Below, piece by piece: positions 1-64,000 of a stretch of 64,000 nt of DNA. Numbering within the stretch: the stretch's first letter is position 1; the number at the start of each line of letters is the position of its first letter. The position numbers and the translations under genes were made by a program. The stretch is from an uncultured Tateyamaria sp. GTDB taxonomy: Bacteria > Pseudomonadota > Alphaproteobacteria > Rhodobacterales > Rhodobacteraceae. The stretch spans positions 1-64,000 of the forward strand of contig NZ_CANLAG010000005.1 of assembly GCF_947488715.1 (NCBI RefSeq), in the 5' to 3' direction. Below the pieces are notes generated by a model. That model worked only from the letters and a program-made list of their open reading frames with translations. It did not search any database and was not told the origin of the DNA.

Positions 1-77
1 ATCGAGCCAAAGAGCTCAGGATCACGGTCGGCGAGGGACTGGCTGAAAAAACCGTCGGTGCGATGTGGGGCGTTCAT
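1..77 (-). CDS. glyA: Serine hydroxymethyltransferase, N-terminal fragment (runs off the left edge)
   Basis: Only the first 25 codons lie in the window. They read MNAPHRTDG followed by FFSQSLADRDPELFGSI, the typical opening of alphaproteobacterial serine hydroxymethyltransferase. The ATG at 77 has a GAGG Shine-Dalgarno-like stretch just upstream. The enzyme makes serine from glycine and methylene-tetrahydrofolate in the cytoplasm. Its position directly downstream of hydroxypyruvate reductase and the malate-CoA ligase genes on the same strand fits the serine cycle, where it is the C1 entry step. The assignment rests on a short N-terminus plus context. Confidence 0.8.
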   Translation of the reverse strand, partial: MNAPHRTDGFFSQSLADRDPELFGS

Positions 78-100
78 GGGAACCTCATTGAGTAAGTGAA

Positions 101-124
101 CGCCCTGACGGTGTGGTCAGGGCG
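101..124. terminator. Perfect 9-bp hairpin between hprA and glyA
   Basis: The arms cgccctgac (101-109) and gtcagggcg (116-124) are exact complements around a 6-base loop. On the minus strand the hairpin follows the hprA stop and precedes glyA. There is no clean T run, so it may be a partial terminator, a processing site or a regulator-binding palindrome. Confidence 0.45.
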
Positions 125-156
125 GATTGTGTCGGTGGACGATGGTGGGGATATGA

Positions 157-1128
157 TCAGATCACCCGGTCGCGCGGATCACGTCCGGCAAAGAAATCGG
201 CCAAGTTGTCCAACACGCGGAAACCCATGGCCTCGCGCGCCTCTTTGGTTGCCGAACCGAGATGCGGCAACATCACGAGGTTATCGCATTGCATCAGGTC
301 GGGCGCGATCCGGGGTTCGCCGTCAAAGACATCCAGCCCCGCACCGCCAATGGTGTCGAACATCAGCGCCTGGGTGAGGGCAAACTCGTCGATGACTTCG
401 CCCCGCGCGGTGTTGATCAGGAACGCATCGGGTTTCATCAGATCCAGCCGACGCGCGTTGATCAGGTGCCGGTTGGCCGCGCCACCCGGACAGTGGAGAG
501 AGACGAAATCGCATTGCGGCAACAGGTCTTCGACAGTGTCGACCTGCGTTGCGTTGCACGCGGCGAGGACCTGAGGCGCGACGTTGCTGCGGTTTTGCAC
601 GATGATGTTCATGCCAAACCCGTGGTGGGCGCGTTTGGCCAGTTCCTGTCCGATGCGGCCATAGCCGATGATGCCCAGCGTTTTGCCTGACACTTTGGTG
701 CCGATCAGGTGGGTTGGCCGCCACCCTGTCCAGCCGCCATCGCGCAGTTCCCGTTCGCCTTCGCCAGCCCGGCGGGCGACCATGAGCATCAGCGTCATGG
801 CGATGTCAGCGGTGCATTCCGACAGGACATCGGGGGTGTTGGTGACAGTCATGCCCAGATCGCGCGCGGTGCTTGCGCATATGTGGCTGTAGCCGACGCC
901 ATAGTTGCCGATGATCCGGGTCTGTGGCCGCGCCACGTCGAGCGCGTCGGCACCGATCCTGTCTGTCACTGTGGGCAGCACAGCATCAAACCGCCCCAGC
1001 GCGTCGCGAAAGTCGGACGGCCCAAGCGGGCGGTCGCCGGTGTTGAATGTGACCTCATAGTCGCGGGCCAGTTGGGCCTCGACCGCTTGGGGCCAGCGAC
1101 GGGTGACGAGAACAGAGGGTTTCATCAT
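157..1128 (-). CDS. hprA: Hydroxypyruvate/glyoxylate reductase (D-isomer-specific 2-hydroxyacid dehydrogenase)
   Basis: A 323-residue cytoplasmic NAD(P)H-dependent reductase. The Rossmann motif GYGRIG lies mid-protein, and the catalytic Arg (NTARGEVID), Glu (DVFDGEP) and His (MLPHLGSAT) of the family are all present. In the serine cycle this enzyme reduces hydroxypyruvate to glycerate. The start is taken at the ATG at 1128 (a second ATG follows at 1125) because the TGA of the upstream mtkB ends at 1130; an earlier in-frame start would lie inside mtkB. Neighbours are mtkB upstream and glyA downstream on the same strand. A glyoxylate reductase acting outside the cycle cannot be excluded from sequence. 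Confidence 0.85.
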   Translation of the reverse strand: MMKPSVLVTRRWPQAVEAQLARDYEVTFNTGDRPLGPSDFRDALGRFDAVLPTVTDRIGADALDVARPQTRIIGNYGVGYSHICASTARDLGMTVTNTPDVLSECTADIAMTLMLMVARRAGEGERELRDGGWTGWRPTHLIGTKVSGKTLGIIGYGRIGQELAKRAHHGFGMNIIVQNRSNVAPQVLAACNATQVDTVEDLLPQCDFVSLHCPGGAANRHLINARRLDLMKPDAFLINTARGEVIDEFALTQALMFDTIGGAGLDVFDGEPRIAPDLMQCDNLVMLPHLGSATKEAREAMGFRVLDNLADFFAGRDPRDRVI

Positions 1129-1129
1129 G

Positions 1130-2020
1130 TCAGGCCGCCTTTCCCATGACACGCGCGATGGTTTCACCAATCACTGCGGGGTTTTCGGCAACGGTCACGC
1201 CGACCGCCGAGAGGATTTCGACCTTTTCACTGGCGCTTTCGCCAAAGGCCGAGATGATGGCACCGGCATGGCCCATGGTCCGGCCCTTGGGTGCGGTCAG
1301 GCCTGCCACATAAGCCACAACGGGTTTGGTGATATGGTCGCGGATATAGTCGGCGGCTTCGGCCTCTTGCGGGCCGCCGATCTCACCGATCATGCAGATC
1401 ACCTCGGTGCCGTCGTCTTCTTCGAACCGTTGCAGGATGTCCTTGAAGGACGACCCGTTGATGGGGTCGCCGCCGATGCCGACAGAGGTTGAGACGCCAA
1501 GGCCCAGCTCCTTGAGTTGTGCGGCGGCCTCATAGCCCAATGTGCCGGACCGGCCGATGATGCCGACATTTCCCTTGAGATAAATGTGACCCGGCATGAT
1601 GCCCAACAGTGCCTCGCCTGGTGAAATGGTGCCTGCGCAGTTCGGGCCGGTGAGGACCATGCGCCGTTCCTTGGGGTAGCGCATCATGTAGCGTTTGACG
1701 CGGATCATGTCGCCTGCGGGGATGCCGTCGGTGATGCAGACGCAATAGCTGATGCCTGCATCCGCGGCTTCCATGATGGAATCGGCGGCAAAGGGGGGCG
1801 GGACAAACACAAGGCTGGCCTCGGCACCGGTGGCGGCCACGGCGTCCTTGACCGTGTCGAACACGGGCAGGCCATCGACGGTTTCGCCGCCTTTGCCCGG
1901 CACGACGCCACCCACGATGTTGGTGCCGTAGTTGACCATATCCTTGGTGTGGAAGCGGGCCATGCGCCCGGTGATGCCCTGCACGATGACTTTGGTGTCG
2001 CGATCAAGAAGGATGCTCAT
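1130..2020 (-). CDS. mtkB: Malate-CoA ligase (malate thiokinase) alpha subunit
   Basis: A 296-residue protein of the succinyl-CoA synthetase alpha family, with an N-terminal CoA-binding Rossmann domain ([15 protein letters not shown]) and a C-terminal ligase domain. The phospho-histidine motif GHAGAII lies near residue 245. With MtkA it forms malyl-CoA from malate, CoA and ATP. The linkage with malyl-CoA lyase, hydroxypyruvate reductase and glyA favours malate over succinate as substrate. The ATG at 2020 overlaps the mtkA TGA (ATGA), which implies translational coupling. A succinate-CoA ligase is the alternative, but the surrounding TCA genes (sucAB, mdh) expected for that are absent. Confidence 0.88.
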
Positions 2021-3216
2021 GTTATTGCCCTCACTCTGGTGCCTTGGCTCAGGTCGTTTTGCCATGCGCCGACGGCGCGTTCGGCGGCTTCCATCAACGT
2101 GTTTGCGCGGATGATCGGCAGGCCGGATTTGGCGAGGATTTTCTGACCCTCTTCGACATTGGTGCCCGCCAGACGGACAATGACGGGGACGTCGACCTGA
2201 ACGTCCTTGAGCGCCTGCACCACGCCTTCGGCCACCCAGTCGCAGCGGTTGATACCGGCAAAGATGTTGACCAGAACGGCCTGTACGTTGGTGTCGGACA
2301 GCACCAGGCGGAACGCTTTGGCGACCCGTTCGGGGGTTGCGCCGCCGCCGATGTCGAGAAAGTTGGCGGGCGCGCCACCGGCGAGCATGATGGTGTCCAT
2401 CGTGGCCATCGCGAGCCCCGCGCCGTTAACGATGCAGCCGATATTGCCGTCGAGGCCGACATAGGACAGACCACGGTCCGCCGCCCGGCTTTCGCGGGGG
2501 TCTTCCTGGGATTTGTCCCGCAGTTCGCTGATTTGCGGGTGGCGGAACAGGGCGTTGTCGTCGAACGTCATCTTGGCGTCGAGCGCGATCACGCGGTCAT
2601 CGCCCGTCACGACCAGCGGGTTGATTTCGACCATCGTGGCGTCCAGTTCGGAAAACGCGCGGTAGCACCCCTGAAGCGTGCGGACCATCTGGCTGACAAG
2701 ACCGGGCGCGATGCCGAGTTTGAAGGCGATCTCGCGGGCCTGAAAGTCCTGAAGCCCGACCGCAGGTTCGACGGTGGACCGGACGATGCTGTCGGGTTTG
2801 TTGGCTGAGATGTCCTCGATCTCCATGCCGCCCTCGGCGCTGGCAACGATCATCACGCGCTGGCTGGAGCGGTCCATGACAAAGCCCAGATAGAACTCGG
2901 TTTCGATGGGCACCGCGCTTTCGACATAGACGCGGTAGATGCCTTTGCCTTCGGGGCCGGTTTGGTGGGTGACCAGTTTGCGACCGAACATATCTTCGCT
3001 GGCCTCGTGGATGGCGTGGTCGCTGTCACAGAGTTTGACCCCGCCCGCCTTGCCGCGCCCACCTGCGTGGACCTGAGCCTTGACCACCCATTTGTCGCCG
3101 CCCAGCTCGCGGGCGCGGTAGGCGGCCTGTTCTGGGCTGTAGGCGAGTGCGCCGGGGGGCACTTCGACGCCGAAGCCTGACAGGATTTCCTTGGCTTGGT
3201 ATTCGTGGATGTCCAT
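2017..3216 (-). CDS. mtkA: Malate-CoA ligase (malate thiokinase) beta subunit
   Basis: A 399-residue ATP-grasp protein. It opens [16 protein letters not shown], very close to known MtkA/SucC N-termini, and carries the glycine-rich nucleotide loop [11 protein letters not shown] near residue 50. The C-terminal half is the flavodoxin-like CoA ligase domain, including [13 protein letters not shown]. It pairs with MtkB to activate malate as malyl-CoA in the cytoplasm, feeding malyl-CoA lyase encoded across the divergent promoter. The gene starts 12 bases after the upstream aminotransferase ends, so it is cotranscribed. Length is normal for the family. Confidence 0.88.
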
Positions 3217-3228
3217 GGTGCGTTCCCT

Positions 3229-4473
3229 CTATTCCGCCGCGATGGCGGTGCCGTAGCGTTGGTCCAGCACGTCGGTCACCGCGTCCATATCGACCGTGCC
3301 GTCCAGATCCTGAATGGCCGCTGCGAAACGCATCACGATGTCCGAGATGGCCCGAGGGTTGAGTTGGTTGAGGATGCCGATGCGCACCTGCACGGGGGCG
3401 GAGAGTGTGGGCCAGATGCCAAAGTTCTGTGCGCGGCAGTGCTGGACCAGCTCCATCTCGCGGCCAGCGAGGGCAGGGGGCAGGTTCAGCACGACGAGGC
3501 TGGTCATGTTCGAGGTCACGGTGCAGCCCATCGTCTCGACGGCGGCGCGCAACACGTCTTCGTGGTGGATGTAGCTTTGGGAACGCTTGGCAAGCCCTTC
3601 TTCGAGTGTCAGGCGCAGCGCCTCGTGAAAGGCGGCCACGGCGTAGCCGGAGTGGGTGCGGTGGTAGGTGCCTTTTTCGACGTCCTGCCCGTCGACGATG
3701 CCCCAGTGCCGGGCCTCGAAAATCGGGTGATTGGCATAGGTGGACGCGCCGGTTGCGCGCAGGCTGTCCATGTAGCGGTCATCAAAACTGACGGGGGCGT
3801 ATGTCAGGGGCAGGCAGCAGATGCCCTTTTGTGGGCAGGATGCCCAACCCGCGACGCCGGGGTAGTCGTCGATGCGGAAGTCTTCGACGCCCAGTGACGA
3901 TACGGCGTCGACAAGGCCCAGAACACCGTGGCGCTCGCATGCCTCCGAGAACCCGGCCAGATCGTTGATCCGGCCCGACCCGGTTTCCCAATGCGCCATG
4001 AATGCCCATTTCGGTTTGTGCTCTGCTAACGCGCGCTCGACGTCTTCGCCGCTGACGGATGTGCCGTGAGCGACCTCGATCACCGTGACAGACGCCGCCT
4101 GTGGGTCGAGCGGGTTGGCCGCCAGTTCCGCGGGTGTTGCGGCCTTGATCCGCAGCGTCAGCGCGTCGATGCCCGAGAAGGTGCCGTTGGCGAAGGCGAC
4201 GACCTTGTCGCCGGGTTGCACCGCCGAGAACATCATGTCCAGCGCGGACCATCCCGTTCCCGCGACGCCGAATGTGTGGACGTTGTCAGTGCCCCAAACC
4301 GCGCGCAGCATGTGTTTGCATTCGACCATCCCGCGCAGCACGTCGGGCTGCATGTGATCGGCGACGCCCGCCGCAGCAAAGCGTTGCAGCACCCGCGCAT
4401 CGGTGTTGCCAGGTCCAGGTCCCGCAGCCAGAGTTTCGGGAATGACGAGTTGGGGAAAGACGTGGACGGACAT
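3229..4473 (-). CDS. Class V aminotransferase, probable serine-glyoxylate aminotransferase of the serine-cycle operon
   Basis: A 414-residue PLP-dependent enzyme of the alanine/serine-glyoxylate aminotransferase family. The N-terminal AAGPGPGNTDARVLQRF corresponds to the usual PGPT segment, and the probable PLP lysine lies in SCPQKGICCLP. It would convert serine plus glyoxylate to hydroxypyruvate plus glycine, the step linking glyA to hprA. It is the first gene of the minus-strand run and is divergent from the LuxR regulator. The ATG at 4473 (AGGTG upstream) is chosen over a GTG at 4482. It is clearly diverged from the canonical family member at 21838-22995, so donor and acceptor are inferred from context. 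Confidence 0.75.
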   Translation of the reverse strand: MSVHVFPQLVIPETLAAGPGPGNTDARVLQRFAAAGVADHMQPDVLRGMVECKHMLRAVWGTDNVHTFGVAGTGWSALDMMFSAVQPGDKVVAFANGTFSGIDALTLRIKAATPAELAANPLDPQAASVTVIEVAHGTSVSGEDVERALAEHKPKWAFMAHWETGSGRINDLAGFSEACERHGVLGLVDAVSSLGVEDFRIDDYPGVAGWASCPQKGICCLPLTYAPVSFDDRYMDSLRATGASTYANHPIFEARHWGIVDGQDVEKGTYHRTHSGYAVAAFHEALRLTLEEGLAKRSQSYIHHEDVLRAAVETMGCTVTSNMTSLVVLNLPPALAGREMELVQHCRAQNFGIWPTLSAPVQVRIGILNQLNPRAISDIVMRFAAAIQDLDGTVDMDAVTDVLDQRYGTAIAAE

Positions 4474-4552
4474 GCTGAACACCTATGGTTTGGTTATGGT
4501 GGTTAACGTGGCCCGTCCTTGCGACATCGCACAATATCCGATACTCCTGCTT

Positions 4553-4640
4553 TTGGGTATCTAATTGGGTAGGAAAATACCCACCCATATTGGTAAGTAT
4601 TCGACTGTATACCAAAATGACACCTACCTATTTGGGTGGT
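4553..4640. promoter_or_regulatory. Cluster of TTGGGTA-type half-sites in the divergent aminotransferase/regulator promoter
   Basis: The intergenic stretch holds TTGGGTA at 4553-4559 and 4565-4571, an exact inverted pair TGGGTA-N6-TACCCA (4566-4583), a second pair TTGGTA/TACCAA (4590-4595 and 4610-4615), and TTTGGGTGG near 4631. Repeated half-sites in both orientations between a regulator and the operon it faces suggest operators for that LuxR-type protein. Confidence 0.5.
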
Positions 4641-4667
4641 TTATTCGAATTAGGACACGAATTTCAG

Positions 4668-5303
4668 ATGGTTAACGAAATGGAACGTCGGATCGACGTC
4701 ATGCTGGCCGACAGCAATCCGTTGGTTCTGTCCGCCATGTCTGAAGTGTTCGAACGCGATTCGCGATTTTCCTTGGTGGCGACGACAGCGACAGCCGAAG
4801 GGTTCCTGGGCACGGTTATGCGTGTGCCTTGCGACGTGGGCGTCATCGACTGGAACCTGCCTGTGCTGGGGGGCGCACGCCTGATCGAAGTGCTGCGCGA
4901 ACAGGAGGCGGCCCCGAAGCTGGTGGTCTTTGGCAATGACACCAAGGATCTGCCACGTCTGGCCATGAGTGCGGGTGCGGCGGGGTTTGCGCCGCGTTCG
5001 GGCGATGTCGAGGGATTGCTGGACACCTGCGCGGATGTCGCGCAGGGCAAGATGGTGTTCCCCTTTATCGACGTGCGCGAGTTGCAGGCCGATCCGATTC
5101 AGTCACTCAGCCGCAAGGAACGTGTCATGCTGGAAGCCCTGTCCAAGGGGTTGACCAACCGCGAGCTGTCCAAGGAATTGGGCATCTCGACCAACACGGT
5201 CAAATTCCATCTGTCGAACCTGTATGACAAGCTGTCGGTGCGCAATCGCGCCCAAGCCATCGCGTTTTTCTATTCGTCCCGACTGCCCACAAAAGACGAG
5301 TAA
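4668..5303 (+). CDS. LuxR/NarL-type response-regulator-like transcription factor
   Basis: A 211-residue protein with an N-terminal receiver-like domain and a C-terminal LuxR helix-turn-helix (LSRKERVMLEALSKG, then LGISTNTVKFHLSNLY). The receiver keeps an Asp in VIDWNLP, but the acidic pocket is reduced to one Asp (LADSNP) and the usual Lys near its end reads FAPRSGD, so phosphorylation may be lost. It lies divergent to the serine-cycle operon and upstream of malyl-CoA lyase, suggesting it controls both. The ATG at 4668 is preferred because the receiver fold starts just after it; frames further upstream are low complexity. Confidence 0.75.
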   Translation: MVNEMERRIDVMLADSNPLVLSAMSEVFERDSRFSLVATTATAEGFLGTVMRVPCDVGVIDWNLPVLGGARLIEVLREQEAAPKLVVFGNDTKDLPRLAMSAGAAGFAPRSGDVEGLLDTCADVAQGKMVFPFIDVRELQADPIQSLSRKERVMLEALSKGLTNRELSKELGISTNTVKFHLSNLYDKLSVRNRAQAIAFFYSSRLPTKDE

Positions 5304-5308
5304 TATTG

Positions 5309-5349
5309 TTGCGTTTGTATGCGATTGTACGCAAAAATATTTCTTGACA
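5309..5349 (+). promoter_or_regulatory. Inverted repeat and -35-like element upstream of mclA
   Basis: TTGCGT (5309-5314) and ACGCAA (5329-5334) form an exact inverted repeat separated by 14 bases. A consensus TTGACA lies at 5344-5349, but no good -10 is seen 17 bases downstream. The layout suggests an activator or repressor site next to an mclA promoter. Confidence 0.35.
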
Positions 5350-5414
5350 CCTCGTGAAATGCCGCATTTGTCTGGCCGCCATCTTGAACGTCCCAGAGCA
5401 AAATGAGGTCAGCC

Positions 5415-6389
5415 ATGAGTTTTCACCCCATCGAACAGGCCCCCGGCCGTCTGAATCGCAGCGAACTGGCCGTGCCAGGGTCGCAGCCGCAAATGTTTGA
5501 AAAGGCAGCACAATCCGATGTGGATGTGATCTTTCTCGATCTTGAGGACGCGGTGGCGCCGGATGAGAAAGTGCAGGCTCGCAAGAACATCATCCGGGCG
5601 TTGAACGAGATTGACTGGAACACCAAGACGATGTCGATCCGGATCAATGGGTTGGACACGCATTACATGTATCGCGATGTGGTCGACGTGCTGGAACAGG
5701 CGGGTGAACGGCTTGACCTGATCATGATCCCCAAGGTGGGGACGGCGGCGGATGTCTATGCGGTCGATATGCTGGCCACGCAGGTCGAAGACGCCACTGG
5801 TCTGAAGAAACGGGTGGGGTTCGAGCACATCATCGAGACCGCCTTGGGCATGCAGAATGTCAATGAGATCGCAGGTGCGTCCAAGCGCAACGAAAGCCTG
5901 CATTTCGGTGTGGCGGACTATGCCGCCAGCATGCGGGCGCGAACCACGGTCATTGGGGGTGTGAACGCGCATTACTCTGTGTTGACGGATCCGGAACAGG
6001 ACGGGTCACGGGGGGTACATTGGGGGGACATGTGGCATTCGGCGATTGCCAATATGGTTGTGGCGGCGCGCGCCAATGGTCTGCGTCCGATCGACGGCCC
6101 GTTTGGGGATTTCTCGGACCCGGACGGGTACAAGGCCGCCGCCTATCGCGCCGCCGTTTTGGGGTGCGAGGGCAAGTGGGCGATCCACCCCAGCCAGATT
6201 GCCCTGGCCAACGAAGTGATGAGCCCGTCGGACGACGAGATCGAAAAGGCCAACCGCATCCTTGCCGCCATGGCGGATGCAGAGGCGGCAGGCAAAGGTG
6301 CGGTGTCGCTGGATGGTCGTTTGATCGACTACGCTTCCATACGCCAAGCCGAAGTGCTGGTGGAAAAGGCCAAGCAGATCGCGGCCTGA
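5415..6389 (+). CDS. mclA: L-malyl-CoA lyase
   Basis: A 324-residue CitE-like TIM-barrel lyase that splits L-malyl-CoA into acetyl-CoA and glyoxylate, the last step of the serine cycle. Characteristic segments are RSELAVPGSQPQMFEKAA, DVIFLDLEDAVAPDEK (Mg-binding acidic residues), IRINGLDTHYMYRDVVD and GPFGDFSDPDGY. Wording and length match methylotroph MclA and Rhodobacter Mcl1. The ATG at 5415 (MSFHPIEQ) follows a GAGGT stretch and is preferred to the upstream in-frame ATG at 5403. A strong terminator follows. A broader beta-methylmalyl-CoA activity is also possible. Confidence 0.9.
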   Translation: MSFHPIEQAPGRLNRSELAVPGSQPQMFEKAAQSDVDVIFLDLEDAVAPDEKVQARKNIIRALNEIDWNTKTMSIRINGLDTHYMYRDVVDVLEQAGERLDLIMIPKVGTAADVYAVDMLATQVEDATGLKKRVGFEHIIETALGMQNVNEIAGASKRNESLHFGVADYAASMRARTTVIGGVNAHYSVLTDPEQDGSRGVHWGDMWHSAIANMVVAARANGLRPIDGPFGDFSDPDGYKAAAYRAAVLGCEGKWAIHPSQIALANEVMSPSDDEIEKANRILAAMADAEAAGKGAVSLDGRLIDYASIRQAEVLVEKAKQIAA

Positions 6390-6404
6390 CGTTCTACGGA
6401 TGCG

Positions 6405-6442
6405 CGCCCGCTCCCTGTTTTGGGGGCGGGCGTCTTCTTTTT
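6405..6442 (+). terminator. Rho-independent terminator after mclA
   Basis: The stem cgcccgc (6405-6411) pairs with gcgggcg (6426-6432) and is extended by CCC/GGG. It is followed by the T-rich tract tcttcttttt. It sits just downstream of the mclA stop. Confidence 0.85.
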
Positions 6443-6581
6443 CAGCGCGATGGCATCTGTGTGCGCCGCCCATGGCGGTGCGCGCGGTTTTTGGATTGCC
6501 CTTGTTGTGTTTTCGCTGAATCCTCGGCGCGTGTAGCGGGCTGACAAAATACGTCTGCCCACGTGATCGTCGGAGACAGCC

Positions 6582-7046
6582 ATGGCAGATGTGACAGTGA
6601 CCCAAGATACCCCAGGCACGCCTGATGTGCAGGCGCTGCTGTTGCGGCACTTTGATCTGATGCGCGCCTCGTCCCCGGAAGAAAGCTGTCACGTGATGCA
6701 GCCGGATGCGCTTTTGGACAAGGGGGCGGTGCTGTTTGCTGCGCGTGACGGTGACGTGCTTTTGGGTGTTGGGGCGTTGGCTGCGCTGGATGTGACGCAT
6801 GGCGAGTTGAAGTCGATGCACACCGCAGCAGAGGCACGTGGGCGTGGTGTGGGTGCCCGGATCCTGCGGTCGCTGGTGGATCATGCGCGCGCGGCGGGCA
6901 TGCAGCGCGTCAGCCTTGAGACGGGAACGGCTGAGATGTTTGCGCCTGCCCGTGCGCTATATGCGTCACATGGGTTCGAGGACTGTGCCCCGTTTGGCGA
7001 CTATCAGTTGGATCCATTGAGCGTTTTCATGACGCGGCGGGTTTGA
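6582..7046 (+). CDS. GNAT-family N-acetyltransferase
   Basis: A 154-residue acetyltransferase. The acetyl-CoA pyrophosphate loop is visible as EARGRGVGARIL (motif A, about residues 84-95), preceded by ELKSMHTAAE and followed by RVSLETG, the usual GNAT beta4-alpha3-beta5 order. The C-terminal LYASHGFEDCAPFGDY resembles PhnO/YsnE-type GNATs acting on small amines or amino acids. A GGAG stretch sits about 8 bases before the ATG. It stands alone between the mclA terminator and a tRNA gene, so the substrate is unknown. Confidence 0.8.
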   Translation: MADVTVTQDTPGTPDVQALLLRHFDLMRASSPEESCHVMQPDALLDKGAVLFAARDGDVLLGVGALAALDVTHGELKSMHTAAEARGRGVGARILRSLVDHARAAGMQRVSLETGTAEMFAPARALYASHGFEDCAPFGDYQLDPLSVFMTRRV

Positions 7047-7089
7047 ACCGCTTGCCCTGCGCCCGCACCTGCGGCATGACGGTGCCAGC

Positions 7090-7166
7090 GGTCCCTTAGC
7101 TCAACTGGATAGAGCAGCTGACTTCTAATCAGCAGGTTGAGGGTTCGAGTCCTTCAGGGATCGCCA
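7090..7166 (+). tRNA. tRNA-Arg (anticodon UCU)
   Basis: A 77-base cloverleaf. Acceptor ggtccct pairs with agggatc (one G-U), the D arm is gctc/gagc, anticodon stem gctga/tcagc holds the loop cttctaa (anticodon TCT), and the T arm is gaggg-ttcgagt-ccttc. Discriminator G and an encoded CCA follow. It reads AGA codons, rare in this GC-rich genome. Confidence 0.95.
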
Positions 7167-7182
7167 TTTCTTCCTTTTTGTA

Positions 7183-7204
7183 GCCTGACAAACAGGCGGT
7201 TTTT
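7183..7204 (+). terminator. Short terminator after tRNA-Arg
   Basis: GCCTG (7183-7187), a 5-base loop, and CAGGC (7193-7197) are followed by GG and a run of five T. It begins 17 bases after the tRNA 3' end. Confidence 0.6.
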
Positions 7205-7281
7205 GACGTTGGGCCTGTGGTTCTGGCTCTGGATCGAAGAGCCCGATGTGGTTGGGATTTTCATGCTCACAGGCTCGTGAC

Positions 7282-7310
7282 TTGATAAACTATCTACTAG
7301 TTGATAGGTA
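7282..7310 (+). promoter_or_regulatory. Promoter-like region overlapped by a near-palindromic operator
   Basis: The 18-base CTATCTACTAGTTGATAG (7290-7307) matches its reverse complement at 16 of 18 positions. It overlaps a TTGATA -35-like box (7282-7287) with a weak -10 near 7305. It lies about 50 bases before the GST start and looks like a repressor site. Confidence 0.4.
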
Positions 7311-7356
7311 AATCTCACACAAACCAGATACCCACCTCACAGGAGAGGACACTCAA

Positions 7357-7977
7357 ATGAAAATCTATGATGTCGAAGGCTTCCCGAACCCCGCGCGTGT
7401 GCGGATTGCACTGGCGGAAAAGGGCGCGGTGGACCAGGCTGAGTTTATTGCGGTCGACGTGATGGGCGGCGAACATCGGACCGAGGCGTTCAAGGCCAAG
7501 AACCCGGATGCGGCCGTGCCGTGTCTGGAACTGGAGGATGGGACGCACATCTCGCAATGCACCGCGATCACGGAATACATTGATGCCGCTTTTGACGGTC
7601 CGTCGTTGACTGGCACAAACCCACAGGAGCGGGCGCAGATTTCCATGATGAACCTGCGGGCGGAAAGTGGCCTTTTGGATGCTGTCGCAACCTATTTCCA
7701 CCACGCGACGCCGGGGCTTGGCCCGGACCTTGAAACCTACCAATGTGCCGAATGGGGCAACAAGCAAAAGGATGTCGCGGGTCAGACCATGGCGTATCTG
7801 GATGCGGTTCTGGCGGAAAACGCGTATCTTGCGGGTGATGTGTTTTCGGTTGCCGATATCACGGCCTATGCGGGTCTGGCCTTTGCCGATCTGGCGCAGG
7901 TCGAGATCCCGTCCAACCTGACACACCTGCATGACTGGCGTGCGCGCATGGCGGCGCGTCCCTCAATCGCGGCCTAG
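7357..7977 (+). CDS. Glutathione S-transferase family protein
   Basis: A 206-residue cytosolic GST. The thioredoxin-like N-terminal domain includes NPARVRIALAEKG, the cis-Pro glutathione-binding segment AAVPCLELEDG (about residues 52-62) and QCTAITEYID. The C-terminal helical domain has the GST N-capping motif VFSVADITAYAGL. It probably conjugates or reduces electrophilic substrates with glutathione. AGGAGAG precedes the ATG. A near-palindromic operator sits in its promoter, and a cupin gene follows 34 bases downstream on the same strand. The substrate cannot be inferred. Confidence 0.85.
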   Translation: MKIYDVEGFPNPARVRIALAEKGAVDQAEFIAVDVMGGEHRTEAFKAKNPDAAVPCLELEDGTHISQCTAITEYIDAAFDGPSLTGTNPQERAQISMMNLRAESGLLDAVATYFHHATPGLGPDLETYQCAEWGNKQKDVAGQTMAYLDAVLAENAYLAGDVFSVADITAYAGLAFADLAQVEIPSNLTHLHDWRARMAARPSIAA

Positions 7978-8011
7978 CGCGGCCATTCCCTAGCCGAAAG
8001 GAACCAGACCA

Positions 8012-8680
8012 ATGGACCTCAATTCAGATTTCACCACGCGCGTCGTTGTTCGAGCAGACGACCTGGAATGGCAAGCGTCGCCCATGAAGGGTGTGGATCG
8101 CCGCATGCTGGACCGGATCGGCGGCGAGGTGGCCCGCGCGACGACCATCGTGCGCTATGCACCCGGCAGCCACTTTTCGGCACACACCCACACGGGCGGC
8201 GAAGAGTTCATCGTGTTGGACGGTGTGTTTCAGGACGAGCATGGGGATTTTCCCGCAGGCACCTATGTCCGCAATCCACCGACCAGCAAGCACACACCAG
8301 GGTCGGAACCGGGGTGCACGATCTTTGTCAAACTCTGGCAGTTCGACATGGATGACCGGACCCAGTTCCGCAAGACGATGGCGGACGAGCTGGCCGCGCC
8401 GGTCAATGGTGTGGCGACGGCAACATTGCATGCTGATGCGCGCGAGACGGTGACCTACAGCCATCTGGAGGCTGGGGCCACGTTGACGTCAGAGGCCGAT
8501 GGCGGGATCGAGATCCTTGTGATTGACGGAACGGTTGAGGCCGGGGGTGACGTGCTGCCCAAGAACGGTTGGCTGCGGTTGCCCGAGGGCGACACGTTGA
8601 CAGCCACGGCAGGTGACGCTGGGGCCAAGGTGTGGATGAAGTCGGGGCATCTGCCCTTTGCCAAAGCGCCGGCGGTCTGA
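8012..8680 (+). CDS. ChrR-like bicupin protein
   Basis: A 222-residue protein with two cupin folds. The first (residues about 45-110) carries metal-binding residues in [17 protein letters not shown] and [12 protein letters not shown], resembling the cupin half of ChrR anti-sigma factors. The second (about 140-205) is degenerate and lacks His ligands. There is no zinc-finger anti-sigma N-terminus and no adjacent ECF sigma gene, so a sensor or metal-dependent enzyme role is more likely than anti-sigma activity. AAGGAA precedes the ATG. It is followed closely by an SDR gene and an amine oxidase gene and is likely cotranscribed with them. Confidence 0.7.
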
Positions 8681-8684
8681 CGCG

Positions 8685-9368
8685 ATGGCAGGTGAGAAAC
8701 CGCTTGCGATAGTGGCGGGTGCCGGGGCTGGGCTGGGGCAGGCGTTGCTTGCCCGGTTTGAGGCGGGTGGCATGGTGCCAGTGGGGTTGGGGCGGTCGCG
8801 CCCCGACACCTGCGTTGGTGTGTTCCACGAAATGGACCTGTCCGACCCGGTTGCCATGTCCGACTGTCTGTCCGCGCTGATTGCGGCGCATGGTCCGCCA
8901 CGGATTGTGGTGCACAACGCGGCAGAGTTGGTGATTGCGCCGTTCGACAAGACGACGTTGGCTGATTTCCAACGGACATGGGCGTCGATGGTCGGGGCCT
9001 TGGTCGTGCTGGGTCAATCGGTGTTGCAGCCGATGGTGCGCGGTGGCGGTGGCGCGTTGATAGTCTCGGGTGCCACGGCGTCGTTGCGTGGCGGCGCGCA
9101 GTTCGGGGCCTTTGCGTCCGCCAAATTTGCGTTGCGCGGTCTGACGCAATCGCTCGCGCGCGAGTATCAGCCTGCGGGTGTTCATGTCGCGCATGTGGTT
9201 CTGGACGGTATCATCGACACCGCGCGGTCCCGCGACCTGCATGACATGGACCCGGCCAAGATGATGCGCACCGAAGACATTGCCGAGGCTTATTGGAACC
9301 TTGCCCATCAACCCAAATCAACGTGGACGCACGAGTTGGATTTGCGACCCGCGTCGGAGGCTTTTTGA
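8685..9368 (+). CDS. Short-chain dehydrogenase/reductase with Phe in place of catalytic Tyr
   Basis: A 227-residue Rossmann protein. The N-terminal AIVAGAGAGLGQAL is the cofactor loop, HNAAELVI corresponds to the NAG motif and VSGATASLRGG carries the Ser region. The usual YxxxK is FASAK here, with Phe where catalytic Tyr is expected. SDRs with this change are known in one bacterial subfamily and may act as pseudo-enzymes or use another acid. The ATG at 8685 lies 4 bases after the cupin stop, and the amine oxidase starts 3 bases after this gene ends, so the three form an operon. Confidence 0.75.
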   Translation: MAGEKPLAIVAGAGAGLGQALLARFEAGGMVPVGLGRSRPDTCVGVFHEMDLSDPVAMSDCLSALIAAHGPPRIVVHNAAELVIAPFDKTTLADFQRTWASMVGALVVLGQSVLQPMVRGGGGALIVSGATASLRGGAQFGAFASAKFALRGLTQSLAREYQPAGVHVAHVVLDGIIDTARSRDLHDMDPAKMMRTEDIAEAYWNLAHQPKSTWTHELDLRPASEAF

Positions 9369-9371
9369 GCC

Positions 9372-10430
9372 ATGGATCTACAGACACGGACCCTGATCAT
9401 CGGCGGCGGGTTGTCGGGGCTGGCGCTGGCCGACCGATTGGCGGCGGTCGGGCAGGATTTTCAGTTGGTCGAAGCGCGGGACCGTTTTGGCGGTCGCGTG
9501 TTGACGGACACCATCGGGGGTGCTGCGTTTGATCTGGGGCCCGCGTGGTTCTGGCCGGGACAGCCGCGCATGGCGGCCCTGTTGGACAGGTTGGGCACCG
9601 GCGTGTTCGAGCAATATGCTCAGGGCGAGTTGATGTTCGAGGATGAGAGCGGACAAGTGGCACAGGGGCGCGGATTTGCGTCGATGCAAGGTTCGTACCG
9701 GGTGGTCGGCGGTTTGGGTGCAATGATTGACGGTTTGCGCCGCTGTCTGCCGCAGGACCGCTTGCACCCGTCCACCCCTGTCACAGCCTTGCACCGGGTC
9801 ACAGACGGCGTGCAGGCTCACACCACCGGTGGTGGGCGCGTGACTGTGCAACGGGTTGTTCTGGCGATGCCGCAGCGCTTGGTTGCGGCGTTGGACTATC
9901 AACCGCCTTTGCCCGCGTCTGCCGTAGCGGCCATGACGGACACAGCCACATGGATGGCGGGACAGGCCAAGGCCATTGCGGTGTATGATCGCCCGTTTTG
10001 GCGCGAGGCCGGTTTGTCCGGTGACGCGATGAGCCGACACGGCCCCATGGTGGAAATCCACGATGCGTCCCCTGCGCAGGGCGGGCCATATGCCCTGTTT
10101 GGCTTTGTCGGAGTGCCTGCGAAAGGGCGGCGGGATCAGCAGGCATTGCGCGCACAGGTGCAGGCGCAGCTTGTGCGCCTGTTTGGCGCTGCCGCCGCAT
10201 CGCCCGTTGCGATTGTGATCAAGGACTGGGCGTTTGATCCATACACGGCCACGACCGACGATCAGCAACCGCTTTATGCGCACCCGCAATACGGTGTCCC
10301 GCAAGCCGCGGAAAACATGTGGGACGGCGCGTTGATCCTGAGCGGCACGGAGGCCGCGCCGCAATTTGGCGGCTATCTCGAAGGCGCGTTGGAGGCGGCG
10401 GAGAACACTGCCGTGTTGCTTGGCGCCTAG
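9372..10430 (+). CDS. FAD-dependent amine oxidase (flavin monoamine oxidase family)
   Basis: A 352-residue flavoprotein. The N-terminal LIIGGGLSGLALADRL is the dinucleotide-binding motif, then VEARDRFGGRVLTD is the second signature of the MAO family. The C-terminal LILSGTEAAPQFGGYLEGAL is the FAD-closing motif. It is shorter than eukaryotic MAOs but within the bacterial range, and no signal peptide is seen. It should oxidise a primary or secondary amine to an imine with release of H2O2. It is the last gene of the cupin-SDR run. Its TAG stop shares bases with the stop of the convergent hydrolase (CTAG at 10427-10430). Confidence 0.8.
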   Translation: MDLQTRTLIIGGGLSGLALADRLAAVGQDFQLVEARDRFGGRVLTDTIGGAAFDLGPAWFWPGQPRMAALLDRLGTGVFEQYAQGELMFEDESGQVAQGRGFASMQGSYRVVGGLGAMIDGLRRCLPQDRLHPSTPVTALHRVTDGVQAHTTGGGRVTVQRVVLAMPQRLVAALDYQPPLPASAVAAMTDTATWMAGQAKAIAVYDRPFWREAGLSGDAMSRHGPMVEIHDASPAQGGPYALFGFVGVPAKGRRDQQALRAQVQAQLVRLFGAAAASPVAIVIKDWAFDPYTATTDDQQPLYAHPQYGVPQAAENMWDGALILSGTEAAPQFGGYLEGALEAAENTAVLLGA

Positions 10431-11497
10431 GCGTTGGACCCGGCGATGTGTGTGATCCCATCGTGCGGGGTCACGATGGGGTTTTGCGTGGTGGATCGTC
10501 TTTGGGTGGCCGTATGGAAAGCCTGGGCCAGCCGCGCCAATGCGTCGCGAGACGATGCTTTAGTGCTGTCATAGCCGTGAAAGTTGTGGGGCATGTCTGG
10601 CCAGACGTCCAGCATCACATTTGCGCCCCTTGTGGCCTGCGCTTCTGCAAATGCGACAATCATGTCGTGCAGGACCTCACGCCCGCCCGCCTGTAGATAG
10701 AGCGGGGCGAGCCCGGAAAAATCCTGGTCCATGGGCGACAATGCGCGTCTGCCAAAGGTGCCATCGGGGTCCAGCCAGCGCCCGAATTGCAGGGCCATCC
10801 ACCCTTGCACCAGGTCTGTCGGATCGTTGGCGGTCAGGCTGGTCCCGCGCGCACCGATGTCTGTCCACGGACACATGCCGATGCACAGGGCAGGTTGATC
10901 CAGTTCCCGGCATTTGAGGCTTTGCAACAGCGTCAGCGCCATATGCCCGCCTGCGCTGTCGCCCATGACGACAATCTGATCCGGCGGCGTGTGCCGGGTG
11001 AGGGTGTGCCAGGCGGTCAGCGCATCCTCGGCCTGGGCGGGGTGGGGATGTTCGGGCGTCAAACGGTAGAGCGGCATATAGACCCGCGCGCGCAGGTGGT
11101 GGGCCAGCATCGCGGCAAAGCGGTTGGTGATTGCACCGCGAAACGCGTACCCGCCGCCGTGGCAATAGAGAGCTACGGCATCTGTGTCGCAGGACGCGGG
11201 AATGAACCAACGCGCCGGTTGATCCTGCGCGTGACAGACGGTCACGTCATACATGTCCGGGGTTTTGGGCAACAGGCTGTTCCAACGCGCGCGCCCTGTG
11301 TCCAGATCGTTGTGGGTCATGGCGTAGGTGAACTGATGCCGGACAAAACGGATACCGACCTCTGTCAAGATGTCCCAGTCGGCGGCCATTTTGCGCCCAA
11401 CCGCATGACGGGCAGCCACCTGAAGGACAAACCGGTTCAGGGTCAAAAAGCTGGCAAGCCGGTGCCTGAGTGGACCTTGAGTTTCAAAGCTGGACAT
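10427..11497 (-). CDS. Alpha/beta hydrolase, hormone-sensitive-lipase type esterase
   Basis: A 356-residue hydrolase. The oxyanion-hole motif YCHGGGYAFRG and nucleophile motif VVMGDSAGGHMAL are those of the HSL (family IV) esterases. A probable catalytic His lies in WPDMPHNFHGY, with an Asp upstream. No signal peptide is evident, so it is cytoplasmic and likely acts on short acyl esters. The ATG at 11497 follows a GGGAGAC stretch; longer upstream starts lack one. It is divergent from an AraC-type regulator whose ATG lies 88 bases away, suggesting control by that protein. Confidence 0.8.
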   Translation of the reverse strand: MSSFETQGPLRHRLASFLTLNRFVLQVAARHAVGRKMAADWDILTEVGIRFVRHQFTYAMTHNDLDTGRARWNSLLPKTPDMYDVTVCHAQDQPARWFIPASCDTDAVALYCHGGGYAFRGAITNRFAAMLAHHLRARVYMPLYRLTPEHPHPAQAEDALTAWHTLTRHTPPDQIVVMGDSAGGHMALTLLQSLKCRELDQPALCIGMCPWTDIGARGTSLTANDPTDLVQGWMALQFGRWLDPDGTFGRRALSPMDQDFSGLAPLYLQAGGREVLHDMIVAFAEAQATRGANVMLDVWPDMPHNFHGYDSTKASSRDALARLAQAFHTATQRRSTTQNPIVTPHDGITHIAGSNA

Positions 11498-11585
11498 GGT
11501 GTCTCCCTGGATGAAAGTCTTGGGTCGTTTTGGACGCAGCCGGTTGGGGTGCGATAGAACGATCACGACACCGGGGAGACGTCAG

Positions 11586-12413
11586 ATGACTGCGCGTGCC
11601 GAACTGTTGTTGCCGCCTGCGGCGCTGGCCGGGTGTGTGGCGGCGGGCGTGTTTCGCGACACGCTTGGTGTGGATATGCCGGACCGGGACCGGTTGAACT
11701 ATTTCCCTGCCAGCCCACTGTTTTCGGTCACCCGCGTGTTTGAGGGGCAGTTGCATGTGGCGCGGGGCCTCGCGGATATTTCGACATTGCGCCAGCAGGT
11801 GCCGGACCCCGCGTTGGTGGCCAGATCACCCAATGCAGAGCCGATATGCAGTTGGAGCGCGGGGGGCATACGCGCGCTGACCATTGGGTTTTATCCCGAG
11901 GCGTGGATCCGGCTGGGCGGCTTGCCGGAGGGTGGGCATGTGCCTGAACCCGTCGCGGCGCTAATGCATGGCGAATGGGCCGATGCGTCTGCATCCTGGG
12001 CGGCGTTCTGTGTGGATTTGCAGCCGTTGTGGGGCGCGTGCAGAGGTGACAGCGCGTTGCAATGGGCCGGGTCGCATCGGCTGGCCGACTGGGTGCGTCA
12101 TGTGACCAAAGCGGCAGCGTTAAGCGGGACTGGGCAGAGCCTTCGGTCTGCCGAACGGCGGTTTCGCAGGTGGACAGGACAGACGCGCCAAGGTGTCGAT
12201 CTGTTCGCAAAGGTCGAAGACTTGTATGCGCGGCGGGTGGAGGATCCGTCGGCGCCGCTTGCGGAATTGGCGGCGGATGCGGGGTTCAGCGATCAGTCGC
12301 ACATGGGCCGCGCCGTCAAACGGGTCACGGGATTTTCACCCGCGCGCCTGAACCAGCTGATTGAGACCGAAGAGGCGTTTTGGTGCTACCGTTTGATGGG
12401 TGAACGGTTCTGA
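11586..12413 (+). CDS. AraC-family transcriptional regulator
   Basis: A 275-residue protein. The C-terminal third carries the AraC double helix-turn-helix (PLAELAADAGFSDQSHMGRA, then VKRVTGFSPARL), with the typical FSDQSH signature. The N-terminal half is an uncharacterised ligand domain similar to those of short AraC regulators with a DUF6597-type sensor. A GGGGAGAC stretch precedes the ATG at 11586. It is divergent from the HSL-type esterase and separated from it by 88 bases, so it probably activates that gene and itself. The inducer is unknown. Confidence 0.8.
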   Translation: MTARAELLLPPAALAGCVAAGVFRDTLGVDMPDRDRLNYFPASPLFSVTRVFEGQLHVARGLADISTLRQQVPDPALVARSPNAEPICSWSAGGIRALTIGFYPEAWIRLGGLPEGGHVPEPVAALMHGEWADASASWAAFCVDLQPLWGACRGDSALQWAGSHRLADWVRHVTKAAALSGTGQSLRSAERRFRRWTGQTRQGVDLFAKVEDLYARRVEDPSAPLAELAADAGFSDQSHMGRAVKRVTGFSPARLNQLIETEEAFWCYRLMGERF

Positions 12414-12431
12414 TAAAGGGGCGGCGGTGCC

Positions 12432-12815
12432 CTAGCTGGCGGACAGGGCGAGCAGGACAGCGACAGGCAGGAAAAACACCCAAGACAGGTGTTTGCCCCG
12501 TGACACGATCAGGGCAACACCGCCGATAGCCGCGCAGGAAAAGGCCCATGCCAAGAGGGTAGCCTGCGCCGTTTGCGCCGGGTCTGACGCCATGCGCCAG
12601 AACACATATGCCTGCGCCCACCAGAAGAATGACAAGGCGTGCCAGCCAAACCACAGGGTCAGACGACCGTTCCTCTGACTGCCCAGAACAACGGGAAAGT
12701 CGTCGCGTTTGATCAGCGGACCAATCAGGTTTTTACCCCCAAGGATGCTGTGCATGGCACCAACGCAGACGAGTAGAATTGCAGCAGTTTGGAGCAAGAT
12801 GTGTCCCTTCATCAA
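12432..12815 (-). CDS. Small four-helix membrane protein, unknown function
   Basis: A 127-residue hydrophobic protein with about four transmembrane segments (roughly residues 5-22, 50-72, 85-104 and 109-125). A conserved-looking GAMHSILGGKNLIGPL lies after helix 1. No catalytic motif is recognised. It follows the 128-residue membrane protein gene by 15 bases on the same strand. The pair is divergent from a TetR regulator and faces its perfect palindrome, so expression is probably repressed by TetR. Confidence 0.65.
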   Translation of the reverse strand: MMKGHILLQTAAILLVCVGAMHSILGGKNLIGPLIKRDDFPVVLGSQRNGRLTLWFGWHALSFFWWAQAYVFWRMASDPAQTAQATLLAWAFSCAAIGGVALIVSRGKHLSWVFFLPVAVLLALSAS

Positions 12816-12830
12816 ATTTGCGGTCAGGGC

Positions 12831-13217
12831 CTAGAGACCCAGTGCAAGCACGCCAGCGCAAGCGAACCAGACGATCCAGTGGGGCAGGCGCAAGAGACCG
12901 GCGTCGGGGCGTTTCAGCCACATACATTGGATCAACCAAACGCCGCCCCAGAGTGCAAAGAGGGCGATCAGGCCGGTCACTATGACGCCCTCGGCGGGAC
13001 CAAGATCCCAGAGGGCCACCCCGGCCAACAGAGCGGTTACAGCCAGAAGATCCACAGACAGCATCTGGAAGGCGCACATTGCCTGTACCCAATATCGCGT
13101 TTTGTCGGGCGTGCCATCTATGGGTTCGATGCGTGCGGTTTCTCTGATACCGCCCAACACATGAGCGAAAAATGCGAGCCCTGTGACGCAAGCGACGATC
13201 AACGCGGGGATGTTCAT
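12831..13217 (-). CDS. Small four-helix membrane protein, unknown function
   Basis: A 128-residue hydrophobic protein with about four transmembrane segments. A polar loop ETARIEPIDGTPDKTRYWVQ follows the first helix. It resembles the adjacent 127-residue protein in size and topology but not clearly in sequence. It is the promoter-proximal gene of the two-gene minus-strand unit, and its ATG at 13217 lies 34 bases from the edge of the TetR palindrome at 13251. The family is not recognised with confidence. Confidence 0.65.
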   Translation of the reverse strand: MNIPALIVACVTGLAFFAHVLGGIRETARIEPIDGTPDKTRYWVQAMCAFQMLSVDLLAVTALLAGVALWDLGPAEGVIVTGLIALFALWGGVWLIQCMWLKRPDAGLLRLPHWIVWFACAGVLALGL

Positions 13218-13250
13218 GGTGGACCTCTGGAATCGTACCGGATGACGAGA

Positions 13251-13294
13251 ACCATACAGTTCTGTCTTGTTCTTTCAAGACAGAACTGTATGGT
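13251..13294. promoter_or_regulatory. Perfect 19-bp-arm palindrome, TetR operator
   Basis: The arms accatacagttctgtcttg (13251-13269) and its exact reverse complement (13276-13294) flank a 6-base centre. Each arm contains an ACAGNNCTGT core (13256-13265 and 13280-13289) that is itself palindromic, so the element can hold two dimers. It lies between divergent genes and ends 6 bases before the TetR ATG, so binding would block both promoters and autoregulate. Confidence 0.8.
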
Positions 13295-13300
13295 TTGCCT

Positions 13301-13855
13301 ATGAGCAAACGATTGACCCGCGAGGCGTGGATTTCACATGGCTTTGACGTGCTACGCAGCACCGGCCACGAAGCGTTGAAGGCTGACACGCTGTGCAAGG
13401 CGCTGGGCGTGTCACGGGGCAGCTTTTATTGGCATTTCCCGTCGCTGGGCGAATTCCACGACGCGCTCTTGGTGGCCTGGCGACAGCGAAATACCGAGGC
13501 AGTGATCGCCGAGTTACAGGAACATCCGGACGCGGAAACCCAACTGGCCACTTTGATACAAAAGGCCATTGAGACCCCACAACCGCTGGAAAATGCGATG
13601 CGTCGTTGGGGGGGGGCGAACCCGGATGTGGCTTCGGCACTGGCCCAGGTGGACCTGTTGCGGCGCACCTATCTGGTTGAGCTGTTGATGGGCGCCGGCG
13701 TGTCGGCGGCTGTCGCCCAAGACCGCGCGACGTTGCTTACGTGGTCCTTTGTCGGGCGGTCCTTTGCCCCCATGTTTGTGGCGGATACGTCACCCAAAGT
13801 CGCGGTCGAGATGAGCGCCCTGTTCCTGTCCAAACCTGCCGGAGAGACGCTGTGA
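13301..13855 (+). CDS. TetR/AcrR-family transcriptional regulator
   Basis: A 184-residue repressor. The N-terminal helix-turn-helix reads LKADTLCKALGVSRGSFYWH and matches TetR proteins. The C-terminal domain is helical and carries a ligand pocket of unknown specificity. No Shine-Dalgarno sequence precedes the ATG at 13301, and the upstream 44 bases are a perfect palindrome, so translation may be leaderless or use a very short leader. The next gene starts at a GTG overlapping the TGA stop (GTGA), so repressor and SRPBCC protein are cotranscribed. Divergent small membrane proteins are likely targets. Confidence 0.85.
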   Translation: MSKRLTREAWISHGFDVLRSTGHEALKADTLCKALGVSRGSFYWHFPSLGEFHDALLVAWRQRNTEAVIAELQEHPDAETQLATLIQKAIETPQPLENAMRRWGGANPDVASALAQVDLLRRTYLVELLMGAGVSAAVAQDRATLLTWSFVGRSFAPMFVADTSPKVAVEMSALFLSKPAGETL

Positions 13856-14307
13856 GAACCGTTTTACTGACCCATCACTATGACGCGCCCGCGCGTGATG
13901 TGTGGGACATTGCCATCGACTACGACTGTCTAAGCGAAGTCATGCAAGGTCTGGTGACCTTTGATGGATTGCCCACGGGTCGGGTGATGCCCGGACAATC
14001 CTTGACCGTGATGGTGTCGCTGTTTGGTCTGTTGCCTGCGCAGCCGTACCATATGGACGTCGTCGCCTTTGACGACGCGGCGATGCGGTTGACCTCGTCC
14101 GAGCGCGGTGCCGGGGTTAAGTCCTGGCGGCACACGCTGGTGGTTGAGGCGACCGAGACCGGGTGCACCCTGACCGATCGGATAGAGATTGACGCGGGGT
14201 GGATGACCTGGGCCTTTGCGCGGTGGGCGCGGTTTCTTTACCGCAGGCGTCATGGCCCGCGCCTGCGCATCCTCGCGCGCAGGCACAAAGGCACGGTTCA
14301 GCCGTAG
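13852..14307 (+). CDS. SRPBCC-fold protein (polyketide cyclase/START-like)
   Basis: A 151-residue protein with the helix-grip pattern of SRPBCC proteins: an N-terminal strand TVLLTHHYDAPARDVWDIA, a middle with alternating strands, and a long C-terminal helix (FARWARFLYRRRHGPRLRIL). Such proteins bind hydrophobic ligands. The GTG start at 13852 overlaps the tetR stop and follows GGAGAG, which supports it over any upstream start. The 3' end overlaps the convergent panE-like gene by 10 bases. The ligand is unknown; it may be the inducer handled by this TetR module. Confidence 0.65.
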   Translation: MRTVLLTHHYDAPARDVWDIAIDYDCLSEVMQGLVTFDGLPTGRVMPGQSLTVMVSLFGLLPAQPYHMDVVAFDDAAMRLTSSERGAGVKSWRHTLVVEATETGCTLTDRIEIDAGWMTWAFARWARFLYRRRHGPRLRILARRHKGTVQP

Positions 14308-15278
14308 AGCCCGGCGACACGCCCGCGCAATTGCACCAAGGCCGAGACGGTGTCCAAGGTGGGTGTCGGCGTTTGGGTGAGCGCGCCCAATTCCTGGACT
14401 GCGCACACCAACGCGTCGATTTCCATCGGGCGGCCCATATCGAGGTCCTGCCACATCGACGTGCGATGCGCGCCGACCGCGGCGCCTCCGTCTATGCGGC
14501 GGTCCACGTCGATGGGGAATTTGACACCCAGCTTTTCGGCGATCTGTTGCGCTTCGACCATCATGCCACGTGCGACGGCACGAGTTCCGGGGTCGGTGCA
14601 CAGCACATCGAGGGTGGCGTGGGTAAGGGCCGAGATCGGGTTGAACGACAGGTTCCCCCAGAGCTTGACCCAGATCTCGTCACGGATGCGGGGACGAACC
14701 GGCGCGCGCAGCCCTGCTGCTGCCAGCGCATGGGACAGCGCCAGCGCACGTTCGGATTTCGATCCATCGGGCTCGCCCAGCGAAAAGCGGTTGCCTTCGA
14801 TGTGTTTGATTGTGCCGGGTTGCACGACTTCGGCGGCGGGATACACGACACAGCCCAGAACGCGGTCTGGTCCAAAGCCGTCCCACTGCACGTTTCCGGG
14901 ATCCACGGATGCGAGACGTGTCCCCTCGAACGGTCCGCCCAGTTTGTGGAAATACCACCAAGGCACGCCGTTGACGCCACTGACGACTGTGGTGTGTTCG
15001 CCTATCAGCGGCTGCATCTTGTCCACGACGGCTGGCACGGAATGTGCCTTGAGGGTGACGATGACATAGTCCTGTGGACCGAGGGCATCGGCGCTTTCGG
15101 AGGCGGTCACTGGCACGGTCAGCGGGTCCTGTCCTTCTTGCAGCAACGTCAGGCCGTTTTCCTGCATCGCGGCAAGATGTGGGCCGCGCGCAACCAGGCT
15201 GACATCTGCCCCGGCCTGCGCCAGTTTCGCGCCCATAAAGCCGCCGATGGCACCGGCCCCAAAGATACAGATTTTCAT
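14298..15278 (-). CDS. Ketopantoate reductase-family (PanE/ApbA) oxidoreductase
   Basis: A 326-residue NADPH-dependent reductase. The N-terminal MKICIFGAGAIGGFMGAKLA is the Rossmann motif of PanE, and the C-terminal domain has the helical bundle with the conserved Lys in IRDEIWVKLWGNLSFNP. The true panE (pantothenate) role is possible. However, it starts next to an oxalate-CoA-ligase-like gene and a FAH hydrolase on the same strand, which favours reduction of a 2-keto acid in a catabolic route. ATG at 15278 directly abuts the ligase stop at 15279. Confidence 0.75.
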   Translation of the reverse strand: MKICIFGAGAIGGFMGAKLAQAGADVSLVARGPHLAAMQENGLTLLQEGQDPLTVPVTASESADALGPQDYVIVTLKAHSVPAVVDKMQPLIGEHTTVVSGVNGVPWWYFHKLGGPFEGTRLASVDPGNVQWDGFGPDRVLGCVVYPAAEVVQPGTIKHIEGNRFSLGEPDGSKSERALALSHALAAAGLRAPVRPRIRDEIWVKLWGNLSFNPISALTHATLDVLCTDPGTRAVARGMMVEAQQIAEKLGVKFPIDVDRRIDGGAAVGAHRTSMWQDLDMGRPMEIDALVCAVQELGALTQTPTPTLDTVSALVQLRGRVAGLYG

Positions 15279-16817
15279 TTACGATCCCCCGGTCAGGCCG
15301 AGTTTATCGGCCATGCCGATGCGCTGTATCTTGCCCGTCGCCCCTTTTGGAATTTCGTCCAGGATCACAACCGCGCTTGGCACTTTGAACTTGGCCAGAT
15401 GTTCACCGGCAAAGCTGCGGATGGCCTGCGCATCCAGTTGCGACGTTTCGGACAGCACCACGGCGGCGGCGATGTCCTCGCCCAGCTTGTCATGCGGGAC
15501 GGCGAAACAGACCACTTGCGCGATATCCGGGTGGGCGAGCAGGGCGGCGTCAACCTCGAGCGGGCTGATCTTTTCCCCGCCGCGGTTGATGATCTCCTTG
15601 AGGCGGCCCGTGAGGCTGAGATAGCCGTCCGCGTCAAACGCGCCCTGATCGCCCGTGCGGAACCAACGGTGACCTTCGGCGTCAAAGAAGTTGTCGGCGT
15701 TTGCCTTGTCGTTGCTTTCGTATCCCAGGGTGACATTCGGGCCGCTGATCACAATTTCACCGGTGGCGTCGGGGGCGAGCAGGACGTTTTCGGTCTCAGA
15801 GGCGATGCGCACCTGTGGTCCGGCGGCAAGGCCAACAGAGCCAGGTTTTTGCGCGCGCGGCGGCAGCGGGTTGCAGCACATCTGATGGGTGGCTTCGGTC
15901 ATGCCGTAGGCCTCGATCACCGGTGCACCGAACGTGGCCACCAGTTCCTGCATGACCGGGGCGGGCAGGGATGCGGAGGACGAGCGCAGAAAACGCAGGC
16001 GGGCACCTTCGATGATGTCCCTGTTGCGATCTGCGCGCGCGAGGATGGCCTGATGCATGGTCGGGACAGCGGTGTACCAGGTTGGGTCTACATCCCGAAG
16101 CTGAGCAAAGAAACGCAGCGCGTTGAAGCCCGGTATGCAACTGATCTGCGCCCCGGCTGCAAAGGTGGCGGATACGGAGGCAATGAGGCCGTGAATGTGG
16201 AAGAGGGGCATCACGCTCAGGCAGCGGTCATCGGGGGTCAGCGCCAATGATGTGAGAATGTTGTGGGCTGATGCACAGATGTTCGATTGGGTCAGGGGCA
16301 CGATCTTGGGGCGCGAGGTGGTCCCCGATGTGTGCAGGATCAAGGCGGTATCGTCCGCATCCGGCAGCGCAAGATCGCCCGCGTCAAAAGTCGCCTCGGA
16401 CGCAAGTGTAAAGGCGCCCGCCGGACCTGCCGCATCAAAAGACAGGCGGATCAGCCCAACACCACACCGAGCGGCGGCGGCGATGGCGGGGCCATCTTCA
16501 TCCGCTGCAACGATCAGCGCTTTGGCGCTGAGGTCATCGAGGTAGAAGGCAAACTCGTCCTCTTTGTACGCCGGATTCAGTGGCGCGGTGGTCGCGACCT
16601 GTGCTGTGGCGAAAAACGCGGTGGCCATTTCAGGACCGTTCGGCAGGACGATGGCGACCCGGTCGCCGCGTCCGATCCCCATGGCGTGCAGGCTGTCGGC
16701 GACCTGCGCGCAAAGCTGGCGCAGACCGGCATAGGTCAACCACGCCCGATCAGGCGCGCCCAGGGCAAGTGCGGTGTCGGGATGGGTTTCGATCAGGGTC
16801 GATAGGGTATGTGTCAT
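15279..16817 (-). CDS. AMP-forming acyl-CoA synthetase, oxalate-CoA ligase (AAE3/Pcs60) type
   Basis: A 512-residue ANL-family ligase. The P-loop-like LHTSGTTSRPKIVPLT, the AYGMTEATHQM motif and GRLKEIINRGGEKISPLEV are all present, with the C-terminal Lys in PKGATGKIQR. Several segments (PLFHIHGL, YTAVPTMHQAIL, CCNPLPPRAQKPGSVGL) are those of plant AAE3 and yeast Pcs60, which make oxalyl-CoA. Oxalate is therefore the best guess; malonate or other short diacids are alternatives. No oxalyl-CoA decarboxylase or formyl-CoA transferase lies nearby. The ATG at 16817 is chosen from domain start; upstream extension overlaps the FAH gene. Confidence 0.78.
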   Translation of the reverse strand: MTHTLSTLIETHPDTALALGAPDRAWLTYAGLRQLCAQVADSLHAMGIGRGDRVAIVLPNGPEMATAFFATAQVATTAPLNPAYKEDEFAFYLDDLSAKALIVAADEDGPAIAAAARCGVGLIRLSFDAAGPAGAFTLASEATFDAGDLALPDADDTALILHTSGTTSRPKIVPLTQSNICASAHNILTSLALTPDDRCLSVMPLFHIHGLIASVSATFAAGAQISCIPGFNALRFFAQLRDVDPTWYTAVPTMHQAILARADRNRDIIEGARLRFLRSSSASLPAPVMQELVATFGAPVIEAYGMTEATHQMCCNPLPPRAQKPGSVGLAAGPQVRIASETENVLLAPDATGEIVISGPNVTLGYESNDKANADNFFDAEGHRWFRTGDQGAFDADGYLSLTGRLKEIINRGGEKISPLEVDAALLAHPDIAQVVCFAVPHDKLGEDIAAAVVLSETSQLDAQAIRSFAGEHLAKFKVPSAVVILDEIPKGATGKIQRIGMADKLGLTGGS

Positions 16818-16854
16818 CGGCTTGCTTCCGCGCTTGGGTTCGGATGGGAGGGTG

Positions 16855-17541
16855 TCAAACAACTTTGACCGTCAGTTGGCCCAACGTCTCAATAGTCAGT
16901 GACATTTCGTCCCCGCGGTCGACCGGTCCGACGCCTGCCGGGGTGCCGGACAGAATGATATCCCCGCCAGCCAGTTCAAATTGCGCGCTGAGATAGGCAA
17001 TCATCTCGGGCACTTTCCAGATCATCTGGTTCAGGTCGCCCTCTTGTTTCAACGCGCCATTGACGGTCAGGGCCAGACGGCCAGAGGTCGGATGACCAAC
17101 TGCGGATACGGGATGTATCGGACCACAGGGCGCGGACCGTTCAAACGCCTTGCCGATTTCCCAGGGGCGGCCCATCTTTTTCATCTGCGCCTGTGCGTCG
17201 CGTCGGGTCATGTCCAGTGCCAGGCCGTAGCCATACACGTGATCCAGCGCGTCATCGGTGCTGATATCGGTGCCACCTGACTTGAGCGCAATCATCATTT
17301 CCGCTTCGTGATGCACATCATTGCTGTGCGGCGGGTACGGAAACGTGCCGGATGGATCCAGATTGTTGGGGTTTTTCTGAAAGAAAAACGGGGGATCGCG
17401 GTCAGGGTCGTGGCCCATTTCGATGGCGTGCGCCGCGTAGTTGCGCCCGATGCAGTACACCCGCCGAACGGGAAAGACCGCGTCGGTTCCGGCGACGGGC
17501 AGTGTCACGATAGGTGGGGTGTCGATCACGGTGTTGATCAT
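16855..17541 (-). CDS. Fumarylacetoacetate hydrolase-family protein, fumarylpyruvate-hydrolase-like
   Basis: A 228-residue FAH-fold enzyme. Metal-binding acidic residues lie in VHHEAEMMIALKSGG, and VYCIGRNYAAHAIEMGH plus PPFFFQKNPNNL are typical of fumarylpyruvate/acylpyruvate hydrolases. The C-terminus has IILSGTPAGVGPV, a conserved loop of the family. It would hydrolyse a C-C bond in a 2,4-dioxo acid. The ATG at 17541 follows a GGAGG stretch. It is the first gene of a minus-strand operon with an acyl-CoA ligase and a PanE-type reductase, divergent from the catalase-LodA gene. Confidence 0.8.
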   Translation of the reverse strand: MINTVIDTPPIVTLPVAGTDAVFPVRRVYCIGRNYAAHAIEMGHDPDRDPPFFFQKNPNNLDPSGTFPYPPHSNDVHHEAEMMIALKSGGTDISTDDALDHVYGYGLALDMTRRDAQAQMKKMGRPWEIGKAFERSAPCGPIHPVSAVGHPTSGRLALTVNGALKQEGDLNQMIWKVPEMIAYLSAQFELAGGDIILSGTPAGVGPVDRGDEMSLTIETLGQLTVKVV

Positions 17542-17797
17542 GGGGCCTCCGCAGATGTGTCGCGCCATATCTGGCGCGCTGTTCGCACATTGGTAGTCCA
17601 GTGCCGCGCGCGCGACCAGAATGTTGTGCAATCTGTGCATCGCGGAGGAACCTCTGACGCGGTGCAGAACGCGTCGGTCGTCGGTCCTAGCAAAGGCATG
17701 CCAACTTTTGCGTGCATTTTTCCCGCTCCGGTATAAAGTTCTGCTCAGGTTATTTTAGATCTGCTTTTTTCGTCCGTTTCATTTCCTGGGAGGAATT

Positions 17798-20700
17798 ATG
17801 CGCCTGACATCGCATTCCAATGATACGTCGCACCCGTCCGTCGACTGTGCCACCGACCCTGTGCAATCGCTGGTCACCATGTTCGTGGACATGATCCAAA
17901 AGGGTCGCATCAAGGCTGGGCAATGCCCGGCGATGCGGCCTGTGTTTCTCAAGCCGCATGGCGTGGCGCATGGCACGTTTCGCATGCGACCGGACATGCC
18001 GGATGATCTGAAGGTCGGTGTGTTTGCCGGGTCCGAGTATCCGATGTGGTTGCGATCCTCATCCGATACCTTGCCCACCGTGGCCGACTACAAAACCACC
18101 GTGGGCCTTGGGATCAAACTGTTCGACACGCCAACGCCCAAGATTTTCGGCGCGCCGGACGACACCACCTTTGATTTCATCTTTCAGAACATGGATGTGT
18201 TCTTTGTCGATACGGCGCAGGACATGTGTGCCTTTACCAAGGCCGGGGTGATCGACGGCGATTATGGTCCCTATCTTGCGGCGCACCCGCGGACCAAGGA
18301 CATTCTGGACGCGATGCAAAAGCCGGTGGGGTCGGTTTTCGGCTCCCCATATTGGAGCATTCTGCCCTTTGCGCTCGGTCCTGATGGTTACGTCAAATAC
18401 AAGCTGGAACCGGTGATAGACGTGGATGTGCCGGACACGCCTCCGGCGGATCCCACATACCTCGCCGCCGATTTCAAGAAACGGTTGGCCGGTGGGGCTA
18501 TGCGATTTCGGTTCCTCATTCAACGGCGCACCAACCCGGACACCATGCCGTTGGATGCCGCCACTGTGCCCTGGCCCGAGGACCAAAGCCCCTTTGTCCA
18601 TGTAGCCGACATTGAGCTGCCGCAACAGGATGTCGATGCGATGGGACAGGCGGCCTACGGCGAAAACCTCGCCTGGAACATTTGGCGCGTCACCAAAGAT
18701 CACGCGCCCCAGGGGTCCATCGCGCTGGCGCGGCGAGACGTTTATTCAGCCTCTGCGGACACGCGCAGAAACGCCAATGGCATTCCCGATGGTGAGCCGC
18801 TCACCAATCGCCCCCCATACGTAGTTGAGAAAGATAACGACATGACGCCTGTTCCAGACACAAAAATCGTAAGAGCCGCCATCCACCCCGCGATTGGGGT
18901 GGCCCGCGTTGGGGATGCGCAATCCGCGTTCTTTGTGGGTCCCGAGGTCACGCATCCGCCGCAAGAGGCCGGTGACTATTTCCGCGACGGCGACGCGTTG
19001 AAACGTCAGGCGGCCAAGTTTCGGATCTACGGCTACAATGCAGCCGGTGAGGCCGTGCGCGAGCTGGACGCGAGCAATGCGTCGATCACGTGGACGGTCG
19101 AATTGGCGAACCGCAAGGCGCAGTGGTACCAGTTCATCACCGCCATGGATATTCCAGAGACGGCGGACCTGTCCGTGATCCGGCGCAACAAGGATCAGAC
19201 GTCTCAGGCAGACCGCGAAAAGCTGGCGATCACGCCCGGACCACGGTCGATTTCCGGGATGTCCGTGTCGGGCGGGTCGGAACATGCTTTTGACACCGGG
19301 TCATTCACAGTGGGCGCGGATCAGGCGACCAACATCTATCTGGGTGAGGTGCAGACCACCGAAACAGGGCAGCTTTTGGTGCTGGGTGGCCGGGGCGTGT
19401 CCAAATCACTGGTCGGCGCGCCACCCTTTGATCCTGCGGACCCGGATTCGTTCAACAACGCGAACACCTGGTACGATGATATGGCGGACGGGCCGGTCAC
19501 CGCAGAGGTCAGCATTGATGGCACCGCGATCCCGGTCGAAGGAGGTTGGGTCACTGTGGCTCCGCCGAACTATGCGCCGGACGTCATTGGGTGGCGCACA
19601 ATGTATGACCTGATGGTAGACACCTTTGTTGGCGCGGGCACGATGCCTGTCCCGGCCGTGACGTCCTTTACCAAGGATGTGCTGCCGCAATTGCAGCGCA
19701 TGTCGAACCTGCAATGGGTGAACAAGGGGTTCGCGACCATGTTCGGCAAGGGCGGCCCGATGGATTTCGATGATCCGACGCTGATTTCGCGGCTGGCGCA
19801 GGCGCCGGGGGCAGACGATCCGTGGCATGAGTTGCGCCAACAGATCATGAACGCGTTCCGACCCACTGATACCAAGGTCAACGAACCGCGCATTTGGCCG
19901 TGGATTTACGGTGATGACTTTGGTGGCGACCTTGATGGGCCCAGCCCACGCACCATGCTGGCCTTGCCCTCCATTCAGCAGCTGCATCTCAGCCGCTGGG
20001 TCGATGGAAACTTTGTGGCGGATTGGGATCCGAACCATCAGCCACCGGAGCATCTGTCTGACATCCGGGTTCAGGACCAGCCAGCAATGCTGGATCAGGC
20101 GGCTCTGCATTTCTGCCTTGCGGATGCGTTCCATCCGGGGTGCGAACTGACCTGGCCGATGCGCCACGCGTCGCTCTATTCCAGCCCGTTCCGTATCCGC
20201 CATCGGCCCGATGACTACGAGGACTACGGGAAAGAATTGTCAGCGACTGTCGCCTTGTCGCCCACGGGGCCGCTGCACGGTCAGCGCGCTGGGGATTTGA
20301 CCCGCTGGATGGGTTTGCCATGGCAGGGGGACACCGCCTATTGCCGCGCGGGCTATGCGCCGGACTATGATCCATACCTGCCGACGTTCTGGCCGGGGCG
20401 CGTGCCAAACCACGTGCTGACCGAGGAGGACTATCAGATTGTCATCGACCCATCCAAGCCGCTGGAGGATCGGGTGGCGGCCTTTAATCGGCGTGCCAGC
20501 TGGTATCGGTTCATCGACGAGGCCGATGGGATCGCCAAGCGCATGGAGCGGATGATCGCCATCTTTGGTCAGCAAGGGATCGTCGAACCGCGTGAAGGTG
20601 TCCGGGATGTTCCCAATTTTCCGGATGTCCTCTATGTGGAAACGGTGGCGCCATCCCTGGCTGCATCGGTGGACAAGGCGGTCCTGCTGGCGGCAAGCCC

Positions 20701-20800
20701 AGAGGCTGCACAAACGGCACGCGACGCGACCCTGTCGCGCGCAGGTTGGCATACAGAGGCGCATCTCGAAGAGGCGGTGAACCTGCGGCGTCGGCGGTGA
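17798..20800 (+). CDS. Catalase-like heme domain fused to LodA-type quinoprotein amino-acid oxidase
   Basis: A single 1000-residue frame. Residues about 1-330 match the y4iL-like catalase family: KPHGVAHGTF (H54, H58), then YPMWLRSSSD, VGLGIKLF, and RRDVYSASADTRR near the expected proximal Tyr (Y316). Residues about 349-1000 match LodA-type oxidases (AAIHPAIGVARVGDAQSAFF). A probable cysteine tryptophylquinone Trp is W842 in LPWQGDTAYC, with Cys candidates C773 and C782 about 60-70 residues earlier. LodA enzymes oxidise amino acids and release H2O2; the fused domain could remove it. GGGAGGAATT precedes the ATG. A LodB-type gene overlaps the stop. Confidence 0.85.
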   Translation: MRLTSHSNDTSHPSVDCATDPVQSLVTMFVDMIQKGRIKAGQCPAMRPVFLKPHGVAHGTFRMRPDMPDDLKVGVFAGSEYPMWLRSSSDTLPTVADYKTTVGLGIKLFDTPTPKIFGAPDDTTFDFIFQNMDVFFVDTAQDMCAFTKAGVIDGDYGPYLAAHPRTKDILDAMQKPVGSVFGSPYWSILPFALGPDGYVKYKLEPVIDVDVPDTPPADPTYLAADFKKRLAGGAMRFRFLIQRRTNPDTMPLDAATVPWPEDQSPFVHVADIELPQQDVDAMGQAAYGENLAWNIWRVTKDHAPQGSIALARRDVYSASADTRRNANGIPDGEPLTNRPPYVVEKDNDMTPVPDTKIVRAAIHPAIGVARVGDAQSAFFVGPEVTHPPQEAGDYFRDGDALKRQAAKFRIYGYNAAGEAVRELDASNASITWTVELANRKAQWYQFITAMDIPETADLSVIRRNKDQTSQADREKLAITPGPRSISGMSVSGGSEHAFDTGSFTVGADQATNIYLGEVQTTETGQLLVLGGRGVSKSLVGAPPFDPADPDSFNNANTWYDDMADGPVTAEVSIDGTAIPVEGGWVTVAPPNYAPDVIGWRTMYDLMVDTFVGAGTMPVPAVTSFTKDVLPQLQRMSNLQWVNKGFATMFGKGGPMDFDDPTLISRLAQAPGADDPWHELRQQIMNAFRPTDTKVNEPRIWPWIYGDDFGGDLDGPSPRTMLALPSIQQLHLSRWVDGNFVADWDPNHQPPEHLSDIRVQDQPAMLDQAALHFCLADAFHPGCELTWPMRHASLYSSPFRIRHRPDDYEDYGKELSATVALSPTGPLHGQRAGDLTRWMGLPWQGDTAYCRAGYAPDYDPYLPTFWPGRVPNHVLTEEDYQIVIDPSKPLEDRVAAFNRRASWYRFIDEADGIAKRMERMIAIFGQQGIVEPREGVRDVPNFPDVLYVETVAPSLAASVDKAVLLAASPEAAQTARDATLSRAGWHTEAHLEEAVNLRRRR

Positions 20801-21822
20801 CGCCGTATGACGTTGCTGTTCTGGGGGGCGGCCCTGCGGGCGCAATAGCGGCTGCATTACTGGCCCGCGCGGGACACAGCGTGGTTTTTGTCGATCCTGA
20901 CAACCGTCAGGGCGACCGGATTGGTGAAACGCTGCCCGCCTTTGCGGCGGACCTGTTGGAACGCCATGCGCTGCCCGGACCACTCTCCAGTGACGCCCAT
21001 TTATCTATACGCGGCGTGGTTTCCGATTGGGGCGGTATCCGCACCCAGGATGACGCGCTCATGCGGCCCGGCGGTCCGGATTGGCGGTTGGATCGGGGTT
21101 TGTTCGACGCAAGTTTGCGTGCGGCAGCGACGGATGCTGGCGCAAGTTCGGTCATTGCCAAAGTCAACGCCGTGACCCGCAAGCCTGATGGATGGCATAT
21201 CGCGACAGACGCTGACGCATGTTTGCAGGCGCACCGGGTCGTGGATGCCACCGGGCGACGCGGTATTCTGTCACGATCATTGGGCGGCGCGCGACGGCAA
21301 CAGAGCAGGCAAGTGGCCGTTTGGGCCGTCGGTAACGCTGTGGGGACGGACAGCGCCGCGACATCACGCACGCTGATCCAGGATCAGGTGGGCGGGTGGT
21401 GGTACGGTGCCATTTTGCCCTCTGGTCGTCCTGTTGCGGCCTTTCACACGACCACCGAACAGGCAACACAGATGCGGCGTGATCCCGCGGAGTGGCATGC
21501 GTCATTGGCCAAGGCGGCGGTGCTGGCCGAACACTTGCCAACGGCCTTGTTTTCAAGTGCGGAGTTGAAGTTCACCGATGCCACGGGTGAGGCCTGCACC
21601 AAGGCCGCTGGCGACGGATGGGTCGCCTGTGGTGACGCGGCGATTGCTTTTGACCCGCTGGCCTCGCAAGGCTTGTTAAACGCGGTGCGCACCGGCATCG
21701 CCGCTGCGGATGTTGCCGCTGACCGGGTCACGCCAGTGCAGTATTGCGCAGAGATGGACCGCGTGTGGGATCATTATGTTCGGCACCACGCGTCCTTGAT
21801 GGCGCGGCGCGCACTGGCCTGA
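20797..21822 (+). CDS. LodB-type FAD-dependent protein for quinone cofactor maturation
   Basis: A 341-residue flavoprotein of the halogenase/monooxygenase-like family. The N-terminal VAVLGGGPAGAIAAALLARAG is the FAD motif, HRVVDATGRRGIL and GWVACGDAAIAFDPLASQGL are the later FAD signatures. LodB proteins are required to form cysteine tryptophylquinone in their partner LodA. The GTG at 20797 overlaps the TGA of the upstream catalase-LodA gene (GTGA), so the two are translationally coupled. That arrangement supports the LodB assignment. A generic FAD monooxygenase is the alternative. Confidence 0.8.
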   Translation: MTPYDVAVLGGGPAGAIAAALLARAGHSVVFVDPDNRQGDRIGETLPAFAADLLERHALPGPLSSDAHLSIRGVVSDWGGIRTQDDALMRPGGPDWRLDRGLFDASLRAAATDAGASSVIAKVNAVTRKPDGWHIATDADACLQAHRVVDATGRRGILSRSLGGARRQQSRQVAVWAVGNAVGTDSAATSRTLIQDQVGGWWYGAILPSGRPVAAFHTTTEQATQMRRDPAEWHASLAKAAVLAEHLPTALFSSAELKFTDATGEACTKAAGDGWVACGDAAIAFDPLASQGLLNAVRTGIAAADVAADRVTPVQYCAEMDRVWDHYVRHHASLMARRALA

Positions 21823-21837
21823 CATGGGTCGGCGCCT

Positions 21838-22995
21838 TCACGCGCTCAGGAAATCCATTGCCGCCTGGACACCGCCGGGCGTGTGGCTGACACCGGCCCG
21901 TTTCAATCCCATTTCAACACCGCAAAGCGTGCCCATCAGCATCAAATCGTTGAAGTCGCCCAAGTGGCCGATGCGGAACACCTTGTCCGCCACTTTGTTC
22001 AACCCGGTGCCAAGTGACATGTCGAAACTGTCGAGGACTTCGGCGCGTAGTGCATCGGCACCTTGCGCATCTGGCATCATAACAGCCGTCAGCGCGTTTG
22101 AGCGTTCGTGCGGATGCGCGGCCAGAATTTCCAGCCCCCACGCCTCGACCGCCCGCCGCGTCGCCTCGGCGTGCCGGGCATGGCGGGCAAAGACGTTGCG
22201 CAGCCCCTCTTCGGCCAACATATCCAGCGCCTCGCGCAGGCCATAGAGCAGCGTGGTCGCGGGGGTGTAAGGGAAGAAACCCTGCGCGTTTGGGCCAACC
22301 ATGTCGCGCCAATCCCAATAGGACCGTCGGTCGCCACCTGCCTCACATGCGGCCCATGCCTTGTCCGAGATCGCGTTGAACGACAGCCCCGGTGGCAACA
22401 TCAGACCCTTTTGCGACCCTGCCACCACAACATCAACGCCCCAAGCGTCGGTTTGAAAGTCGATGGACCCCAGCGATGAAATCGTGTCCACCATCAACAA
22501 CGCAGGGTGCTGCGCGTCGTCCATCGCCTTGCGTACAGCGGCAATGTCCGACGTGATCCCGGTGGCTGTATCGTTGTGCACGACGCAGACCGACTTGATC
22601 TGATGCCCGGTGTCGGCGGTCAGTTGTGCGCCAATTGCTTCGGCATGCGCCCCGTGGCGCCAGTCGCCTTGCATGAACACCGGGTCAAATCCCAACTTGG
22701 CCGCCATGTTTTTCCACAGGGTGGCAAATTGGCCGGTTTCATACATCAGAACCTGATCACCGGGCGACAGGACGTTTACCAAGGCCGCCTCCCATGCACC
22801 TGTGCCAGACGCGGGATAGATCACAACGTGGTTCTCGGTCTGGAAAACGGCCTTGAGGTCGCGCAACAGGTCACGGCCCATGGCGCCAAATTCCGGGCCC
22901 CTGTGGTCGATGACGGCGCGGTGCATGGCCCTCAGGATACGGTCAGGTGTGTTGGTCGGTCCCGGTATCTGCAAAAAATGTCGCCCTGATCGCAT
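21838..22995 (-). CDS. Class V aminotransferase of the serine/aspartate-glyoxylate family
   Basis: A 385-residue PLP enzyme. FLQIPGPTNTPDRILRAM at the N-terminus, VDTISSLGSIDFQ, and VAGSQKGLMLPPGLSF with the PLP Lys are hallmarks of the SgaA/BhcA family. GTGLNKVADKVFRIGHLGD near the C-terminus also matches. Likely donors are serine, aspartate or another amino acid with glyoxylate or pyruvate as acceptor. The ATG at 22995 is set by a GGAGG stretch. It is divergent, across 73 bases, from an FAD/Fe-S D-2-hydroxyacid dehydrogenase operon, so the pair may act on one carbon skeleton. The beta-hydroxyaspartate cycle partners are absent. Confidence 0.78.
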   Translation of the reverse strand: MRSGRHFLQIPGPTNTPDRILRAMHRAVIDHRGPEFGAMGRDLLRDLKAVFQTENHVVIYPASGTGAWEAALVNVLSPGDQVLMYETGQFATLWKNMAAKLGFDPVFMQGDWRHGAHAEAIGAQLTADTGHQIKSVCVVHNDTATGITSDIAAVRKAMDDAQHPALLMVDTISSLGSIDFQTDAWGVDVVVAGSQKGLMLPPGLSFNAISDKAWAACEAGGDRRSYWDWRDMVGPNAQGFFPYTPATTLLYGLREALDMLAEEGLRNVFARHARHAEATRRAVEAWGLEILAAHPHERSNALTAVMMPDAQGADALRAEVLDSFDMSLGTGLNKVADKVFRIGHLGDFNDLMLMGTLCGVEMGLKRAGVSHTPGGVQAAMDFLSA

Positions 22996-23068
22996 CCTAC
23001 GCCTCCAAATTCGTTGCAATTTGAATGGGCCGAGCAGAGGATGCAATAGTCGCGAGGTCAAGACAGAA

Positions 23069-25879
23069 ATGGTGAACTACAAATCGCTTGCGCAACGCAT
23101 CGAAGGTGACGTTCTGACCGGCGACTATGACCGGGGGCGTTATGCCACCGATGCCTCCATCTACCAGATCATGCCCAAAGCAGTTGTCGTGCCAAAACGC
23201 TGGGATGACGTCGAAGCCGCGCTGAGCTTTGCCCGCGAGGCTGGCATACCCGTCCTTGCCCGCGGTGGTGGCACATCGCAATCCGGGCAAACGGTTGGCG
23301 ATGCGCTGGTTGTGGATTTTAGCAAGCATCTCAATCGGATACGCGAGTATGATCCGGAATCCGGAACGGTTCGGGTGGAACCCGGTCTGGTGTTGGATGA
23401 TCTGAACCGTCGCCTGAAGGCGGATGGTTGGTGGTATCCTGTCGATGTCTCGACCGCGTCACGCGCGACGCTGGGTGGGATGGCTGCAAACAATTCCTGC
23501 GGTTCGCGGTCGATCCGCTATGGCAAGATGCAGGACAATCTTGTGGCGCTCGAAGCCATGTTGGCAGACGGTTCCGTACGGAGTTTTGGCCACGAGCTTG
23601 CGCGTTCCGCCCTCGACAGTGATCTGATTGCGCTAGCCAACCGCGACGCCGATGAGATTGCGGCGCGGTTCCCGAACGTGTCCCGGCGCGTGGGGGGGTA
23701 TAACGTCGATGCGCTTGTCGGCGCATCCCCGAACATGGCGCACCTTATGGTGGGGTCCGAAGGGACACTGGGTCTGACCAAAACGCTTGATTTGGCCCTG
23801 TCGCCCGTCTTGACACACAAGACACTCGGCGTGTGTCATTTCCCGACCTTTCGCGCGGCCATGGATGCGGCGCAGCATATCGTCAAGCTGGACCCTGTTG
23901 CCGTCGAATTGGTGGACCACACCATGATCCGGCTGGGACGCGAAATCCCGCAATTCCGACCAATCGTGGACGCATTTGTGAGAGGCGCGCCGCAGGCGCT
24001 GTTGCTGGTGGAATTTGCAGAAAACCCCGCAGAAAACCGCCGCAGGCTGACTGCGCTGGGTGATCTGATGGCAGATTTGGGGTTCCTGTGGGGAGATCCG
24101 GGCAAGGCCGAAGGTGGCGTGGTTGAGGCGGAAGATCCGACATTTCAGGCGCAGATCTGGGGCGTGCGAACACAGGGTTTGAACATCATGATGTCGATGC
24201 GGGCAGAGGGCAAACCGGTCTCGTTTGTCGAGGACTGCGCGGTACCGCTACGGCATCTTGCCGACTTTACCGACCAATTGACCGAGGTATTTCGCAAGCA
24301 TGGGACTGATGGCACATGGTATGCGCATGCCTCCGTCGGATTGCTGCATGTCCGGCCCGTGCTGAACCTGCGTCTGGAGATGGATGTCAGGTCGATGCGG
24401 GCCATCGCCGAAGAGGCGTTTGACCTCGTGGCGCGGTTCAAAGGGTCCCATTCGGGTGAGCACGGCGACGGCATTGTGCGGTCCGAATTTCACGAACGGA
24501 TGTTTGGCACCCGCATGGTGCGCCTGTTCGAAGAGGTAAAGGACCGGTTCGATCCGGATGGCGTGTTGAACCCCGGCAAAATCGTGCGTGCGCCCAAAAT
24601 GGATGATCGCAGTTTGATGCGGTGGCCCGAAGGGTACGCACAGCGCAGCATCGACACTGTGTTTGACTGGGAGGCCTGGCCCGGCGGTCTCGCTGGGGCG
24701 GCAGAGATGTGCAACAACAACGGCGCGTGCCGCAAAAGCACCGGTGGTGTCATGTGCCCGTCCTTTCGCGTCACGGGCAATGAACGGGACCTGACGCGCG
24801 GACGCGCCAACACGGTGCGACTGGCCCTGACCGGGCAGTTGGGTGATGACCCGTTTGCGTCTGATGATATGGCCGAAACCATGGCTTTGTGCGTCGGATG
24901 CAAGGCGTGCAAATCGGAATGCCCGATGTCCGTCGATATGGCCCGGATGAAGACCGAAGCACAGGCGGCGCGGTACAGAACGCATGGATTGCCCCTGCGC
25001 GACCAGGTGATCGCAAATCTGCCCCGCCTGGCCCCCTTCGCCGCAAAGGCACGGTCAGTGGTCAATGCCGCAGGTGCCTTTCCGAGCGTCTTGGAACGCA
25101 CCATGGGGATCAGTCGGACACGCCGTTTGCCACGGTTCCAAGCGCCGATACCGATGTCGGGTGACGGCGATGTTCTGTTGTTTGCCGATACGTTCAATCG
25201 GTATTTTGATCCCGCCAATCTGGCGGCGGCCCAGCGGGTCATACGCCACACAGGACTGACCGTCGGGTTTGTCGATGCGCCGGGTCGGCCCCTGTGTTGT
25301 GGGCGGACGTATCTGTCCTCGGGCATGGTGGAGCGCGCGCGTTCCGAATTGACCCGGACCGTGGAGGCATTCCGGTCGGCACTGGATCAGGGCAAGACAA
25401 TTGTGGGGCTGGAGCCGTCCTGCACGCTCATGTTCCGCGATGAGGCACCTGACTTGGTGCCAGGTTGGACCGCTGAGATGGGGGCGCAGGTGTTGACCTT
25501 TGCCGAGTATATGGCCCAACACCCGCTCGAAGGGGTGCACATGGCCGACACGACCGTTCTGGTACATGGGCACTGCCATCAGAAGGCGCAGGGTGTGGCC
25601 AGTGCGACCGTTGCGGCACTGTCGCAGATCGGCGGAGTGACGGCGCAGATGATCGACTCGTCCTGTTGCGGCATGGCCGGTCAGTTCGGGTATCAGGCAG
25701 AGACCGATGGTGTGTCGCGCCAGATGGCAGAATTGTCCTTGGCGCCCGCCATCCGCGCCGCTGCGCCGGACACGCAGGTTGTCGCAGACGGGTTTTCATG
25801 CCGGTGCCAGATCAAGGACGTGACCGACCGGAAGGCAGATAACCTCGCGGTCTTTTTGGACCGGGCGATTTCGGGATAA
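23069..25879 (+). CDS. FAD- and Fe-S-containing D-2-hydroxyacid dehydrogenase (YdiJ-like)
   Basis: A 936-residue fusion of a GlcD-like FAD domain and a GlpC-like Fe-S domain. The FAD-binding part is visible as VLARGGGTSQSGQTVGDALV and GGMAANNSCGSRSI. The middle holds HSGEHGDGIVRSEFHE with metal-ligand His residues, and the Fe-S domain has CVGCKACKSECP plus cysteine-rich CCG-type motifs (CCGRTY, SCCGMAGQFGY). It should oxidise a D-2-hydroxy acid and pass electrons to a quinone or electron carrier. A TauE-type exporter gene follows after 9 bases. The substrate could be D-2-hydroxyglutarate, glycolate, lactate or a sulfonated analogue. Confidence 0.8.
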   Translation: MVNYKSLAQRIEGDVLTGDYDRGRYATDASIYQIMPKAVVVPKRWDDVEAALSFAREAGIPVLARGGGTSQSGQTVGDALVVDFSKHLNRIREYDPESGTVRVEPGLVLDDLNRRLKADGWWYPVDVSTASRATLGGMAANNSCGSRSIRYGKMQDNLVALEAMLADGSVRSFGHELARSALDSDLIALANRDADEIAARFPNVSRRVGGYNVDALVGASPNMAHLMVGSEGTLGLTKTLDLALSPVLTHKTLGVCHFPTFRAAMDAAQHIVKLDPVAVELVDHTMIRLGREIPQFRPIVDAFVRGAPQALLLVEFAENPAENRRRLTALGDLMADLGFLWGDPGKAEGGVVEAEDPTFQAQIWGVRTQGLNIMMSMRAEGKPVSFVEDCAVPLRHLADFTDQLTEVFRKHGTDGTWYAHASVGLLHVRPVLNLRLEMDVRSMRAIAEEAFDLVARFKGSHSGEHGDGIVRSEFHERMFGTRMVRLFEEVKDRFDPDGVLNPGKIVRAPKMDDRSLMRWPEGYAQRSIDTVFDWEAWPGGLAGAAEMCNNNGACRKSTGGVMCPSFRVTGNERDLTRGRANTVRLALTGQLGDDPFASDDMAETMALCVGCKACKSECPMSVDMARMKTEAQAARYRTHGLPLRDQVIANLPRLAPFAAKARSVVNAAGAFPSVLERTMGISRTRRLPRFQAPIPMSGDGDVLLFADTFNRYFDPANLAAAQRVIRHTGLTVGFVDAPGRPLCCGRTYLSSGMVERARSELTRTVEAFRSALDQGKTIVGLEPSCTLMFRDEAPDLVPGWTAEMGAQVLTFAEYMAQHPLEGVHMADTTVLVHGHCHQKAQGVASATVAALSQIGGVTAQMIDSSCCGMAGQFGYQAETDGVSRQMAELSLAPAIRAAAPDTQVVADGFSCRCQIKDVTDRKADNLAVFLDRAISG

Positions 25880-25888
25880 GGATGCACA

Positions 25889-26647
25889 ATGCTTGAAACA
25901 CTGTTGCCGGCGCTCGACGCCCCCACAATTGCCGTTCTGGTCAGCGTGTTCCTGTTTGCGGGTATCGTAAAAGGGTTCCTGGGCATTGGTTTGCCCGCTG
26001 CGGCCATGGGGTTGTTGACCCTCGTGCTGCCACCGACCGAGGCGATACCGCTGTTGTGGTTGCCGATCCTTGCAACCAACACGCTGCAATTCGCACATGC
26101 GCCGGAAAAGCGGATGATCGCGCGGCGCTATGCGTGGTTTGCAGCGGCAATTGTCATCAGCATTTTTGTGACGTCCATGTTCATCGCTGACTATCCTACG
26201 GCGCTTTTGACGGTGGCCATCGGGATTGCGATGGTCGTGTTCTCTCTTAACCTCCTGTTGGGGGTAAAGCTGAACATCGGGCCGGGGCGTGGCTGGCAGG
26301 TGGGGTTTGGCCTGCTGTCCGGCACCTTGGGCGGCATCAGCTCCATCTGGTCACCAACCGTTGCGATGTACCTGGTGGCCCGCAACGTATCCAAAGAGCA
26401 TTTTATCGGGGCCACTGGCTTTCTGTTCCTCGCCGGATGCTTGCCGTTGGGTGCAGGGCAGGTGATCGCGGGCATCCTGACTGTGCCGGTTTTGCTCAAG
26501 TCGATCCTTGGGCTGGGCGTGGTGCTGGTGGGGTTCAGGATTGGTGAGGTTCTGCGCAACAAGGTGTCACAAACCTATTTCCGTCGTGCCGTGTTGATCG
26601 CGTTTCTGATCATGGGGCTGCGCCTGATCGCGCTGGGCGTGTTCTAG
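25889..26647 (+). CDS. TauE/SafE-family exporter (probable sulfite or anion exporter)
   Basis: A 252-residue inner-membrane protein with about eight hydrophobic segments in two repeated halves, typical of the TauE/SafE (COG0730) family. The glycine-rich IVKGFLGIGLPAAAMG at residues about 26-41 and the repeat LSGTLGGISSIWSPTVAMYL are the two half-signatures. Members export sulfite, sulfoacetate or other organosulfur anions. It lies 9 bases after the FAD/Fe-S dehydrogenase gene, so it is cotranscribed. Its stop shares CTAG with the convergent ligase gene. The transported anion is inferred from the sulfonate-type genes next to it. Confidence 0.75.
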   Translation: MLETLLPALDAPTIAVLVSVFLFAGIVKGFLGIGLPAAAMGLLTLVLPPTEAIPLLWLPILATNTLQFAHAPEKRMIARRYAWFAAAIVISIFVTSMFIADYPTALLTVAIGIAMVVFSLNLLLGVKLNIGPGRGWQVGFGLLSGTLGGISSIWSPTVAMYLVARNVSKEHFIGATGFLFLAGCLPLGAGQVIAGILTVPVLLKSILGLGVVLVGFRIGEVLRNKVSQTYFRRAVLIAFLIMGLRLIALGVF

Positions 26648-28143
26648 GATTTTCCGTACAGCATTTCGTTAAGATAAAGCCGCTGGATCTTGCCTGACGG
26701 ACCTTTGGGCAGTTCATCAAGGATGTGCACGCAATCGGGCGCTTTGAACGTGCCAACGCGGGTCGTGCACAGTGCAACCAAGTCATCTGGCGTCGCACTT
26801 GATCCGGGACGCAGGCGTACCGCCGCCTCAACACGCTCGCCGTATTGGGGACAGGGCCTGGCAAATGCGGCGGCCTCCATCACATCCGGGTGCTGATAGA
26901 GCGCCTCGTCAATCTCGCGTGGGGCGATGTTTTCGCCACCTTTGATGATCAGCTCTTTGAGGCGTCCGGTCACGTAAACGTAGCCATCGGCGTCCATGCG
27001 GCCCAAATCCCCGGTCCGAAACCACGCACCGGCGAAGGCGTTGGCGGTGGCGTCGGGGTTTTTGAGATACCCTTTCATCACGTTGGGACCGCGTACCTGA
27101 ATTTCGCCCTCGACATCCGTTGGGGAGGGCGTGCCGTTCTCATCCGCAATCCGTGCCTCATTGCCGTAGGCGATGCCGGACGAGCCGATCTTGTGGCGTG
27201 CGGGGTCCAGCGGGTTGGACAGGATTTGCGCCGCCGTCTCGGTCAGCCCCATGGTTTCGACGATCGGGATACCAAAGCGGTTCTGAAACGCTGTCTGCGT
27301 TTCTACCGCCAGCGCGGACGAGGCGGACCGGCCAAAGCGGATGCGGGATCGCACCGCAGGTGCGGGATCATCCTTGGCGTGCAGCACATGGCTGATGATG
27401 GTTGGGACAACCGAAAACCAGGTGACCTCGCCAGTGGCCGCCTGTTCCCAGAACTGCGATGCGGAAAACCGGGACACCATGGCAAGCGACCCGCCTGACA
27501 CAAGACTGCCCATCACCGTCACGCACTGACCGTTGATGTGATAGATCGGCAGCACGCAAAAGCCGCGATCCTGTGCGGTCAAATGATGCGCGACCGTGAC
27601 GGTCCAGCCGCCTGCCAAAAGGCTCGCGTGGGTGTGAACGACGCCCTTTGGACGGCCCGTGGTGCCAGAGGTATACATCAACAGCGCGTCATCGCTGGCC
27701 TGCAACGGGTGCAGATCGACCTGCGACGTCGAAGATGTGGGCAGATAGATATTTAGGTGCGCGGGCTTGGCCTGATCAAACACGTCCCGTTGATCCGGGT
27801 GGACAAAGGCCACACGCGCCTCGGAATGCTCCAACGCATAGGCAATGGCGTCTGGCCCCGCAGCCAGGTTGATCATGGTGGCACGAAACCCGCCATAAAG
27901 CGCGGCATAGAGCGCGATCACACCGTCGCGGCCATTGGGGTGCATGACGGCGACGCTGTCGCCCTTGTTTATGCCCAGCGCTGTCAGGTCCAGGGCGATC
28001 CGCGCGGCCTCTGCCTGCAATTGCTGCCAACTCAGCGTGCCACCTGTTTCCGGGAACACGATAGCGGTGCCGCCGGACTGCGCGCGCGCGTCCAGCCAAT
28101 CCCGTACGGTTCCGTCGGGCGGGGTGCCGTGATGCAGTTTCAT
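26644..28143 (-). CDS. AMP-forming acyl-CoA synthetase, probable sulfoacetate-CoA ligase (SauT-like)
   Basis: A 499-residue ANL ligase. YTSGTTGRPKGVVHTH is the P-loop motif, VETMGLTETAAQ the adenylate motif, and GRLKELIIKGGENIAPREI the hinge region; the catalytic Lys is in PKGPSGKIQRL. The ATG at 28143 overlaps the stop of the upstream SauS-like aldehyde dehydrogenase (ATGA). That pair, with a substrate transporter and TauE-type exporters, matches the sau logic in Cupriavidus: sulfoacetate to sulfoacetyl-CoA, then to sulfoacetaldehyde. Other short acids such as glycolate cannot be excluded by sequence. Confidence 0.7.
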   Translation of the reverse strand: MKLHHGTPPDGTVRDWLDARAQSGGTAIVFPETGGTLSWQQLQAEAARIALDLTALGINKGDSVAVMHPNGRDGVIALYAALYGGFRATMINLAAGPDAIAYALEHSEARVAFVHPDQRDVFDQAKPAHLNIYLPTSSTSQVDLHPLQASDDALLMYTSGTTGRPKGVVHTHASLLAGGWTVTVAHHLTAQDRGFCVLPIYHINGQCVTVMGSLVSGGSLAMVSRFSASQFWEQAATGEVTWFSVVPTIISHVLHAKDDPAPAVRSRIRFGRSASSALAVETQTAFQNRFGIPIVETMGLTETAAQILSNPLDPARHKIGSSGIAYGNEARIADENGTPSPTDVEGEIQVRGPNVMKGYLKNPDATANAFAGAWFRTGDLGRMDADGYVYVTGRLKELIIKGGENIAPREIDEALYQHPDVMEAAAFARPCPQYGERVEAAVRLRPGSSATPDDLVALCTTRVGTFKAPDCVHILDELPKGPSGKIQRLYLNEMLYGKS

Positions 28144-29537
28144 TTTCCGGCCTCGGCCCAATACCCGGCAAAAATATCCGCGACTTCGGGTTCGCGGGGC
28201 GCAATGGGACGCACGATCTTGGTGGTCTGCATGAAGTGCTTCCAATGCAGGTTGTCGTCGATAGAGTTGCCGCCCCACGATCCACACCCCATCGACAGCG
28301 AAAACGGCATGCCGTTGTCGAACGCGCCGCCTGTCGCAAAGCAATGTGCTTGGTTGACGATGACGCGGCTGGTCGGGATGGCCTGTCCCAAGGTGATGGC
28401 GCGGCTGTCCTCTGCGGAGTGCAGGCCAACCGAATGGCCCGCGCCCAGATGCAATTGGATGGTCCGTGTCACCTCGACCGCATGGTCAAAGTCACGCGCG
28501 CGATAAAGGGCCAGGACCCGCGACAGCTTTTCCCCAGACAAGGGATGATCCGGGCCGATCCCGGCGGTCTCGACCGCGACATATTCCGTGCTCTCTGGCA
28601 CTTCACCTTGTAGCCCAAGCGCGGCAATCAGCTTGTCCGCGTCCTGTGCGATGGCATTCCGGCTGAGGTGACCGTCCGGCCACAACATGTCGACCACGCG
28701 CGCCTCGTCCCGGATCAGCGCACCACCAGCCGCGGCCATGGCCGCGACAAAGGCATCATAGATGGCATCCACCACAACAACGGCGTTTTCGGACGAACAC
28801 GAAGTGGCGTTGTCAAAGGTCTTGGAGGCGCGGATTTTCTCGGCGGCTTGCGCCAGATCAGCGGTTTCATCCACGATCACGGTGACGTTGCCCGCGCCCA
28901 CGGCCAGCGCAGGCGTGCCGCTGGTATAGGCGCGTTTGACGTTGTTCTGGGACCCGGTCACGACGATTGTGTCCGTGTTTTCCAGCAAGACCTGCGTCTT
29001 TTCCTTTGATCCGCGTCCGGGGATCATCTGAACCAGATCGGGGTTTTCACCGATCTTTGCGAACTCTGCGTGGATGTATTCCAGCAACCGCTCGCAGGTT
29101 GGAACACCCTTGGGGCTGGGCGACAGGATGATCGCATTGCCGCATTTCAGCGCGTTGATCACGTTGTTCGCCGGCGTCGCGCCGGGGTTGGTTGAGGGCA
29201 CCACGGCCCCGATCACGCCAATGGGGCGGGCGATTTCGGTGATGCCGGTATCCGCGTCCTCGCTGATGATGCCGTAGGTCGGGACGTTTTGGATGTCGCG
29301 CATCAGGCCCAACGTCTTGCGGTGGTTCTTGGTGATCTTGTCCGGGACATTGCCAAGGCCCGTTGTCTCAACCGCCAGCTCTGCCAGCGCGCGGTTGCGC
29401 GCAGGTTCCATAATGGCCCAGGCTGCTGCTGCTGCGGCGCGGTCATAGCGGGCTTGACTGCCTGCGGTTTCATACTCGACCTGTGCCACGCGCGCGCGGG
29501 CGATCATCGCGTGGACGGCGTCTGTGTCTGTGCTCAT
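28140..29537 (-). CDS. sauS: CoA-acylating aldehyde dehydrogenase, probable sulfoacetaldehyde dehydrogenase (SauS)
   Basis: A 465-residue aldehyde dehydrogenase of the EutE/SauS branch. The nucleophile Cys is in FDNATSCSSENAVVVVD and the NAD(P)-binding turn in VVTGSQNN. The N-terminal VEYETAGSQARYDRAAAAAA and AIMEPARNRALAELAVETTG look like acylating sulfoacetaldehyde dehydrogenases. It would interconvert sulfoacetyl-CoA and sulfoacetaldehyde with NADP(H). It is cotranscribed with the ligase downstream and follows the tctCBA genes on the same strand. Sulfoacetaldehyde acetyltransferase (Xsc) is not in the window. Acetaldehyde or glycolaldehyde are alternative substrates. Confidence 0.72.
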   Translation of the reverse strand: MSTDTDAVHAMIARARVAQVEYETAGSQARYDRAAAAAAWAIMEPARNRALAELAVETTGLGNVPDKITKNHRKTLGLMRDIQNVPTYGIISEDADTGITEIARPIGVIGAVVPSTNPGATPANNVINALKCGNAIILSPSPKGVPTCERLLEYIHAEFAKIGENPDLVQMIPGRGSKEKTQVLLENTDTIVVTGSQNNVKRAYTSGTPALAVGAGNVTVIVDETADLAQAAEKIRASKTFDNATSCSSENAVVVVDAIYDAFVAAMAAAGGALIRDEARVVDMLWPDGHLSRNAIAQDADKLIAALGLQGEVPESTEYVAVETAGIGPDHPLSGEKLSRVLALYRARDFDHAVEVTRTIQLHLGAGHSVGLHSAEDSRAITLGQAIPTSRVIVNQAHCFATGGAFDNGMPFSLSMGCGSWGGNSIDDNLHWKHFMQTTKIVRPIAPREPEVADIFAGYWAEAGK

Positions 29538-29567
29538 GCGGGTTCCTCTCGAACGGTTTGCCCGGCC

Positions 29568-31058
29568 TTAACGCGGTTGCGCGGCCGGCGCAAAAGCCCG
29601 GTAGATGTTGGCAAGCAGGGTGATGAACCCGGCAGCGATCAGGATGGCACAGATCGGGCGCGAGAAATACGTGCCAAGGTCATAGTGGACCATCTGCATC
29701 CCTTGGGCAAAGTTCTGTTCCCCGATCTGGCCAAGGATCAGGCCCAGCACGATCCCCGGAATGGAGAAGCCAGAGCGGCGCAGCAAGTAGCCAAGGATGC
29801 CCGCGATGAACATCACCATCACGTCCAGCACGAGGCCGCGGCTGATATAGGCACCGATCGTGGCCAGCATCAGGATCAGCGGCGCAAGGAACTGGAACGG
29901 GATCTTGAGCAGGTTGAGGATCGTCTTGGTCTCGACCAGCCCGATGATCAGGATCGACAGGTTGGCATAGAACATCGCCGCGAACACGACCCAGATCAGG
30001 TCTGGCGAGGTGTAAAACACCAGCGGGCCCGGTTGCAGGTCGTGCATCTGGAACACCGCGACCATCATCGCCGTCAGCGCACCGCCCGGCAAGCCAAGCG
30101 CCAGCAGCGGGATCATCGCGGCCCCGGTGGCGGCGTTGTTGGCGGTTTCCGAGGAAATCACACCTTCGAGGTTGCCTTTGCCAAAGCTCTCCTTGTCCTT
30201 GGACCAGCGCACGGCCTCGCCGTAGCCCATAAAGGCCGCAAGCGTCGCGCCGATACCGGGCAGGATACCACAGAAGAAACCCACGAGGATGGACCGCAGC
30301 ACGGCAAACTTGTGCATCCACAGCTCGAGGAAGGTCGGGAACGACATGCTGACCTTGGGCGCCTTGTAGGTGCCGCCCGCCTTGCGCTCGGCCTGCACGA
30401 AGATCTCGGAGACGGCAAAGAACCCGAGGATCGCAGGCACAAAGGCGATGCCCGCAGCCAGATCGCCGACACCAAAGTTGTAGCGGTTGATGCCGCCCAC
30501 CGGGTCCTGCCCGATGGTGGCGATCAAGAGGCCGATCAGGACGGACATCCAGCCTTTCCAGATGGTGCGCGCACCTACGGACGAGGCCACGGCAAGGCCA
30601 AAGAAAACAAGTGCGAAAATCTCGGGTGGCCCGATGTTGCGGATCGCCCACTGGGCCAGCGGCTCGGTCGCGGCCATCATGATCAGGGCCGATGCCACGC
30701 CGCCAATTGCTGAACACAGCACAGCAGCACCAACAGCCTTGCCCGACTTGCCCTGTTGGGTCATCGGATAGCCGTCAAAGGCCGTGGGCGCGTTTTCCGG
30801 CGCGCCAGGTATATTGAACAGGATCGCCGTGATCGCCCCGCCATAGGTGCCGGTGCAATAGATCACCGCAAAGAGCATCACACCCTGCGCAGGCGTCAAA
30901 CCGGCGGTAAAGGGCAACAGGATCGCCGCAAGGGTCAGCATGCTGACACCGGGGATCGCACCGAACAACATGCCGCCGATCACGCCAAAGACAAAGATGG
31001 CGATGGTGACGGGGTCACCAAACAGCGCGCTGCTTCCAGCCAGAAAATTCTCGATCAT
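29568..31058 (-). CDS. tctA: Tripartite tricarboxylate transporter, large membrane subunit TctA
   Basis: A 496-residue inner-membrane protein with about 12 hydrophobic segments. The signature motifs of TctA are clear: GVIGGMLFGAIPGVSM near the start, YCGTYGGAITAILFNIPGAPE, and LPGIGATLAAFMGYG. It forms the channel of a secondary transporter driven by an ion gradient and supplied by the periplasmic TctC. It lies 7 bases after tctB. The gene order tctC-tctB-tctA followed by SauS/SauT-like genes points to import of a small organic acid, perhaps sulfoacetate. In known sau loci the importer is an MFS protein instead. Confidence 0.9.
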   Translation of the reverse strand: MIENFLAGSSALFGDPVTIAIFVFGVIGGMLFGAIPGVSMLTLAAILLPFTAGLTPAQGVMLFAVIYCTGTYGGAITAILFNIPGAPENAPTAFDGYPMTQQGKSGKAVGAAVLCSAIGGVASALIMMAATEPLAQWAIRNIGPPEIFALVFFGLAVASSVGARTIWKGWMSVLIGLLIATIGQDPVGGINRYNFGVGDLAAGIAFVPAILGFFAVSEIFVQAERKAGGTYKAPKVSMSFPTFLELWMHKFAVLRSILVGFFCGILPGIGATLAAFMGYGEAVRWSKDKESFGKGNLEGVISSETANNAATGAAMIPLLALGLPGGALTAMMVAVFQMHDLQPGPLVFYTSPDLIWVVFAAMFYANLSILIIGLVETKTILNLLKIPFQFLAPLILMLATIGAYISRGLVLDVMVMFIAGILGYLLRRSGFSIPGIVLGLILGQIGEQNFAQGMQMVHYDLGTYFSRPICAILIAAGFITLLANIYRAFAPAAQPR

Positions 31059-31065
31059 CGGGGGG

Positions 31066-31623
31066 TCACCAGAGGTTTTGAAGTTGCGTGTTCATCTTCA
31101 AGATCCACGCGCTGTAGTCGTAAAACGGCGATGTGTTGCCTTGGGGCAGGGGCGCGTTCAGCACCACCAGAAACAGGCCCAGAAAGATGACGTAAATCAC
31201 GGCAGTCATGATCAGAATGGCCTTGATCCGGCGTTCGCCGAACAACCACATGATCGCGGCAATAAAAAAGGGCGCGCTAAAGTAGATGCCAACAGGTTTG
31301 AGCAGCCACGCAAAGATGAATGGCGTGAACAGCACCGCAATCATCTTGATCAGTGTGGACGGGTCGCTGAAGTCTGTTTCGTCTTCTTGGTTTGTGACGC
31401 CGATCCGGCCCTGTTGGGCCGATGACCCGTAGCGGTAGGAATAGTACAGGTTGCCCAGCGTCGCGATGACCAAAACCGCAACAACCACGCGCGGCCAGGC
31501 GGTCGCCCCAAACTTGTAGATTTCAATCGGCTGGTTGAATTCGAAAGAATATCCGAAAAATACGGCCGCGATGGTCAGCCAGATGGCCGCCTCGATGATG
31601 TGAGCCCGCTTGAGACGCCCCAT
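31066..31623 (-). CDS. tctB: Tripartite tricarboxylate transporter, small membrane subunit TctB
   Basis: A 185-residue protein with four predicted transmembrane segments and a charged loop around residues 55-85. Length and hydropathy fit TctB, the poorly conserved small subunit. It lies between tctC and tctA on the same strand. Position and topology, rather than motifs, give the assignment. An intercistronic hairpin separates it from tctC. Confidence 0.8.
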   Translation of the reverse strand: MGRLKRAHIIEAAIWLTIAAVFFGYSFEFNQPIEIYKFGATAWPRVVVAVLVIATLGNLYYSYRYGSSAQQGRIGVTNQEDETDFSDPSTLIKMIAVLFTPFIFAWLLKPVGIYFSAPFFIAAIMWLFGERRIKAILIMTAVIYVIFLGLFLVVLNAPLPQGNTSPFYDYSAWILKMNTQLQNLW

Positions 31624-31660
31624 GGTCTTCTCCCCGTCGCAGGTCTGCCCCTGCTTGTAT

Positions 31661-31691
31661 CCCGGCGCCGCACGTTATCGCAGGCGCCGGG
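31661..31691 (-). other. Intercistronic hairpin between tctC and tctB
   Basis: The arms cccggcgcc (31661-31669) and ggcgccggg (31683-31691) are perfectly complementary around a 13-base loop. There is no T run, so it more likely stabilises the upstream tctC mRNA than terminates it. Higher expression of the binding protein than of the membrane subunits is the usual consequence. Confidence 0.55.
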
Positions 31692-31706
31692 GACCGTTTG
31701 GTTGGG

Positions 31707-32720
31707 TTACTTAACGTCCAGGCCCATCGCCTTGTACACGTCGCGGTACTGGCTGACGGACCGAGTGATCAGCTCTTTGGCGCCGTCCGTGTCACGATAG
31801 CTGTCGATGACAGTCATGAACTTGGATTCGTTGAACGCCTGATAGCTGTCCTCGCAATAACCACGCTGGAACGCCCATTGCAGCCACTCGACGCGGTCCG
31901 CCGGTGCATCCTTGTGAACATAGAAGCCGCGGAACCGAAGTAGCGGGTCAAACTCCATGCCCATTTCGCGGTGCGTCGGCACGTCTGCGAAGACGCCGGG
32001 ACGTTCGTCAAAGATGGTCAGGATCGGCTTGAACTGGCCTGCATCAAGGAAGTTGCGCACGTCGCCCGGTTGTTCAAACAGCGCGTCAACCTGTGCGCCC
32101 AACAGAGCGCCGTAGCGTGGCGCGCCCTTGTCAAAGGAGATCTGCTGAATTTCCATGCCGGTTGCATCGGTGATGAACCGCATGGTCACGCGCTCCATGG
32201 AGCCTTCCTTGGACACGTTGGCGATTGTGGCGCGGCCACCCTGCGCCTTGACCCACTCGACAAACGACGGCCAGTCGGTAAAACGGTCCTCGTTCGAGCG
32301 GATGTAGATCTGCGAGAATGTCACCTGCGACACGACCAGCGGGATCAGGTCTTCGGCCGGGTTTGGCACAGAGGAATCCAGCGCGTGCGCAGATGCGGCA
32401 TCGTCGATGTGTTCCAGCACGTTATAGCCATCCGCAGGCGCGGCCATGTAGGCCGTCATACCAACGGTGCCTGAGCCGCCCGGTTTGTGGTCGCGGTTGA
32501 TCGACACACCGGTCAATTCTGTAACGGCCTCAGCCATTGCTGCTGCAACCTGGCCCGAACCGCCCGCCGGGCCGTAAGGCACGATCATGGTCAGCGCGCG
32601 TTCGGGAAACCCGCCGGGCTTGTCCATCGAGCTTTCGCCAACAGCGCACTGAAACGCGTATGCAGAGCCGCACATCGTCAACGCAGCGGCAAACACCGCT
32701 GTTCCAAACATTTTCTTCAT
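31707..32720 (-). CDS. tctC: Tripartite tricarboxylate transporter periplasmic binding protein TctC
   Basis: A 337-residue secreted protein. The N-terminal MKKMFGTAVFAAALTMCGSA is a Sec signal with likely cleavage after AYA. The mature part has TctC/Bug features: LTMIVPYGPAGGSGQVAAAM (ligand loop) and NRDHKPGGSGTVGMTAYM. Such proteins bind carboxylates through water-mediated contacts, so the ligand cannot be read from sequence. The ATG at 32720 follows GGAGGAC. It is the first gene of the operon and is divergent from a LysR regulator across about 340 bases. Confidence 0.88.
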   Translation of the reverse strand: MKKMFGTAVFAAALTMCGSAYAFQCAVGESSMDKPGGFPERALTMIVPYGPAGGSGQVAAAMAEAVTELTGVSINRDHKPGGSGTVGMTAYMAAPADGYNVLEHIDDAASAHALDSSVPNPAEDLIPLVVSQVTFSQIYIRSNEDRFTDWPSFVEWVKAQGGRATIANVSKEGSMERVTMRFITDATGMEIQQISFDKGAPRYGALLGAQVDALFEQPGDVRNFLDAGQFKPILTIFDERPGVFADVPTHREMGMEFDPLLRFRGFYVHKDAPADRVEWLQWAFQRGYCEDSYQAFNESKFMTVIDSYRDTDGAKELITRSVSQYRDVYKAMGLDVK

Positions 32721-32839
32721 GTAGTCCTCCCAGACAATTGCCAAATGCGAGGGTTTCCCGACATTCGGCTCCGTATGTGAACCCAAGATTTGCGGCTGCC
32801 ATTTTTGGCTTTTGTTCCGCAGGGTAAGGTTCATCTAAA

Positions 32840-33038
32840 TTGATAGGTCAACTAATCCAGTCTGTCTATTGTTCGGTGCGGTGCGATCACACAGGAATGA
32901 TGTGGTCGTACCGCGCAATGTGCCGGTCGGTCGGGCGCGACAGGGGGCGTTGCCATGGACAAATACATCCAATTGGCGCACAAGCCATTCTGAAAGTACA
33001 CGTTGCGGTGTGGTTCCTGACCGACACACTTTGGTCAG
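32840..33038. promoter_or_regulatory. Inverted repeats in the tctC/lysR divergent region
   Basis: CTGACC (33017-33022) and GGTCAG (33033-33038) are exact inverted arms with a 10-base spacer, close to the LysR start. TTGATAGGTCAA (32840-32851) is a second, smaller inverted repeat (TTGA-N4-TCAA) nearer tctC. Both have a spacing compatible with LysR-type binding sites. No gene is supported in the 336 bases between 32721 and 33056. Confidence 0.4.
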
Positions 33039-33068
33039 CAGAGCTTTCGAAAAGGGGTGCGTTCGCAA

Positions 33069-33950
33069 GTGTCTATCCGGCTTCTCCGAACTTTGGTTGC
33101 GGTTGCGGATAACCGCACCTTCAGTGCGGCCGCCGCGCATGTGCACGTGACCCACGCAGCGGTCAGCCAGCAGATGCAGGTGCTCGAGGCTGACCTTGGC
33201 GTCACCTTGTTCAACCGCCGAACACGTACGCCTGAATTGACGCCATTGGGTCAGCAAGTCGTTGCAAAGGCGCGCGAATTGCTCGCCGACTATGACAATC
33301 TGGTGCCATCGGTTCTGGCCGATGGTGGTCTGCACGGTGTTCTCAAACTCGGGGCATTGGGGACGACATTGACGGGTCTGACGCCACAGGCGCTGGCCAT
33401 TCTGAAATCCCGCTTTCCGCACATCAAGCTGCATATCCGCCCCGGACTGACGGGTGATCTCTTGGCAGATACCGAGCGCGGAAACCTGGATGCGGCGATC
33501 GTCAGCCAACCGCATCTGATGCCCGTTGGCGTTGTGTTTCGTGAATTGACCCAGGAACCAATGCAACTGATTGCGTCTGTCGAAGAGGGGGAAGACGACC
33601 CGCTTGTCTTGCTGAACAGTCGCCCCTTTATCCGGTTCAACCGGAATGCGGTGGTCGGCACGTTGATCGACAATTGGATCGTGTCCAAACGAATCCGCGT
33701 CACCGAAACGATGGAACTGGACAGCCCGGAAGCCATCGCAAGCATGGTGCATGCGAATCTCGGCGTCTCTATTGTCCCGGATCTCGTGATCAAGCCGCGC
33801 GAGGTTATTCCAGTCAAACGATTGAGCTTGGGAGATGACGCGCCCCGTCGGACCCTTGGGCTGGTCTATCAAAAGGACAACATCAAGATGCAGGCGATTG
33901 ACGCGGTCCATGACGCACTTGGGGCGGCCATTGCCGATGCATCCACATGA
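33069..33950 (+). CDS. LysR-family transcriptional regulator
   Basis: A 293-residue LysR protein (297 if the GTG at 33057 is used). The winged helix-turn-helix is visible in LRTLVAVADNRTFSAAAAHV and HAAVSQQMQVLEADLGVTLF, followed by the usual LysR substrate domain. Start choice is uncertain: GTG at 33069 has an AAAAGG about 12 bases upstream; GTG at 33057 has it too close. It is divergent from tctC, and the TauE gene downstream overlaps its stop (ATGA), so it most likely controls the transporter operon and the exporter. The inducer is inferred to be the imported acid. Confidence 0.82.
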   Translation: MSIRLLRTLVAVADNRTFSAAAAHVHVTHAAVSQQMQVLEADLGVTLFNRRTRTPELTPLGQQVVAKARELLADYDNLVPSVLADGGLHGVLKLGALGTTLTGLTPQALAILKSRFPHIKLHIRPGLTGDLLADTERGNLDAAIVSQPHLMPVGVVFRELTQEPMQLIASVEEGEDDPLVLLNSRPFIRFNRNAVVGTLIDNWIVSKRIRVTETMELDSPEAIASMVHANLGVSIVPDLVIKPREVIPVKRLSLGDDAPRRTLGLVYQKDNIKMQAIDAVHDALGAAIADAST

Positions 33951-34690
33951 GCGGTTCGTTCATTGCGTTCCTGCTGTTGGGGGCTGCTGCGGGTGGGTTC
34001 ATCAACGGCTTGTCTGGCACCGGTACCGCGTTGTTTGCGCTTGGGTTTTATCTGGTTGTTCTGGACCCTGTTCAGGCTGTGGCCATCGTCGCGCTCATGT
34101 CGGTTCTGGCGGGGCTGCAAGGCCTGTGGATCGTGCGGCGCGATATTCTGGCGAGGCCAAAGCGTTTGCTACGATTTCTGCTGCCGGGTCTCGCCGGCGT
34201 GCCGTTTGGATTGTCTCTTTTGAACGTGATTGATGCTGGCACCCTGCGTCTGGGGATTGCGACGCTGTTGATCGTGTATGGCGGATACTTCGGGTTTCGC
34301 GCAGCCTTGCCTGCATTCACGCGGCGCACGCCGGTGGTTGACTGCGGGATCGGCTTTGTTGGTGGTGTGCTGGGCGGTGCGGCCTCTGTATCTGGCGCCA
34401 TTCCCGCAATGTGGCTGTCGATACGCCCCTGGACCAAGTCCGCGACCCGCGCTGTTTTGCAACCCTTCAACGTGGCCATTCTCAGCACAACGGTGTGTTT
34501 GCTGTTTTTCAAAGGTGCGTTTGACCGAACCGCGATGCAGGCGCTACTGATCACCATACCCACCGGTATGGTTGCCGCGCAGGTTGGGATCGCGGTGTTC
34601 CGAATGCTCAGCGACACGGCGTTCCGGCGCTTGCTGATCATACTGACGTTGCTGATGGGGGTCGGCATCATGGTGAGTGAACTGACCTGA
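33947..34690 (+). CDS. TauE/SafE-family exporter, second copy
   Basis: A 247-residue membrane protein with about eight hydrophobic segments. GGFINGLSGTGTALFALGFY and the repeat GGVLGGAASVSGAIPAMWLS mark the two halves of the TauE/SafE family. It is distinct in sequence from the copy at 25889-26647. The ATG overlaps the lysR stop, so the exporter is made with the regulator. In sulfonate catabolism such proteins export sulfite released by Xsc, which fits the adjacent SauS/SauT-like genes. Confidence 0.75.
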   Translation: MSGSFIAFLLLGAAAGGFINGLSGTGTALFALGFYLVVLDPVQAVAIVALMSVLAGLQGLWIVRRDILARPKRLLRFLLPGLAGVPFGLSLLNVIDAGTLRLGIATLLIVYGGYFGFRAALPAFTRRTPVVDCGIGFVGGVLGGAASVSGAIPAMWLSIRPWTKSATRAVLQPFNVAILSTTVCLLFFKGAFDRTAMQALLITIPTGMVAAQVGIAVFRMLSDTAFRRLLIILTLLMGVGIMVSELT

Positions 34691-34709
34691 ACGATCCGAG
34701 GGGAACACT

Positions 34710-35327
34710 ATGCTGACCTACTATTACTCCAGAGGGTCGTCGTCACTGGCGGCGCACATCCTGTTGATTGAAGTGGGTGCACGGTTCGATGCGGTTGAGG
34801 TTCCGATTTCAGACGGGGCGCACCGTGCCCCCGACTATTTGCGCATCAATCCCAAAGGTCGGATACCCGCATTGCAAACACCGGACGGTCTGATCACAGA
34901 GAATGCGGCCATCCTCGAATACATCGCAGCCACCCACGCGGACGCAGCCACCGTGCCGTCAGATGCGTTCACGCAGGCTCAGGCGCGTGCGCTTTGCGCA
35001 TATCTGGGTACAACGGTGCACGTGGCCTATGCACACGCGCGTCGCGGGGACCGATGGGCCAATCTGGACGCGTCCCTCGCCGACATGAAGGCACGCGCCC
35101 CACAGAACCTTTTGTCCTGCGCTGATTTCCTGGAAAAACATTTTGTTTCAGGGCCTTGGGCCTTGGGGGGCAAATTTTCCTTTTGCGACCCTTACCTGTT
35201 TCTTTTAGATCACTGGCTGACGCGTGTTGGCGCGTCCCTCGACGGATTCCCCAAACTCTCTGCACACAAGGCCGCAATGATGGCGCGCCCTGCCACGCGA
35301 CAGGCGCTTGCGATATACGCCGAATAG
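34710..35327 (+). CDS. Glutathione S-transferase family protein
   Basis: A 205-residue GST. The thioredoxin-like domain starts MLTYYYSRGSSSLAAHI, with a Ser-rich active-site loop, and RINPKGRIPALQTPDG (cis-Pro) plus ITENAAILEYIA provide the glutathione contacts. The C-terminal domain has FSFCDPYLFLLDHWL in place of the usual N-cap motif. It follows the TauE gene by 19 bases on the same strand. It resembles beta/theta class bacterial GSTs, and no specific substrate can be assigned. Confidence 0.78.
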   Translation: MLTYYYSRGSSSLAAHILLIEVGARFDAVEVPISDGAHRAPDYLRINPKGRIPALQTPDGLITENAAILEYIAATHADAATVPSDAFTQAQARALCAYLGTTVHVAYAHARRGDRWANLDASLADMKARAPQNLLSCADFLEKHFVSGPWALGGKFSFCDPYLFLLDHWLTRVGASLDGFPKLSAHKAAMMARPATRQALAIYAE

Positions 35328-35331
35328 CGCC

Positions 35332-35997
35332 CTAGATCACTTCGTCCCGTCGGTCGTCGCTTTCACCATATCGCTTTAGCACAGCGGGTTTGGTGCCCTC
35401 GTAAACCCGTTCAACGTTCTTGGCGATCTTGGCGTTTTCACGCTCGAACAGGCAATCGCCATTCATGTCAGAAGCAACGATGAACGGCCCCATCTTGTTG
35501 CACTTGATCACCCACATGGCTTGGGCCAAACCCAGCTCTTCGTTCCAATGTACGGCCTCGACACTTTCGACGCCGCGCCCCAACAACGCGCCCGTGCCGT
35601 AGCCGACGGTCGATAAATATACGGCGCCGTTTGGAACGAAATATTCCTTGTAGTCCTTGGACGTCATGCCGCCTTTGCCGACAATCAGCTTTGCGCCTGT
35701 CTTGGCCATCCATTCGGGCAGCCATTTGGCAAAACGGAAGGACGCCGTGGCCGTCACCGCACCCATGTCAAAAGAGCCATCGGGGTTGATCCGCGCGGCG
35801 GGTGAACAGTGGAAGTTGGCCGCCGACTGGCTGGGCAACTCCATCGGTATGTTCGCCTTGTCCTCCAGCGCGCGCATGTAGACGCCCTCGCGTGCAGTAT
35901 ACATGAGACCGTCAAGATAGACGACGTCGCCCAAGCGCAGGTCGGCGATGGCCTCGTCGGAGGGCGTTGTGGACAAGCGGACTTCGCGGGGGCTCAT
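35332..35997 (-). CDS. Class I fumarate hydratase, C-terminal (beta) subunit
   Basis: A 221-residue protein matching the beta domain of two-subunit class I fumarases and L-tartrate dehydratase. Family segments are LRLGDVVYLDGLMYTAREG, KTGAKLIVGKGGMTS and LGLAQAMWVIKCNKMGPFIV. It joins the alpha subunit encoded at 36597-37553 to hydrate fumarate to malate using a 4Fe-4S cluster. Tartrate or mesaconate are possible alternative substrates. The start overlaps the stop of a SAP-domain gene (ATGA), which separates it from its alpha partner. The upstream fumarate reductase genes support fumarate as substrate. Confidence 0.82.
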   Translation of the reverse strand: MSPREVRLSTTPSDEAIADLRLGDVVYLDGLMYTAREGVYMRALEDKANIPMELPSQSAANFHCSPAARINPDGSFDMGAVTATASFRFAKWLPEWMAKTGAKLIVGKGGMTSKDYKEYFVPNGAVYLSTVGYGTGALLGRGVESVEAVHWNEELGLAQAMWVIKCNKMGPFIVASDMNGDCLFERENAKIAKNVERVYEGTKPAVLKRYGESDDRRDEVI

Positions 35998-36596
35998 AGG
36001 TCAAGGTCTCCGGGTTCATATCGGTGGCGGCCAGTATCGGACGGTTGCTGGATCTTGAGGGCCCAAACCCGCCTGACATCGTCCATGCCCAGCGTGGGAT
36101 TGTCGGCCATGAAGTCGCGCGTATATTGGTTGAACTGGTTGTGATCCCTGATCTGAGTTTTGCCCGACGCGCTCTGACAGGTGCCATAGGCCGTACAGGC
36201 GTCGCGCAGCGTGGCCCCGGCGTTGGCCTTCATCCAATCCATAAACGCGATGTTGAATTTGAATCCATCACCCAGAGTGGATTTGAAGTACCGCCTCACG
36301 TTTTGCGTGTTGCGGTAGTTGTCGGTGATCACGGTGGCATCGTCTAACGGTGCAGAATGCCAATCAAAGCGCGACGCAGGTTTTGCCGATTTGGGCTGCG
36401 GCACTAACCGTTCGCCCGTATCCAAAAAATGCGCGATACGGTCCAACACCTCGAACTTCCCACCGCCTGTTTTCAACCCCAGTGTCCTGGCGCGCGCAAC
36501 AAGTTCATCCTTGCGCCAATACCAGCGGCGCAGCTCGGATCCGGTGGCCAGCTGTGCCATATCCGGGCGCGCATCCTGTGGCTCGCCGCGCGGCAT
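35994..36596 (-). CDS. SAP-domain/DUF6434 protein inserted between fumarase subunits
   Basis: A 200-residue soluble protein. The N-terminal half has a SAP-like helix-extended loop-helix (LRRWYWRKDELVARARTLGL, then GGGKFEVLDRIAHFL), a nucleic-acid-binding motif. The C-terminal half resembles DUF6434: TDNYRNTQNVRRYFKSTLGDG and FMDWMKANAGATL. It has no known metabolic role. It overlaps the fumarase beta start at one end and begins one base from the alpha stop at the other, so it is fully embedded in the operon. Its function in a fumarase unit is unknown; RNA or DNA binding is inferred only from the fold. Confidence 0.75.
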   Translation of the reverse strand: MPRGEPQDARPDMAQLATGSELRRWYWRKDELVARARTLGLKTGGGKFEVLDRIAHFLDTGERLVPQPKSAKPASRFDWHSAPLDDATVITDNYRNTQNVRRYFKSTLGDGFKFNIAFMDWMKANAGATLRDACTAYGTCQSASGKTQIRDHNQFNQYTRDFMADNPTLGMDDVRRVWALKIQQPSDTGRHRYEPGDLDL

Positions 36597-37553
36597 TTAT
36601 TCCGCCGCCTCGCGCTGCGGTTCCCAGTCTACCGTCTCGCGGCGTTGGTACGGCGTGAACCAGTCGGGATCCGTGCGGTATTCGACCCGCCCGTCTACGT
36701 GGATGCGCGCCACCGCGCGACGCGAGGACAGGCAAAAAGCATGCACGGACATCGGCATGCCGCCCGTGTGGCAGTAGCCCACCTCGATATTGCAATCGAT
36801 CACCATGTTCTTGCCCACAAACCCCATGGCGCCCATGCCGATGGAGTTGCCGAGCTCTTTGAACTCATCCTCCATCTCGGCAATGCGCGGGTCGGAATTG
36901 CGGCTGCCCACGATGCGCAGGGTAGAGGCACGCTTGCCCAGTGCCATGCATGTATCTTTGGACCCGCCAAGGCCAATCCCGATGATCGCGGGCTGACAGG
37001 CGAGGCCGCGTTTGCCAAATGCCATGAGGCTGTCGAGGTAGAACCGCTTGATCCCCTGAATACCATCGCTGGGAAACAGCATGCGGTAGTCAGTGCCAAA
37101 AAGGCCCCCTTTGTGCACCGTGATCAGGTCGATCCATTCCCCTTCGGGCTCGAACCCATATTCAATCTCGGGCGCGCCGATGCCGACGTTGTTGTCGTGA
37201 TCTGTCCGCCACAGCGGGTGCACCCGGTTGGGACGCAAAGGCACGCCGTTGGTTGCATTGGCAGTGGCCCGGCGCAGCGCGGTTTCCATCGCGACCATGC
37301 CACCCTCGACCTGCGCCTCGTTCCCCATCTTCACGAACCAGCGCGGCACGCCGGTGTCGCCGCACATGGCGCGGCGGTCTTCTTTGGCTGCCTCATAGTT
37401 GTCGAGCATGGCTTTGAGGACGAAGGACGAGAGGTCACCATCCTCGGTCTTGGCCGCCTGTTGCAGGCCGTCGAGGTAATCCTGCGGGATTTCGATGGCA
37501 GCCTTGTCCATAAGGACCTCGGCGGTGGATTGGATGAGGGAGATAGGGATCAT
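36597..37553 (-). CDS. Class I fumarate hydratase, N-terminal (alpha) subunit
   Basis: A 318-residue protein of the alpha family with cysteines that hold the catalytic 4Fe-4S cluster: RRAMCGDTGVPRWFVKM, GIGLGGSKDTCMALGKR and a later IEVGYCHTGG. It pairs with the beta subunit at 35332-35997. The gene lies downstream of a fumarate reductase/succinate dehydrogenase operon, separated by an inverted-repeat element at 37580-37710. Together the genes encode succinate to fumarate to malate. Malate could feed malate-CoA ligase in region 1. Tartrate dehydratase or mesaconase activity are alternatives. Confidence 0.84.
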   Translation of the reverse strand: MIPISLIQSTAEVLMDKAAIEIPQDYLDGLQQAAKTEDGDLSSFVLKAMLDNYEAAKEDRRAMCGDTGVPRWFVKMGNEAQVEGGMVAMETALRRATANATNGVPLRPNRVHPLWRTDHDNNVGIGAPEIEYGFEPEGEWIDLITVHKGGLFGTDYRMLFPSDGIQGIKRFYLDSLMAFGKRGLACQPAIIGIGLGGSKDTCMALGKRASTLRIVGSRNSDPRIAEMEDEFKELGNSIGMGAMGFVGKNMVIDCNIEVGYCHTGGMPMSVHAFCLSSRRAVARIHVDGRVEYRTDPDWFTPYQRRETVDWEPQREAAE

Positions 37554-37579
37554 ATCACGTCTCCTGATTGTGCGAGCGG

Positions 37580-37710
37580 ATGCGCCAGCCCCGACCTCGG
37601 GAGGGCCTTGCCGCCTATTCTGTCCTTTGTTCTAAAAGGCATCAGCGGAGTTTGGTGTTGCCATTGGTCCGACAAAGCCCCTCCCGGGGGGGAGGTCGGG
37701 GCTGGCGCAT
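37580..37710. repeat. Long inverted-repeat element between fumarase alpha and frdA
   Basis: The arms atgcgccagccccgacctc (37580-37598) and its exact reverse complement (37692-37710) enclose 93 bases. An imperfect continuation (gggaggg-ccttg against caaag-cccctccc) extends the stem inwards. The whole element is about 131 bases and can fold into a long hairpin. It looks like a REP- or MITE-like intergenic palindrome. No open frame or transposase is inside it. Confidence 0.7.
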
Positions 37711-37737
37711 GCGCGCCGGTTGTTCTGTGTGCCAATA

Positions 37738-39495
37738 TCATTGCGCCGCCACCAGCGTTTCGGGCTCACCCTCGGGCAGGATCGTCTCGCCCGGTCGGAC
37801 GATGGTGAATTGCACGGGTTCGCGGGTCACTTTGACATCTTTGCCCTTGAGCGTCGCCACTGTGAAGTCACTGTTTTCAATCCCGCCGTCTTCGGGAAAA
37901 TCCTCGCGGTAGTGTGCCCCGCGCGAGTTTTCGCGGGCGATCCCAGCCTTCGTGATCACCTCGGAGATATCGCAGAGCGAGCGCAGGTTCAGCCAGTCGT
38001 GCCAAGTGAGGTTGAAGGCGAGGTTGCTATCGTCCACGCCCACGTCCATCAGTGCGCCCGACACCTGCGAAATGCCATTGAGGCCGCGTTTCATACCTGC
38101 TTCGGTCCGCATGACACCCACCTCTTCCCACATCAGGTCTTGGAGCTGTTTGCGCAGGGGCAAAATTAAGTCGGGCTTGAGGCTTAGCGGATAGGTGGCG
38201 CGTTCGAATTCGGCGGCCAGCACGTCTTCGTCGGGGTCGCGCAGGGTCATGCCCGCCACGTCTCGGCCCATCGTATCGCCTGCGATGCCACCATAGACGG
38301 TCGAGTTCGCCACCCCGTTGCCGCCCAGTCGGTTGGACCCATGTGCACCGCCCGCGTCTTCACCCGCCACATAGAGGCCTTCTATCGCCGTGCGCGTGTC
38401 TACATCGACCACGACGCCGCCCATGAAATAGTGCGCCGTCGGCACAACCTCGACCTGACCACCAGCCAGATCGAAACCGCTGTCGGCACAGCGTTTGACC
38501 ATGCCTTTGAACTTCTCCGCCACCCACTCCGGCCCGAGGTGCGACATCGAGATGAACACGCCCTCTTGCTCGGGACTGTTGTTCTTGCGCATCTCCGCGT
38601 AAATCCCGCGGCTGACCACATCACGGGTGGCGCGTTCGCCCTTGCCATCATAGTCGAACATGAACCGCTGGCCTGCGTGGTTGATCAACTGTCCGCCCGC
38701 GCCGCGAAGGCCCTCTTCGAGCACGGTTCCAGTCATCCGCGTATGGTCGCCTGCCAATAGGCCCGTGGGGTGAAACTGCACCATCTCCATATCGCGCAGA
38801 GGCAATCCCGCACGCAGCGCCATGGCAAGGCCATCCATCGTCTTGTCACCGCTGGGCGTGTGGTATTTGTACATGGTCGGGCCACCGCCCGTGGCCATCA
38901 ACACGGTCTTCGCCCGCACCAGACGGAACCGCCCAGTGCGCATGTCGATCATCAGCACCCCGGCCAATGCAGACCGATCCTTCGTCGGGATCAGGCCCAC
39001 GGCGCGATGCTCCTGCATCTTTTCGACACCGCTCGCCAGCACCTTTTCCATCAGCCGGTTGATGATCTCGATGCCGGTCAAATCGCCCTTGTGCACGGTG
39101 CGGTCCGCGGTCTGGCCCGCAAATGCCTTCTGGTGCAGCGACCCGTCCGGGTTGCGGTCAAAGAAACAGCCGACCTCGTTCTCCAACTCGCGGATACGCA
39201 CCACGGCCTGCTCACAGAGCCGCCACGCCATGTCCTGATTGGGCAGCCACTTGCCGCCCTGAATGGTGTCCATGAAATGCCGTTCGACCGTGTCGCCACC
39301 GCCAAGGGCGACGTTGTACCCCCCCTGAACCATGCGCGTGCAGCCGCATTTGCCGATCAAACCTTTGACGGCGATGGTGATCTTGGTTCCCTCCGGCGCG
39401 GTTTGCTGGGCATGTAGCGCAGCGAACAGGCCCGCACCCCCGGTCCCAAGGATCAGGATGTCCGTATCGTGGCGTTCAATGTCCGCAAGTTTCAT
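37738..39495 (-). CDS. Succinate dehydrogenase/fumarate reductase flavoprotein subunit lacking the covalent-FAD His
   Basis: A 585-residue flavoprotein of the SdhA/FrdA family. FAD motif ILILGTGGAGLFAALHA, QFHPTGLLAGDH, TEGLYVAGEDAGGAHGSNRL and the active-site region LEEGLRGAGGQL are all recognisable. Canonical SdhA/FrdA has SHTVAAQGG with the FAD-linking His; here the same place reads GCTRMVQGG, so FAD is probably bound non-covalently. It is encoded with an Fe-S subunit and two membrane anchors (40178-40891, 39846-40178, 39499-39849). Thiol:fumarate reductase and L-aspartate oxidase homologues share this feature. Confidence 0.82.
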   Translation of the reverse strand: MKLADIERHDTDILILGTGGAGLFAALHAQQTAPEGTKITIAVKGLIGKCGCTRMVQGGYNVALGGGDTVERHFMDTIQGGKWLPNQDMAWRLCEQAVVRIRELENEVGCFFDRNPDGSLHQKAFAGQTADRTVHKGDLTGIEIINRLMEKVLASGVEKMQEHRAVGLIPTKDRSALAGVLMIDMRTGRFRLVRAKTVLMATGGGPTMYKYHTPSGDKTMDGLAMALRAGLPLRDMEMVQFHPTGLLAGDHTRMTGTVLEEGLRGAGGQLINHAGQRFMFDYDGKGERATRDVVSRGIYAEMRKNNSPEQEGVFISMSHLGPEWVAEKFKGMVKRCADSGFDLAGGQVEVVPTAHYFMGGVVVDVDTRTAIEGLYVAGEDAGGAHGSNRLGGNGVANSTVYGGIAGDTMGRDVAGMTLRDPDEDVLAAEFERATYPLSLKPDLILPLRKQLQDLMWEEVGVMRTEAGMKRGLNGISQVSGALMDVGVDDSNLAFNLTWHDWLNLRSLCDISEVITKAGIARENSRGAHYREDFPEDGGIENSDFTVATLKGKDVKVTREPVQFTIVRPGETILPEGEPETLVAAQ

Positions 39496-39498
39496 GGC

Positions 39499-39849
39499 TC
39501 ACATCGCCTGCATCAGGAAAAGGGTGGCAATCAGGAACGATACAGCCACAGCGCCTGCGGCCAGTGTCTTTTGTGGCGCGGACCACGGCAACCATTCCAT
39601 CGCCATCAGGCGCAGACCGCCGAACATGTGAACGGCCAGCAAAAAGACCAGCACAAATTCCGCCAGCTTGACGACCCCAATCTCGGAAAAAGCCAAAAAG
39701 CTGTCGAGCCGGTCAGGGCTGGTCAGCACCAGCGACAGAATCCAGAAATGGAACGGCAGGAACAGTGCAAGCCCAAGCCCGGACAACCGGTGCAGAATAT
39801 AGGCCAGCCACAAAGAGTGCGCACGGGATGTGATGCCAGCGACGCTCAT
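39499..39849 (-). CDS. Succinate dehydrogenase/fumarate reductase membrane anchor (C-type)
   Basis: A 116-residue inner-membrane protein with three transmembrane segments. The IL-HRLSG motif after about residue 20 and FHFW in the first helix contain His residues that fit heme b or quinone-site ligands of SdhC. The ATG at 39849 overlaps the preceding anchor gene's stop (ATGA) and lies 3 bases from frdA. It anchors the FrdAB part and passes electrons to or from quinone. Confidence 0.78.
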   Translation of the reverse strand: MSVAGITSRAHSLWLAYILHRLSGLGLALFLPFHFWILSLVLTSPDRLDSFLAFSEIGVVKLAEFVLVFLLAVHMFGGLRLMAMEWLPWSAPQKTLAAGAVAVSFLIATLFLMQAM

Positions 39850-40178
39850 GCGAATGTCACCGCCCAGACGGCCCGTGCGCCGAGCGCGAACAGCGCAAGG
39901 CCCAGACCCCACATCGCCGCCTCCAGCAGCGGCCCTTTCAGACCGCCCCATTCATGCAGCACCGTGCGCAGCCCGATCGCACCATGCACAGACACAGCCA
40001 CGACAAACAGCCCGTAGAACAGGAACCACGCAACCGACCCCTGTGTGCGGCCCAATATTTCTGCAGCACTCAACCCGCCCTGGATCGCATAGATCATCAC
40101 CGCGAGATGCCCCAGAACCAGCGGCGCCATCAGCAGCGCAGTGATCCGTTGCAACATGTACAGACGCAGCGACAGCAT
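39846..40178 (-). CDS. Succinate dehydrogenase/fumarate reductase membrane anchor (D-type)
   Basis: A 110-residue inner-membrane protein with three transmembrane segments. It opens MLSLRLYMLQRITALLMAPLV; VLGHLAVMIYA and SVHGAIGLRTVLHEW carry His residues suited to heme b or quinone binding. It follows the Fe-S subunit on the same strand with a one-base overlap at 40178. With the 116-residue protein it forms the two-protein membrane base of the complex. Confidence 0.78.
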   Translation of the reverse strand: MLSLRLYMLQRITALLMAPLVLGHLAVMIYAIQGGLSAAEILGRTQGSVAWFLFYGLFVVAVSVHGAIGLRTVLHEWGGLKGPLLEAAMWGLGLALFALGARAVWAVTFA

Positions 40179-40891
40179 CAGCGACCCCTCCGGAAAAAGG
40201 ACTTGGCCGTTTCACGTTTCAGGCCCGCAATGGCGGACATCGGGTCCAGCTCATTTGGGCAATAAGTCGTGCACGACCCCATCGAATGACAGTTGTGGCA
40301 TCCGCCCGATCCCGAAACGGCATCCAGGATTGCAACGCGCCCTTCGTCCTTGGCGTCATTCAGCAGGGTCCACGCCCGTTGCAATGCGGCCGGGCCGAGG
40401 TAGTCGGGATTGCCCGCAACCGTATCGCAGGCCGCATAGCAGACCGAGCAATTGATGCACTCAATTCCTGCGTTCGCCACGATGCGCGCGGCGCTGCCTT
40501 CGTCGACCGGCGCGATGGGGTCATGGCGGGTCAGGCCGCCGTGATGCACGCCCTCTGCATCGATCCACTTGTCAAAGAACGGGTCCATATCCACGACCAG
40601 ATCCTTGACCACAGGCAGATTGCGCAGCGGCTCGATTGTGACTGCCCCCTTGTCCAGCACCTTGGAAATGTGGGTCCGACATGTCCAGCGTGGCACGCCA
40701 TTCACCATCATCGCGCAACTGCCACACATGCCAACGCGGCACGCAAACCGATAGCTGAGCGTCGGGTCCGCGTTTTGTTGCACCCACGACACCACATCCA
40801 GCACCGTCTGGTTCTCATAGGCCGGCACGTCGAACACGGACTGTCCGCCGGATGACCGCGCCACGATTACTTTGATCCTGTCGTCGGGCAT
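40178..40891 (-). CDS. Succinate dehydrogenase/fumarate reductase iron-sulfur subunit
   Basis: A 237-residue protein with all three cluster motifs: CRVGMCGSCAMMVNG with a later Cys (2Fe-2S), CINCSVCYAAC (4Fe-4S) and CHNCHSMGSCTTYCP (3Fe-4S type). It transfers electrons between the flavoprotein and the membrane anchors. It is the first gene of the minus-strand operon. The ATG at 40891 (MPDDRIKVIV) is taken because the 2Fe-2S domain begins there; an upstream in-frame ATG at 40969 has no Shine-Dalgarno sequence. The promoter faces the divergent nitroreductase-family gene. Confidence 0.82.
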   Translation of the reverse strand: MPDDRIKVIVARSSGGQSVFDVPAYENQTVLDVVSWVQQNADPTLSYRFACRVGMCGSCAMMVNGVPRWTCRTHISKVLDKGAVTIEPLRNLPVVKDLVVDMDPFFDKWIDAEGVHHGGLTRHDPIAPVDEGSAARIVANAGIECINCSVCYAACDTVAGNPDYLGPAALQRAWTLLNDAKDEGRVAILDAVSGSGGCHNCHSMGSCTTYCPNELDPMSAIAGLKRETAKSFFRRGR

Positions 40892-41016
40892 GTCTCGTTC
40901 GGGTCTTTCTGGGTCAGGCCAAACTGTGCCACAGTATAACTGACAGCCTTGCTTTATGAAAATTATCATTCGTGACGGTGACTGTCAGTGTTTCTTACGA
41001 AAACGGCCCGCAAAGG

Positions 41017-41868
41017 ATGATCTGCGTGCAACAGAAACCTCCGCCTAGCCTTCGCGCATCTCTGGCCGAACGGTTCAGTGACGCCCCCGATGTTGATGCG
41101 CAGAGCGATCAGAATGACATCTTGCGCCACATGGCCGCGCACGCATCCTGCCGCGCCTTTCTGCCTGAAGCAGTGTCGATGGACGTGTTGAAGGTGCTGT
41201 GCGCAACGGCCCTGTCCTCACCCAGCAAGAGCGATCTGCAACAGCGCGACATCGTGCTGATCCAGTCGCCCGAACAGAGGTCCCGCATCAGTGACCTGGT
41301 GTCGGGCCAGGCTTGGGTCGCAGACGCGCCTGTGATCGCGGTGTTCTGCGGCAACAACCGGCGTCATCGATTGGCGCACGAATGGCACGACATCCCATTT
41401 GCCAATGACCATCTGGATGCCATGTTCAACGCAGCGGCGGATGCGGCCATCGCCCTTGGCGCATTCGTGACTGCCGCGCAGGCCGTTGGTTTGGGCTGTT
41501 GTCCGATCAGTGCCGTTCGAAACGAGGCAGAGGCCGTGTCAGACCTGCTTGGCCTGCCGGACCATGTCTTTCCCTTTGCCGGTCTCGCGATCGGTGTGCC
41601 GCGTTCTCAGCCCGACGTGTCGAAACGACTGCCGTTGTCGGTGACATGTCACGTGGATCGCTACGGCGAGGACGGCCTCGAAAATGCCGTGCGCACCTAT
41701 GATGCCGAACGGGCGCAGGCACAGCCATATGCCCAACAACGGTTCGCCGACCGATTTGGCGCCTCCGACACCTATGGGTGGTCCGAGGACAAGGCCCGGC
41801 AATACAGCGCGCCCGAGCGGGCAGATTTCGGCGCGTTCATCCGGCGGCGCGGTTTCTCGCTGGACTGA
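41017..41868 (+). CDS. Nitroreductase-family FMN oxidoreductase
   Basis: A 283-residue protein (start uncertain; GTG at 40972 would give 298). The FMN-binding pattern HASCRAFLPEAVSMDVLKVL and SSPSKSDLQQRD at the N-terminus, then AALGAFVTAAQAVGLGCCPI, match NADPH-dependent nitroreductases such as NfsA. The long C-terminal extension with DRFGASDTYGWSEDKARQY is less usual. Such enzymes reduce nitro, quinone or flavin substrates. It is divergent from the frd/sdh operon, and a bidirectional terminator separates it from the RTX gene. Confidence 0.7.
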   Translation: MICVQQKPPPSLRASLAERFSDAPDVDAQSDQNDILRHMAAHASCRAFLPEAVSMDVLKVLCATALSSPSKSDLQQRDIVLIQSPEQRSRISDLVSGQAWVADAPVIAVFCGNNRRHRLAHEWHDIPFANDHLDAMFNAAADAAIALGAFVTAAQAVGLGCCPISAVRNEAEAVSDLLGLPDHVFPFAGLAIGVPRSQPDVSKRLPLSVTCHVDRYGEDGLENAVRTYDAERAQAQPYAQQRFADRFGASDTYGWSEDKARQYSAPERADFGAFIRRRGFSLD

Positions 41869-41894
41869 TCCTACGACCACGAGCGCCGCGCAAG

Positions 41895-41925
41895 AAAAAA
41901 GCCCCCGCACATGCAGGGGCATTTT
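41895..41925. terminator. Bidirectional terminator between nitroreductase and RTX genes
   Basis: The stem gcccc-(ccgcacatgcag)-gggc region (41901-41920) is preceded by six A and followed by TTTT, so it can act in both directions between the two convergent genes. Confidence 0.75.
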
Positions 41926-41952
41926 CCAACTCTTGCTCTTGCCCGGCGGGCG

Positions 41953-44382
41953 TTAGCCCAGTCCGGTAAAGCTGACGTCGTCCAGCAACGCGTTGACGTT
42001 GGTGATGCCAGTGAATGTCAGGCTGTCATCGCCAAAGGTCAGAACCACAAAGCCGTCAGCGTCCACCGATGCAAAGGCAAGCAGGTCATTCGCACTTGGC
42101 GACATGTTGGACAGCAGTGCGGAATCCAGCTGGAACGTGTCGATGTTGTTCTGGAAGTCCGCGATCCGGTCGTCGCCCGATCCGACAGAGAAGACAAACG
42201 TATCGGCACCGATCCCGCCGCGCAGCACGTCGTTCCCGGTTCCGCCGTCCAGCGTATCGCTGCCCGCGTTCCCTTCGAGACGGTCATCGCCCGCGCCGCC
42301 AAACAAGGTGTCCGCACCATTGTTCGCGTTCAGCGTGTCGTCGCCGTCACCACCGTTCAGCAGGTCATTGTTGATCCCGCCGTTCAACACGTCATCGCCG
42401 TCTTCACCCAGCAACGTGTCCGCGCCCGAGTTGCCGTTCAGCGTGTCATTGTCGGCGCCACCTTCCAACTGGTCGAACCCGGCCTGACCCGACAACAGGT
42501 CGTCGCCGTCACCGCCCAGCAGCGTGTCGAGGCCCAGACCGCCAAACAGCGTGTCGTTGCCAGCGCCACCATCAAGCGTGTCAAAGCCGTTGTTCCCGGT
42601 CAGGCTGTCATTGCCGTCGCCGCCAAACAGGCTGTCAAAGCCGTCCTGACCCAGCAACGTGTCATTGCCCGACCCACCGTCGATGGTGTCAAAACCGATG
42701 CCACCCGACAGGGCGTCCGAACCACCCTCGCCGGAAATCAGGTCGCCAGAGGCGCCACCCGACAGGGTGTCGTTGCCGCCTTCGCCGGTCAACGTGTCCG
42801 AATCCGGTGTGCCGGACTGATCCACAGCCTCGACAAAGTCGCTGAATTGGATGGTCTCGTCGAGGAATTGAATGTTCTCGACATCCGACATCACCACAGT
42901 GGTTTCAAAACCCGCCGTGATCTGAAGCGCGCCCATGACCAGCGTAATCGTCGCGTCGGCGCGATTGGCATTGATGACTGCGGTGTCGGTGCCGTCACCA
43001 CCCGACAGGGTGTCGTTGCCCTGCTCGCCATACAGCGTATCGTCGCCGCCACCGCCACTCAGGATGTCGTCGCCGCCACGGCCATTCAGGATGTTGGCGT
43101 CGCCATCCCCGATCAACGTGTCATTGCCGGTCCGTGATCCGCGCACATACTCGATGTCGATCAACGTGTCGGTAAAGGCAAACCCATCCCATGTGCCCGT
43201 CGCTGTGCCTGCCTCCAGATCGACGAACACAGGGCCCACGCCCGACCGGTCATAACGGATCCGGTCGAATCCTTCGCCACCGTCCACGGTGTCATTGCCT
43301 TGCTCGGTGATAAAGCTTTCGTCGCGGTCGCTGCCGGTCATGCTGTCTGCATTGTCGGTGCCGCGGATTTCCAGCCTGCCGTCGCCGCCCAGGATCGTGA
43401 TTTGCTCCATGTTGCCAAAGCCGTCATTGGCAATGACGCCCGTCGCAAGGTTGATGACAAGACCGTCAAAGGGTGCCTGATCATCGCCAAAGTTAAAGCT
43501 GAGGCGACCGCCGCCGGACAGCGTGATCGTATAGCTGTCTACGCCCTCATTGCCACGCAGGTTGAACCAGCCATCCGGCCCCGCATCGACGACAAAGACG
43601 TCATTTGCGGCCGATCCTTCGAGGCCGAGGCCATCCGCTTCGAGGATCGCGGATACGTTCACCAGAGTGTCGGTGAACCCGGCACCCGAGATTGTCCCGG
43701 TATTGGCCACACCGTCGATCGTAAAGGTAATTGGGCCAACGCCGTTGGGGACAAAATCAAGGTCGTAATCCAGCCAGACAAAGGTTTCAGAACTGACGCC
43801 CGAGAAATTGATCGTGTCATTCCCGGCGCTGGCTTCGACAACGTGTTCACCGAAAAAGTTGGAACCGATGTTGATCGTATCGCTGCCAATACCGCCCAGC
43901 AGCCGGTCAAAGTCATTGGAACTGCCATTGATCGTGATGGGTTGGGTGAGCAGGACGAGCAAATCTTCGAGGCCATCCACCATATCGATGCTGCCTGTCG
44001 CAGCACTTGCATCCAGCGTGAGCGGGCCTTGGCTGTTGAACAGGGCCGCAATCTGGCTCAAGTCGCCGGTGTTCGTGATCAGGTCCAGCGCGCCAATAAA
44101 CGGGACAAGGCCAATGCTCACATTGGTAATCGACCCCTGCGGGACACCATTCTGTTCAAAGAAGATGCTGTTGACGGTGCCGGAAATCGGATCGCCGTCA
44201 TTTCCTTCGCTCAGGGCCATGTTGGACCCGTTGATGGTCAGAAGAAAGCCAGTGTCGGGGTTTGAAATGACCAGCTGCGTGCTCGATACGGTAACTGGAT
44301 CCAGACCCTCAAGGGAGTCGTTGTTGTCGAAAAAGCCGTCTCCGATGAAATTCGAATTCGTGCCGGTGAAGGAAATAATCAT
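41953..44382 (-). CDS. RTX-type calcium-binding secreted protein
   Basis: An 809-residue protein. Residues about 440-760 are rich in the glycine-rich RTX nonapeptide GGxGxDxLx (for example GGRGGDDILSGGGGDDTLYG). The C-terminus TFVFSVGSGDDRIADFQ and a hydrophobic tail are those of serralysin-type type I secretion signals. The first half has beta-rich repeats with EAGTATGTWDGFAF but no protease zinc motif. It is therefore an RTX adhesin or matrix-type protein rather than a protease. The ATG at 44382 follows AAGG. No type I secretion genes are adjacent. High Asp/Gly content sets its base composition apart from neighbours. Confidence 0.82.
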   Translation of the reverse strand: MIISFTGTNSNFIGDGFFDNNDSLEGLDPVTVSSTQLVISNPDTGFLLTINGSNMALSEGNDGDPISGTVNSIFFEQNGVPQGSITNVSIGLVPFIGALDLITNTGDLSQIAALFNSQGPLTLDASAATGSIDMVDGLEDLLVLLTQPITINGSSNDFDRLLGGIGSDTINIGSNFFGEHVVEASAGNDTINFSGVSSETFVWLDYDLDFVPNGVGPITFTIDGVANTGTISGAGFTDTLVNVSAILEADGLGLEGSAANDVFVVDAGPDGWFNLRGNEGVDSYTITLSGGGRLSFNFGDDQAPFDGLVINLATGVIANDGFGNMEQITILGGDGRLEIRGTDNADSMTGSDRDESFITEQGNDTVDGGEGFDRIRYDRSGVGPVFVDLEAGTATGTWDGFAFTDTLIDIEYVRGSRTGNDTLIGDGDANILNGRGGDDILSGGGGDDTLYGEQGNDTLSGGDGTDTAVINANRADATITLVMGALQITAGFETTVVMSDVENIQFLDETIQFSDFVEAVDQSGTPDSDTLTGEGGNDTLSGGASGDLISGEGGSDALSGGIGFDTIDGGSGNDTLLGQDGFDSLFGGDGNDSLTGNNGFDTLDGGAGNDTLFGGLGLDTLLGGDGDDLLSGQAGFDQLEGGADNDTLNGNSGADTLLGEDGDDVLNGGINNDLLNGGDGDDTLNANNGADTLFGGAGDDRLEGNAGSDTLDGGTGNDVLRGGIGADTFVFSVGSGDDRIADFQNNIDTFQLDSALLSNMSPSANDLLAFASVDADGFVVLTFGDDSLTFTGITNVNALLDDVSFTGLG

Positions 44383-44567
44383 AATGCCGCCTTTTAATTT
44401 CTGGGGTATTTTCAAATCAGACCCGAAACACAGATTTGTGACAAGTGTATTCTTTGCCATCACACCCGCGGCATCGCCTTTGGCCAGCTATGTTTAGACG
44501 GTTCAAGCCTTGATGGACCTATGCCGCAGGGCGCGTCAGAAGTGAGTGATCTTGTTTTCGAGGGGCC

Positions 44568-44588
44568 AATTCCCGCAATGCGGGAATT
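44568..44588. terminator. 9-bp hairpin 3' of the PNPOx-like gene
   Basis: AATTCCCGC (44568-44576), a 3-base loop, then GCGGGAATT (44580-44588). It lies in the 44464-44643 gap after the minus-strand gene ends and 5' of the RTX gene. T-run support is weak on either strand. Confidence 0.4.
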
Positions 44589-44643
44589 TTCCGGCCGCAG
44601 TAGTGATTAAAGGCGAATCAATTCGGTTCTGCGCAGCCCGGAT

Positions 44644-45198
44644 TTACGGCGCCACCCAGGTTCCGCGCCAATCCGTATCCGCACTAAAGACTGCGCGGCG
44701 ATGGCGTGCGCCCAACTGCACGATATCCATCTCTGTGACGGCACAGAGCAACACGGCAAAACGCGCGCGCAACGCCGGTTTTTCATAGGCATGGACGTGG
44801 TCAATCGGGGTGCCGGGCAAGGGGTTCGTGCCATAGGATACCCGCGAGGCCACTGGAACAGATGCCCAGGCCGCGTCGACCTCCGGGCCTGTCACGATCT
44901 CAACCTTCGTCGTCAGACGAATTTGCAGGTCCGCGCGCGGCACCCATACGTGCAGGGCCGCAAACTGGGCGTGGCGCAGGGACGCGACCTTGGGCGTGTC
45001 CACATCCGTATGAACCTCGACCTCTCGCGCGCTGACTGAGGCCCGGCGCATGGCGACTGTGCGAGCCTCCGGCATTCCGGACGGCGATACGGTCGCAAAG
45101 GTTGGAAACCGCGCGGGATGCCTGCTGTCTGCGGCACCACGGGCCAAATGTTGCCACGCCAGGTCGTAAAAGGCCTGCAAATCGTTTGGGTCACTCAT
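44644..45198 (-). CDS. Pyridoxamine 5'-phosphate oxidase-family flavoprotein
   Basis: A 184-residue split-barrel FMN protein. RTVAMRRASVSAREVEVHTD and PKVASLRHAQFAALHVW are typical of the PNPOx-like fold, with RFAVLLCAVTEMDIVQL at the dimer interface. It is smaller than and lacks the full C-terminus of PdxH, so it is more likely a general FMN or F420-type protein than the pyridoxal-phosphate enzyme. It overlaps the AttH-like gene start by 8 bases and is the last gene of the ABC/FtsX operon. Confidence 0.65.
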   Translation of the reverse strand: MSDPNDLQAFYDLAWQHLARGAADSRHPARFPTFATVSPSGMPEARTVAMRRASVSAREVEVHTDVDTPKVASLRHAQFAALHVWVPRADLQIRLTTKVEIVTGPEVDAAWASVPVASRVSYGTNPLPGTPIDHVHAYEKPALRARFAVLLCAVTEMDIVQLGARHRRAVFSADTDWRGTWVAP

Positions 45199-46234
45199 AA
45201 CCTGTCATCTCCAGATATCCTTGCCCCGTGTGACTGCCGCTCACCCGCACCGGACCTTCCCAATAGGGGATCGAAAGGTCCATCCATGCCTGCGGGTTCA
45301 GCGCCTCGACCGTCACATCCACCTGACGGTCCGGCACGGCGACGCGCCAACGGGTTGGCACCTTACGCCCCGCAACATCGGTGATTTCGCGCGGTTCGAC
45401 CTGCACAATCCCGTCCGGGATCGGCGTCGCATTGCCATCGGCATTAATCCAAGTGCCAGAGCTAAAGCTGTCCCCATCGCTCTGGCGCAACCGAAACGCC
45501 ATCAGCTTGTTGCCATCGTCCAGCGACAACGAAAACCAGTCCCAGCCCGTCTGCGTCTCGCTCAGCGGTTGCGAGGACCACTCGCGGTCCAGCCATGCCG
45601 ACCCCGTGACCTGCACCGGCCCGTCCGGCAAGGTTAGCGTGCCTTCGATGTTGTAGGACGGCTGCGAATAGTAATAGCTCGCTTGCCCCTCGGTCGATTT
45701 GACCGAATAGCCATCGCGCCCGTGAAAGACGAGCGGGCCGTCGGCGGTCAACGCCATGTCATAGGCAAAATCCTGACCCGACGCGTTCAGCGCCAAGGTG
45801 TCAAAGTCCGGCCCCCTGAGCGCCCATTCGTCGATCCACGCCTCGAACGGTGCGGCGGTTACACCGGCCTGTCCGATGCCACCACGCGCAAACCGCTCGC
45901 TGGCGTGGTGCGCCTCTGGGGTCGTCACGGCGGCATGCGCAAACCAGACCTGTGGCGATGACCAACCCGCGGCCTCTCCGGGGGCGAGGGCGGACCGAAA
46001 GAGCGTCCATTGCAACCCATAGGCCGTGCCATTGGCATCTGTCAGGTTTGCCGTGATGTACCACCATTCGATCCGGTAATCCGGGTGCGGGCCATGGTCC
46101 TCGGGAAAGGTGAATTGCGGATCAGGGCGCGGCATTGCAAAGCCGTCGTCCGCCGTCGACCCTAACCCGGAAAACCCCTGCGCCATCGCGCATACCGGCC
46201 AAAGCATGAGAAACAGGATCAGCCTAACGTTCAT
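45191..46234 (-). CDS. AttH/CrtC-like lipocalin-domain secreted protein
   Basis: A 347-residue exported protein. The N-terminal RLILFLMLWPVCAMAQG is a signal peptide. YRIEWWYITANLTDANG near residue 55 and SAWLDREWSSQPLSETQTG are hallmarks of the AttH/hydroxyneurosporene-synthase (DUF1298-like carotenoid-1,2-hydratase) family, which has two lipocalin-like domains. The location downstream of an ABC ATPase and an FtsX-type permease fits the attEFGH arrangement of Agrobacterium, where the protein is exported or anchored. The ATG at 46234 follows AAGGTG. Ligand and role are unknown. Confidence 0.75.
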   Translation of the reverse strand: MNVRLILFLMLWPVCAMAQGFSGLGSTADDGFAMPRPDPQFTFPEDHGPHPDYRIEWWYITANLTDANGTAYGLQWTLFRSALAPGEAAGWSSPQVWFAHAAVTTPEAHHASERFARGGIGQAGVTAAPFEAWIDEWALRGPDFDTLALNASGQDFAYDMALTADGPLVFHGRDGYSVKSTEGQASYYYSQPSYNIEGTLTLPDGPVQVTGSAWLDREWSSQPLSETQTGWDWFSLSLDDGNKLMAFRLRQSDGDSFSSGTWINADGNATPIPDGIVQVEPREITDVAGRKVPTRWRVAVPDRQVDVTVEALNPQAWMDLSIPYWEGPVRVSGSHTGQGYLEMTGYE

Positions 46235-48593
46235 TTGCAAACACCTTGAGCAAAACAGCCGGAGGCACCCGCATCAAACGGCGTGCAGGCCACGCAGCGG
46301 CCAACCCGGCGGCGGCCAGCGCATAGGCCCCCAGACGGGCATAGTCGACCGGAAACAGGAACATCGGCAAGCGCCAGCCAAATGCCTCCACGTTGACAAC
46401 TGACAGCAGCACCCACGCCAATGCCAACCCCAGCGGCAGGGCGCAGACAAACACCAACGCCGACAACGCCACCGCGCGCAACAGCTCCAGCTGCCCCAAC
46501 CGCGCACGGGTCAGACCCAGCGCCCAGACAGGGGCCAACTGCGGCACCCGCAGATCGGCGAGGGTCAAAAGGCTCATCAGGATGGCAAATCCGGCCACCC
46601 CCAATGTCAGCACATTCAACGCCGCCGTCACGGTAAATGTCCGCTCGAACACGTCCAGCGACACAGCCTTGATTGCGGCCTGATCGGTGATGTCGCTGTC
46701 GGTTAGATCAAGCGCACGCACCAGGTCGGTGCGCAGGGCGCTGGCATTGTCTGTGCGGATGCCGAACTGCGTCGGAAAGACATCGGGGTGCAATGTGCCG
46801 AACATGTCGGCGGCAATGACAACCTGACCCTGCGGATTGCCATAATCCCCAACAATGCCCGCAATCGGCAATGGATCGGCACCATCCACCGTAACCTCAT
46901 CCCCGATCCACAGATCACTGCGCCGGGCCAATTGCTCATTGATCACGGCGGCCTCGCCCCGCTCCACCCGGTCCCAGGCATCCGGTGAAGCATCCAGAAA
47001 CACCCAATCGTCGCGATAGGTGGGGCCAACGCGGATGCCGAACAGACGCACAGGCAGCCCTGCCGCCACACCCGGCACCGACAACAGCGGCAGCGTCTCA
47101 AGGTCCCGGTCCTCGAGATAGGCCATCAGGGCAGTGCTCTGCGCCTCGGTTTCGACCCGCACAAACAGCTCCGGCGCAAGGCGTTGATCCAGAAACCCGA
47201 CAAAGGTCAAACGAAAGCTCGACACCATCGTCGACACCCCGATATTCGCCGATACCGCCAACAGCAGCGCCATGAGCGCAAGGCTCAACCCCGGCAATTG
47301 TTGCCGCGTGTCGGCCCAGAACCAGCGCCAGACCGGCGCCGTTGTCATCCGTTCAAACCGGCCCATCATCCAACCCGCAACGGCGGGCAGCGCCAGTGCC
47401 GCCCCAATCAACAGGCAGGCGAGCAACGCAAAGGCTGCCAACAGCCCATCGGCCAGCAGGGCCAGCAGCCCGGCGGCGCCCAACAGTCCCAGCGCCGCCC
47501 CCGTTTGCGCCCGCAACCGAACCCCGCTTGCCATGACCCACGCGCGGGGCCGTGCGCTTGCCAACAGGGGCATACGCGCGATGTCCCACAACCGGCTGGC
47601 CAGCGCTGCGGCGGTGCCAAACATCGCCAGCAAAAACCCGGTCAGCCACCATTCTGGCCGCACCGCCAGCGTGCCGGACACATCGGCCCCGTACAGCCCC
47701 TTGAGCGTCGCCGCCACGTCGGGCAGCAACAGCGCCGCGATCACATAGCCCAGGACAATTCCGACCACCGCCCCAAGTGCGGCGAGCGTCATCATTTCCA
47801 CGCAGATCACCGTCACCAACAGGCGCATCGGCACACCAAGCGACCGCAACGTCCGTATCATCCCGCGCCGCTGTTCAAAGGCGAGGCCAATCGTGCTGTG
47901 CACAATGAACAGCCCAACGGCAAAGCTGAGCAATCCGAAGGCGGTGAGGTTGAGATGAAAGCTGTCCGTCAGTTGTGCAATATCTGCGGTTTGTTGCGAT
48001 GCTTGCCGCTTCAGTTCGGGCGGTAGGGCAGGGCGGTCAGCTTGTGCAAAGGGCTGGTCCGGCAGAACCATCAAACGCGTCAGCGTGTCCCGCTCTGCCA
48101 GCCTCAGAACCAACCCGACGTCGCCCATGGCAAGGCCGGGGCCAATCGACGGGTCGACCACCACATCCGCCAACCCACTCAGGCCCGCCGCCGTTTCCGC
48201 ATTGGCAAACAGCGCGTCCAGACGGCCCATACCACCGGCACCCGCCTGCGCAAAAGCCGTCGCAGCCAGAGGGGAGGTCAGCGGGTCGATCCCAATCACG
48301 CGGACACCGTTCAGCGTGGTCTCAACAACCGGGGACACCAACCATCCTGCACGGCGCAGCGCGACATAGGTGTCCACGGCAATCGCGTCGCCACGTCGCG
48401 GAACGAGTTGATCGTATTGCCCCTCACCCAAAGTGTTCGCGGCCGCGTCATAGCTGGCCCGCGCTTCGGAATTTATCGCCTGCACACCCGACCACAGACC
48501 CGTCGCCAGCGCCAACCCCGCAAGAAAGGCAAAAAGCTGAACAGGGTTCCGCCGCCAATGCGACAGCAGCGCCGCAAAACAGGCCCGGATCAC
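46224..48593 (-). CDS. FtsX-like ABC transporter permease
   Basis: A 789-residue permease with two FtsX domains, each with four transmembrane segments and a large extracytoplasmic loop: an N-terminal copy (residues about 15-360) and a C-terminal copy (about 400-789). Hydrophobic segments such as TVICVEMMTLAALGAVVGIV and AVALSALVFVCALPLGLAL mark them. The start is a GTG at 48593 that overlaps the ATPase stop (GTGA). Members of this family act in lipoprotein release, antibiotic efflux or secretion. The lipocalin gene next to it suggests a lipid or hydrophobic ligand. Confidence 0.82.
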   Translation of the reverse strand: MIRACFAALLSHWRRNPVQLFAFLAGLALATGLWSGVQAINSEARASYDAAANTLGEGQYDQLVPRRGDAIAVDTYVALRRAGWLVSPVVETTLNGVRVIGIDPLTSPLAATAFAQAGAGGMGRLDALFANAETAAGLSGLADVVVDPSIGPGLAMGDVGLVLRLAERDTLTRLMVLPDQPFAQADRPALPPELKRQASQQTADIAQLTDSFHLNLTAFGLLSFAVGLFIVHSTIGLAFEQRRGMIRTLRSLGVPMRLLVTVICVEMMTLAALGAVVGIVLGYVIAALLLPDVAATLKGLYGADVSGTLAVRPEWWLTGFLLAMFGTAAALASRLWDIARMPLLASARPRAWVMASGVRLRAQTGAALGLLGAAGLLALLADGLLAAFALLACLLIGAALALPAVAGWMMGRFERMTTAPVWRWFWADTRQQLPGLSLALMALLLAVSANIGVSTMVSSFRLTFVGFLDQRLAPELFVRVETEAQSTALMAYLEDRDLETLPLLSVPGVAAGLPVRLFGIRVGPTYRDDWVFLDASPDAWDRVERGEAAVINEQLARRSDLWIGDEVTVDGADPLPIAGIVGDYGNPQGQVVIAADMFGTLHPDVFPTQFGIRTDNASALRTDLVRALDLTDSDITDQAAIKAVSLDVFERTFTVTAALNVLTLGVAGFAILMSLLTLADLRVPQLAPVWALGLTRARLGQLELLRAVALSALVFVCALPLGLALAWVLLSVVNVEAFGWRLPMFLFPVDYARLGAYALAAAGLAAAWPARRLMRVPPAVLLKVFANER

Positions 48594-49267
48594 ACCAAAA
48601 CCCCGTTCCGCAGGTGCAATTGCGTGTTCATCCGGGCGGCGATGGCGGGCGAATGGGTCACAATCATCAGGGCCGCGCCCGTCTGCGCCACCAGCCGCAG
48701 CATTTCGTCCATGACATCCCGCGCGGTGGCTTCGTCGAGGTTGCCCGTCGGCTCATCCGCGAGCATCAGCTTGGGCTTAGCTGCCAATGCGCGCGCGATG
48801 GCGACCCGCTGCTGCTGCCCACCTGACAGCGCCTCCGGGTATTTGTGCAGATGCGCGCCCAGCCCAAGCGCCTGCACCAAATTGTCGATATGCGCGGGAT
48901 CGACGCGATCTGACAACGCGGCCTGAAAGCCGATGTTCGCGGCCACAGTCATGGACGGGATCAGGTTGAACTGCTGAAACACCAGCGCGATCTCGGTCCG
49001 GCGGAACGCGGCCAGCGCCGCATCACGCATCGCCGTCAAATCGTGGCCGGACACCTTGACCTTGCCCGCGTCCGGCGCATCCAGCCCGCCCGCAATATGC
49101 AAGAGCGTGCTCTTGCCGCTGCCGGATTCCCCGGTCAGGGCAACGGTCTCACCCGCGTTCACCGCAAAACTGACACCGCGCAGCACGGGAATGTCACCTG
49201 CGCTGTCGCGGTATGATTTTTTGACGTAATTAAGCTCTAGCAGCACGGTGTACCCCTGTTCGGGCAT
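48590..49267 (-). CDS. ABC transporter ATP-binding protein, LolD/MacB type
   Basis: A 225-residue ATPase. Walker A is GESGSGKSTLL, the signature motif is ALSGGQQQRVAIARAL, and Walker B is LMLADEPTGNLDEATA. Membership of the MacB/LolD/FtsE group follows from length and partner type. The start is set at the ATG at 49267; GTG at 49246 after AGGGG is a possible shorter start. It is the first gene of the operon and energises the FtsX-type permease encoded next. Confidence 0.86.
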   Translation of the reverse strand: MPEQGYTVLLELNYVKKSYRDSAGDIPVLRGVSFAVNAGETVALTGESGSGKSTLLHIAGGLDAPDAGKVKVSGHDLTAMRDAALAAFRRTEIALVFQQFNLIPSMTVAANIGFQAALSDRVDPAHIDNLVQALGLGAHLHKYPEALSGGQQQRVAIARALAAKPKLMLADEPTGNLDEATARDVMDEMLRLVAQTGAALMIVTHSPAIAARMNTQLHLRNGVLV

Positions 49268-49418
49268 AACCTATGCCATCACGGCGCGTCTAACAGGGCC
49301 GCGGCGATGTTTTTGTCGTCGCAGTCCATACGATGCGCGACCGTAATGCCCTGCCGCGGTCGCCCATGCTGCCAATCCGGAATTTTTCGCGCCAAAGGTG
49401 CAAAAAGCCATTGACTTG

Positions 49419-49435
49419 AATACACGCAATACACG
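49419..49435 (+). repeat. Tandem AATACACG repeat upstream of the ferritin-like gene
   Basis: AATACACG (49419-49426), C, AATACACG (49428-49435). It follows TTGACT (49411-49416) and lies about 106 bases before the TTG start of the ferritin-like gene. This looks like an activator site or promoter element, with no clear -10. Nothing else is supported in the 274 bases from 49268 to 49541. Confidence 0.3.
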
Positions 49436-49541
49436 AGCCTGACACCATAGATATGTACGCCATTTTGTTCGGCACACCACCTGTTGCGGTTTATTCATCG
49501 ACCGACAGCACTTTTTGAAAATCTGACTTGGGGAGGTCGAC

Positions 49542-51395
49542 TTGAATCCGCACGACAATTGGGAACACGTTCGCGAGGCGACAAAACAATTCGATTTGAA
49601 CCCGGCGGAAAGCATCATGGTCTTTGCCATGAACGCCGGGGTCTACGGAAATCGCGAGAAAATTCTGGCCCGGCTCAAGGGAGATCTGCAAGCCGCGATC
49701 TCTGTCGAATTGGCCACCATTCCGATCTATCTCTACACCTACTACTCGATCGACCGGACGGTGAATTCGGGGCGCGACCTGACCGATACATCGCGCTTTG
49801 CGAACGAGGCGGGCGCGGTGATCATGTCCGTCGCCGTCGAAGAGATGCTGCACATGTCCTTGTCCAGCAACATCTACTTTGCCCTGACCGGCGCGCCGCC
49901 CCAACTGTACATGGCCGCCCCTGCGACTTACCCGACCATGCTGCCACACCACAATCCGGTGGGACCACCGGGCCCACAAGGCGGCACCGACACGCACATC
50001 CCGCTCAAGGGGCTCAGCTTTGAACAGCTGTGGCATTTCCTGCAAATCGAATACCCGCAGGGGCCCATCAATCTGGTGATGGATGTGGTCGAACTGTTCG
50101 ACCCCGAGCTGAAATGGCAAACGACCATGGATCCCGCGCAAGTCACGGCTGATCTGGGCAAATTGCTGCACGGTCTGGGATGGCCTTCGGACGAGAACTG
50201 GAACTCGATTGGTCAGTTCTATTCGTTCATCCGGTGCATGATCGCCTGCGCCCATGTCACCGAAGAGGACTTTCAAACCGGTCTTGCCGCGCGCCAGATC
50301 CAGCCGCTGAACTATTCGCCCAACAACGTCGACACGATCTACGCCAAGGCCAAGTTCAACAAGAAAGCGCCTGCACCGGCGGCGGGCTGTGGTGCGGCGC
50401 AAACCGCGTCGAAACTGCCTCACGCGTCCGAAGTGGCGGTGTACACCGACGAACCCGACAGCCACGCGGGTGGCCACGAAGGTGACTGGGGTGAGGACAA
50501 CGAGCTGATCACCGTCGCCAGCAAGACGCAGGCGATGATCGCCCTTCAGACGATTTGCGAGCAGGGCGAGGGCTACAAGGACGCCTTTGGCGCCGAAAAC
50601 AACACCGACGACCCGCAAAAGGCCGCCGGTGGCGGTGGCCCTGCAGATGTGCGCAACTACGAACCCGAAGAAAGCCATTTCTTCAAGTTCCTGCGTCTTC
50701 AGGCCCAGTTCGTCGAATACGACCAGCACAAGGAAAAGCTGCCCGAGTGGATGGCCGCCGAGATCAAGGAGATGGAGCTTGAGGAACTGCTCGAGCACCA
50801 ATACGCCAAACGCACCGCCGCCAGCCTGATTGACGGCGGCATGGTCTATGACGTGCCGACCAGCCCCGTTAGCGCGCAATATCCGCCCGCTTATGCCGCG
50901 CTGAACGACTTCAACAGCGGTCTGTTCCAGTACATGCTGATCCTGTCCGAAACGATCTATCTGGTGAAACCCGAGATGATCGGACCGAACAAGAAGGTGC
51001 ACAGCCAGCAGCAGTTCTTTAACATCGCGCTGCACCGGTCGATGATCTGGATCATGGACAAGTGGATCCAGATGATGCGCGAACTGGACCCGATGGCTGA
51101 CGGTCCGCACGCGGGCAAGATCATGGGGCCAACCTTTGAGAACCTCAGCCTCGGCACGCGGGAAAATGCCTTTGACGCTCTTGTAGCGCTGGGCGACCGC
51201 GCCGTTGCGGCATCCTCGGCCTTTGATGCATCAACACAAAGCAACATCGCGCACCTTGTCGCCAAGGCGGTCAGCCTGATGAGCACGGACGGCAAGGACC
51301 CAATGCACCTGCCCAACGTGCAGGACCATTGGAACGGCAACACACCCATCAACCCGACGCCCGCCGACACCTCCGGCGCGATTGCGGCTGAATAG
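49542..51395 (+). CDS. Ferritin-like protein of the RebD/VioB C-terminal (iminophenyl-pyruvate dimer synthase) family
   Basis: A 617-residue protein. LKGDLQAAISVELATIPIYL (residues about 45-65) and AVAVEEMLHMSLSSN (about 105-120) form the four-helix ferritin-like domain with Glu and His ligand candidates, as in the ferritin-like region of VioB/RebD. The N-terminal large catalytic domain of VioB is absent. A GGGGAGG Shine-Dalgarno sequence about 5 bases before the TTG at 49542 decides the start. A Cys-rich peptide gene, an MNIO gene and a DUF2063 gene follow in tight succession, so it probably works in that RiPP pathway. Role inferred: oxidative or metal-dependent chemistry. Confidence 0.75.
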   Translation: MNPHDNWEHVREATKQFDLNPAESIMVFAMNAGVYGNREKILARLKGDLQAAISVELATIPIYLYTYYSIDRTVNSGRDLTDTSRFANEAGAVIMSVAVEEMLHMSLSSNIYFALTGAPPQLYMAAPATYPTMLPHHNPVGPPGPQGGTDTHIPLKGLSFEQLWHFLQIEYPQGPINLVMDVVELFDPELKWQTTMDPAQVTADLGKLLHGLGWPSDENWNSIGQFYSFIRCMIACAHVTEEDFQTGLAARQIQPLNYSPNNVDTIYAKAKFNKKAPAPAAGCGAAQTASKLPHASEVAVYTDEPDSHAGGHEGDWGEDNELITVASKTQAMIALQTICEQGEGYKDAFGAENNTDDPQKAAGGGGPADVRNYEPEESHFFKFLRLQAQFVEYDQHKEKLPEWMAAEIKEMELEELLEHQYAKRTAASLIDGGMVYDVPTSPVSAQYPPAYAALNDFNSGLFQYMLILSETIYLVKPEMIGPNKKVHSQQQFFNIALHRSMIWIMDKWIQMMRELDPMADGPHAGKIMGPTFENLSLGTRENAFDALVALGDRAVAASSAFDASTQSNIAHLVAKAVSLMSTDGKDPMHLPNVQDHWNGNTPINPTPADTSGAIAAE

Positions 51396-51411
51396 GGCAG
51401 GGAGACACCAA

Positions 51412-51978
51412 ATGAGCACAACAGACACCAAAGACCCCGCAGTCCCCCATTTCAACATCGAGGGCTTCAAACGCGTGCCCGTGCCGGGCGAGGAACTGCA
51501 CGCCTGCATGGGCCTGAACAAATGCGCTGGTCAGGACAAATACGGCATGGATGGTGCGCCAGGGTTCGAACCCAACAGCTGCGCGGGCCAGGGCTTTTGC
51601 GCCACCACGGCCATGCACAGTTGCCACACCAACAACAACTGCGCCAACCAGGGCGGATGCGGGCTCTATGGATCGGAATCCGAATTGACCCGACCGGGCC
51701 AGAACGATTGCCGTTCCATGGGCTCCTGCGCGACACCGATCAATGCCGAACGGTTCATCACCACGGGCGGCCTGCGCGGCACCAGCGTCTGGGCGCGGGC
51801 GCGCAAGGTCTTTGCCGAAGCCTACGAGGAAAGCGGCGGCAAGGTCGGCCCACAGCCCGAACACTTCCCGCATGGCCCAACAGCCGAATGGATCAACCAA
51901 CCAGCCGAAGGCGGCTCTTGCTCGTCATACGCGGCTTGCGGGTCCAGCGGCATGTCGGGCGGCGGCAGCTGCGGATGA
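51412..51978 (+). CDS. Cys-rich protein with CX5C repeats, candidate MNIO substrate (RiPP precursor)
   Basis: A 188-residue protein with 12 Cys. Spacing is regular: C32/C38, C57/C63, C71/C77/C83, C100/C106, C170/C176 all are CX5C, plus C187 near the end. Motifs such as CMGLNKC, CAGQGFC and CANQGGC (variants of CxGxxxC) are frequent among substrates of DUF692 iron enzymes. No signal peptide or lipobox is seen, unlike bufferin-type precursors, so it is probably cytoplasmic at synthesis. The ATG of the MNIO gene overlaps its TGA (ATGA), tying the two. It may instead be a metal-binding structural partner. Confidence 0.7.
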   Translation: MSTTDTKDPAVPHFNIEGFKRVPVPGEELHACMGLNKCAGQDKYGMDGAPGFEPNSCAGQGFCATTAMHSCHTNNNCANQGGCGLYGSESELTRPGQNDCRSMGSCATPINAERFITTGGLRGTSVWARARKVFAEAYEESGGKVGPQPEHFPHGPTAEWINQPAEGGSCSSYAACGSSGMSGGGSCG

Positions 51979-52925
51979 CCACACAAAACGGAATTGCGGC
52001 GTTGCCCCAGCTCGGTCTCGGGCTGGGGCTGCGCAACGTCCATTTCGAACACATCCTGACCCACTGGCCCGACGTCGACTGGTTCGAGGCGATCTCGGAA
52101 AACTTCATGGATTCGCAGGGCCGCCCCCGCGACGTCATCCGCAAGGTTGCGGACCGCTATCCCGTCGTGCTGCACGGCGTGTCCCTCTCCATCGGCAGCA
52201 CGGACCCGCTCGACCTCGACTACCTCGCGCGGCTCAAGACGCTGGCCCACGAGGTGCAACCACAATGGGTGTCCGATCACCTGTGCTGGACCGGTGTCAT
52301 GGGACTGAACAGCCACGACCTGCTGCCCGTCCCGCTCAGCGATGAGACACTGGCCCATATCGTGCCGCGCATTCACAAGGTTCAAGAGGTGCTGGGCCGT
52401 CCCCTGATCCTTGAAAACCCCTCTACCTATGTGGGGTTCAAGGACAGCACCATCGAAGAGCCGGACTTTTTGCGGGCGTTGGCGGACCAAACTGGCTGTG
52501 GCCTGCTGCTCGACGTTAACAATGTCTATGTGACCTGTTTTAACGCCGATGCGGATGCGATGGCCTACCTTGACGCGTTCCCATGGGACAAGGTGGTACA
52601 GATGCACCTCGCGGGCCACACCGACTGCGGCACACATATCATCGACACCCACGACCAACCCGTCAGACCAGAGGTCTGGGAACTCTACGCAACCGCCTGG
52701 CAGCGCACGGGCGGCGCTTCGACCCTGCTGGAGTGGGATGGCAACATCCCGGACTTTGACACCTGCCACGCCGAATTGCTCAAATCGCGGGCCTATATGG
52801 GCGGCGCGGGCTTTCAACAGGTGCTGGACGCCGCACAGATCGCCCCCGCGACCGGCGTATCAAACCCGGTCAGTTTTCTCGTACCGGACGTCATGGATGC
52901 AGCCACCCCGGCGGATCAGGGCTGA
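51975..52925 (+). CDS. DUF692 multinuclear non-heme iron oxidase (MNIO)
   Basis: A 316-residue TIM-barrel enzyme of the MbnB family. Metal-ligand candidates visible in order are H67 (VLHGVSLS), D101-H102, E147 (LILENPSTY), D180-N182 (LLLDVNNVY), H211/H215, D224-H226 and E253 (LLEWDGN), so the multi-iron site looks intact. MNIOs modify cysteine in partner peptides to thiooxazole, oxazolone-thioamide or other products. The upstream CX5C protein, with overlapping stop and start, is the natural substrate candidate. The downstream DUF2063 gene starts 3 bases later, as in bufBC/hvfBC pairs. Confidence 0.85.
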   Translation: MTTQNGIAALPQLGLGLGLRNVHFEHILTHWPDVDWFEAISENFMDSQGRPRDVIRKVADRYPVVLHGVSLSIGSTDPLDLDYLARLKTLAHEVQPQWVSDHLCWTGVMGLNSHDLLPVPLSDETLAHIVPRIHKVQEVLGRPLILENPSTYVGFKDSTIEEPDFLRALADQTGCGLLLDVNNVYVTCFNADADAMAYLDAFPWDKVVQMHLAGHTDCGTHIIDTHDQPVRPEVWELYATAWQRTGGASTLLEWDGNIPDFDTCHAELLKSRAYMGGAGFQQVLDAAQIAPATGVSNPVSFLVPDVMDAATPADQG

Positions 52926-52928
52926 TCC

Positions 52929-53720
52929 ATGGCGGATACGCTGACAGACCTGCAACACTGGATGCACCGCGCGCTGCTGCGCCCCGAAGAGGCAAACCCG
53001 CAAGAGGTCGACGCCCGCCTGACACCGCATCCGCGGCTGTCCCCGTCCGGCGCGCTGGCGATCTATCAGCAAAGCTACCGGTTGCGCATCGCGTCCTGCA
53101 TGCGCGAACAGTTTCCGGCGCTGTGCCACGCGCTGGGTCAGGATCTTTTTGACGATTTTGCCGCTGAATATGTGCGCGACTGCCCACCCGAAAGCTATAC
53201 GCTCTACGATCTTGGCCGCCGGTTCGCCGGGTTTCTCGACGCCCAACGCCCAGACCGCGACAGCCAGACCCGCGAGGTGTGGGTCGATTTCGTCATCGAC
53301 CTTGCCCGGTTCGAGCGTGACGTCTTTGTCACCTTTGACGGCCCCGGCGCCGAAGACCTGCCGCCCGCCTCGCCCGCAACCTGTGACGCCGATTTGCGCC
53401 TGAACCCCAGCCTGCGGGTGCGCGCGTACCAGTTCCCGGTTGCGCAATACTACCTCGCCGTCCGAGCCAAGGCCGCGCCCACCCCGCCACCGCCTGCGCC
53501 CAATCACACCGCTATTGTTCGCCAGGATTTCGGCACGCGGATTGTGCCCCTGCGCGCAGGTCATGCCCGCTTCCTGTCGGTGATGACTGAATGTACGACC
53601 GTTGCCTTGGCCCTGGCTGAACTTGGCCCCGGCGCGTTGACCCCCTGGCACGACGATCCCGGCCTGAAAACGGATTGGCTGCGCGCGGGCATGTTCGTGG
53701 CCGCAGACGCACAGACCTAG
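52929..53720 (+). CDS. DUF2063 partner protein of the MNIO
   Basis: A 263-residue protein with the DUF2063 N-terminal helical domain (SLTDLQHWMHRALLRPE-type start, then PSGALAIYQQSYRLRIASCM and LYDLGRRFAGFLD). The C-terminal half is a beta-rich domain that begins around residue 150. DUF2063 proteins (BufC/HvfC) pair with DUF692 enzymes and are thought to present the precursor peptide. Tight spacing to the MNIO gene supports that pairing here. No nucleic-acid motif is evident despite the old annotation as a putative DNA-binding domain. Confidence 0.82.
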   Translation: MADTLTDLQHWMHRALLRPEEANPQEVDARLTPHPRLSPSGALAIYQQSYRLRIASCMREQFPALCHALGQDLFDDFAAEYVRDCPPESYTLYDLGRRFAGFLDAQRPDRDSQTREVWVDFVIDLARFERDVFVTFDGPGAEDLPPASPATCDADLRLNPSLRVRAYQFPVAQYYLAVRAKAAPTPPPPAPNHTAIVRQDFGTRIVPLRAGHARFLSVMTECTTVALALAELGPGALTPWHDDPGLKTDWLRAGMFVAADAQT

Positions 53721-53737
53721 ATAACGGGTCGCGCCGT

Positions 53738-54097
53738 TTAAGAGGCCCGCAAATGGTGCGTGTCAAAATACCCGTTTGTTTCGCCGCGCCAATGGCTCAG
53801 CAAATGGCGGCACTGGCGGCATTCTGTTCCCGTGATCGAATGCAATGCGATGTCCGCGGACACAGCCGCTGCCGCCCGGTACAAATCCAGCAAATGCCGC
53901 TGGTTCAAACGGTCTGCGATGGGCCAACTGTCCTCCAGCGTCGACGCCGCAGAGGCCAGTGACAATACCAGATATTCCACTGGCACGCCCGCAAAACGGT
54001 CGCACACAATTGGTACGGCACGCCGTACGGCAATTCCCTGTTCGAACGTCAATTCGCCCAGGCAACTCTCCAATTCATCCCAAAACTGGATGCTCAC
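53738..54097 (-). CDS. Hypothetical protein, 119 residues
   Basis: A small soluble protein with an acidic N-terminus (MSIQFWDELESCLGELTF) and a hydrophobic middle (PVEYLVLSLASAAS). Two close Cys (TECRQC) lie near the C-terminus. A GAGA stretch precedes the ATG at 54097. It is convergent with the DUF2063 gene and stands alone. No family was recognised. Codon use resembles neighbours, so it may be real, but it could be spurious. Confidence 0.45.
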   Translation of the reverse strand: MSIQFWDELESCLGELTFEQGIAVRRAVPIVCDRFAGVPVEYLVLSLASAASTLEDSWPIADRLNQRHLLDLYRAAAAVSADIALHSITGTECRQCRHLLSHWRGETNGYFDTHHLRAS

Positions 54098-54344
54098 TGA
54101 AATCTCGGTCTTTTCCCAACAGATTCAATCTTTAGGTGAAAGTCCCGAAAGAACCCATAACAAAATGCAAGAATTCTATTTCAGGTAGAATATTCGTTGA
54201 ATCGTTTCTGTATGTATCCGGTCACTCTGAATTGCCCGTTCGCAATGGCCCCGATTGACCGGTTCCGGCGCGGTTGAATTGAATACACAAGAGTTTTCAA
54301 ACTGCACACTTGTGCGGCGGAAAATTTGCTGCGATGCTCGAATA

Positions 54345-54728
54345 GTGAGCAGAAAAAGAACGATAGCTGTGCAGGCTCTTGTGGCCCTGTCCCTGTCCGC
54401 ACCGGCAATGGCGATGGACAACCTGGCATCCGTTTTCGCGGGATGCACCGGGCGCATATCGGCCGAGATGGAACATGCCTGGCTGATGAACAGCGACCGC
54501 GCTGATGACCTCGAGGGGTTGCGGCTCCAGTTTGTGACGCTCCTCGATGCGATCACGCCACCCGAACAGGCCCGGCAGGTCCTGCACTTCCGCATAGAGG
54601 CGAAACTGGCACATGCGGCGATGCTCACAACAGCGACCTTTGGCACCGATCCACGCCTCGTTCACATGGCGCAAAATCAGGCGGCACTGCGCGTAAGAGA
54701 CTGCCGAAATCTGTTGCTCGACAGCTGA
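54345..54728 (+). CDS. Small exported hypothetical protein
   Basis: A 127-residue protein (GTG start at 54345). The N-terminal SRKRTIAVQALVALSLSAPAMA is a Sec signal with AxA cleavage. The mature part is helical and polar, with two Cys (AGCTG, DCRNLL). No Shine-Dalgarno sequence is clear, so start choice rests on the signal peptide. It lies about 300 bases before urtA, but no function or shared transcript is shown. Similar small exported proteins precede urea transporters in some Rhodobacterales; that link is only context. Confidence 0.55.
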   Translation: MSRKRTIAVQALVALSLSAPAMAMDNLASVFAGCTGRISAEMEHAWLMNSDRADDLEGLRLQFVTLLDAITPPEQARQVLHFRIEAKLAHAAMLTTATFGTDPRLVHMAQNQAALRVRDCRNLLLDS

Positions 54729-55025
54729 TACTTGCCGAGCAGCCCGCTTTTTGCGCCTATGAAACGGGCATAAACCGCGAAACCTGCCCAAAAATCAAAC
54801 AAATCCCGTTGACAGCACAACAATGCAGCAGGTCGGACTCGGCGCGGGCAAGCACAGCTTCATAAATGCTCAGGCAGTCCGACAGGGGCTGTTTGGAATG
54901 TGCGGCGGCGTTGGCCTGGAAACCTGAACACCACCGCACGTGGCAACATGAAAGTGCCGGGGGTGATATGAGGGTTCTGTTCCTTTTTCGCAATGCCCCT
55001 GGCGTGATGCGCTAGAGGACTCACA

Positions 55026-56303
55026 ATGAAAAAATCCCTTCTCGGAACCACCGCTGCCGTTGTGCTGGGCACTGCTTTGCCCGCATTGGCCTGCGACGCC
55101 CCCATCAAAATCGGCGTGCTGCACTCGCTGTCCGGCACCATGGCAATCTCCGAAACAACTCTCAAAGATACGATGGAAATGCTGGTCGAACAGCAAAACG
55201 CCGCTGGTGGTGTTCTGGGCTGCGATCTCGAAGCCGTCGTCGTTGATCCTGCCTCCGATTGGCCGCTCTTTGCGGAAAAGGCACGCGAATTGCTGACCGT
55301 CCACGAGGTCGACGTGATCTTTGGCAACTGGACATCGGTGTCGCGCAAATCCGTGCTGCCCGTGATCGAGGAATTGAACGGCCTGCTGTTCTACCCCGTG
55401 CAATACGAGGGCGAAGAGTCGTCCAAGAACGTGTTCTACACCGGCGCCGCCCCCAACCAACAGGCGATCCCCGCCACCGATTACTTCCTCGAAGAGCTTG
55501 AGGTCGAGAAATTCGCGCTGCTGGGCACCGACTATGTCTATCCCCGCACAACCAACAACATCCTCGAAGCATACCTCCAGGACAAAGGCATCCCGGCGGA
55601 CGACATCTTCGTCAACTACACGCCCTTCGGTCACTCCGACTGGTCCAAGATTGTGGCTGACGTCGTGGCTCTGGGTGCAGACGGCAAAAAGGTCGGCGTG
55701 ATCTCGACCATCAACGGCGACGCCAATGTCGGCTTCTACAAGGAACTGGCAGCCGCTGGTATCTCTGCCGATGACATCCCCGTCGTCGCCTTCTCCGTTG
55801 GCGAAGAAGAACTGGCAGGCCTCGACACCTCCAACCTCGTTGGCCACCTCGCCGCCTGGAACTATTTCCAGTCTGCCGAATCCGATGCCAACGACGCATG
55901 GGTCGAAGCCTGGAAAGCCCGCATGGGCGAAGAGCGCGTGACCAATGACCCGATGGAGGCGCACTATATCGGCTTCAACATGTGGGTGAACGCGGCCACA
56001 GCCGCAGGCACCACAGACGTCGATGCGGTCCGTACGGCAATGTACGGTCAGGAATTCCCGAACCTGACAGGCGGCACCGCCGTCATGCTGCCCAATCACC
56101 ACTTGGCCAAGCCGGTCCTGATCGGCGAAATCCAGGAAGACGGCCAGTTCGACATCATCAGCCAGACCGCCGAAGTGCCGGGTGACGCATGGACAGACTT
56201 CCTGCCGGAATCGGCCGTGCTGGTCTCCGACTGGAAAGAGCTGGGTTGCGGCATGTACAACACCGAAACCAGCAGCTGCGTACAGATCAAATCCAACTAC
56301 TGA
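55026..56303 (+). CDS. urtA: Urea ABC transporter substrate-binding protein UrtA
   Basis: A 425-residue periplasmic protein. The N-terminal KKSLLGTTAAVVLGTALPAL is a Sec signal ending ALA. The mature region has the UrtA hallmarks IKIGVLHSLSGTMAISETTL, PASDWPLFAEKARELL and PVQYEGEESSKNVFYTGAAPNQ (within these short segments). It binds urea for the UrtBCDE transporter. Length is normal. It is the first gene of urtABCDE; a stem-loop separates it from urtB, which fits higher expression of the binding protein. Promoter: a TTGACA at 54809-54814 has no matching -10. No further feature was seen between 54729 and 55025. Confidence 0.95.
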   Translation: MKKSLLGTTAAVVLGTALPALACDAPIKIGVLHSLSGTMAISETTLKDTMEMLVEQQNAAGGVLGCDLEAVVVDPASDWPLFAEKARELLTVHEVDVIFGNWTSVSRKSVLPVIEELNGLLFYPVQYEGEESSKNVFYTGAAPNQQAIPATDYFLEELEVEKFALLGTDYVYPRTTNNILEAYLQDKGIPADDIFVNYTPFGHSDWSKIVADVVALGADGKKVGVISTINGDANVGFYKELAAAGISADDIPVVAFSVGEEELAGLDTSNLVGHLAAWNYFQSAESDANDAWVEAWKARMGEERVTNDPMEAHYIGFNMWVNAATAAGTTDVDAVRTAMYGQEFPNLTGGTAVMLPNHHLAKPVLIGEIQEDGQFDIISQTAEVPGDAWTDFLPESAVLVSDWKELGCGMYNTETSSCVQIKSNY

Positions 56304-56324
56304 TCTCGCAGATCCAACAAAAAA

Positions 56325-56351
56325 CCGGATGGCGCATCACGCGCCGTCCGG
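56325..56351 (+). other. Intercistronic hairpin between urtA and urtB
   Basis: Arms ccggatggcgc (56325-56335) and gcgccgtccgg (56341-56351) form an 11-bp stem (one T-G) around a 5-base loop. No T tract follows, so mRNA stabilisation of urtA is more likely than termination. Confidence 0.6.
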
Positions 56352-56372
56352 AACACCAAGGAACGGGCTGGC

Positions 56373-58343
56373 ATGCGGCACTTTTTGATTTTGATCTGGA
56401 TGGTCGCATTGTCGTTTTCGGCTTTGACCGTTCCAGCGATGGCACAGAACATGGATGCGCCGATCCAGCAGTTGATGCAGACCCACGGCGACGCACTGGC
56501 CAAGGCATCGCGCAAAACGATCCAGCCCGCCATCGACGCGCTCACGGCCAGCGGCTTGCCCGCCGCCCAGAACGTGATGGAACGCTGGCAGGCCAAGGAG
56601 GTTTGGCGTCACAAGGACACCGGCGCCTTTGTCATTGCCGAAGAGATCGACCGCGACACCATCCGCATCTTTGACCCGTCCGACCGCTCCGAGATCGGTG
56701 AGGCCGAGGACAAGGCCTATAAACAGCTCAAACCCAACAGCGGTGTGCGCGGCATGATCGCCGCCGCCCTCGTGAAATTCCAACTGACCGACGCAGATGC
56801 TCGCGTCCGCGTGACGGCTCTCGACGCGATTTCCCGCGACCCCGAGGCCAGCCACCTTCCAGCACTCCGCGATGTCATCGCAACAGAATCCGACCCAGAC
56901 ATCGCTACGCGCATGACCCGTCTCGAACGCCTGCTGACAATCCAGTTCGGCGCCGACGACGCCGAACGGATCGCCGCCATCGCGCATTTTGAAGGTGACT
57001 TGGGCGTGGACGCCCGCGCGGCACTCAACCCCCTCGTCACCACGCGCGTGCAGGCGGCCCAAGAGCGCCCGGACACGCCCGACGTGCTGGGACCGATCAC
57101 ACCGGGGTCGGATGCCCTGTCCCGAATGGACGCCTACGCGCTTTTGGTCGCAGAAAACCTCGCACCCCCGCTCATTCCCCCCGGCGAAGTCCGCGCCGCC
57201 CTGATCCGCAACATCGACGGCGACACGGTGGCGGGTGTGCAGGTCGCAACCCTGTCCACCGACGCGGCCCGCAACAGCGCCTTTGCCACATTGGTAGAAC
57301 AAGGCCTCGCCGAACCCGCCGCAACGGTTCAGGAAATCGACACAGCACTCGATGCCTTCCAGTTCTTCGAGGTCTACATCGGCGCCCCGCCCACAGTTGC
57401 GCGCGCCGCGCACGATGTTCTCCGCGGGATTGAGGCATCGGTGGCGCTCAACCAAACCGCCGACCTGGCGCTCGACGCCGTCTCGCTCGCGTCGATCTAC
57501 TTCCTCGCCGCCATCGGCCTCGCCATCACCTTTGGCGTCATGGGTGTTATCAACATGGCCCACGGCGAGTTTATCATGATGGGGGCCTACACCGGCTACG
57601 TCGTGCAACTCTTTGTGCCCGACCACACCCTGTCGATCTTGCTGGCCATCCCGCTGGCCTTCATGGTCACCTTCGCGGCAGGTGTTGCGATGGAACGGCT
57701 GGTGATCCGCTGGCTCTACCACCGCCCGCTCGAAACCCTGCTGGCCACCTTTGGTGTGTCCATCGCCCTGCAACAATTGGCCAAGAACATCTTCGGCACC
57801 CAGGCCCGCCCCCTCACGGCACCGGGCTGGCTCGACGGGTCGATGGTGATCAACGATATCGTCTCGATCAGCTATATCCGCATCGCCATCTTCATCCTTG
57901 CGCTGGTGTTCCTCGCCCTGTTCCTGATTGTCATGAACCGCACACGCCTCGGCCTCGAAGTCCGCGCGGTGACGCAAAACCCCCGCATGGCCGCCTCCAT
58001 GGGCATCAACCCCGACCGCATCAACATGCTCACCTTCGGCTTCGGCTCCGGCATCGCCGGCATCGCAGGCGTCGCCATCGGCCTCTACGCCAAGGTGACG
58101 TCGGAAATGGGCGCGGATTACATCGTGCAATCCTTCATGACCGTTGTGGTCGGCGGGGTGGGCAACATCTGGGGCACGCTGCTGGGGGCTACACTGGTCG
58201 GCACCATGCAAAAGGGGATCGAATGGTTGAACCCCTCCAACACCCTCGCCGCCCAGACCTACATGATCCTGTTCATCATCCTCTTCATCCAATTCAGGCC
58301 ACGGGGCATCATCGCCCTCAAAGGCCGCGCAGCGGAGGCATAG
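56373..58343 (+). CDS. urtB: Urea ABC transporter permease UrtB
   Basis: A 656-residue protein. A signal-like N-terminus (RHFLILIWMVALSFSALTVP) precedes a long extracytoplasmic domain (residues about 25-360) typical of proteobacterial UrtB. The membrane permease part starts near residue 370 (AIGLAITFGVMGVINMAHGE) and continues with eight or so transmembrane segments, with GLEVRAVTQNPRMAASMGI as the branched-chain permease loop. It forms the channel with UrtC and is driven by UrtD and UrtE. The next gene starts 3 bases after its stop. Confidence 0.95.
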   Translation: MRHFLILIWMVALSFSALTVPAMAQNMDAPIQQLMQTHGDALAKASRKTIQPAIDALTASGLPAAQNVMERWQAKEVWRHKDTGAFVIAEEIDRDTIRIFDPSDRSEIGEAEDKAYKQLKPNSGVRGMIAAALVKFQLTDADARVRVTALDAISRDPEASHLPALRDVIATESDPDIATRMTRLERLLTIQFGADDAERIAAIAHFEGDLGVDARAALNPLVTTRVQAAQERPDTPDVLGPITPGSDALSRMDAYALLVAENLAPPLIPPGEVRAALIRNIDGDTVAGVQVATLSTDAARNSAFATLVEQGLAEPAATVQEIDTALDAFQFFEVYIGAPPTVARAAHDVLRGIEASVALNQTADLALDAVSLASIYFLAAIGLAITFGVMGVINMAHGEFIMMGAYTGYVVQLFVPDHTLSILLAIPLAFMVTFAAGVAMERLVIRWLYHRPLETLLATFGVSIALQQLAKNIFGTQARPLTAPGWLDGSMVINDIVSISYIRIAIFILALVFLALFLIVMNRTRLGLEVRAVTQNPRMAASMGINPDRINMLTFGFGSGIAGIAGVAIGLYAKVTSEMGADYIVQSFMTVVVGGVGNIWGTLLGATLVGTMQKGIEWLNPSNTLAAQTYMILFIILFIQFRPRGIIALKGRAAEA

Positions 58344-58346
58344 ACG

Positions 58347-59612
58347 ATGACCGATACAACTTCATTGTTCCCCAAATATGCAAAATCCCGCCCCGTCATC
58401 ACGCGCCACCCCTCGGTGCTGATCTTCATCGCCTGCCTCGCGCTCTTCACACTCGGCGTCACCATCCTGTCCGAAGGATTCGGCATCGGCGTGATCTCCA
58501 CCTCCTTTGTCAAAACCCTGGGAAAGACTCTGTGCCTGTGCCTCGTGGCCCTCGCGATGGACCTAGTCTGGGGCTATTGCGGCATCCTCAGCCTCGGTCA
58601 CATGGCGTTCTTTGGCATCGGCGGCTACGCAATCGGCATGTGGCTGATGTACGCCCGCACCGAAATCATCGTCGTCCAAAGCCTCGCCGCTGCCCCCCTG
58701 CCGCCCACACCCCAAGAGATTTCCGACGGCATCGCCACACAGATCTTTGGCGTGGTCGGCGCATCCGAATTTCCACCGATCTGGGCGTTGGCCCACTCCC
58801 TGCCGCTGCAACTGGCGGCGGTGGTGGTGGTGCCGGGCCTGCTGGCGCTGATCTTTGGCTGGCTCGCGTTCCGCAGCCGGGTCACGGGGGTCTACCTGTC
58901 GATCCTGACCCAGGCCATGACGCTCGCCCTTTCGCTCTACCTCTTCCAGAACGACAGCGGGTTGCGGGGCAACAACGGCCTGTCGGGCCTGCAAAACCTG
59001 CCAGGCCTCGACGCAGTGCCGCAATCCGTGGTCTCGATCTGGTTTCTCTGGGCCTCCGCGCTGGCGCTGGGTCTCGGGTATCTGCTGTGCGCCTGGGTCG
59101 TGTCCGGCAAATTCGGCTCCGTTATACGCGCTATACGCGATGACGAGGCGCGTGTGCGGTTCCTGGGTTACTCGGTCGAGGCCTACAAACTCACCGTCTT
59201 CACCCTTACCGCGGTGATCGCGGCGGTCGCCGGCGCGTTATACTACCCGCAGGCGGGCATCATTAACCCGGCCGAGATTGCACCCATCGCCTCGATCTAC
59301 CTCGCCGTGTGGGTCGCCATTGGCGGACGCGGGCGTCTCTATGGCGCGGTGATCGGCGCGGCCTTCGTGTCGCTTGTGTCCACATGGTTCACCGGCGGGC
59401 AAGCGCCTGACGTCAATCTGGGCTTCTACACGATATCATGGGTCGACTGGTGGACCGTGCTGCTGGGCCTGTCCTTTGTCGCCGTCACGCTGTTTGCGCC
59501 CAAGGGCATCGGCGGCTTGATGGACCTTGTCCCCGCGGGTACACCCGACCGCCACGGCGCCGCTCTGGGTCCTGATGACAGCGCCCTACGCGAAAAGGAG
59601 GCCGACAAATGA
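58347..59612 (+). CDS. urtC: Urea ABC transporter permease UrtC
   Basis: A 421-residue inner-membrane permease of the LivM family with about ten transmembrane segments. CLVALAMDLVWGYCGILSLG, MAFFGIGGYAIGMWL and VIRAIRDDEARVRFLGYSVE are its family signatures, the last being the cytoplasmic coupling loop that meets the ATPases. It pairs with UrtB. Its stop overlaps the urtD start (ATGA at 59609-59612), so translation is coupled. Confidence 0.94.
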   Translation: MTDTTSLFPKYAKSRPVITRHPSVLIFIACLALFTLGVTILSEGFGIGVISTSFVKTLGKTLCLCLVALAMDLVWGYCGILSLGHMAFFGIGGYAIGMWLMYARTEIIVVQSLAAAPLPPTPQEISDGIATQIFGVVGASEFPPIWALAHSLPLQLAAVVVVPGLLALIFGWLAFRSRVTGVYLSILTQAMTLALSLYLFQNDSGLRGNNGLSGLQNLPGLDAVPQSVVSIWFLWASALALGLGYLLCAWVVSGKFGSVIRAIRDDEARVRFLGYSVEAYKLTVFTLTAVIAAVAGALYYPQAGIINPAEIAPIASIYLAVWVAIGGRGRLYGAVIGAAFVSLVSTWFTGGQAPDVNLGFYTISWVDWWTVLLGLSFVAVTLFAPKGIGGLMDLVPAGTPDRHGAALGPDDSALREKEADK

Positions 59613-60349
59613 ACACGCTTTTGGAAGTGTCTGGCGTCTCCAAATCCTTTGACGGATTCAAGGCCATCAACAACCTGTCTTTTCAAATCGGCGAGCCCGA
59701 GATGCGCGCCGTGATCGGTCCGAATGGCGCGGGCAAGACGACGTTCATGGACATCATCACGGGCAAAACCCGGCCCGACGAAGGCCGCGCAATCTTTGGT
59801 GAGAAATCCATGTCGCTCCTGTCGATGACCGAAAGCCAGATCGCGCAGGCGGGCATTGGCCGCAAATTCCAGCGCCCCACCGTGTTCGAGGACCAGAGCG
59901 TCGCGGACAACCTGATGATGGCCCTCAAGAAAGACCGCAGCCCCTGGGCCGTCTTGCGCTTCCGCCCCGCCCGCGACGATCACGCCGCTGTGGCGCGCCT
60001 GGCGGACGAGATCGGGCTGACGGACCAGTTGGACCGCAAGTCGGGCGAGTTGAGCCATGGCCAGAAACAGTGGCTCGAGATCGGCATGTTGCTGGCGCAG
60101 GATCCCCGCCTCTTGCTGGTGGACGAACCGGCGGCGGGCATGACGCCTGCGGAACGCGAGCACACCACCGACATCCTCGTGCAGGCGGCCAAGACGCGCG
60201 CCGTCGTGGTGGTGGAACACGATATGGAATTTGTCCGGCGGCTGAATTGCAAAGTCACCGTACTGCATGAAGGGTCGGTGCTGGCCGAGGGTTCGCTCGA
60301 CCACGTGACCGCAGATGAAAGGGTGATCGAGGTGTACCTTGGCCGATAG
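59609..60349 (+). CDS. urtD: Urea ABC transporter ATP-binding protein UrtD
   Basis: A 246-residue LivG-type ATPase. Walker A is GPNGAGKTTFMD, the signature motif is ELSHGQKQWLEIGMLLAQ, and Walker B is LLLVDEPAAGMTPAE. The ELSHGQKQWLE wording is characteristic of UrtD. It energises urea uptake with UrtE. It overlaps urtE by 11 bases at the 3' end. Confidence 0.95.
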   Translation: MNTLLEVSGVSKSFDGFKAINNLSFQIGEPEMRAVIGPNGAGKTTFMDIITGKTRPDEGRAIFGEKSMSLLSMTESQIAQAGIGRKFQRPTVFEDQSVADNLMMALKKDRSPWAVLRFRPARDDHAAVARLADEIGLTDQLDRKSGELSHGQKQWLEIGMLLAQDPRLLLVDEPAAGMTPAEREHTTDILVQAAKTRAVVVVEHDMEFVRRLNCKVTVLHEGSVLAEGSLDHVTADERVIEVYLGR

Positions 60350-61046
60350 TGTTCTCGAAATCCGCGACCTGACGCTGCACTACGGCGGCAGCCAGATCCT
60401 CAACGGCGTGAACGTCTCTGCCCAGCGGGGCGAGGTCACCTGCGTCATGGGCACCAACGGCGTGGGCAAGACCAGCCTGCTCAAGGCCATTTCCGGCACG
60501 CACCCGCGCTCGGGCGGCAGCTATGTGCTGGACGGCACAGACATCGGGCGCGCCACGGCACATAGCCTTGCGCAAAAAGGCGTGGCCTATGTCCCGCAGG
60601 GGCGCGAGATCTTTCCTTTTCTCACGGTGCGCGAAAATCTGGAAATCGGTTTTGCCTGCCTGCCGCGCGGATCGCGCTCGGTGCCGGATGACATCTTTGA
60701 CCTGTTTCCGATCCTCAAGGACTTTTTGCACCGGCGCGGCGGCGACCTGTCGGGTGGTCAGCAACAACAACTGGCGATTGCCCGCGCGCTGGTGACCCGT
60801 CCCAAACTGCTGTTGCTGGATGAACCGACCGAGGGCATCCAGCCGAACATCATCCAGCAGATCGGGCGCGTCATCGGCCAGCTGCGCGAACGCGGTGACA
60901 TGGCGATTGTGTTGGTGGAACAGTATTTCGACTTTGCCAGATCGCTGGGGGATCAATTTCTCGTTCTGGAACGCGGCGCGGAAAAGCTGCGCGGCCGGGC
61001 CGACGAGATACCACGCGACACCTTGCTGGCGGCGGTCTCGGTCTAG
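60339..61046 (+). CDS. urtE: Urea ABC transporter ATP-binding protein UrtE
   Basis: A 235-residue LivF-type ATPase. Walker A is GTNGVGKTSLLK, the signature motif is LSGGQQQQLAIARAL, and Walker B is LLLLDEPTEGIQPNI. The start is a TTG at 60339 (MADSVLEIRDL), inside urtD, after GAGGTG. It shares its CTAG stop with the convergent DUF5666 gene. No urease genes are visible in the window. Confidence 0.94.
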   Translation: MADSVLEIRDLTLHYGGSQILNGVNVSAQRGEVTCVMGTNGVGKTSLLKAISGTHPRSGGSYVLDGTDIGRATAHSLAQKGVAYVPQGREIFPFLTVRENLEIGFACLPRGSRSVPDDIFDLFPILKDFLHRRGGDLSGGQQQQLAIARALVTRPKLLLLDEPTEGIQPNIIQQIGRVIGQLRERGDMAIVLVEQYFDFARSLGDQFLVLERGAEKLRGRADEIPRDTLLAAVSV

Positions 61047-62008
61047 CGCCGCTGGACCCGCTGCGCCGTTGGACCGGACAGACCCGCCGCTGTGCGTGCG
61101 CCCTCAGTAGGGGTCAGCAAGGCGGTGCGTTGGGCCGTACCATTGGGCAAGACCACCGCACGCTGCGCGCGGAACCGCCCGTCATAGGGGCCAAAATACA
61201 CGGCCCGATGCGTGGCGAAGGGCGACAGCGCCAACCGCTGATCAAAACTGTGGCCCAGTCCCGACACGCGGAACCCTGGTGCGCTGTCGATGGGCTCCAG
61301 GAACCCTTCGACGGACAGTTGTCGCAATGTGCCGCCACCCTCGCGGAACCGACCCATTTGAACCGACGTGGTGACCAGTGTGGTGCCGTCAAACGTGCCT
61401 TGGGCCACAGCAAACTGGCCTGCCGTCAGGCGCGCAGCCGCGTCGGTGACAAGCGGCGTCTGACCGATGGACCAGCCGCTCGTGGCCGACCCGACCAAGA
61501 CGCCCGCCACACGGTCCTGCGTGGTCTGTGTCGCGTGGGTGAGGTTGGATTGCACCGAACCATCCGGTCGCCAGATCCCGTGCACCGACACGCGCCGCCC
61601 CACAAGGGACGCAGCCGTGGCCAGATGCACCCGCGTGCCATTCACCGCAAAACCGCTCCCGTGACGCCGCAGATGACCGACCAGCGGCGTGTCCACATCG
61701 ATCCGCACTGCCTCGAAACGATCCAGCCGGGTGCGCGCAACCATGCTCAGCCCCATGCCCGGCACCAGCCGCGTTGCACTGCCCTGAGCACCGTCGAAAA
61801 AGACGCGCACCTGATCGGGCAGTTCCACGCGCAATCCGTTGACCAGCACGCTGCCCGTGCCGGTCATCAGGCCAACGATGCCGGTGCCGCCAATGCCGCC
61901 CTCAAACGGGTCCTCGCCCAATTGCGCCAACGGGATCGCCGGGGCGCAGGCAGTGAGGGCGGTGGCCCCCAGCATTGCAAATGTCTGGCGTCTGTTCAGT
62001 CGTGTCAC
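61043..62008 (-). CDS. DUF5666 lipoprotein
   Basis: A 321-residue exported protein. A Tat/Sec-like signal with RRQTFAMLGATALTACAP carries the lipobox LTAC, predicting a lipid-anchored protein. The rest has repeated beta units with GSVQSNLTH and GFRVSGLGHS, characteristic of DUF5666 (OB-like) modules. It overlaps the DUF6502 gene start (ATGA at 62005-62008) and so is cotranscribed with it, a pairing seen in other proteobacteria. Its function is unknown. Confidence 0.72.
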   Translation of the reverse strand: MTRLNRRQTFAMLGATALTACAPAIPLAQLGEDPFEGGIGGTGIVGLMTGTGSVLVNGLRVELPDQVRVFFDGAQGSATRLVPGMGLSMVARTRLDRFEAVRIDVDTPLVGHLRRHGSGFAVNGTRVHLATAASLVGRRVSVHGIWRPDGSVQSNLTHATQTTQDRVAGVLVGSATSGWSIGQTPLVTDAAARLTAGQFAVAQGTFDGTTLVTTSVQMGRFREGGGTLRQLSVEGFLEPIDSAPGFRVSGLGHSFDQRLALSPFATHRAVYFGPYDGRFRAQRAVVLPNGTAQRTALLTPTEGARTAAGLSGPTAQRVQRR

Positions 62009-62856
62009 GGCGCGTCCTGTTCCTTGCCCTCGGGCTGCTCCGCCGCGTCTTCGCGGTAGAAATATACCCCAACGCGGTATCGTTGCCGCCCTGTATCGTC
62101 GTCTTTGCCCTCGCGGTGCAGCGCGCTGCTTTGCCGGTTCAGGTCTTCGAGCATACTCTGCGCCTGATCGCGGGCCGATGCCTCGATCACGTCGATCGCA
62201 TCCGGGGTCATCTGGTTGTAGAACACCGAGCGCTCGAAAAATGGCGGCGCGTCCGACAACAGGTTTTCCGCCGCCGCCGCAATGTGATCACCGACATTCG
62301 CGCCAAAGAACACCTCTTTGTCCGACGCCTCAGAGGTGCCCACAACCGCCTGCGGCTTCAGACGCAACATGTCGCCCTCTTCGACGACAACCAGTCCTGC
62401 GTTTCGCAATTCGTCCAAAACGGTGCGCGGGCGGACATCCTTGCTGAGCGACTGCACAAGGGTCTCGAAATCAGGTGCGCTGTCGGACACGCGGGGCAGG
62501 GCGCGCGGTGCGTCGCCCTCGGTGTAATCGGGGTGCGACATCCATTGGCCCACAACCGTGGCCAGCAGGGCGCTCTTGCGGCGCGCATGGGCGGCACCAT
62601 CGTCCTGCTGTGAGCGAAAGGTGCGGATGTCCTTGCGGTGAACACCGGTCAACATCGCCACCCGACTGTCGGTCAACGGCTTGCCATCCAGTTGAAAGGA
62701 ATCCTCCGCCACTTCGACAAACACGCGTTTGAGCAATCCGTACACCACTGGGGCCGTCAGACCACGCGCAATCATCGTACGCACCAGCGGGCGCAGTAAC
62801 CCTCTGAGAACGCGTAAGAAAGCGTCTGATGGCGTGTGGTTTCCCCCAATGTTCAT
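62005..62856 (-). CDS. DUF6502 family protein
   Basis: A 283-residue cytoplasmic protein. The N-terminal LRPLVRTMIARGLTAPVVYG and LLKRVFVEVAEDSF, then VAMLTGVHRKDIRTFR, give a helix-turn-helix-like pattern typical of DUF6502. The C-terminal part is helical. It precedes the DUF5666 lipoprotein gene and is divergent from a fasciclin gene across about 150 bases containing two inverted repeats. A regulatory role is inferred from the fold only. Confidence 0.72.
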   Translation of the reverse strand: MNIGGNHTPSDAFLRVLRGLLRPLVRTMIARGLTAPVVYGLLKRVFVEVAEDSFQLDGKPLTDSRVAMLTGVHRKDIRTFRSQQDDGAAHARRKSALLATVVGQWMSHPDYTEGDAPRALPRVSDSAPDFETLVQSLSKDVRPRTVLDELRNAGLVVVEEGDMLRLKPQAVVGTSEASDKEVFFGANVGDHIAAAAENLLSDAPPFFERSVFYNQMTPDAIDVIEASARDQAQSMLEDLNRQSSALHREGKDDDTGRQRYRVGVYFYREDAAEQPEGKEQDAP

Positions 62857-62875
62857 GGTGCCAATCTAATGTTGT

Positions 62876-62951
62876 GTGGAAAAAAATTCCACGCCTATCC
62901 TTGATATTTTCGGGCCATGCGTCATTTCGCCGTTTGTGGGAAATATTCCCA
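62876..62951. promoter_or_regulatory. Pair of related inverted repeats in the DUF6502/fasciclin divergent promoter
   Basis: GTGGAA-N5-TTCCAC (62876-62892) and TGGGAA-ATA-TTCCCA (62937-62951) are exact inverted repeats sharing a TGGxAA/TTxCCA core. Their centres are 60 bases apart, about six helical turns. They look like operators for one regulator controlling both directions. Confidence 0.5.
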
Positions 62952-63008
62952 TTTATGAAAACCGAACCGTGGCCGTGCGCGCTTCCGGGACTGAAATAGG
63001 AGATCAAC

Positions 63009-63497
63009 ATGAAACGCCGTTCCTTTATGAAGATGACTGTCGTAGGCGCGACTTTTGCGGCACTGGGTGCTTGCGCCGAGATGACCAGCGAACCGGACAT
63101 CGTGGACACCGCCGTCGCCGCCGGTTCGTTCAACACGCTGGTGGCCGCCGTGCAGGCGGCTGGTCTGGTCGACACCCTGAAATCGCCCGGCCCCTTCACG
63201 GTCTTTGCGCCAACCGACGCGGCCTTTGCCAAACTGCCCGCAGGCACGGTCGAGAACCTGCTCAAGCCCGAGAACAAGGACCAGCTCACCGCCATCCTGA
63301 CCTATCACGTGGTGCCGGGTCAGACCCTGGCCGCTGACCTCGCGGGCAAGCGCCTGAGCGTCGCGACCGTAAATGGCGCAAACGTGCATATCGACGGGCG
63401 CAACGGCGTCAAAGTCGAGAAATCCAACGTGATACAGGCGGACATCCTGACCTCCAACGGCGTGATCCACGTGATTGACCGGGTGCTGCTGCCCTGA
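63009..63497 (+). CDS. Fasciclin (FAS1) domain lipoprotein
   Basis: A 162-residue exported protein. [20 protein letters not shown] ending in GAC is a lipoprotein signal with a twin-Arg-like start. The FAS1 domain (residues about 30-160) carries both H-box regions: [15 protein letters not shown] and [20 protein letters not shown], with TYHVVPGQ between. Such proteins act in adhesion or cell-surface stability. AGGAGAT precedes the ATG. It is single and divergent from the DUF6502 gene. Confidence 0.85.
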
Positions 63498-63612
63498 TGC
63501 GCGGCGGGCGGGTGCCAATTTAACCCATCCGCCCTTTTGCTTTTGCATCCTTGCGCGGCACAGGCGACAGTTGGGCGAAAATCCCCTTCTTGCCCAACTG
63601 TCCGAGCCGCCC

Positions 63613-64000
63613 ATGACCTTTACCACCCGCCCAGAACTGTCCGGCACCTTTGGCATGGTGACCTCAACGCATTGGCTGGCCTCAGCCGTGGGGCTCAAGC
63701 TGCTCGAGGCGGGCGGCACCGCCTTTGATGCCGCAGCCGGGGTCGGCTTTGTCCTGAATGTGGTCGAGCCGCATTTGAACGGCCTCTTGGGTGATATGCC
63801 CGCAATCCTGCGCGTGGCGGGCGAGGACCCGGTTGCCCTGTGCGGGCAGGGGGTCGCGCCCGCAGGGGCAACCATCGAACATTACCGCGATGCAGGGCTG
63901 GACCTGATCCCCGGCTCCGGCCTGCTGGCTACTGTGGTGCCGGGCGCCTTTGATGCGTGGATGCTGATGCTGCGCGATCACGGGCGTTTGCCTCTGCGCG
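63613..64000 (+). CDS. Gamma-glutamyltransferase-family protein, N-terminal part (runs off the right edge)
   Basis: The first 129 codons are present. TFGMVTSTHWLASAVGLKLL, then GGTAFDAAAGVGFVLNVVEP and GLLGDMPAILRV, match the start of gamma-glutamyltransferase-like (Ntn) proteins, which self-cleave at a Thr further on. The Ntn catalytic Thr region lies beyond the window. There is no signal peptide, so a cytoplasmic acylase-like role is as likely as glutathione turnover. The ATG at 63613 is taken from the position of the first family motif. Confidence 0.75.
   Translation, partial: MTFTTRPELSGTFGMVTSTHWLASAVGLKLLEAGGTAFDAAAGVGFVLNVVEPHLNGLLGDMPAILRVAGEDPVALCGQGVAPAGATIEHYRDAGLDLIPGSGLLATVVPGAFDAWMLMLRDHGRLPLR

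Follow-up and report, generated by a model that had tools for sequence, protein, structure and literature searches.

Four adjacent genes on the plus strand of the window, the whole 64,000-nucleotide stretch of DNA that was analysed, encode a ferritin-like protein, a Cys-rich protein, an MNIO and a DUF2063 partner (Table 1). The sequence-only reading had described them as a tight, undescribed candidate RiPP locus. All four ORFs were found where it had placed them, with matches to PF12902, PF05114 and PF09836, and the ATG of the MNIO gene overlaps the stop codon of the Cys-rich gene (4-base overlap). The module was also undescribed as claimed, in that no account of it was found in the literature searched.

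Table 1. Coordinates of the module genes and their features in the window
Feature	Position	Strand	Details
Ferritin-like protein (PF12902) gene	49542..51395	+	617 aa, TTG start; PF12902 E 1.6e-30 (Pfam)
Cys-rich protein gene, putative MNIO substrate	51412..51978	+	188 aa, 12 Cys, start not signal-peptide-like
Buf2/BufA2-like segment of Cys-rich protein	51490..51630	+	residues about 27-73; hhalign
C-terminal motif of Cys-rich protein, ACGSSGMSGGGSCG	51934..51975	+	conserved among relatives
MNIO gene	51975..52925	+	316 aa; PF05114 E 4.8e-105; NF050167 BufB 351 bits
DUF2063 partner gene	52929..53720	+	263 aa; PF09836 E 1e-18; weak NGO1945_C match

Scanning genomes for the Cys domain yielded 39 loci in Proteobacteria, one cyanobacterium, Myxococcota and MAGs from other phyla; the relatives were found by sequence and the gene order was then read. 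The order ferritin-like protein, Cys-rich protein, MNIO and DUF2063 partner on one strand was retained in 39/39 loci as far as the contigs reach, so the conservation that the sequence-only reading had proposed to check was borne out. The ferritin-like and Cys domains form one ORF in 12 of the 39, including that of Methyloglobulus morosus (L024), giving a polypeptide of roughly 700 residues in a third of the loci and establishing the ferritin-like gene as part of the module. Three more divergent fusions (L016, L019 and L020) likewise had a PF12902 match followed by MNIO and PF09836 genes (3/3). The pairwise distances of the four components were correlated (r 0.60-0.80, 0/999 permutations). When alignments of more than 80 bases were considered, positions 49542-53479 were the sole part of the window that aligned with one same-genus carrier (L058), and the alignment with a second (L054) was confined to parts of the module genes. 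Comparison with seven same-genus genomes gave no clean empty site, because conservation to the right of the module started at about 54290-55100 while the left flank was represented by two short matches in one genome. None of 15 candidate viral contigs that were checked was confirmed as a carrier. A plasmid search with the Cys-rich protein gave no match; the ferritin-like protein matched 156 plasmid records, with 26.7-33.3% identity among the 40 matches listed. Weak matches in G056, G105 and G605 were recorded in early searches.

PF12902 was matched in 33/33 of the ferritin-like members given to Pfam. The conserved residues, in window numbering, were E56, E101xxH104, E170, E343, E376xxH379 and H498, of which E56, E101xxH104 and E376xxH379 were kept in 38/38 ferritin-like parts. 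The nearest solved structure was 3HL1 (CC_0557), the sole PDB entry at a Foldseek E value ≤0.001, and the E, EMLH and QGEG regions aligned with it. No function was found for CC_0557 in a limited literature search. VioB and RebD, which are imine-dimerising oxidases, are probable relatives as well. By hydropathy, neither the window protein nor the 12 fusions had a hydrophobic N-terminus at the starts tried. A PF12902 gene of Rhizobium lentis adjoins a GMC oxidoreductase gene, and an incomplete gene table shows no MNIO or DUF2063 annotation in its neighbourhood.

The second gene product was confirmed as a 12-Cys protein, with Cys at residues 32, 38, 57, 63, 71, 77, 83, 100, 106, 170, 176 and 187 and six CX5C spacings; it had no Pfam or NCBIfam match at E≤1. 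Ten Cys were invariant in 38/38 rows of the Cys-domain alignment, from which two defective rows had been dropped. Conservation extended beyond Cys to the tail regions GGCGLYG, CATPINAERF and SVWxRAR and to the C-terminal motif ACGSSGMSGAGGC. A hydrophobic N-terminus was lacking in 26/26 separate Cys proteins, the largest 15-residue hydropathy mean being 1.17 in these rows compared with 1.66-2.2 in three Buf2 controls; by this simple measure, the absence of a signal peptide noted from the sequence holds, and the proteins do not carry the Sec signal peptide of the BufA2/Buf2 type. The AlphaFold confidence of the tail was low (31-76 by blocks of ten), and the models consequently show no docking of the tail. 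The CdeC model weakly matched 12/34 Cys members (best E 0.0013), which was taken as Cys composition, and module members gave a few further chance-level model matches.

Profile comparison with hhalign aligned the Cys domain with Buf2 at a probability of 96.8% and a score of 56.7. None of 60 column-shuffled controls scored as high (maximum 19.1); the 25.9 (36.6%) obtained with reversed Buf2 shows that composition contributes to the score. A relation to Buf1 was unsupported (score 19.9, 5.4%). The window protein did not match the BufA2 model NF050166 (cut-off 60 bits). Weak matches were obtained for 32/34 of the members given at E≤1 (best 5.6e-6), and these are nonspecific, since a Buf1 precursor also matched the model (E 0.004). 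The Buf2 profile match and its controls show the Cys domain to be a remote homologue of the Buf2/BufA2 bufferin precursors. They make the Cys protein a derivative of bufferin 2 and rule out a stand-alone precursor unrelated to bufferins. The sequence-only reading was right that the locus is distinct, but needs correcting in that the Cys protein does not belong to an unrelated precursor type. Some of the middle Cys lack a counterpart in the Buf2 alignment, a point that counts against the explanation preferred below.

The MNIO ligand set was intact, as had been noted: H67, H102, E147, D180, H211, D224, H226 and E253 were conserved in 39/39 MNIOs, and from alignment to solved MNIOs we take these residues to be the metal ligands. 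All 39 matched NF050167 (BufB) at E≤1e-10, and the window MNIO, for which the bit score was compared with the cut-off of 310, exceeded it at 351.3 bits. The module MNIOs nevertheless formed one supported set apart from the MNIOs of bufferin clusters. The residue adjoining the catalytic Asp was Gly in 33/38 readable MNIOs, whereas the Cys-Lys enzymes are reported to have Asp, so the substrate preference or product of the module enzymes may differ. The annotation of the fourth gene product as a DUF2063 protein proved correct, and PF09836 was matched in 38/38 partners, the domain content of PME-type 1 (DUF2063 with RRE). NGO1945_C was matched in 10/38 partners at E≤0.01, the window partner scoring 12.9 bits (cut-off 27).

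Neighbouring genes were surveyed as mechanical ORFs grouped into blastp clusters at 40 loci of uneven length. ABC ATPase-like genes occurred within 10 kb of the module, in varying places, in 8/40 loci, and every other neighbour cluster in at most 4/40. Three related loci (L047, L050 and L052) had a papain-like peptidase gene just downstream on the opposite strand; the L047 product scored 21.1 bits against Pfam Peptidase_C1 (cut-off 20.7). Upstream, L026, L027 and L046 carried a gene for a THAP4-like barrel in the orientation of the module, and L030 carried one on the opposite strand; the match, tested in L027 only, was 17.5 bits, below the Pfam cut-off. A regulator-like gene was present in 4/40 loci and an upstream LodA gene in one. 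No copper gene, which counts against the preferred explanation, and no metal-regulatory gene was recognised among the recurrent neighbours, nor did an export or protease gene consistently accompany the module. A DoxX gene, a feature of many bufferin gene clusters, is included in the Buf1 cluster of the same genome and was absent from the seven window neighbours scanned.

The explanation that we prefer, at roughly even odds, takes the four genes as a self-contained module that moves horizontally and whose product is a ferritin-like metalloprotein of the cytoplasm. The bufferin-2-derived Cys tail of this protein, fused or provided as a separate subunit, would be modified by the MNIO and carry a soft-metal site. 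The DUF2063 partner would present the tail to the MNIO, which would oxidise some of the CX5C Cys, most likely to 5-thiooxazoles, as in the characterised MNIO-DUF2063 systems (chemistry described in PMC13097082). The modified tail would stay on the ferritin-like protein, or in a complex with it at split loci, and supplement its carboxylate/histidine site with a soft-metal site, most likely for Cu(I). The whole assembly may then handle metal or perform an oxidation in the cell. A bolder and distinctly more tentative version is that MNIO chemistry here serves enzyme maturation: the tail covalently attached to an intracellular ferritin-like oxidase would receive a heterocycle-metal site, and the "RiPP" would be a built-in cofactor rather than a peptide product; fusion and splitting may have occurred repeatedly, with the tail kept.

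The RiPP claim of the sequence-only reading stood as to the conserved ferritin-like/Cys/MNIO/DUF2063 locus. Release of a peptide is less likely: a third of the loci have the Cys domain within a protein of about 700 residues, and export and protease genes are not consistent companions. In borosins, a methyltransferase is fused to its precursor. The ferritin-like protein could similarly be an additional tailoring enzyme that is joined to its own substrate, by fusion or by pairing, and acts in sequence with the MNIO on the Cys tail, the product perhaps being a released C-terminal peptide. The fused and split forms of one pair with the substrate-like domain C-terminal, the conserved ligand-type residues and motif ACGSSGMSGAGGC, and the peptidase genes in three loci and ABC ATPase-like genes in 8/40 favour this possibility, but the latter genes are inconstant and much of the tail is conserved besides Cys, unlike a small released core; it was considered rather unlikely.

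A cytoplasmic metal store or buffer was given the same low probability. The tail would then bind Cu(I) as periplasmic bufferins do, and the ferritin-like part would store or oxidise metal but have no catalytic role towards other substrates. The relation to BufA2, by its NCBIfam name a periplasmic bufferin-type metallophore, the N-termini that are not hydrophobic and the ferritin-like fold closest to 3HL1 are consistent with a store, but cage formation or metal storage by PF12902 proteins is hypothetical, and the lack of a recognised metal-regulatory gene among the recurrent neighbours argues against it. MNIOs need several irons according to the literature, and the adjacent ferritin-like protein might supply or oxidise iron to load the enzyme, leaving the Cys protein as the only product. 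This is improbable, as 12/12 fusions join the ferritin-like part to the Cys domain and never to the MNIO, and no ferritin-like gene was seen in the 3.8-kb stretch of the one Buf1 cluster inspected, that of the same genome. An ordinary bufferin cluster lying by chance beside an unrelated ferritin-like gene finds no support beyond the window itself and is effectively ruled out by the order in 39 loci, the fusion in 12 and the separate MNIO set.

The known products of MNIO modification are for the most part copper-binding peptides that are exported or reside in the periplasm. In this module the machinery is coupled to a ferritin-like protein that is apparently cytoplasmic, within one polypeptide in 12/39 loci, which suggests that MNIO chemistry can equip an intracellular protein rather than yield a peptide for export. 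Should the tail be modified, an enzyme or metal store would have peptide heterocycle chemistry built into it. The module also offers a mechanistic handle on PF12902 proteins. According to PMC12452194, DUF2063-type partners correlate with precursors that have signal peptides; the module is an exception to this correlation and would allow a direct test of DUF2063 partner recognition.

Among known systems, bufferin 2 (Buf2/BufA2, 'Cys-Lys' captophorins) with BufB-BufC shares with the module a CX5C core with C-x-G-x-N-x-C, an MNIO matching NF050167, a DUF2063 partner and the order precursor-MNIO-DUF2063 (Buf cluster order from PMC12452194). In contrast, the module's Cys protein lacks a hydrophobic N-terminus, its Cys domain has 11 conserved Cys rather than six and an extra conserved C-terminal part, this domain is paired with or fused to a ferritin-like protein, and the MNIO belongs to a separate set with mostly Gly at the Cys-Lys Asp site. 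The MerC|Buf2 and Buf1|cytochrome fusions in the available text of PMC12452194 also join a bufferin domain to another protein, but the MerC fusions are described there as residing in the membrane with the bufferin domain in the periplasm, and a ferritin-like fusion is absent among the fusions listed in that text. The PF12902 proteins CC_0557/3HL1 and VioB/RebD share the Pfam family; the matched part of the module protein is longer (421-602 aa) and is accompanied by the Cys tail or partner and the MNIO module. The putative adjamnio-I precursors (122-293 residues, 8-21 Cys; PMC12452194, Table 2) resemble the Cys protein in size, Cys content, lack of a signal peptide and a gene that precedes the MNIO gene. 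Although some module members may be identical with these precursors, the partner type speaks against identity with adjamnio-I, being PME-type 2 there and DUF2063 (PF09836) in 38/38 module partners. The main text of PMC12452194 mentions no ferritin.

The four genes that the sequence-only reading had picked out were found in the window at the places it gave (table). Pfam assigned the first, third and fourth to PF12902, PF05114 and PF09836, respectively, and the second to no family. In NCBIfam, the MNIO was a 'bufferin maturase' (NF050167, 351 bits, cut-off 310) and the Cys-rich protein, P0002, had no match of any kind. One further MNIO match was present in the same genome, in an ordinary Buf1-type cluster with a small 4-Cys precursor having a signal-peptide-like start and with MNIO, DUF2063 and DoxX genes, the latter two confirmed by Pfam. 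Consequently, the window locus represents an additional MNIO system of this genome, distinct from the Buf1-type one.

Coordinates of the module, its surroundings and the loci discussed
Feature	Location	Strand	Remark
Ferritin-like gene	window 49542-51395	plus
Cys-rich gene (P0002)	window 51412-51978	plus
MNIO gene	window 51975-52925	plus
DUF2063 partner gene	window 52929-53720	plus
CrtC-like lipocalin protein, FtsX-type permease, ABC ATPase genes	window 45191-49267	minus	just left of module
Start of genus-conserved sequence	window, about 54290-55100		right of module
Periplasmic binding protein, branched-chain-type permease genes	window 55026-58343		right of module; urea-type by our reading
Other MNIO cluster of the same genome (L002)	G000:C4:309788-310576
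Damaged locus L039	9506-10651
Papain-like peptidase gene	L047:12280-13326	opposite to module	just downstream of module
Locus with split frames	L053:8032-12342
LodA and accompanying genes	L058:2483-7903		directly upstream of module

With P0002 as the query, 4 of the 248 genomes of the family were matched: its own, G126 as a convincing relative, and two others with weak hits. A single 769-residue open reading frame in G126 spans both the ferritin-like and the Cys-rich part and is followed by MNIO and DUF2063 genes. A profile search of 398 genomes from the phylum gave matches in 6, namely the window's own genome, a fusion (G341), a divergent fusion (G495), Buf2 precursors (G279, G585) and one weak hit. 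With a wider profile, 3 matches were obtained among 337 genomes of the class, including two additional divergent fusions (G896, G663), and 1 among 78 genomes from the class to which G341 belongs. When the genome collection was scanned with three rows of the Cys domain as the query, 87 stretches came up; 39 of these could be confirmed, and all 39 were examined. The tight gene order noted from the sequence alone was kept, with identical order and strand in 39/39 loci as far as the contigs reach (L055 starts at the Cys gene, L048 stops within it and L051 stops after the MNIO gene). The first two domains were fused in 12 of the 39 loci and not in 27, the latter including L055, whose ferritin-like gene is not seen. 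Named-isolate carriers included Methyloglobulus, Novosphingobium, Caulobacter, Thalassospira, Pleionea, Roseobacter-group species, Spirulina, Plesiocystis and Paraliomyxa; the Acidobacteria, Actinomycetes and Acidimicrobiia carriers are MAG contigs that could be misbinned.

Ten cysteines were invariant in 38/38 rows and an eleventh (187) was present in 37/38, the set being the 40 Cys rows (window and 39 loci) minus L048, which is cut by a contig end, and L039. Also conserved were GGCGLYG, CATPINAERF, SVWxRAR and the C-terminal ACGSSGMSGAGGC. The reported lack of a signal peptide on the Cys-rich protein was borne out by hydropathy: among the separate Cys proteins whose start was usable (26, made up of the window's own and 25 from relatives), the top 15-residue mean was at most 1.17, versus 1.66-2.2 in three Buf2 precursors. 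The window ferritin-like protein and the 12 fusions did not exceed 1.05 at the starts tried, several of which are uncertain.

Buf2-like precursors were found upstream of other alphaproteobacterial MNIOs, and the two tested were both above the cut-off of the BufA2 model. When the 38 Cys domains were aligned with four such precursors by hhalign, the result was 96.8% with a score of 56.7, compared with 19.1 at most for column-shuffled (0/60 as high), 25.9 for reversed and 19.9 for Buf1 controls. The Cys tails of the divergent fusions (L016, L019, L020) were related to the main set (95.9%, score 60.4, maximum of 40 shuffles 19.4). At E<=1, the BufA2 model matched 32 of the 34 Cys members given (best E 5.6e-6), with no match to P0002, but these matches lend weak support because a Buf1 precursor was also matched (E 0.004). 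From the profile comparisons, we conclude that the Cys domain is remotely homologous to Buf2 without membership.

All 33 ferritin-like members given matched PF12902, and E56, E101xxH104, E170, E343, E376xxH379 and H498 were conserved in 38/38, a set that excludes L039 and L055. The AlphaFold model of the window protein (pLDDT 78.3, pTM 0.83) had 3HL1, the solved CC_0557, as its sole PDB entry at E<=0.001 in Foldseek (E 3.0e-4), and the E, EMLH and QGEG regions of 3HL1 aligned to the ferritin-like profile. The model of the fused Methyloglobulus protein was mostly confident in its ferritin-like part, and its tail scored 31-76 by blocks of ten.

In a quick MNIO tree of 71 rows, the 39 ferritin-associated enzymes (window and 38 loci) formed one supported set (SH-aLRT 98); beyond a branch at 97 lay four Buf2-associated and 24 other MNIOs, the latter apparently mostly beside Buf1-like precursors. 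L089, a very long row, stood separate, and the deepest joins, including those of the three divergent fusions, had no resolution. The fused or split state would require at least five changes on this tree, although the starred branches alone force only one. The position after the catalytic Asp was Gly in 33, Asp in 3, Ser in 1 and Ala in 1 of the 38 readable rows, Ala in 3/3 divergent fusions and Asp in 3/4 Buf2-associated MNIOs; Asp is reported there for Cys-Lys MNIOs in PMC13097082. From alignment to 3BWW, this position would correspond to FonB-Phe250. DUF2063 was matched by 38/38 partners and by those of the three divergent fusions.

The window aligned with the same-genus carrier L058 over 49542-53479 only (78% identity), and with L054/L116 only over parts of these genes (alignments >80 bases). 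Among 20 listed genomes of the genus, 3 had the module, that of the window included, and the pairwise distances of the four components correlated (r 0.60-0.80, 0/999 permutations; 35 rows having all four, L053 dropped). These observations fit transfer as a unit. In L053, a draft contig, the ferritin-like and DUF2063 genes are each split into two frames, probably by sequencing errors. In L039, a MAG locus, the ferritin-like gene is mostly missing and Gly replaces Cys83; this suggests that the two genes may have decayed together, or else an assembly error.

No companion gene was consistent across 40 loci (ABC ATPase-like 8/40, all others <=4). A papain-like peptidase gene follows the module closely, on the opposite strand, in three related Roseobacter-group loci (L047, L050, L052); the L047 copy matched Peptidase_C1 barely above the cut-off. 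A THAP4-like heme-binding barrel gene (sub-threshold Pfam match in L027, E 0.0047) lies directly upstream on the same strand in L026, L027 and L046 and on the other strand in L030. The L058 segment encodes a LodA quinoprotein (LodA_N, LodA_C), an FAD protein, and FGE-sulfatase/DinB (EgtB-like) and histidine-methyltransferase (EgtD-like) proteins; PF12902 genes are noted alongside fungal lodA/lodB genes in PMC4417212.

PMC13097082 and PMC12538549 describe 5-thiooxazoles made by MNIO-DUF2063 pairs on cysteines of bufferins and related peptides, which bind Cu(I). Since the tail, MNIO and partner are all homologous to known systems, the simplest reading is that the MNIO and its DUF2063 partner would modify some cysteines of the tail. 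The fusions imply that the tail would act together with the ferritin-like protein, for which it may be a metal store, an enzyme cofactor or a substrate.

In a literature search that covered mostly openly accessible main texts, the papers matched by MNIO with ferritin included none on MNIO enzymes by title; DUF692 with ferritin matched one paper, on the Caulobacter copper transcriptome, and 'ferritin' is absent from the main text of PMC12452194. Other searches added nothing. It is possible that the module was listed earlier in some published supplementary table. According to PMC12452194, precursors without a signal peptide pair with PME-type 2 partners; here, the partners are of the DUF2063 type, so the module is an exception.
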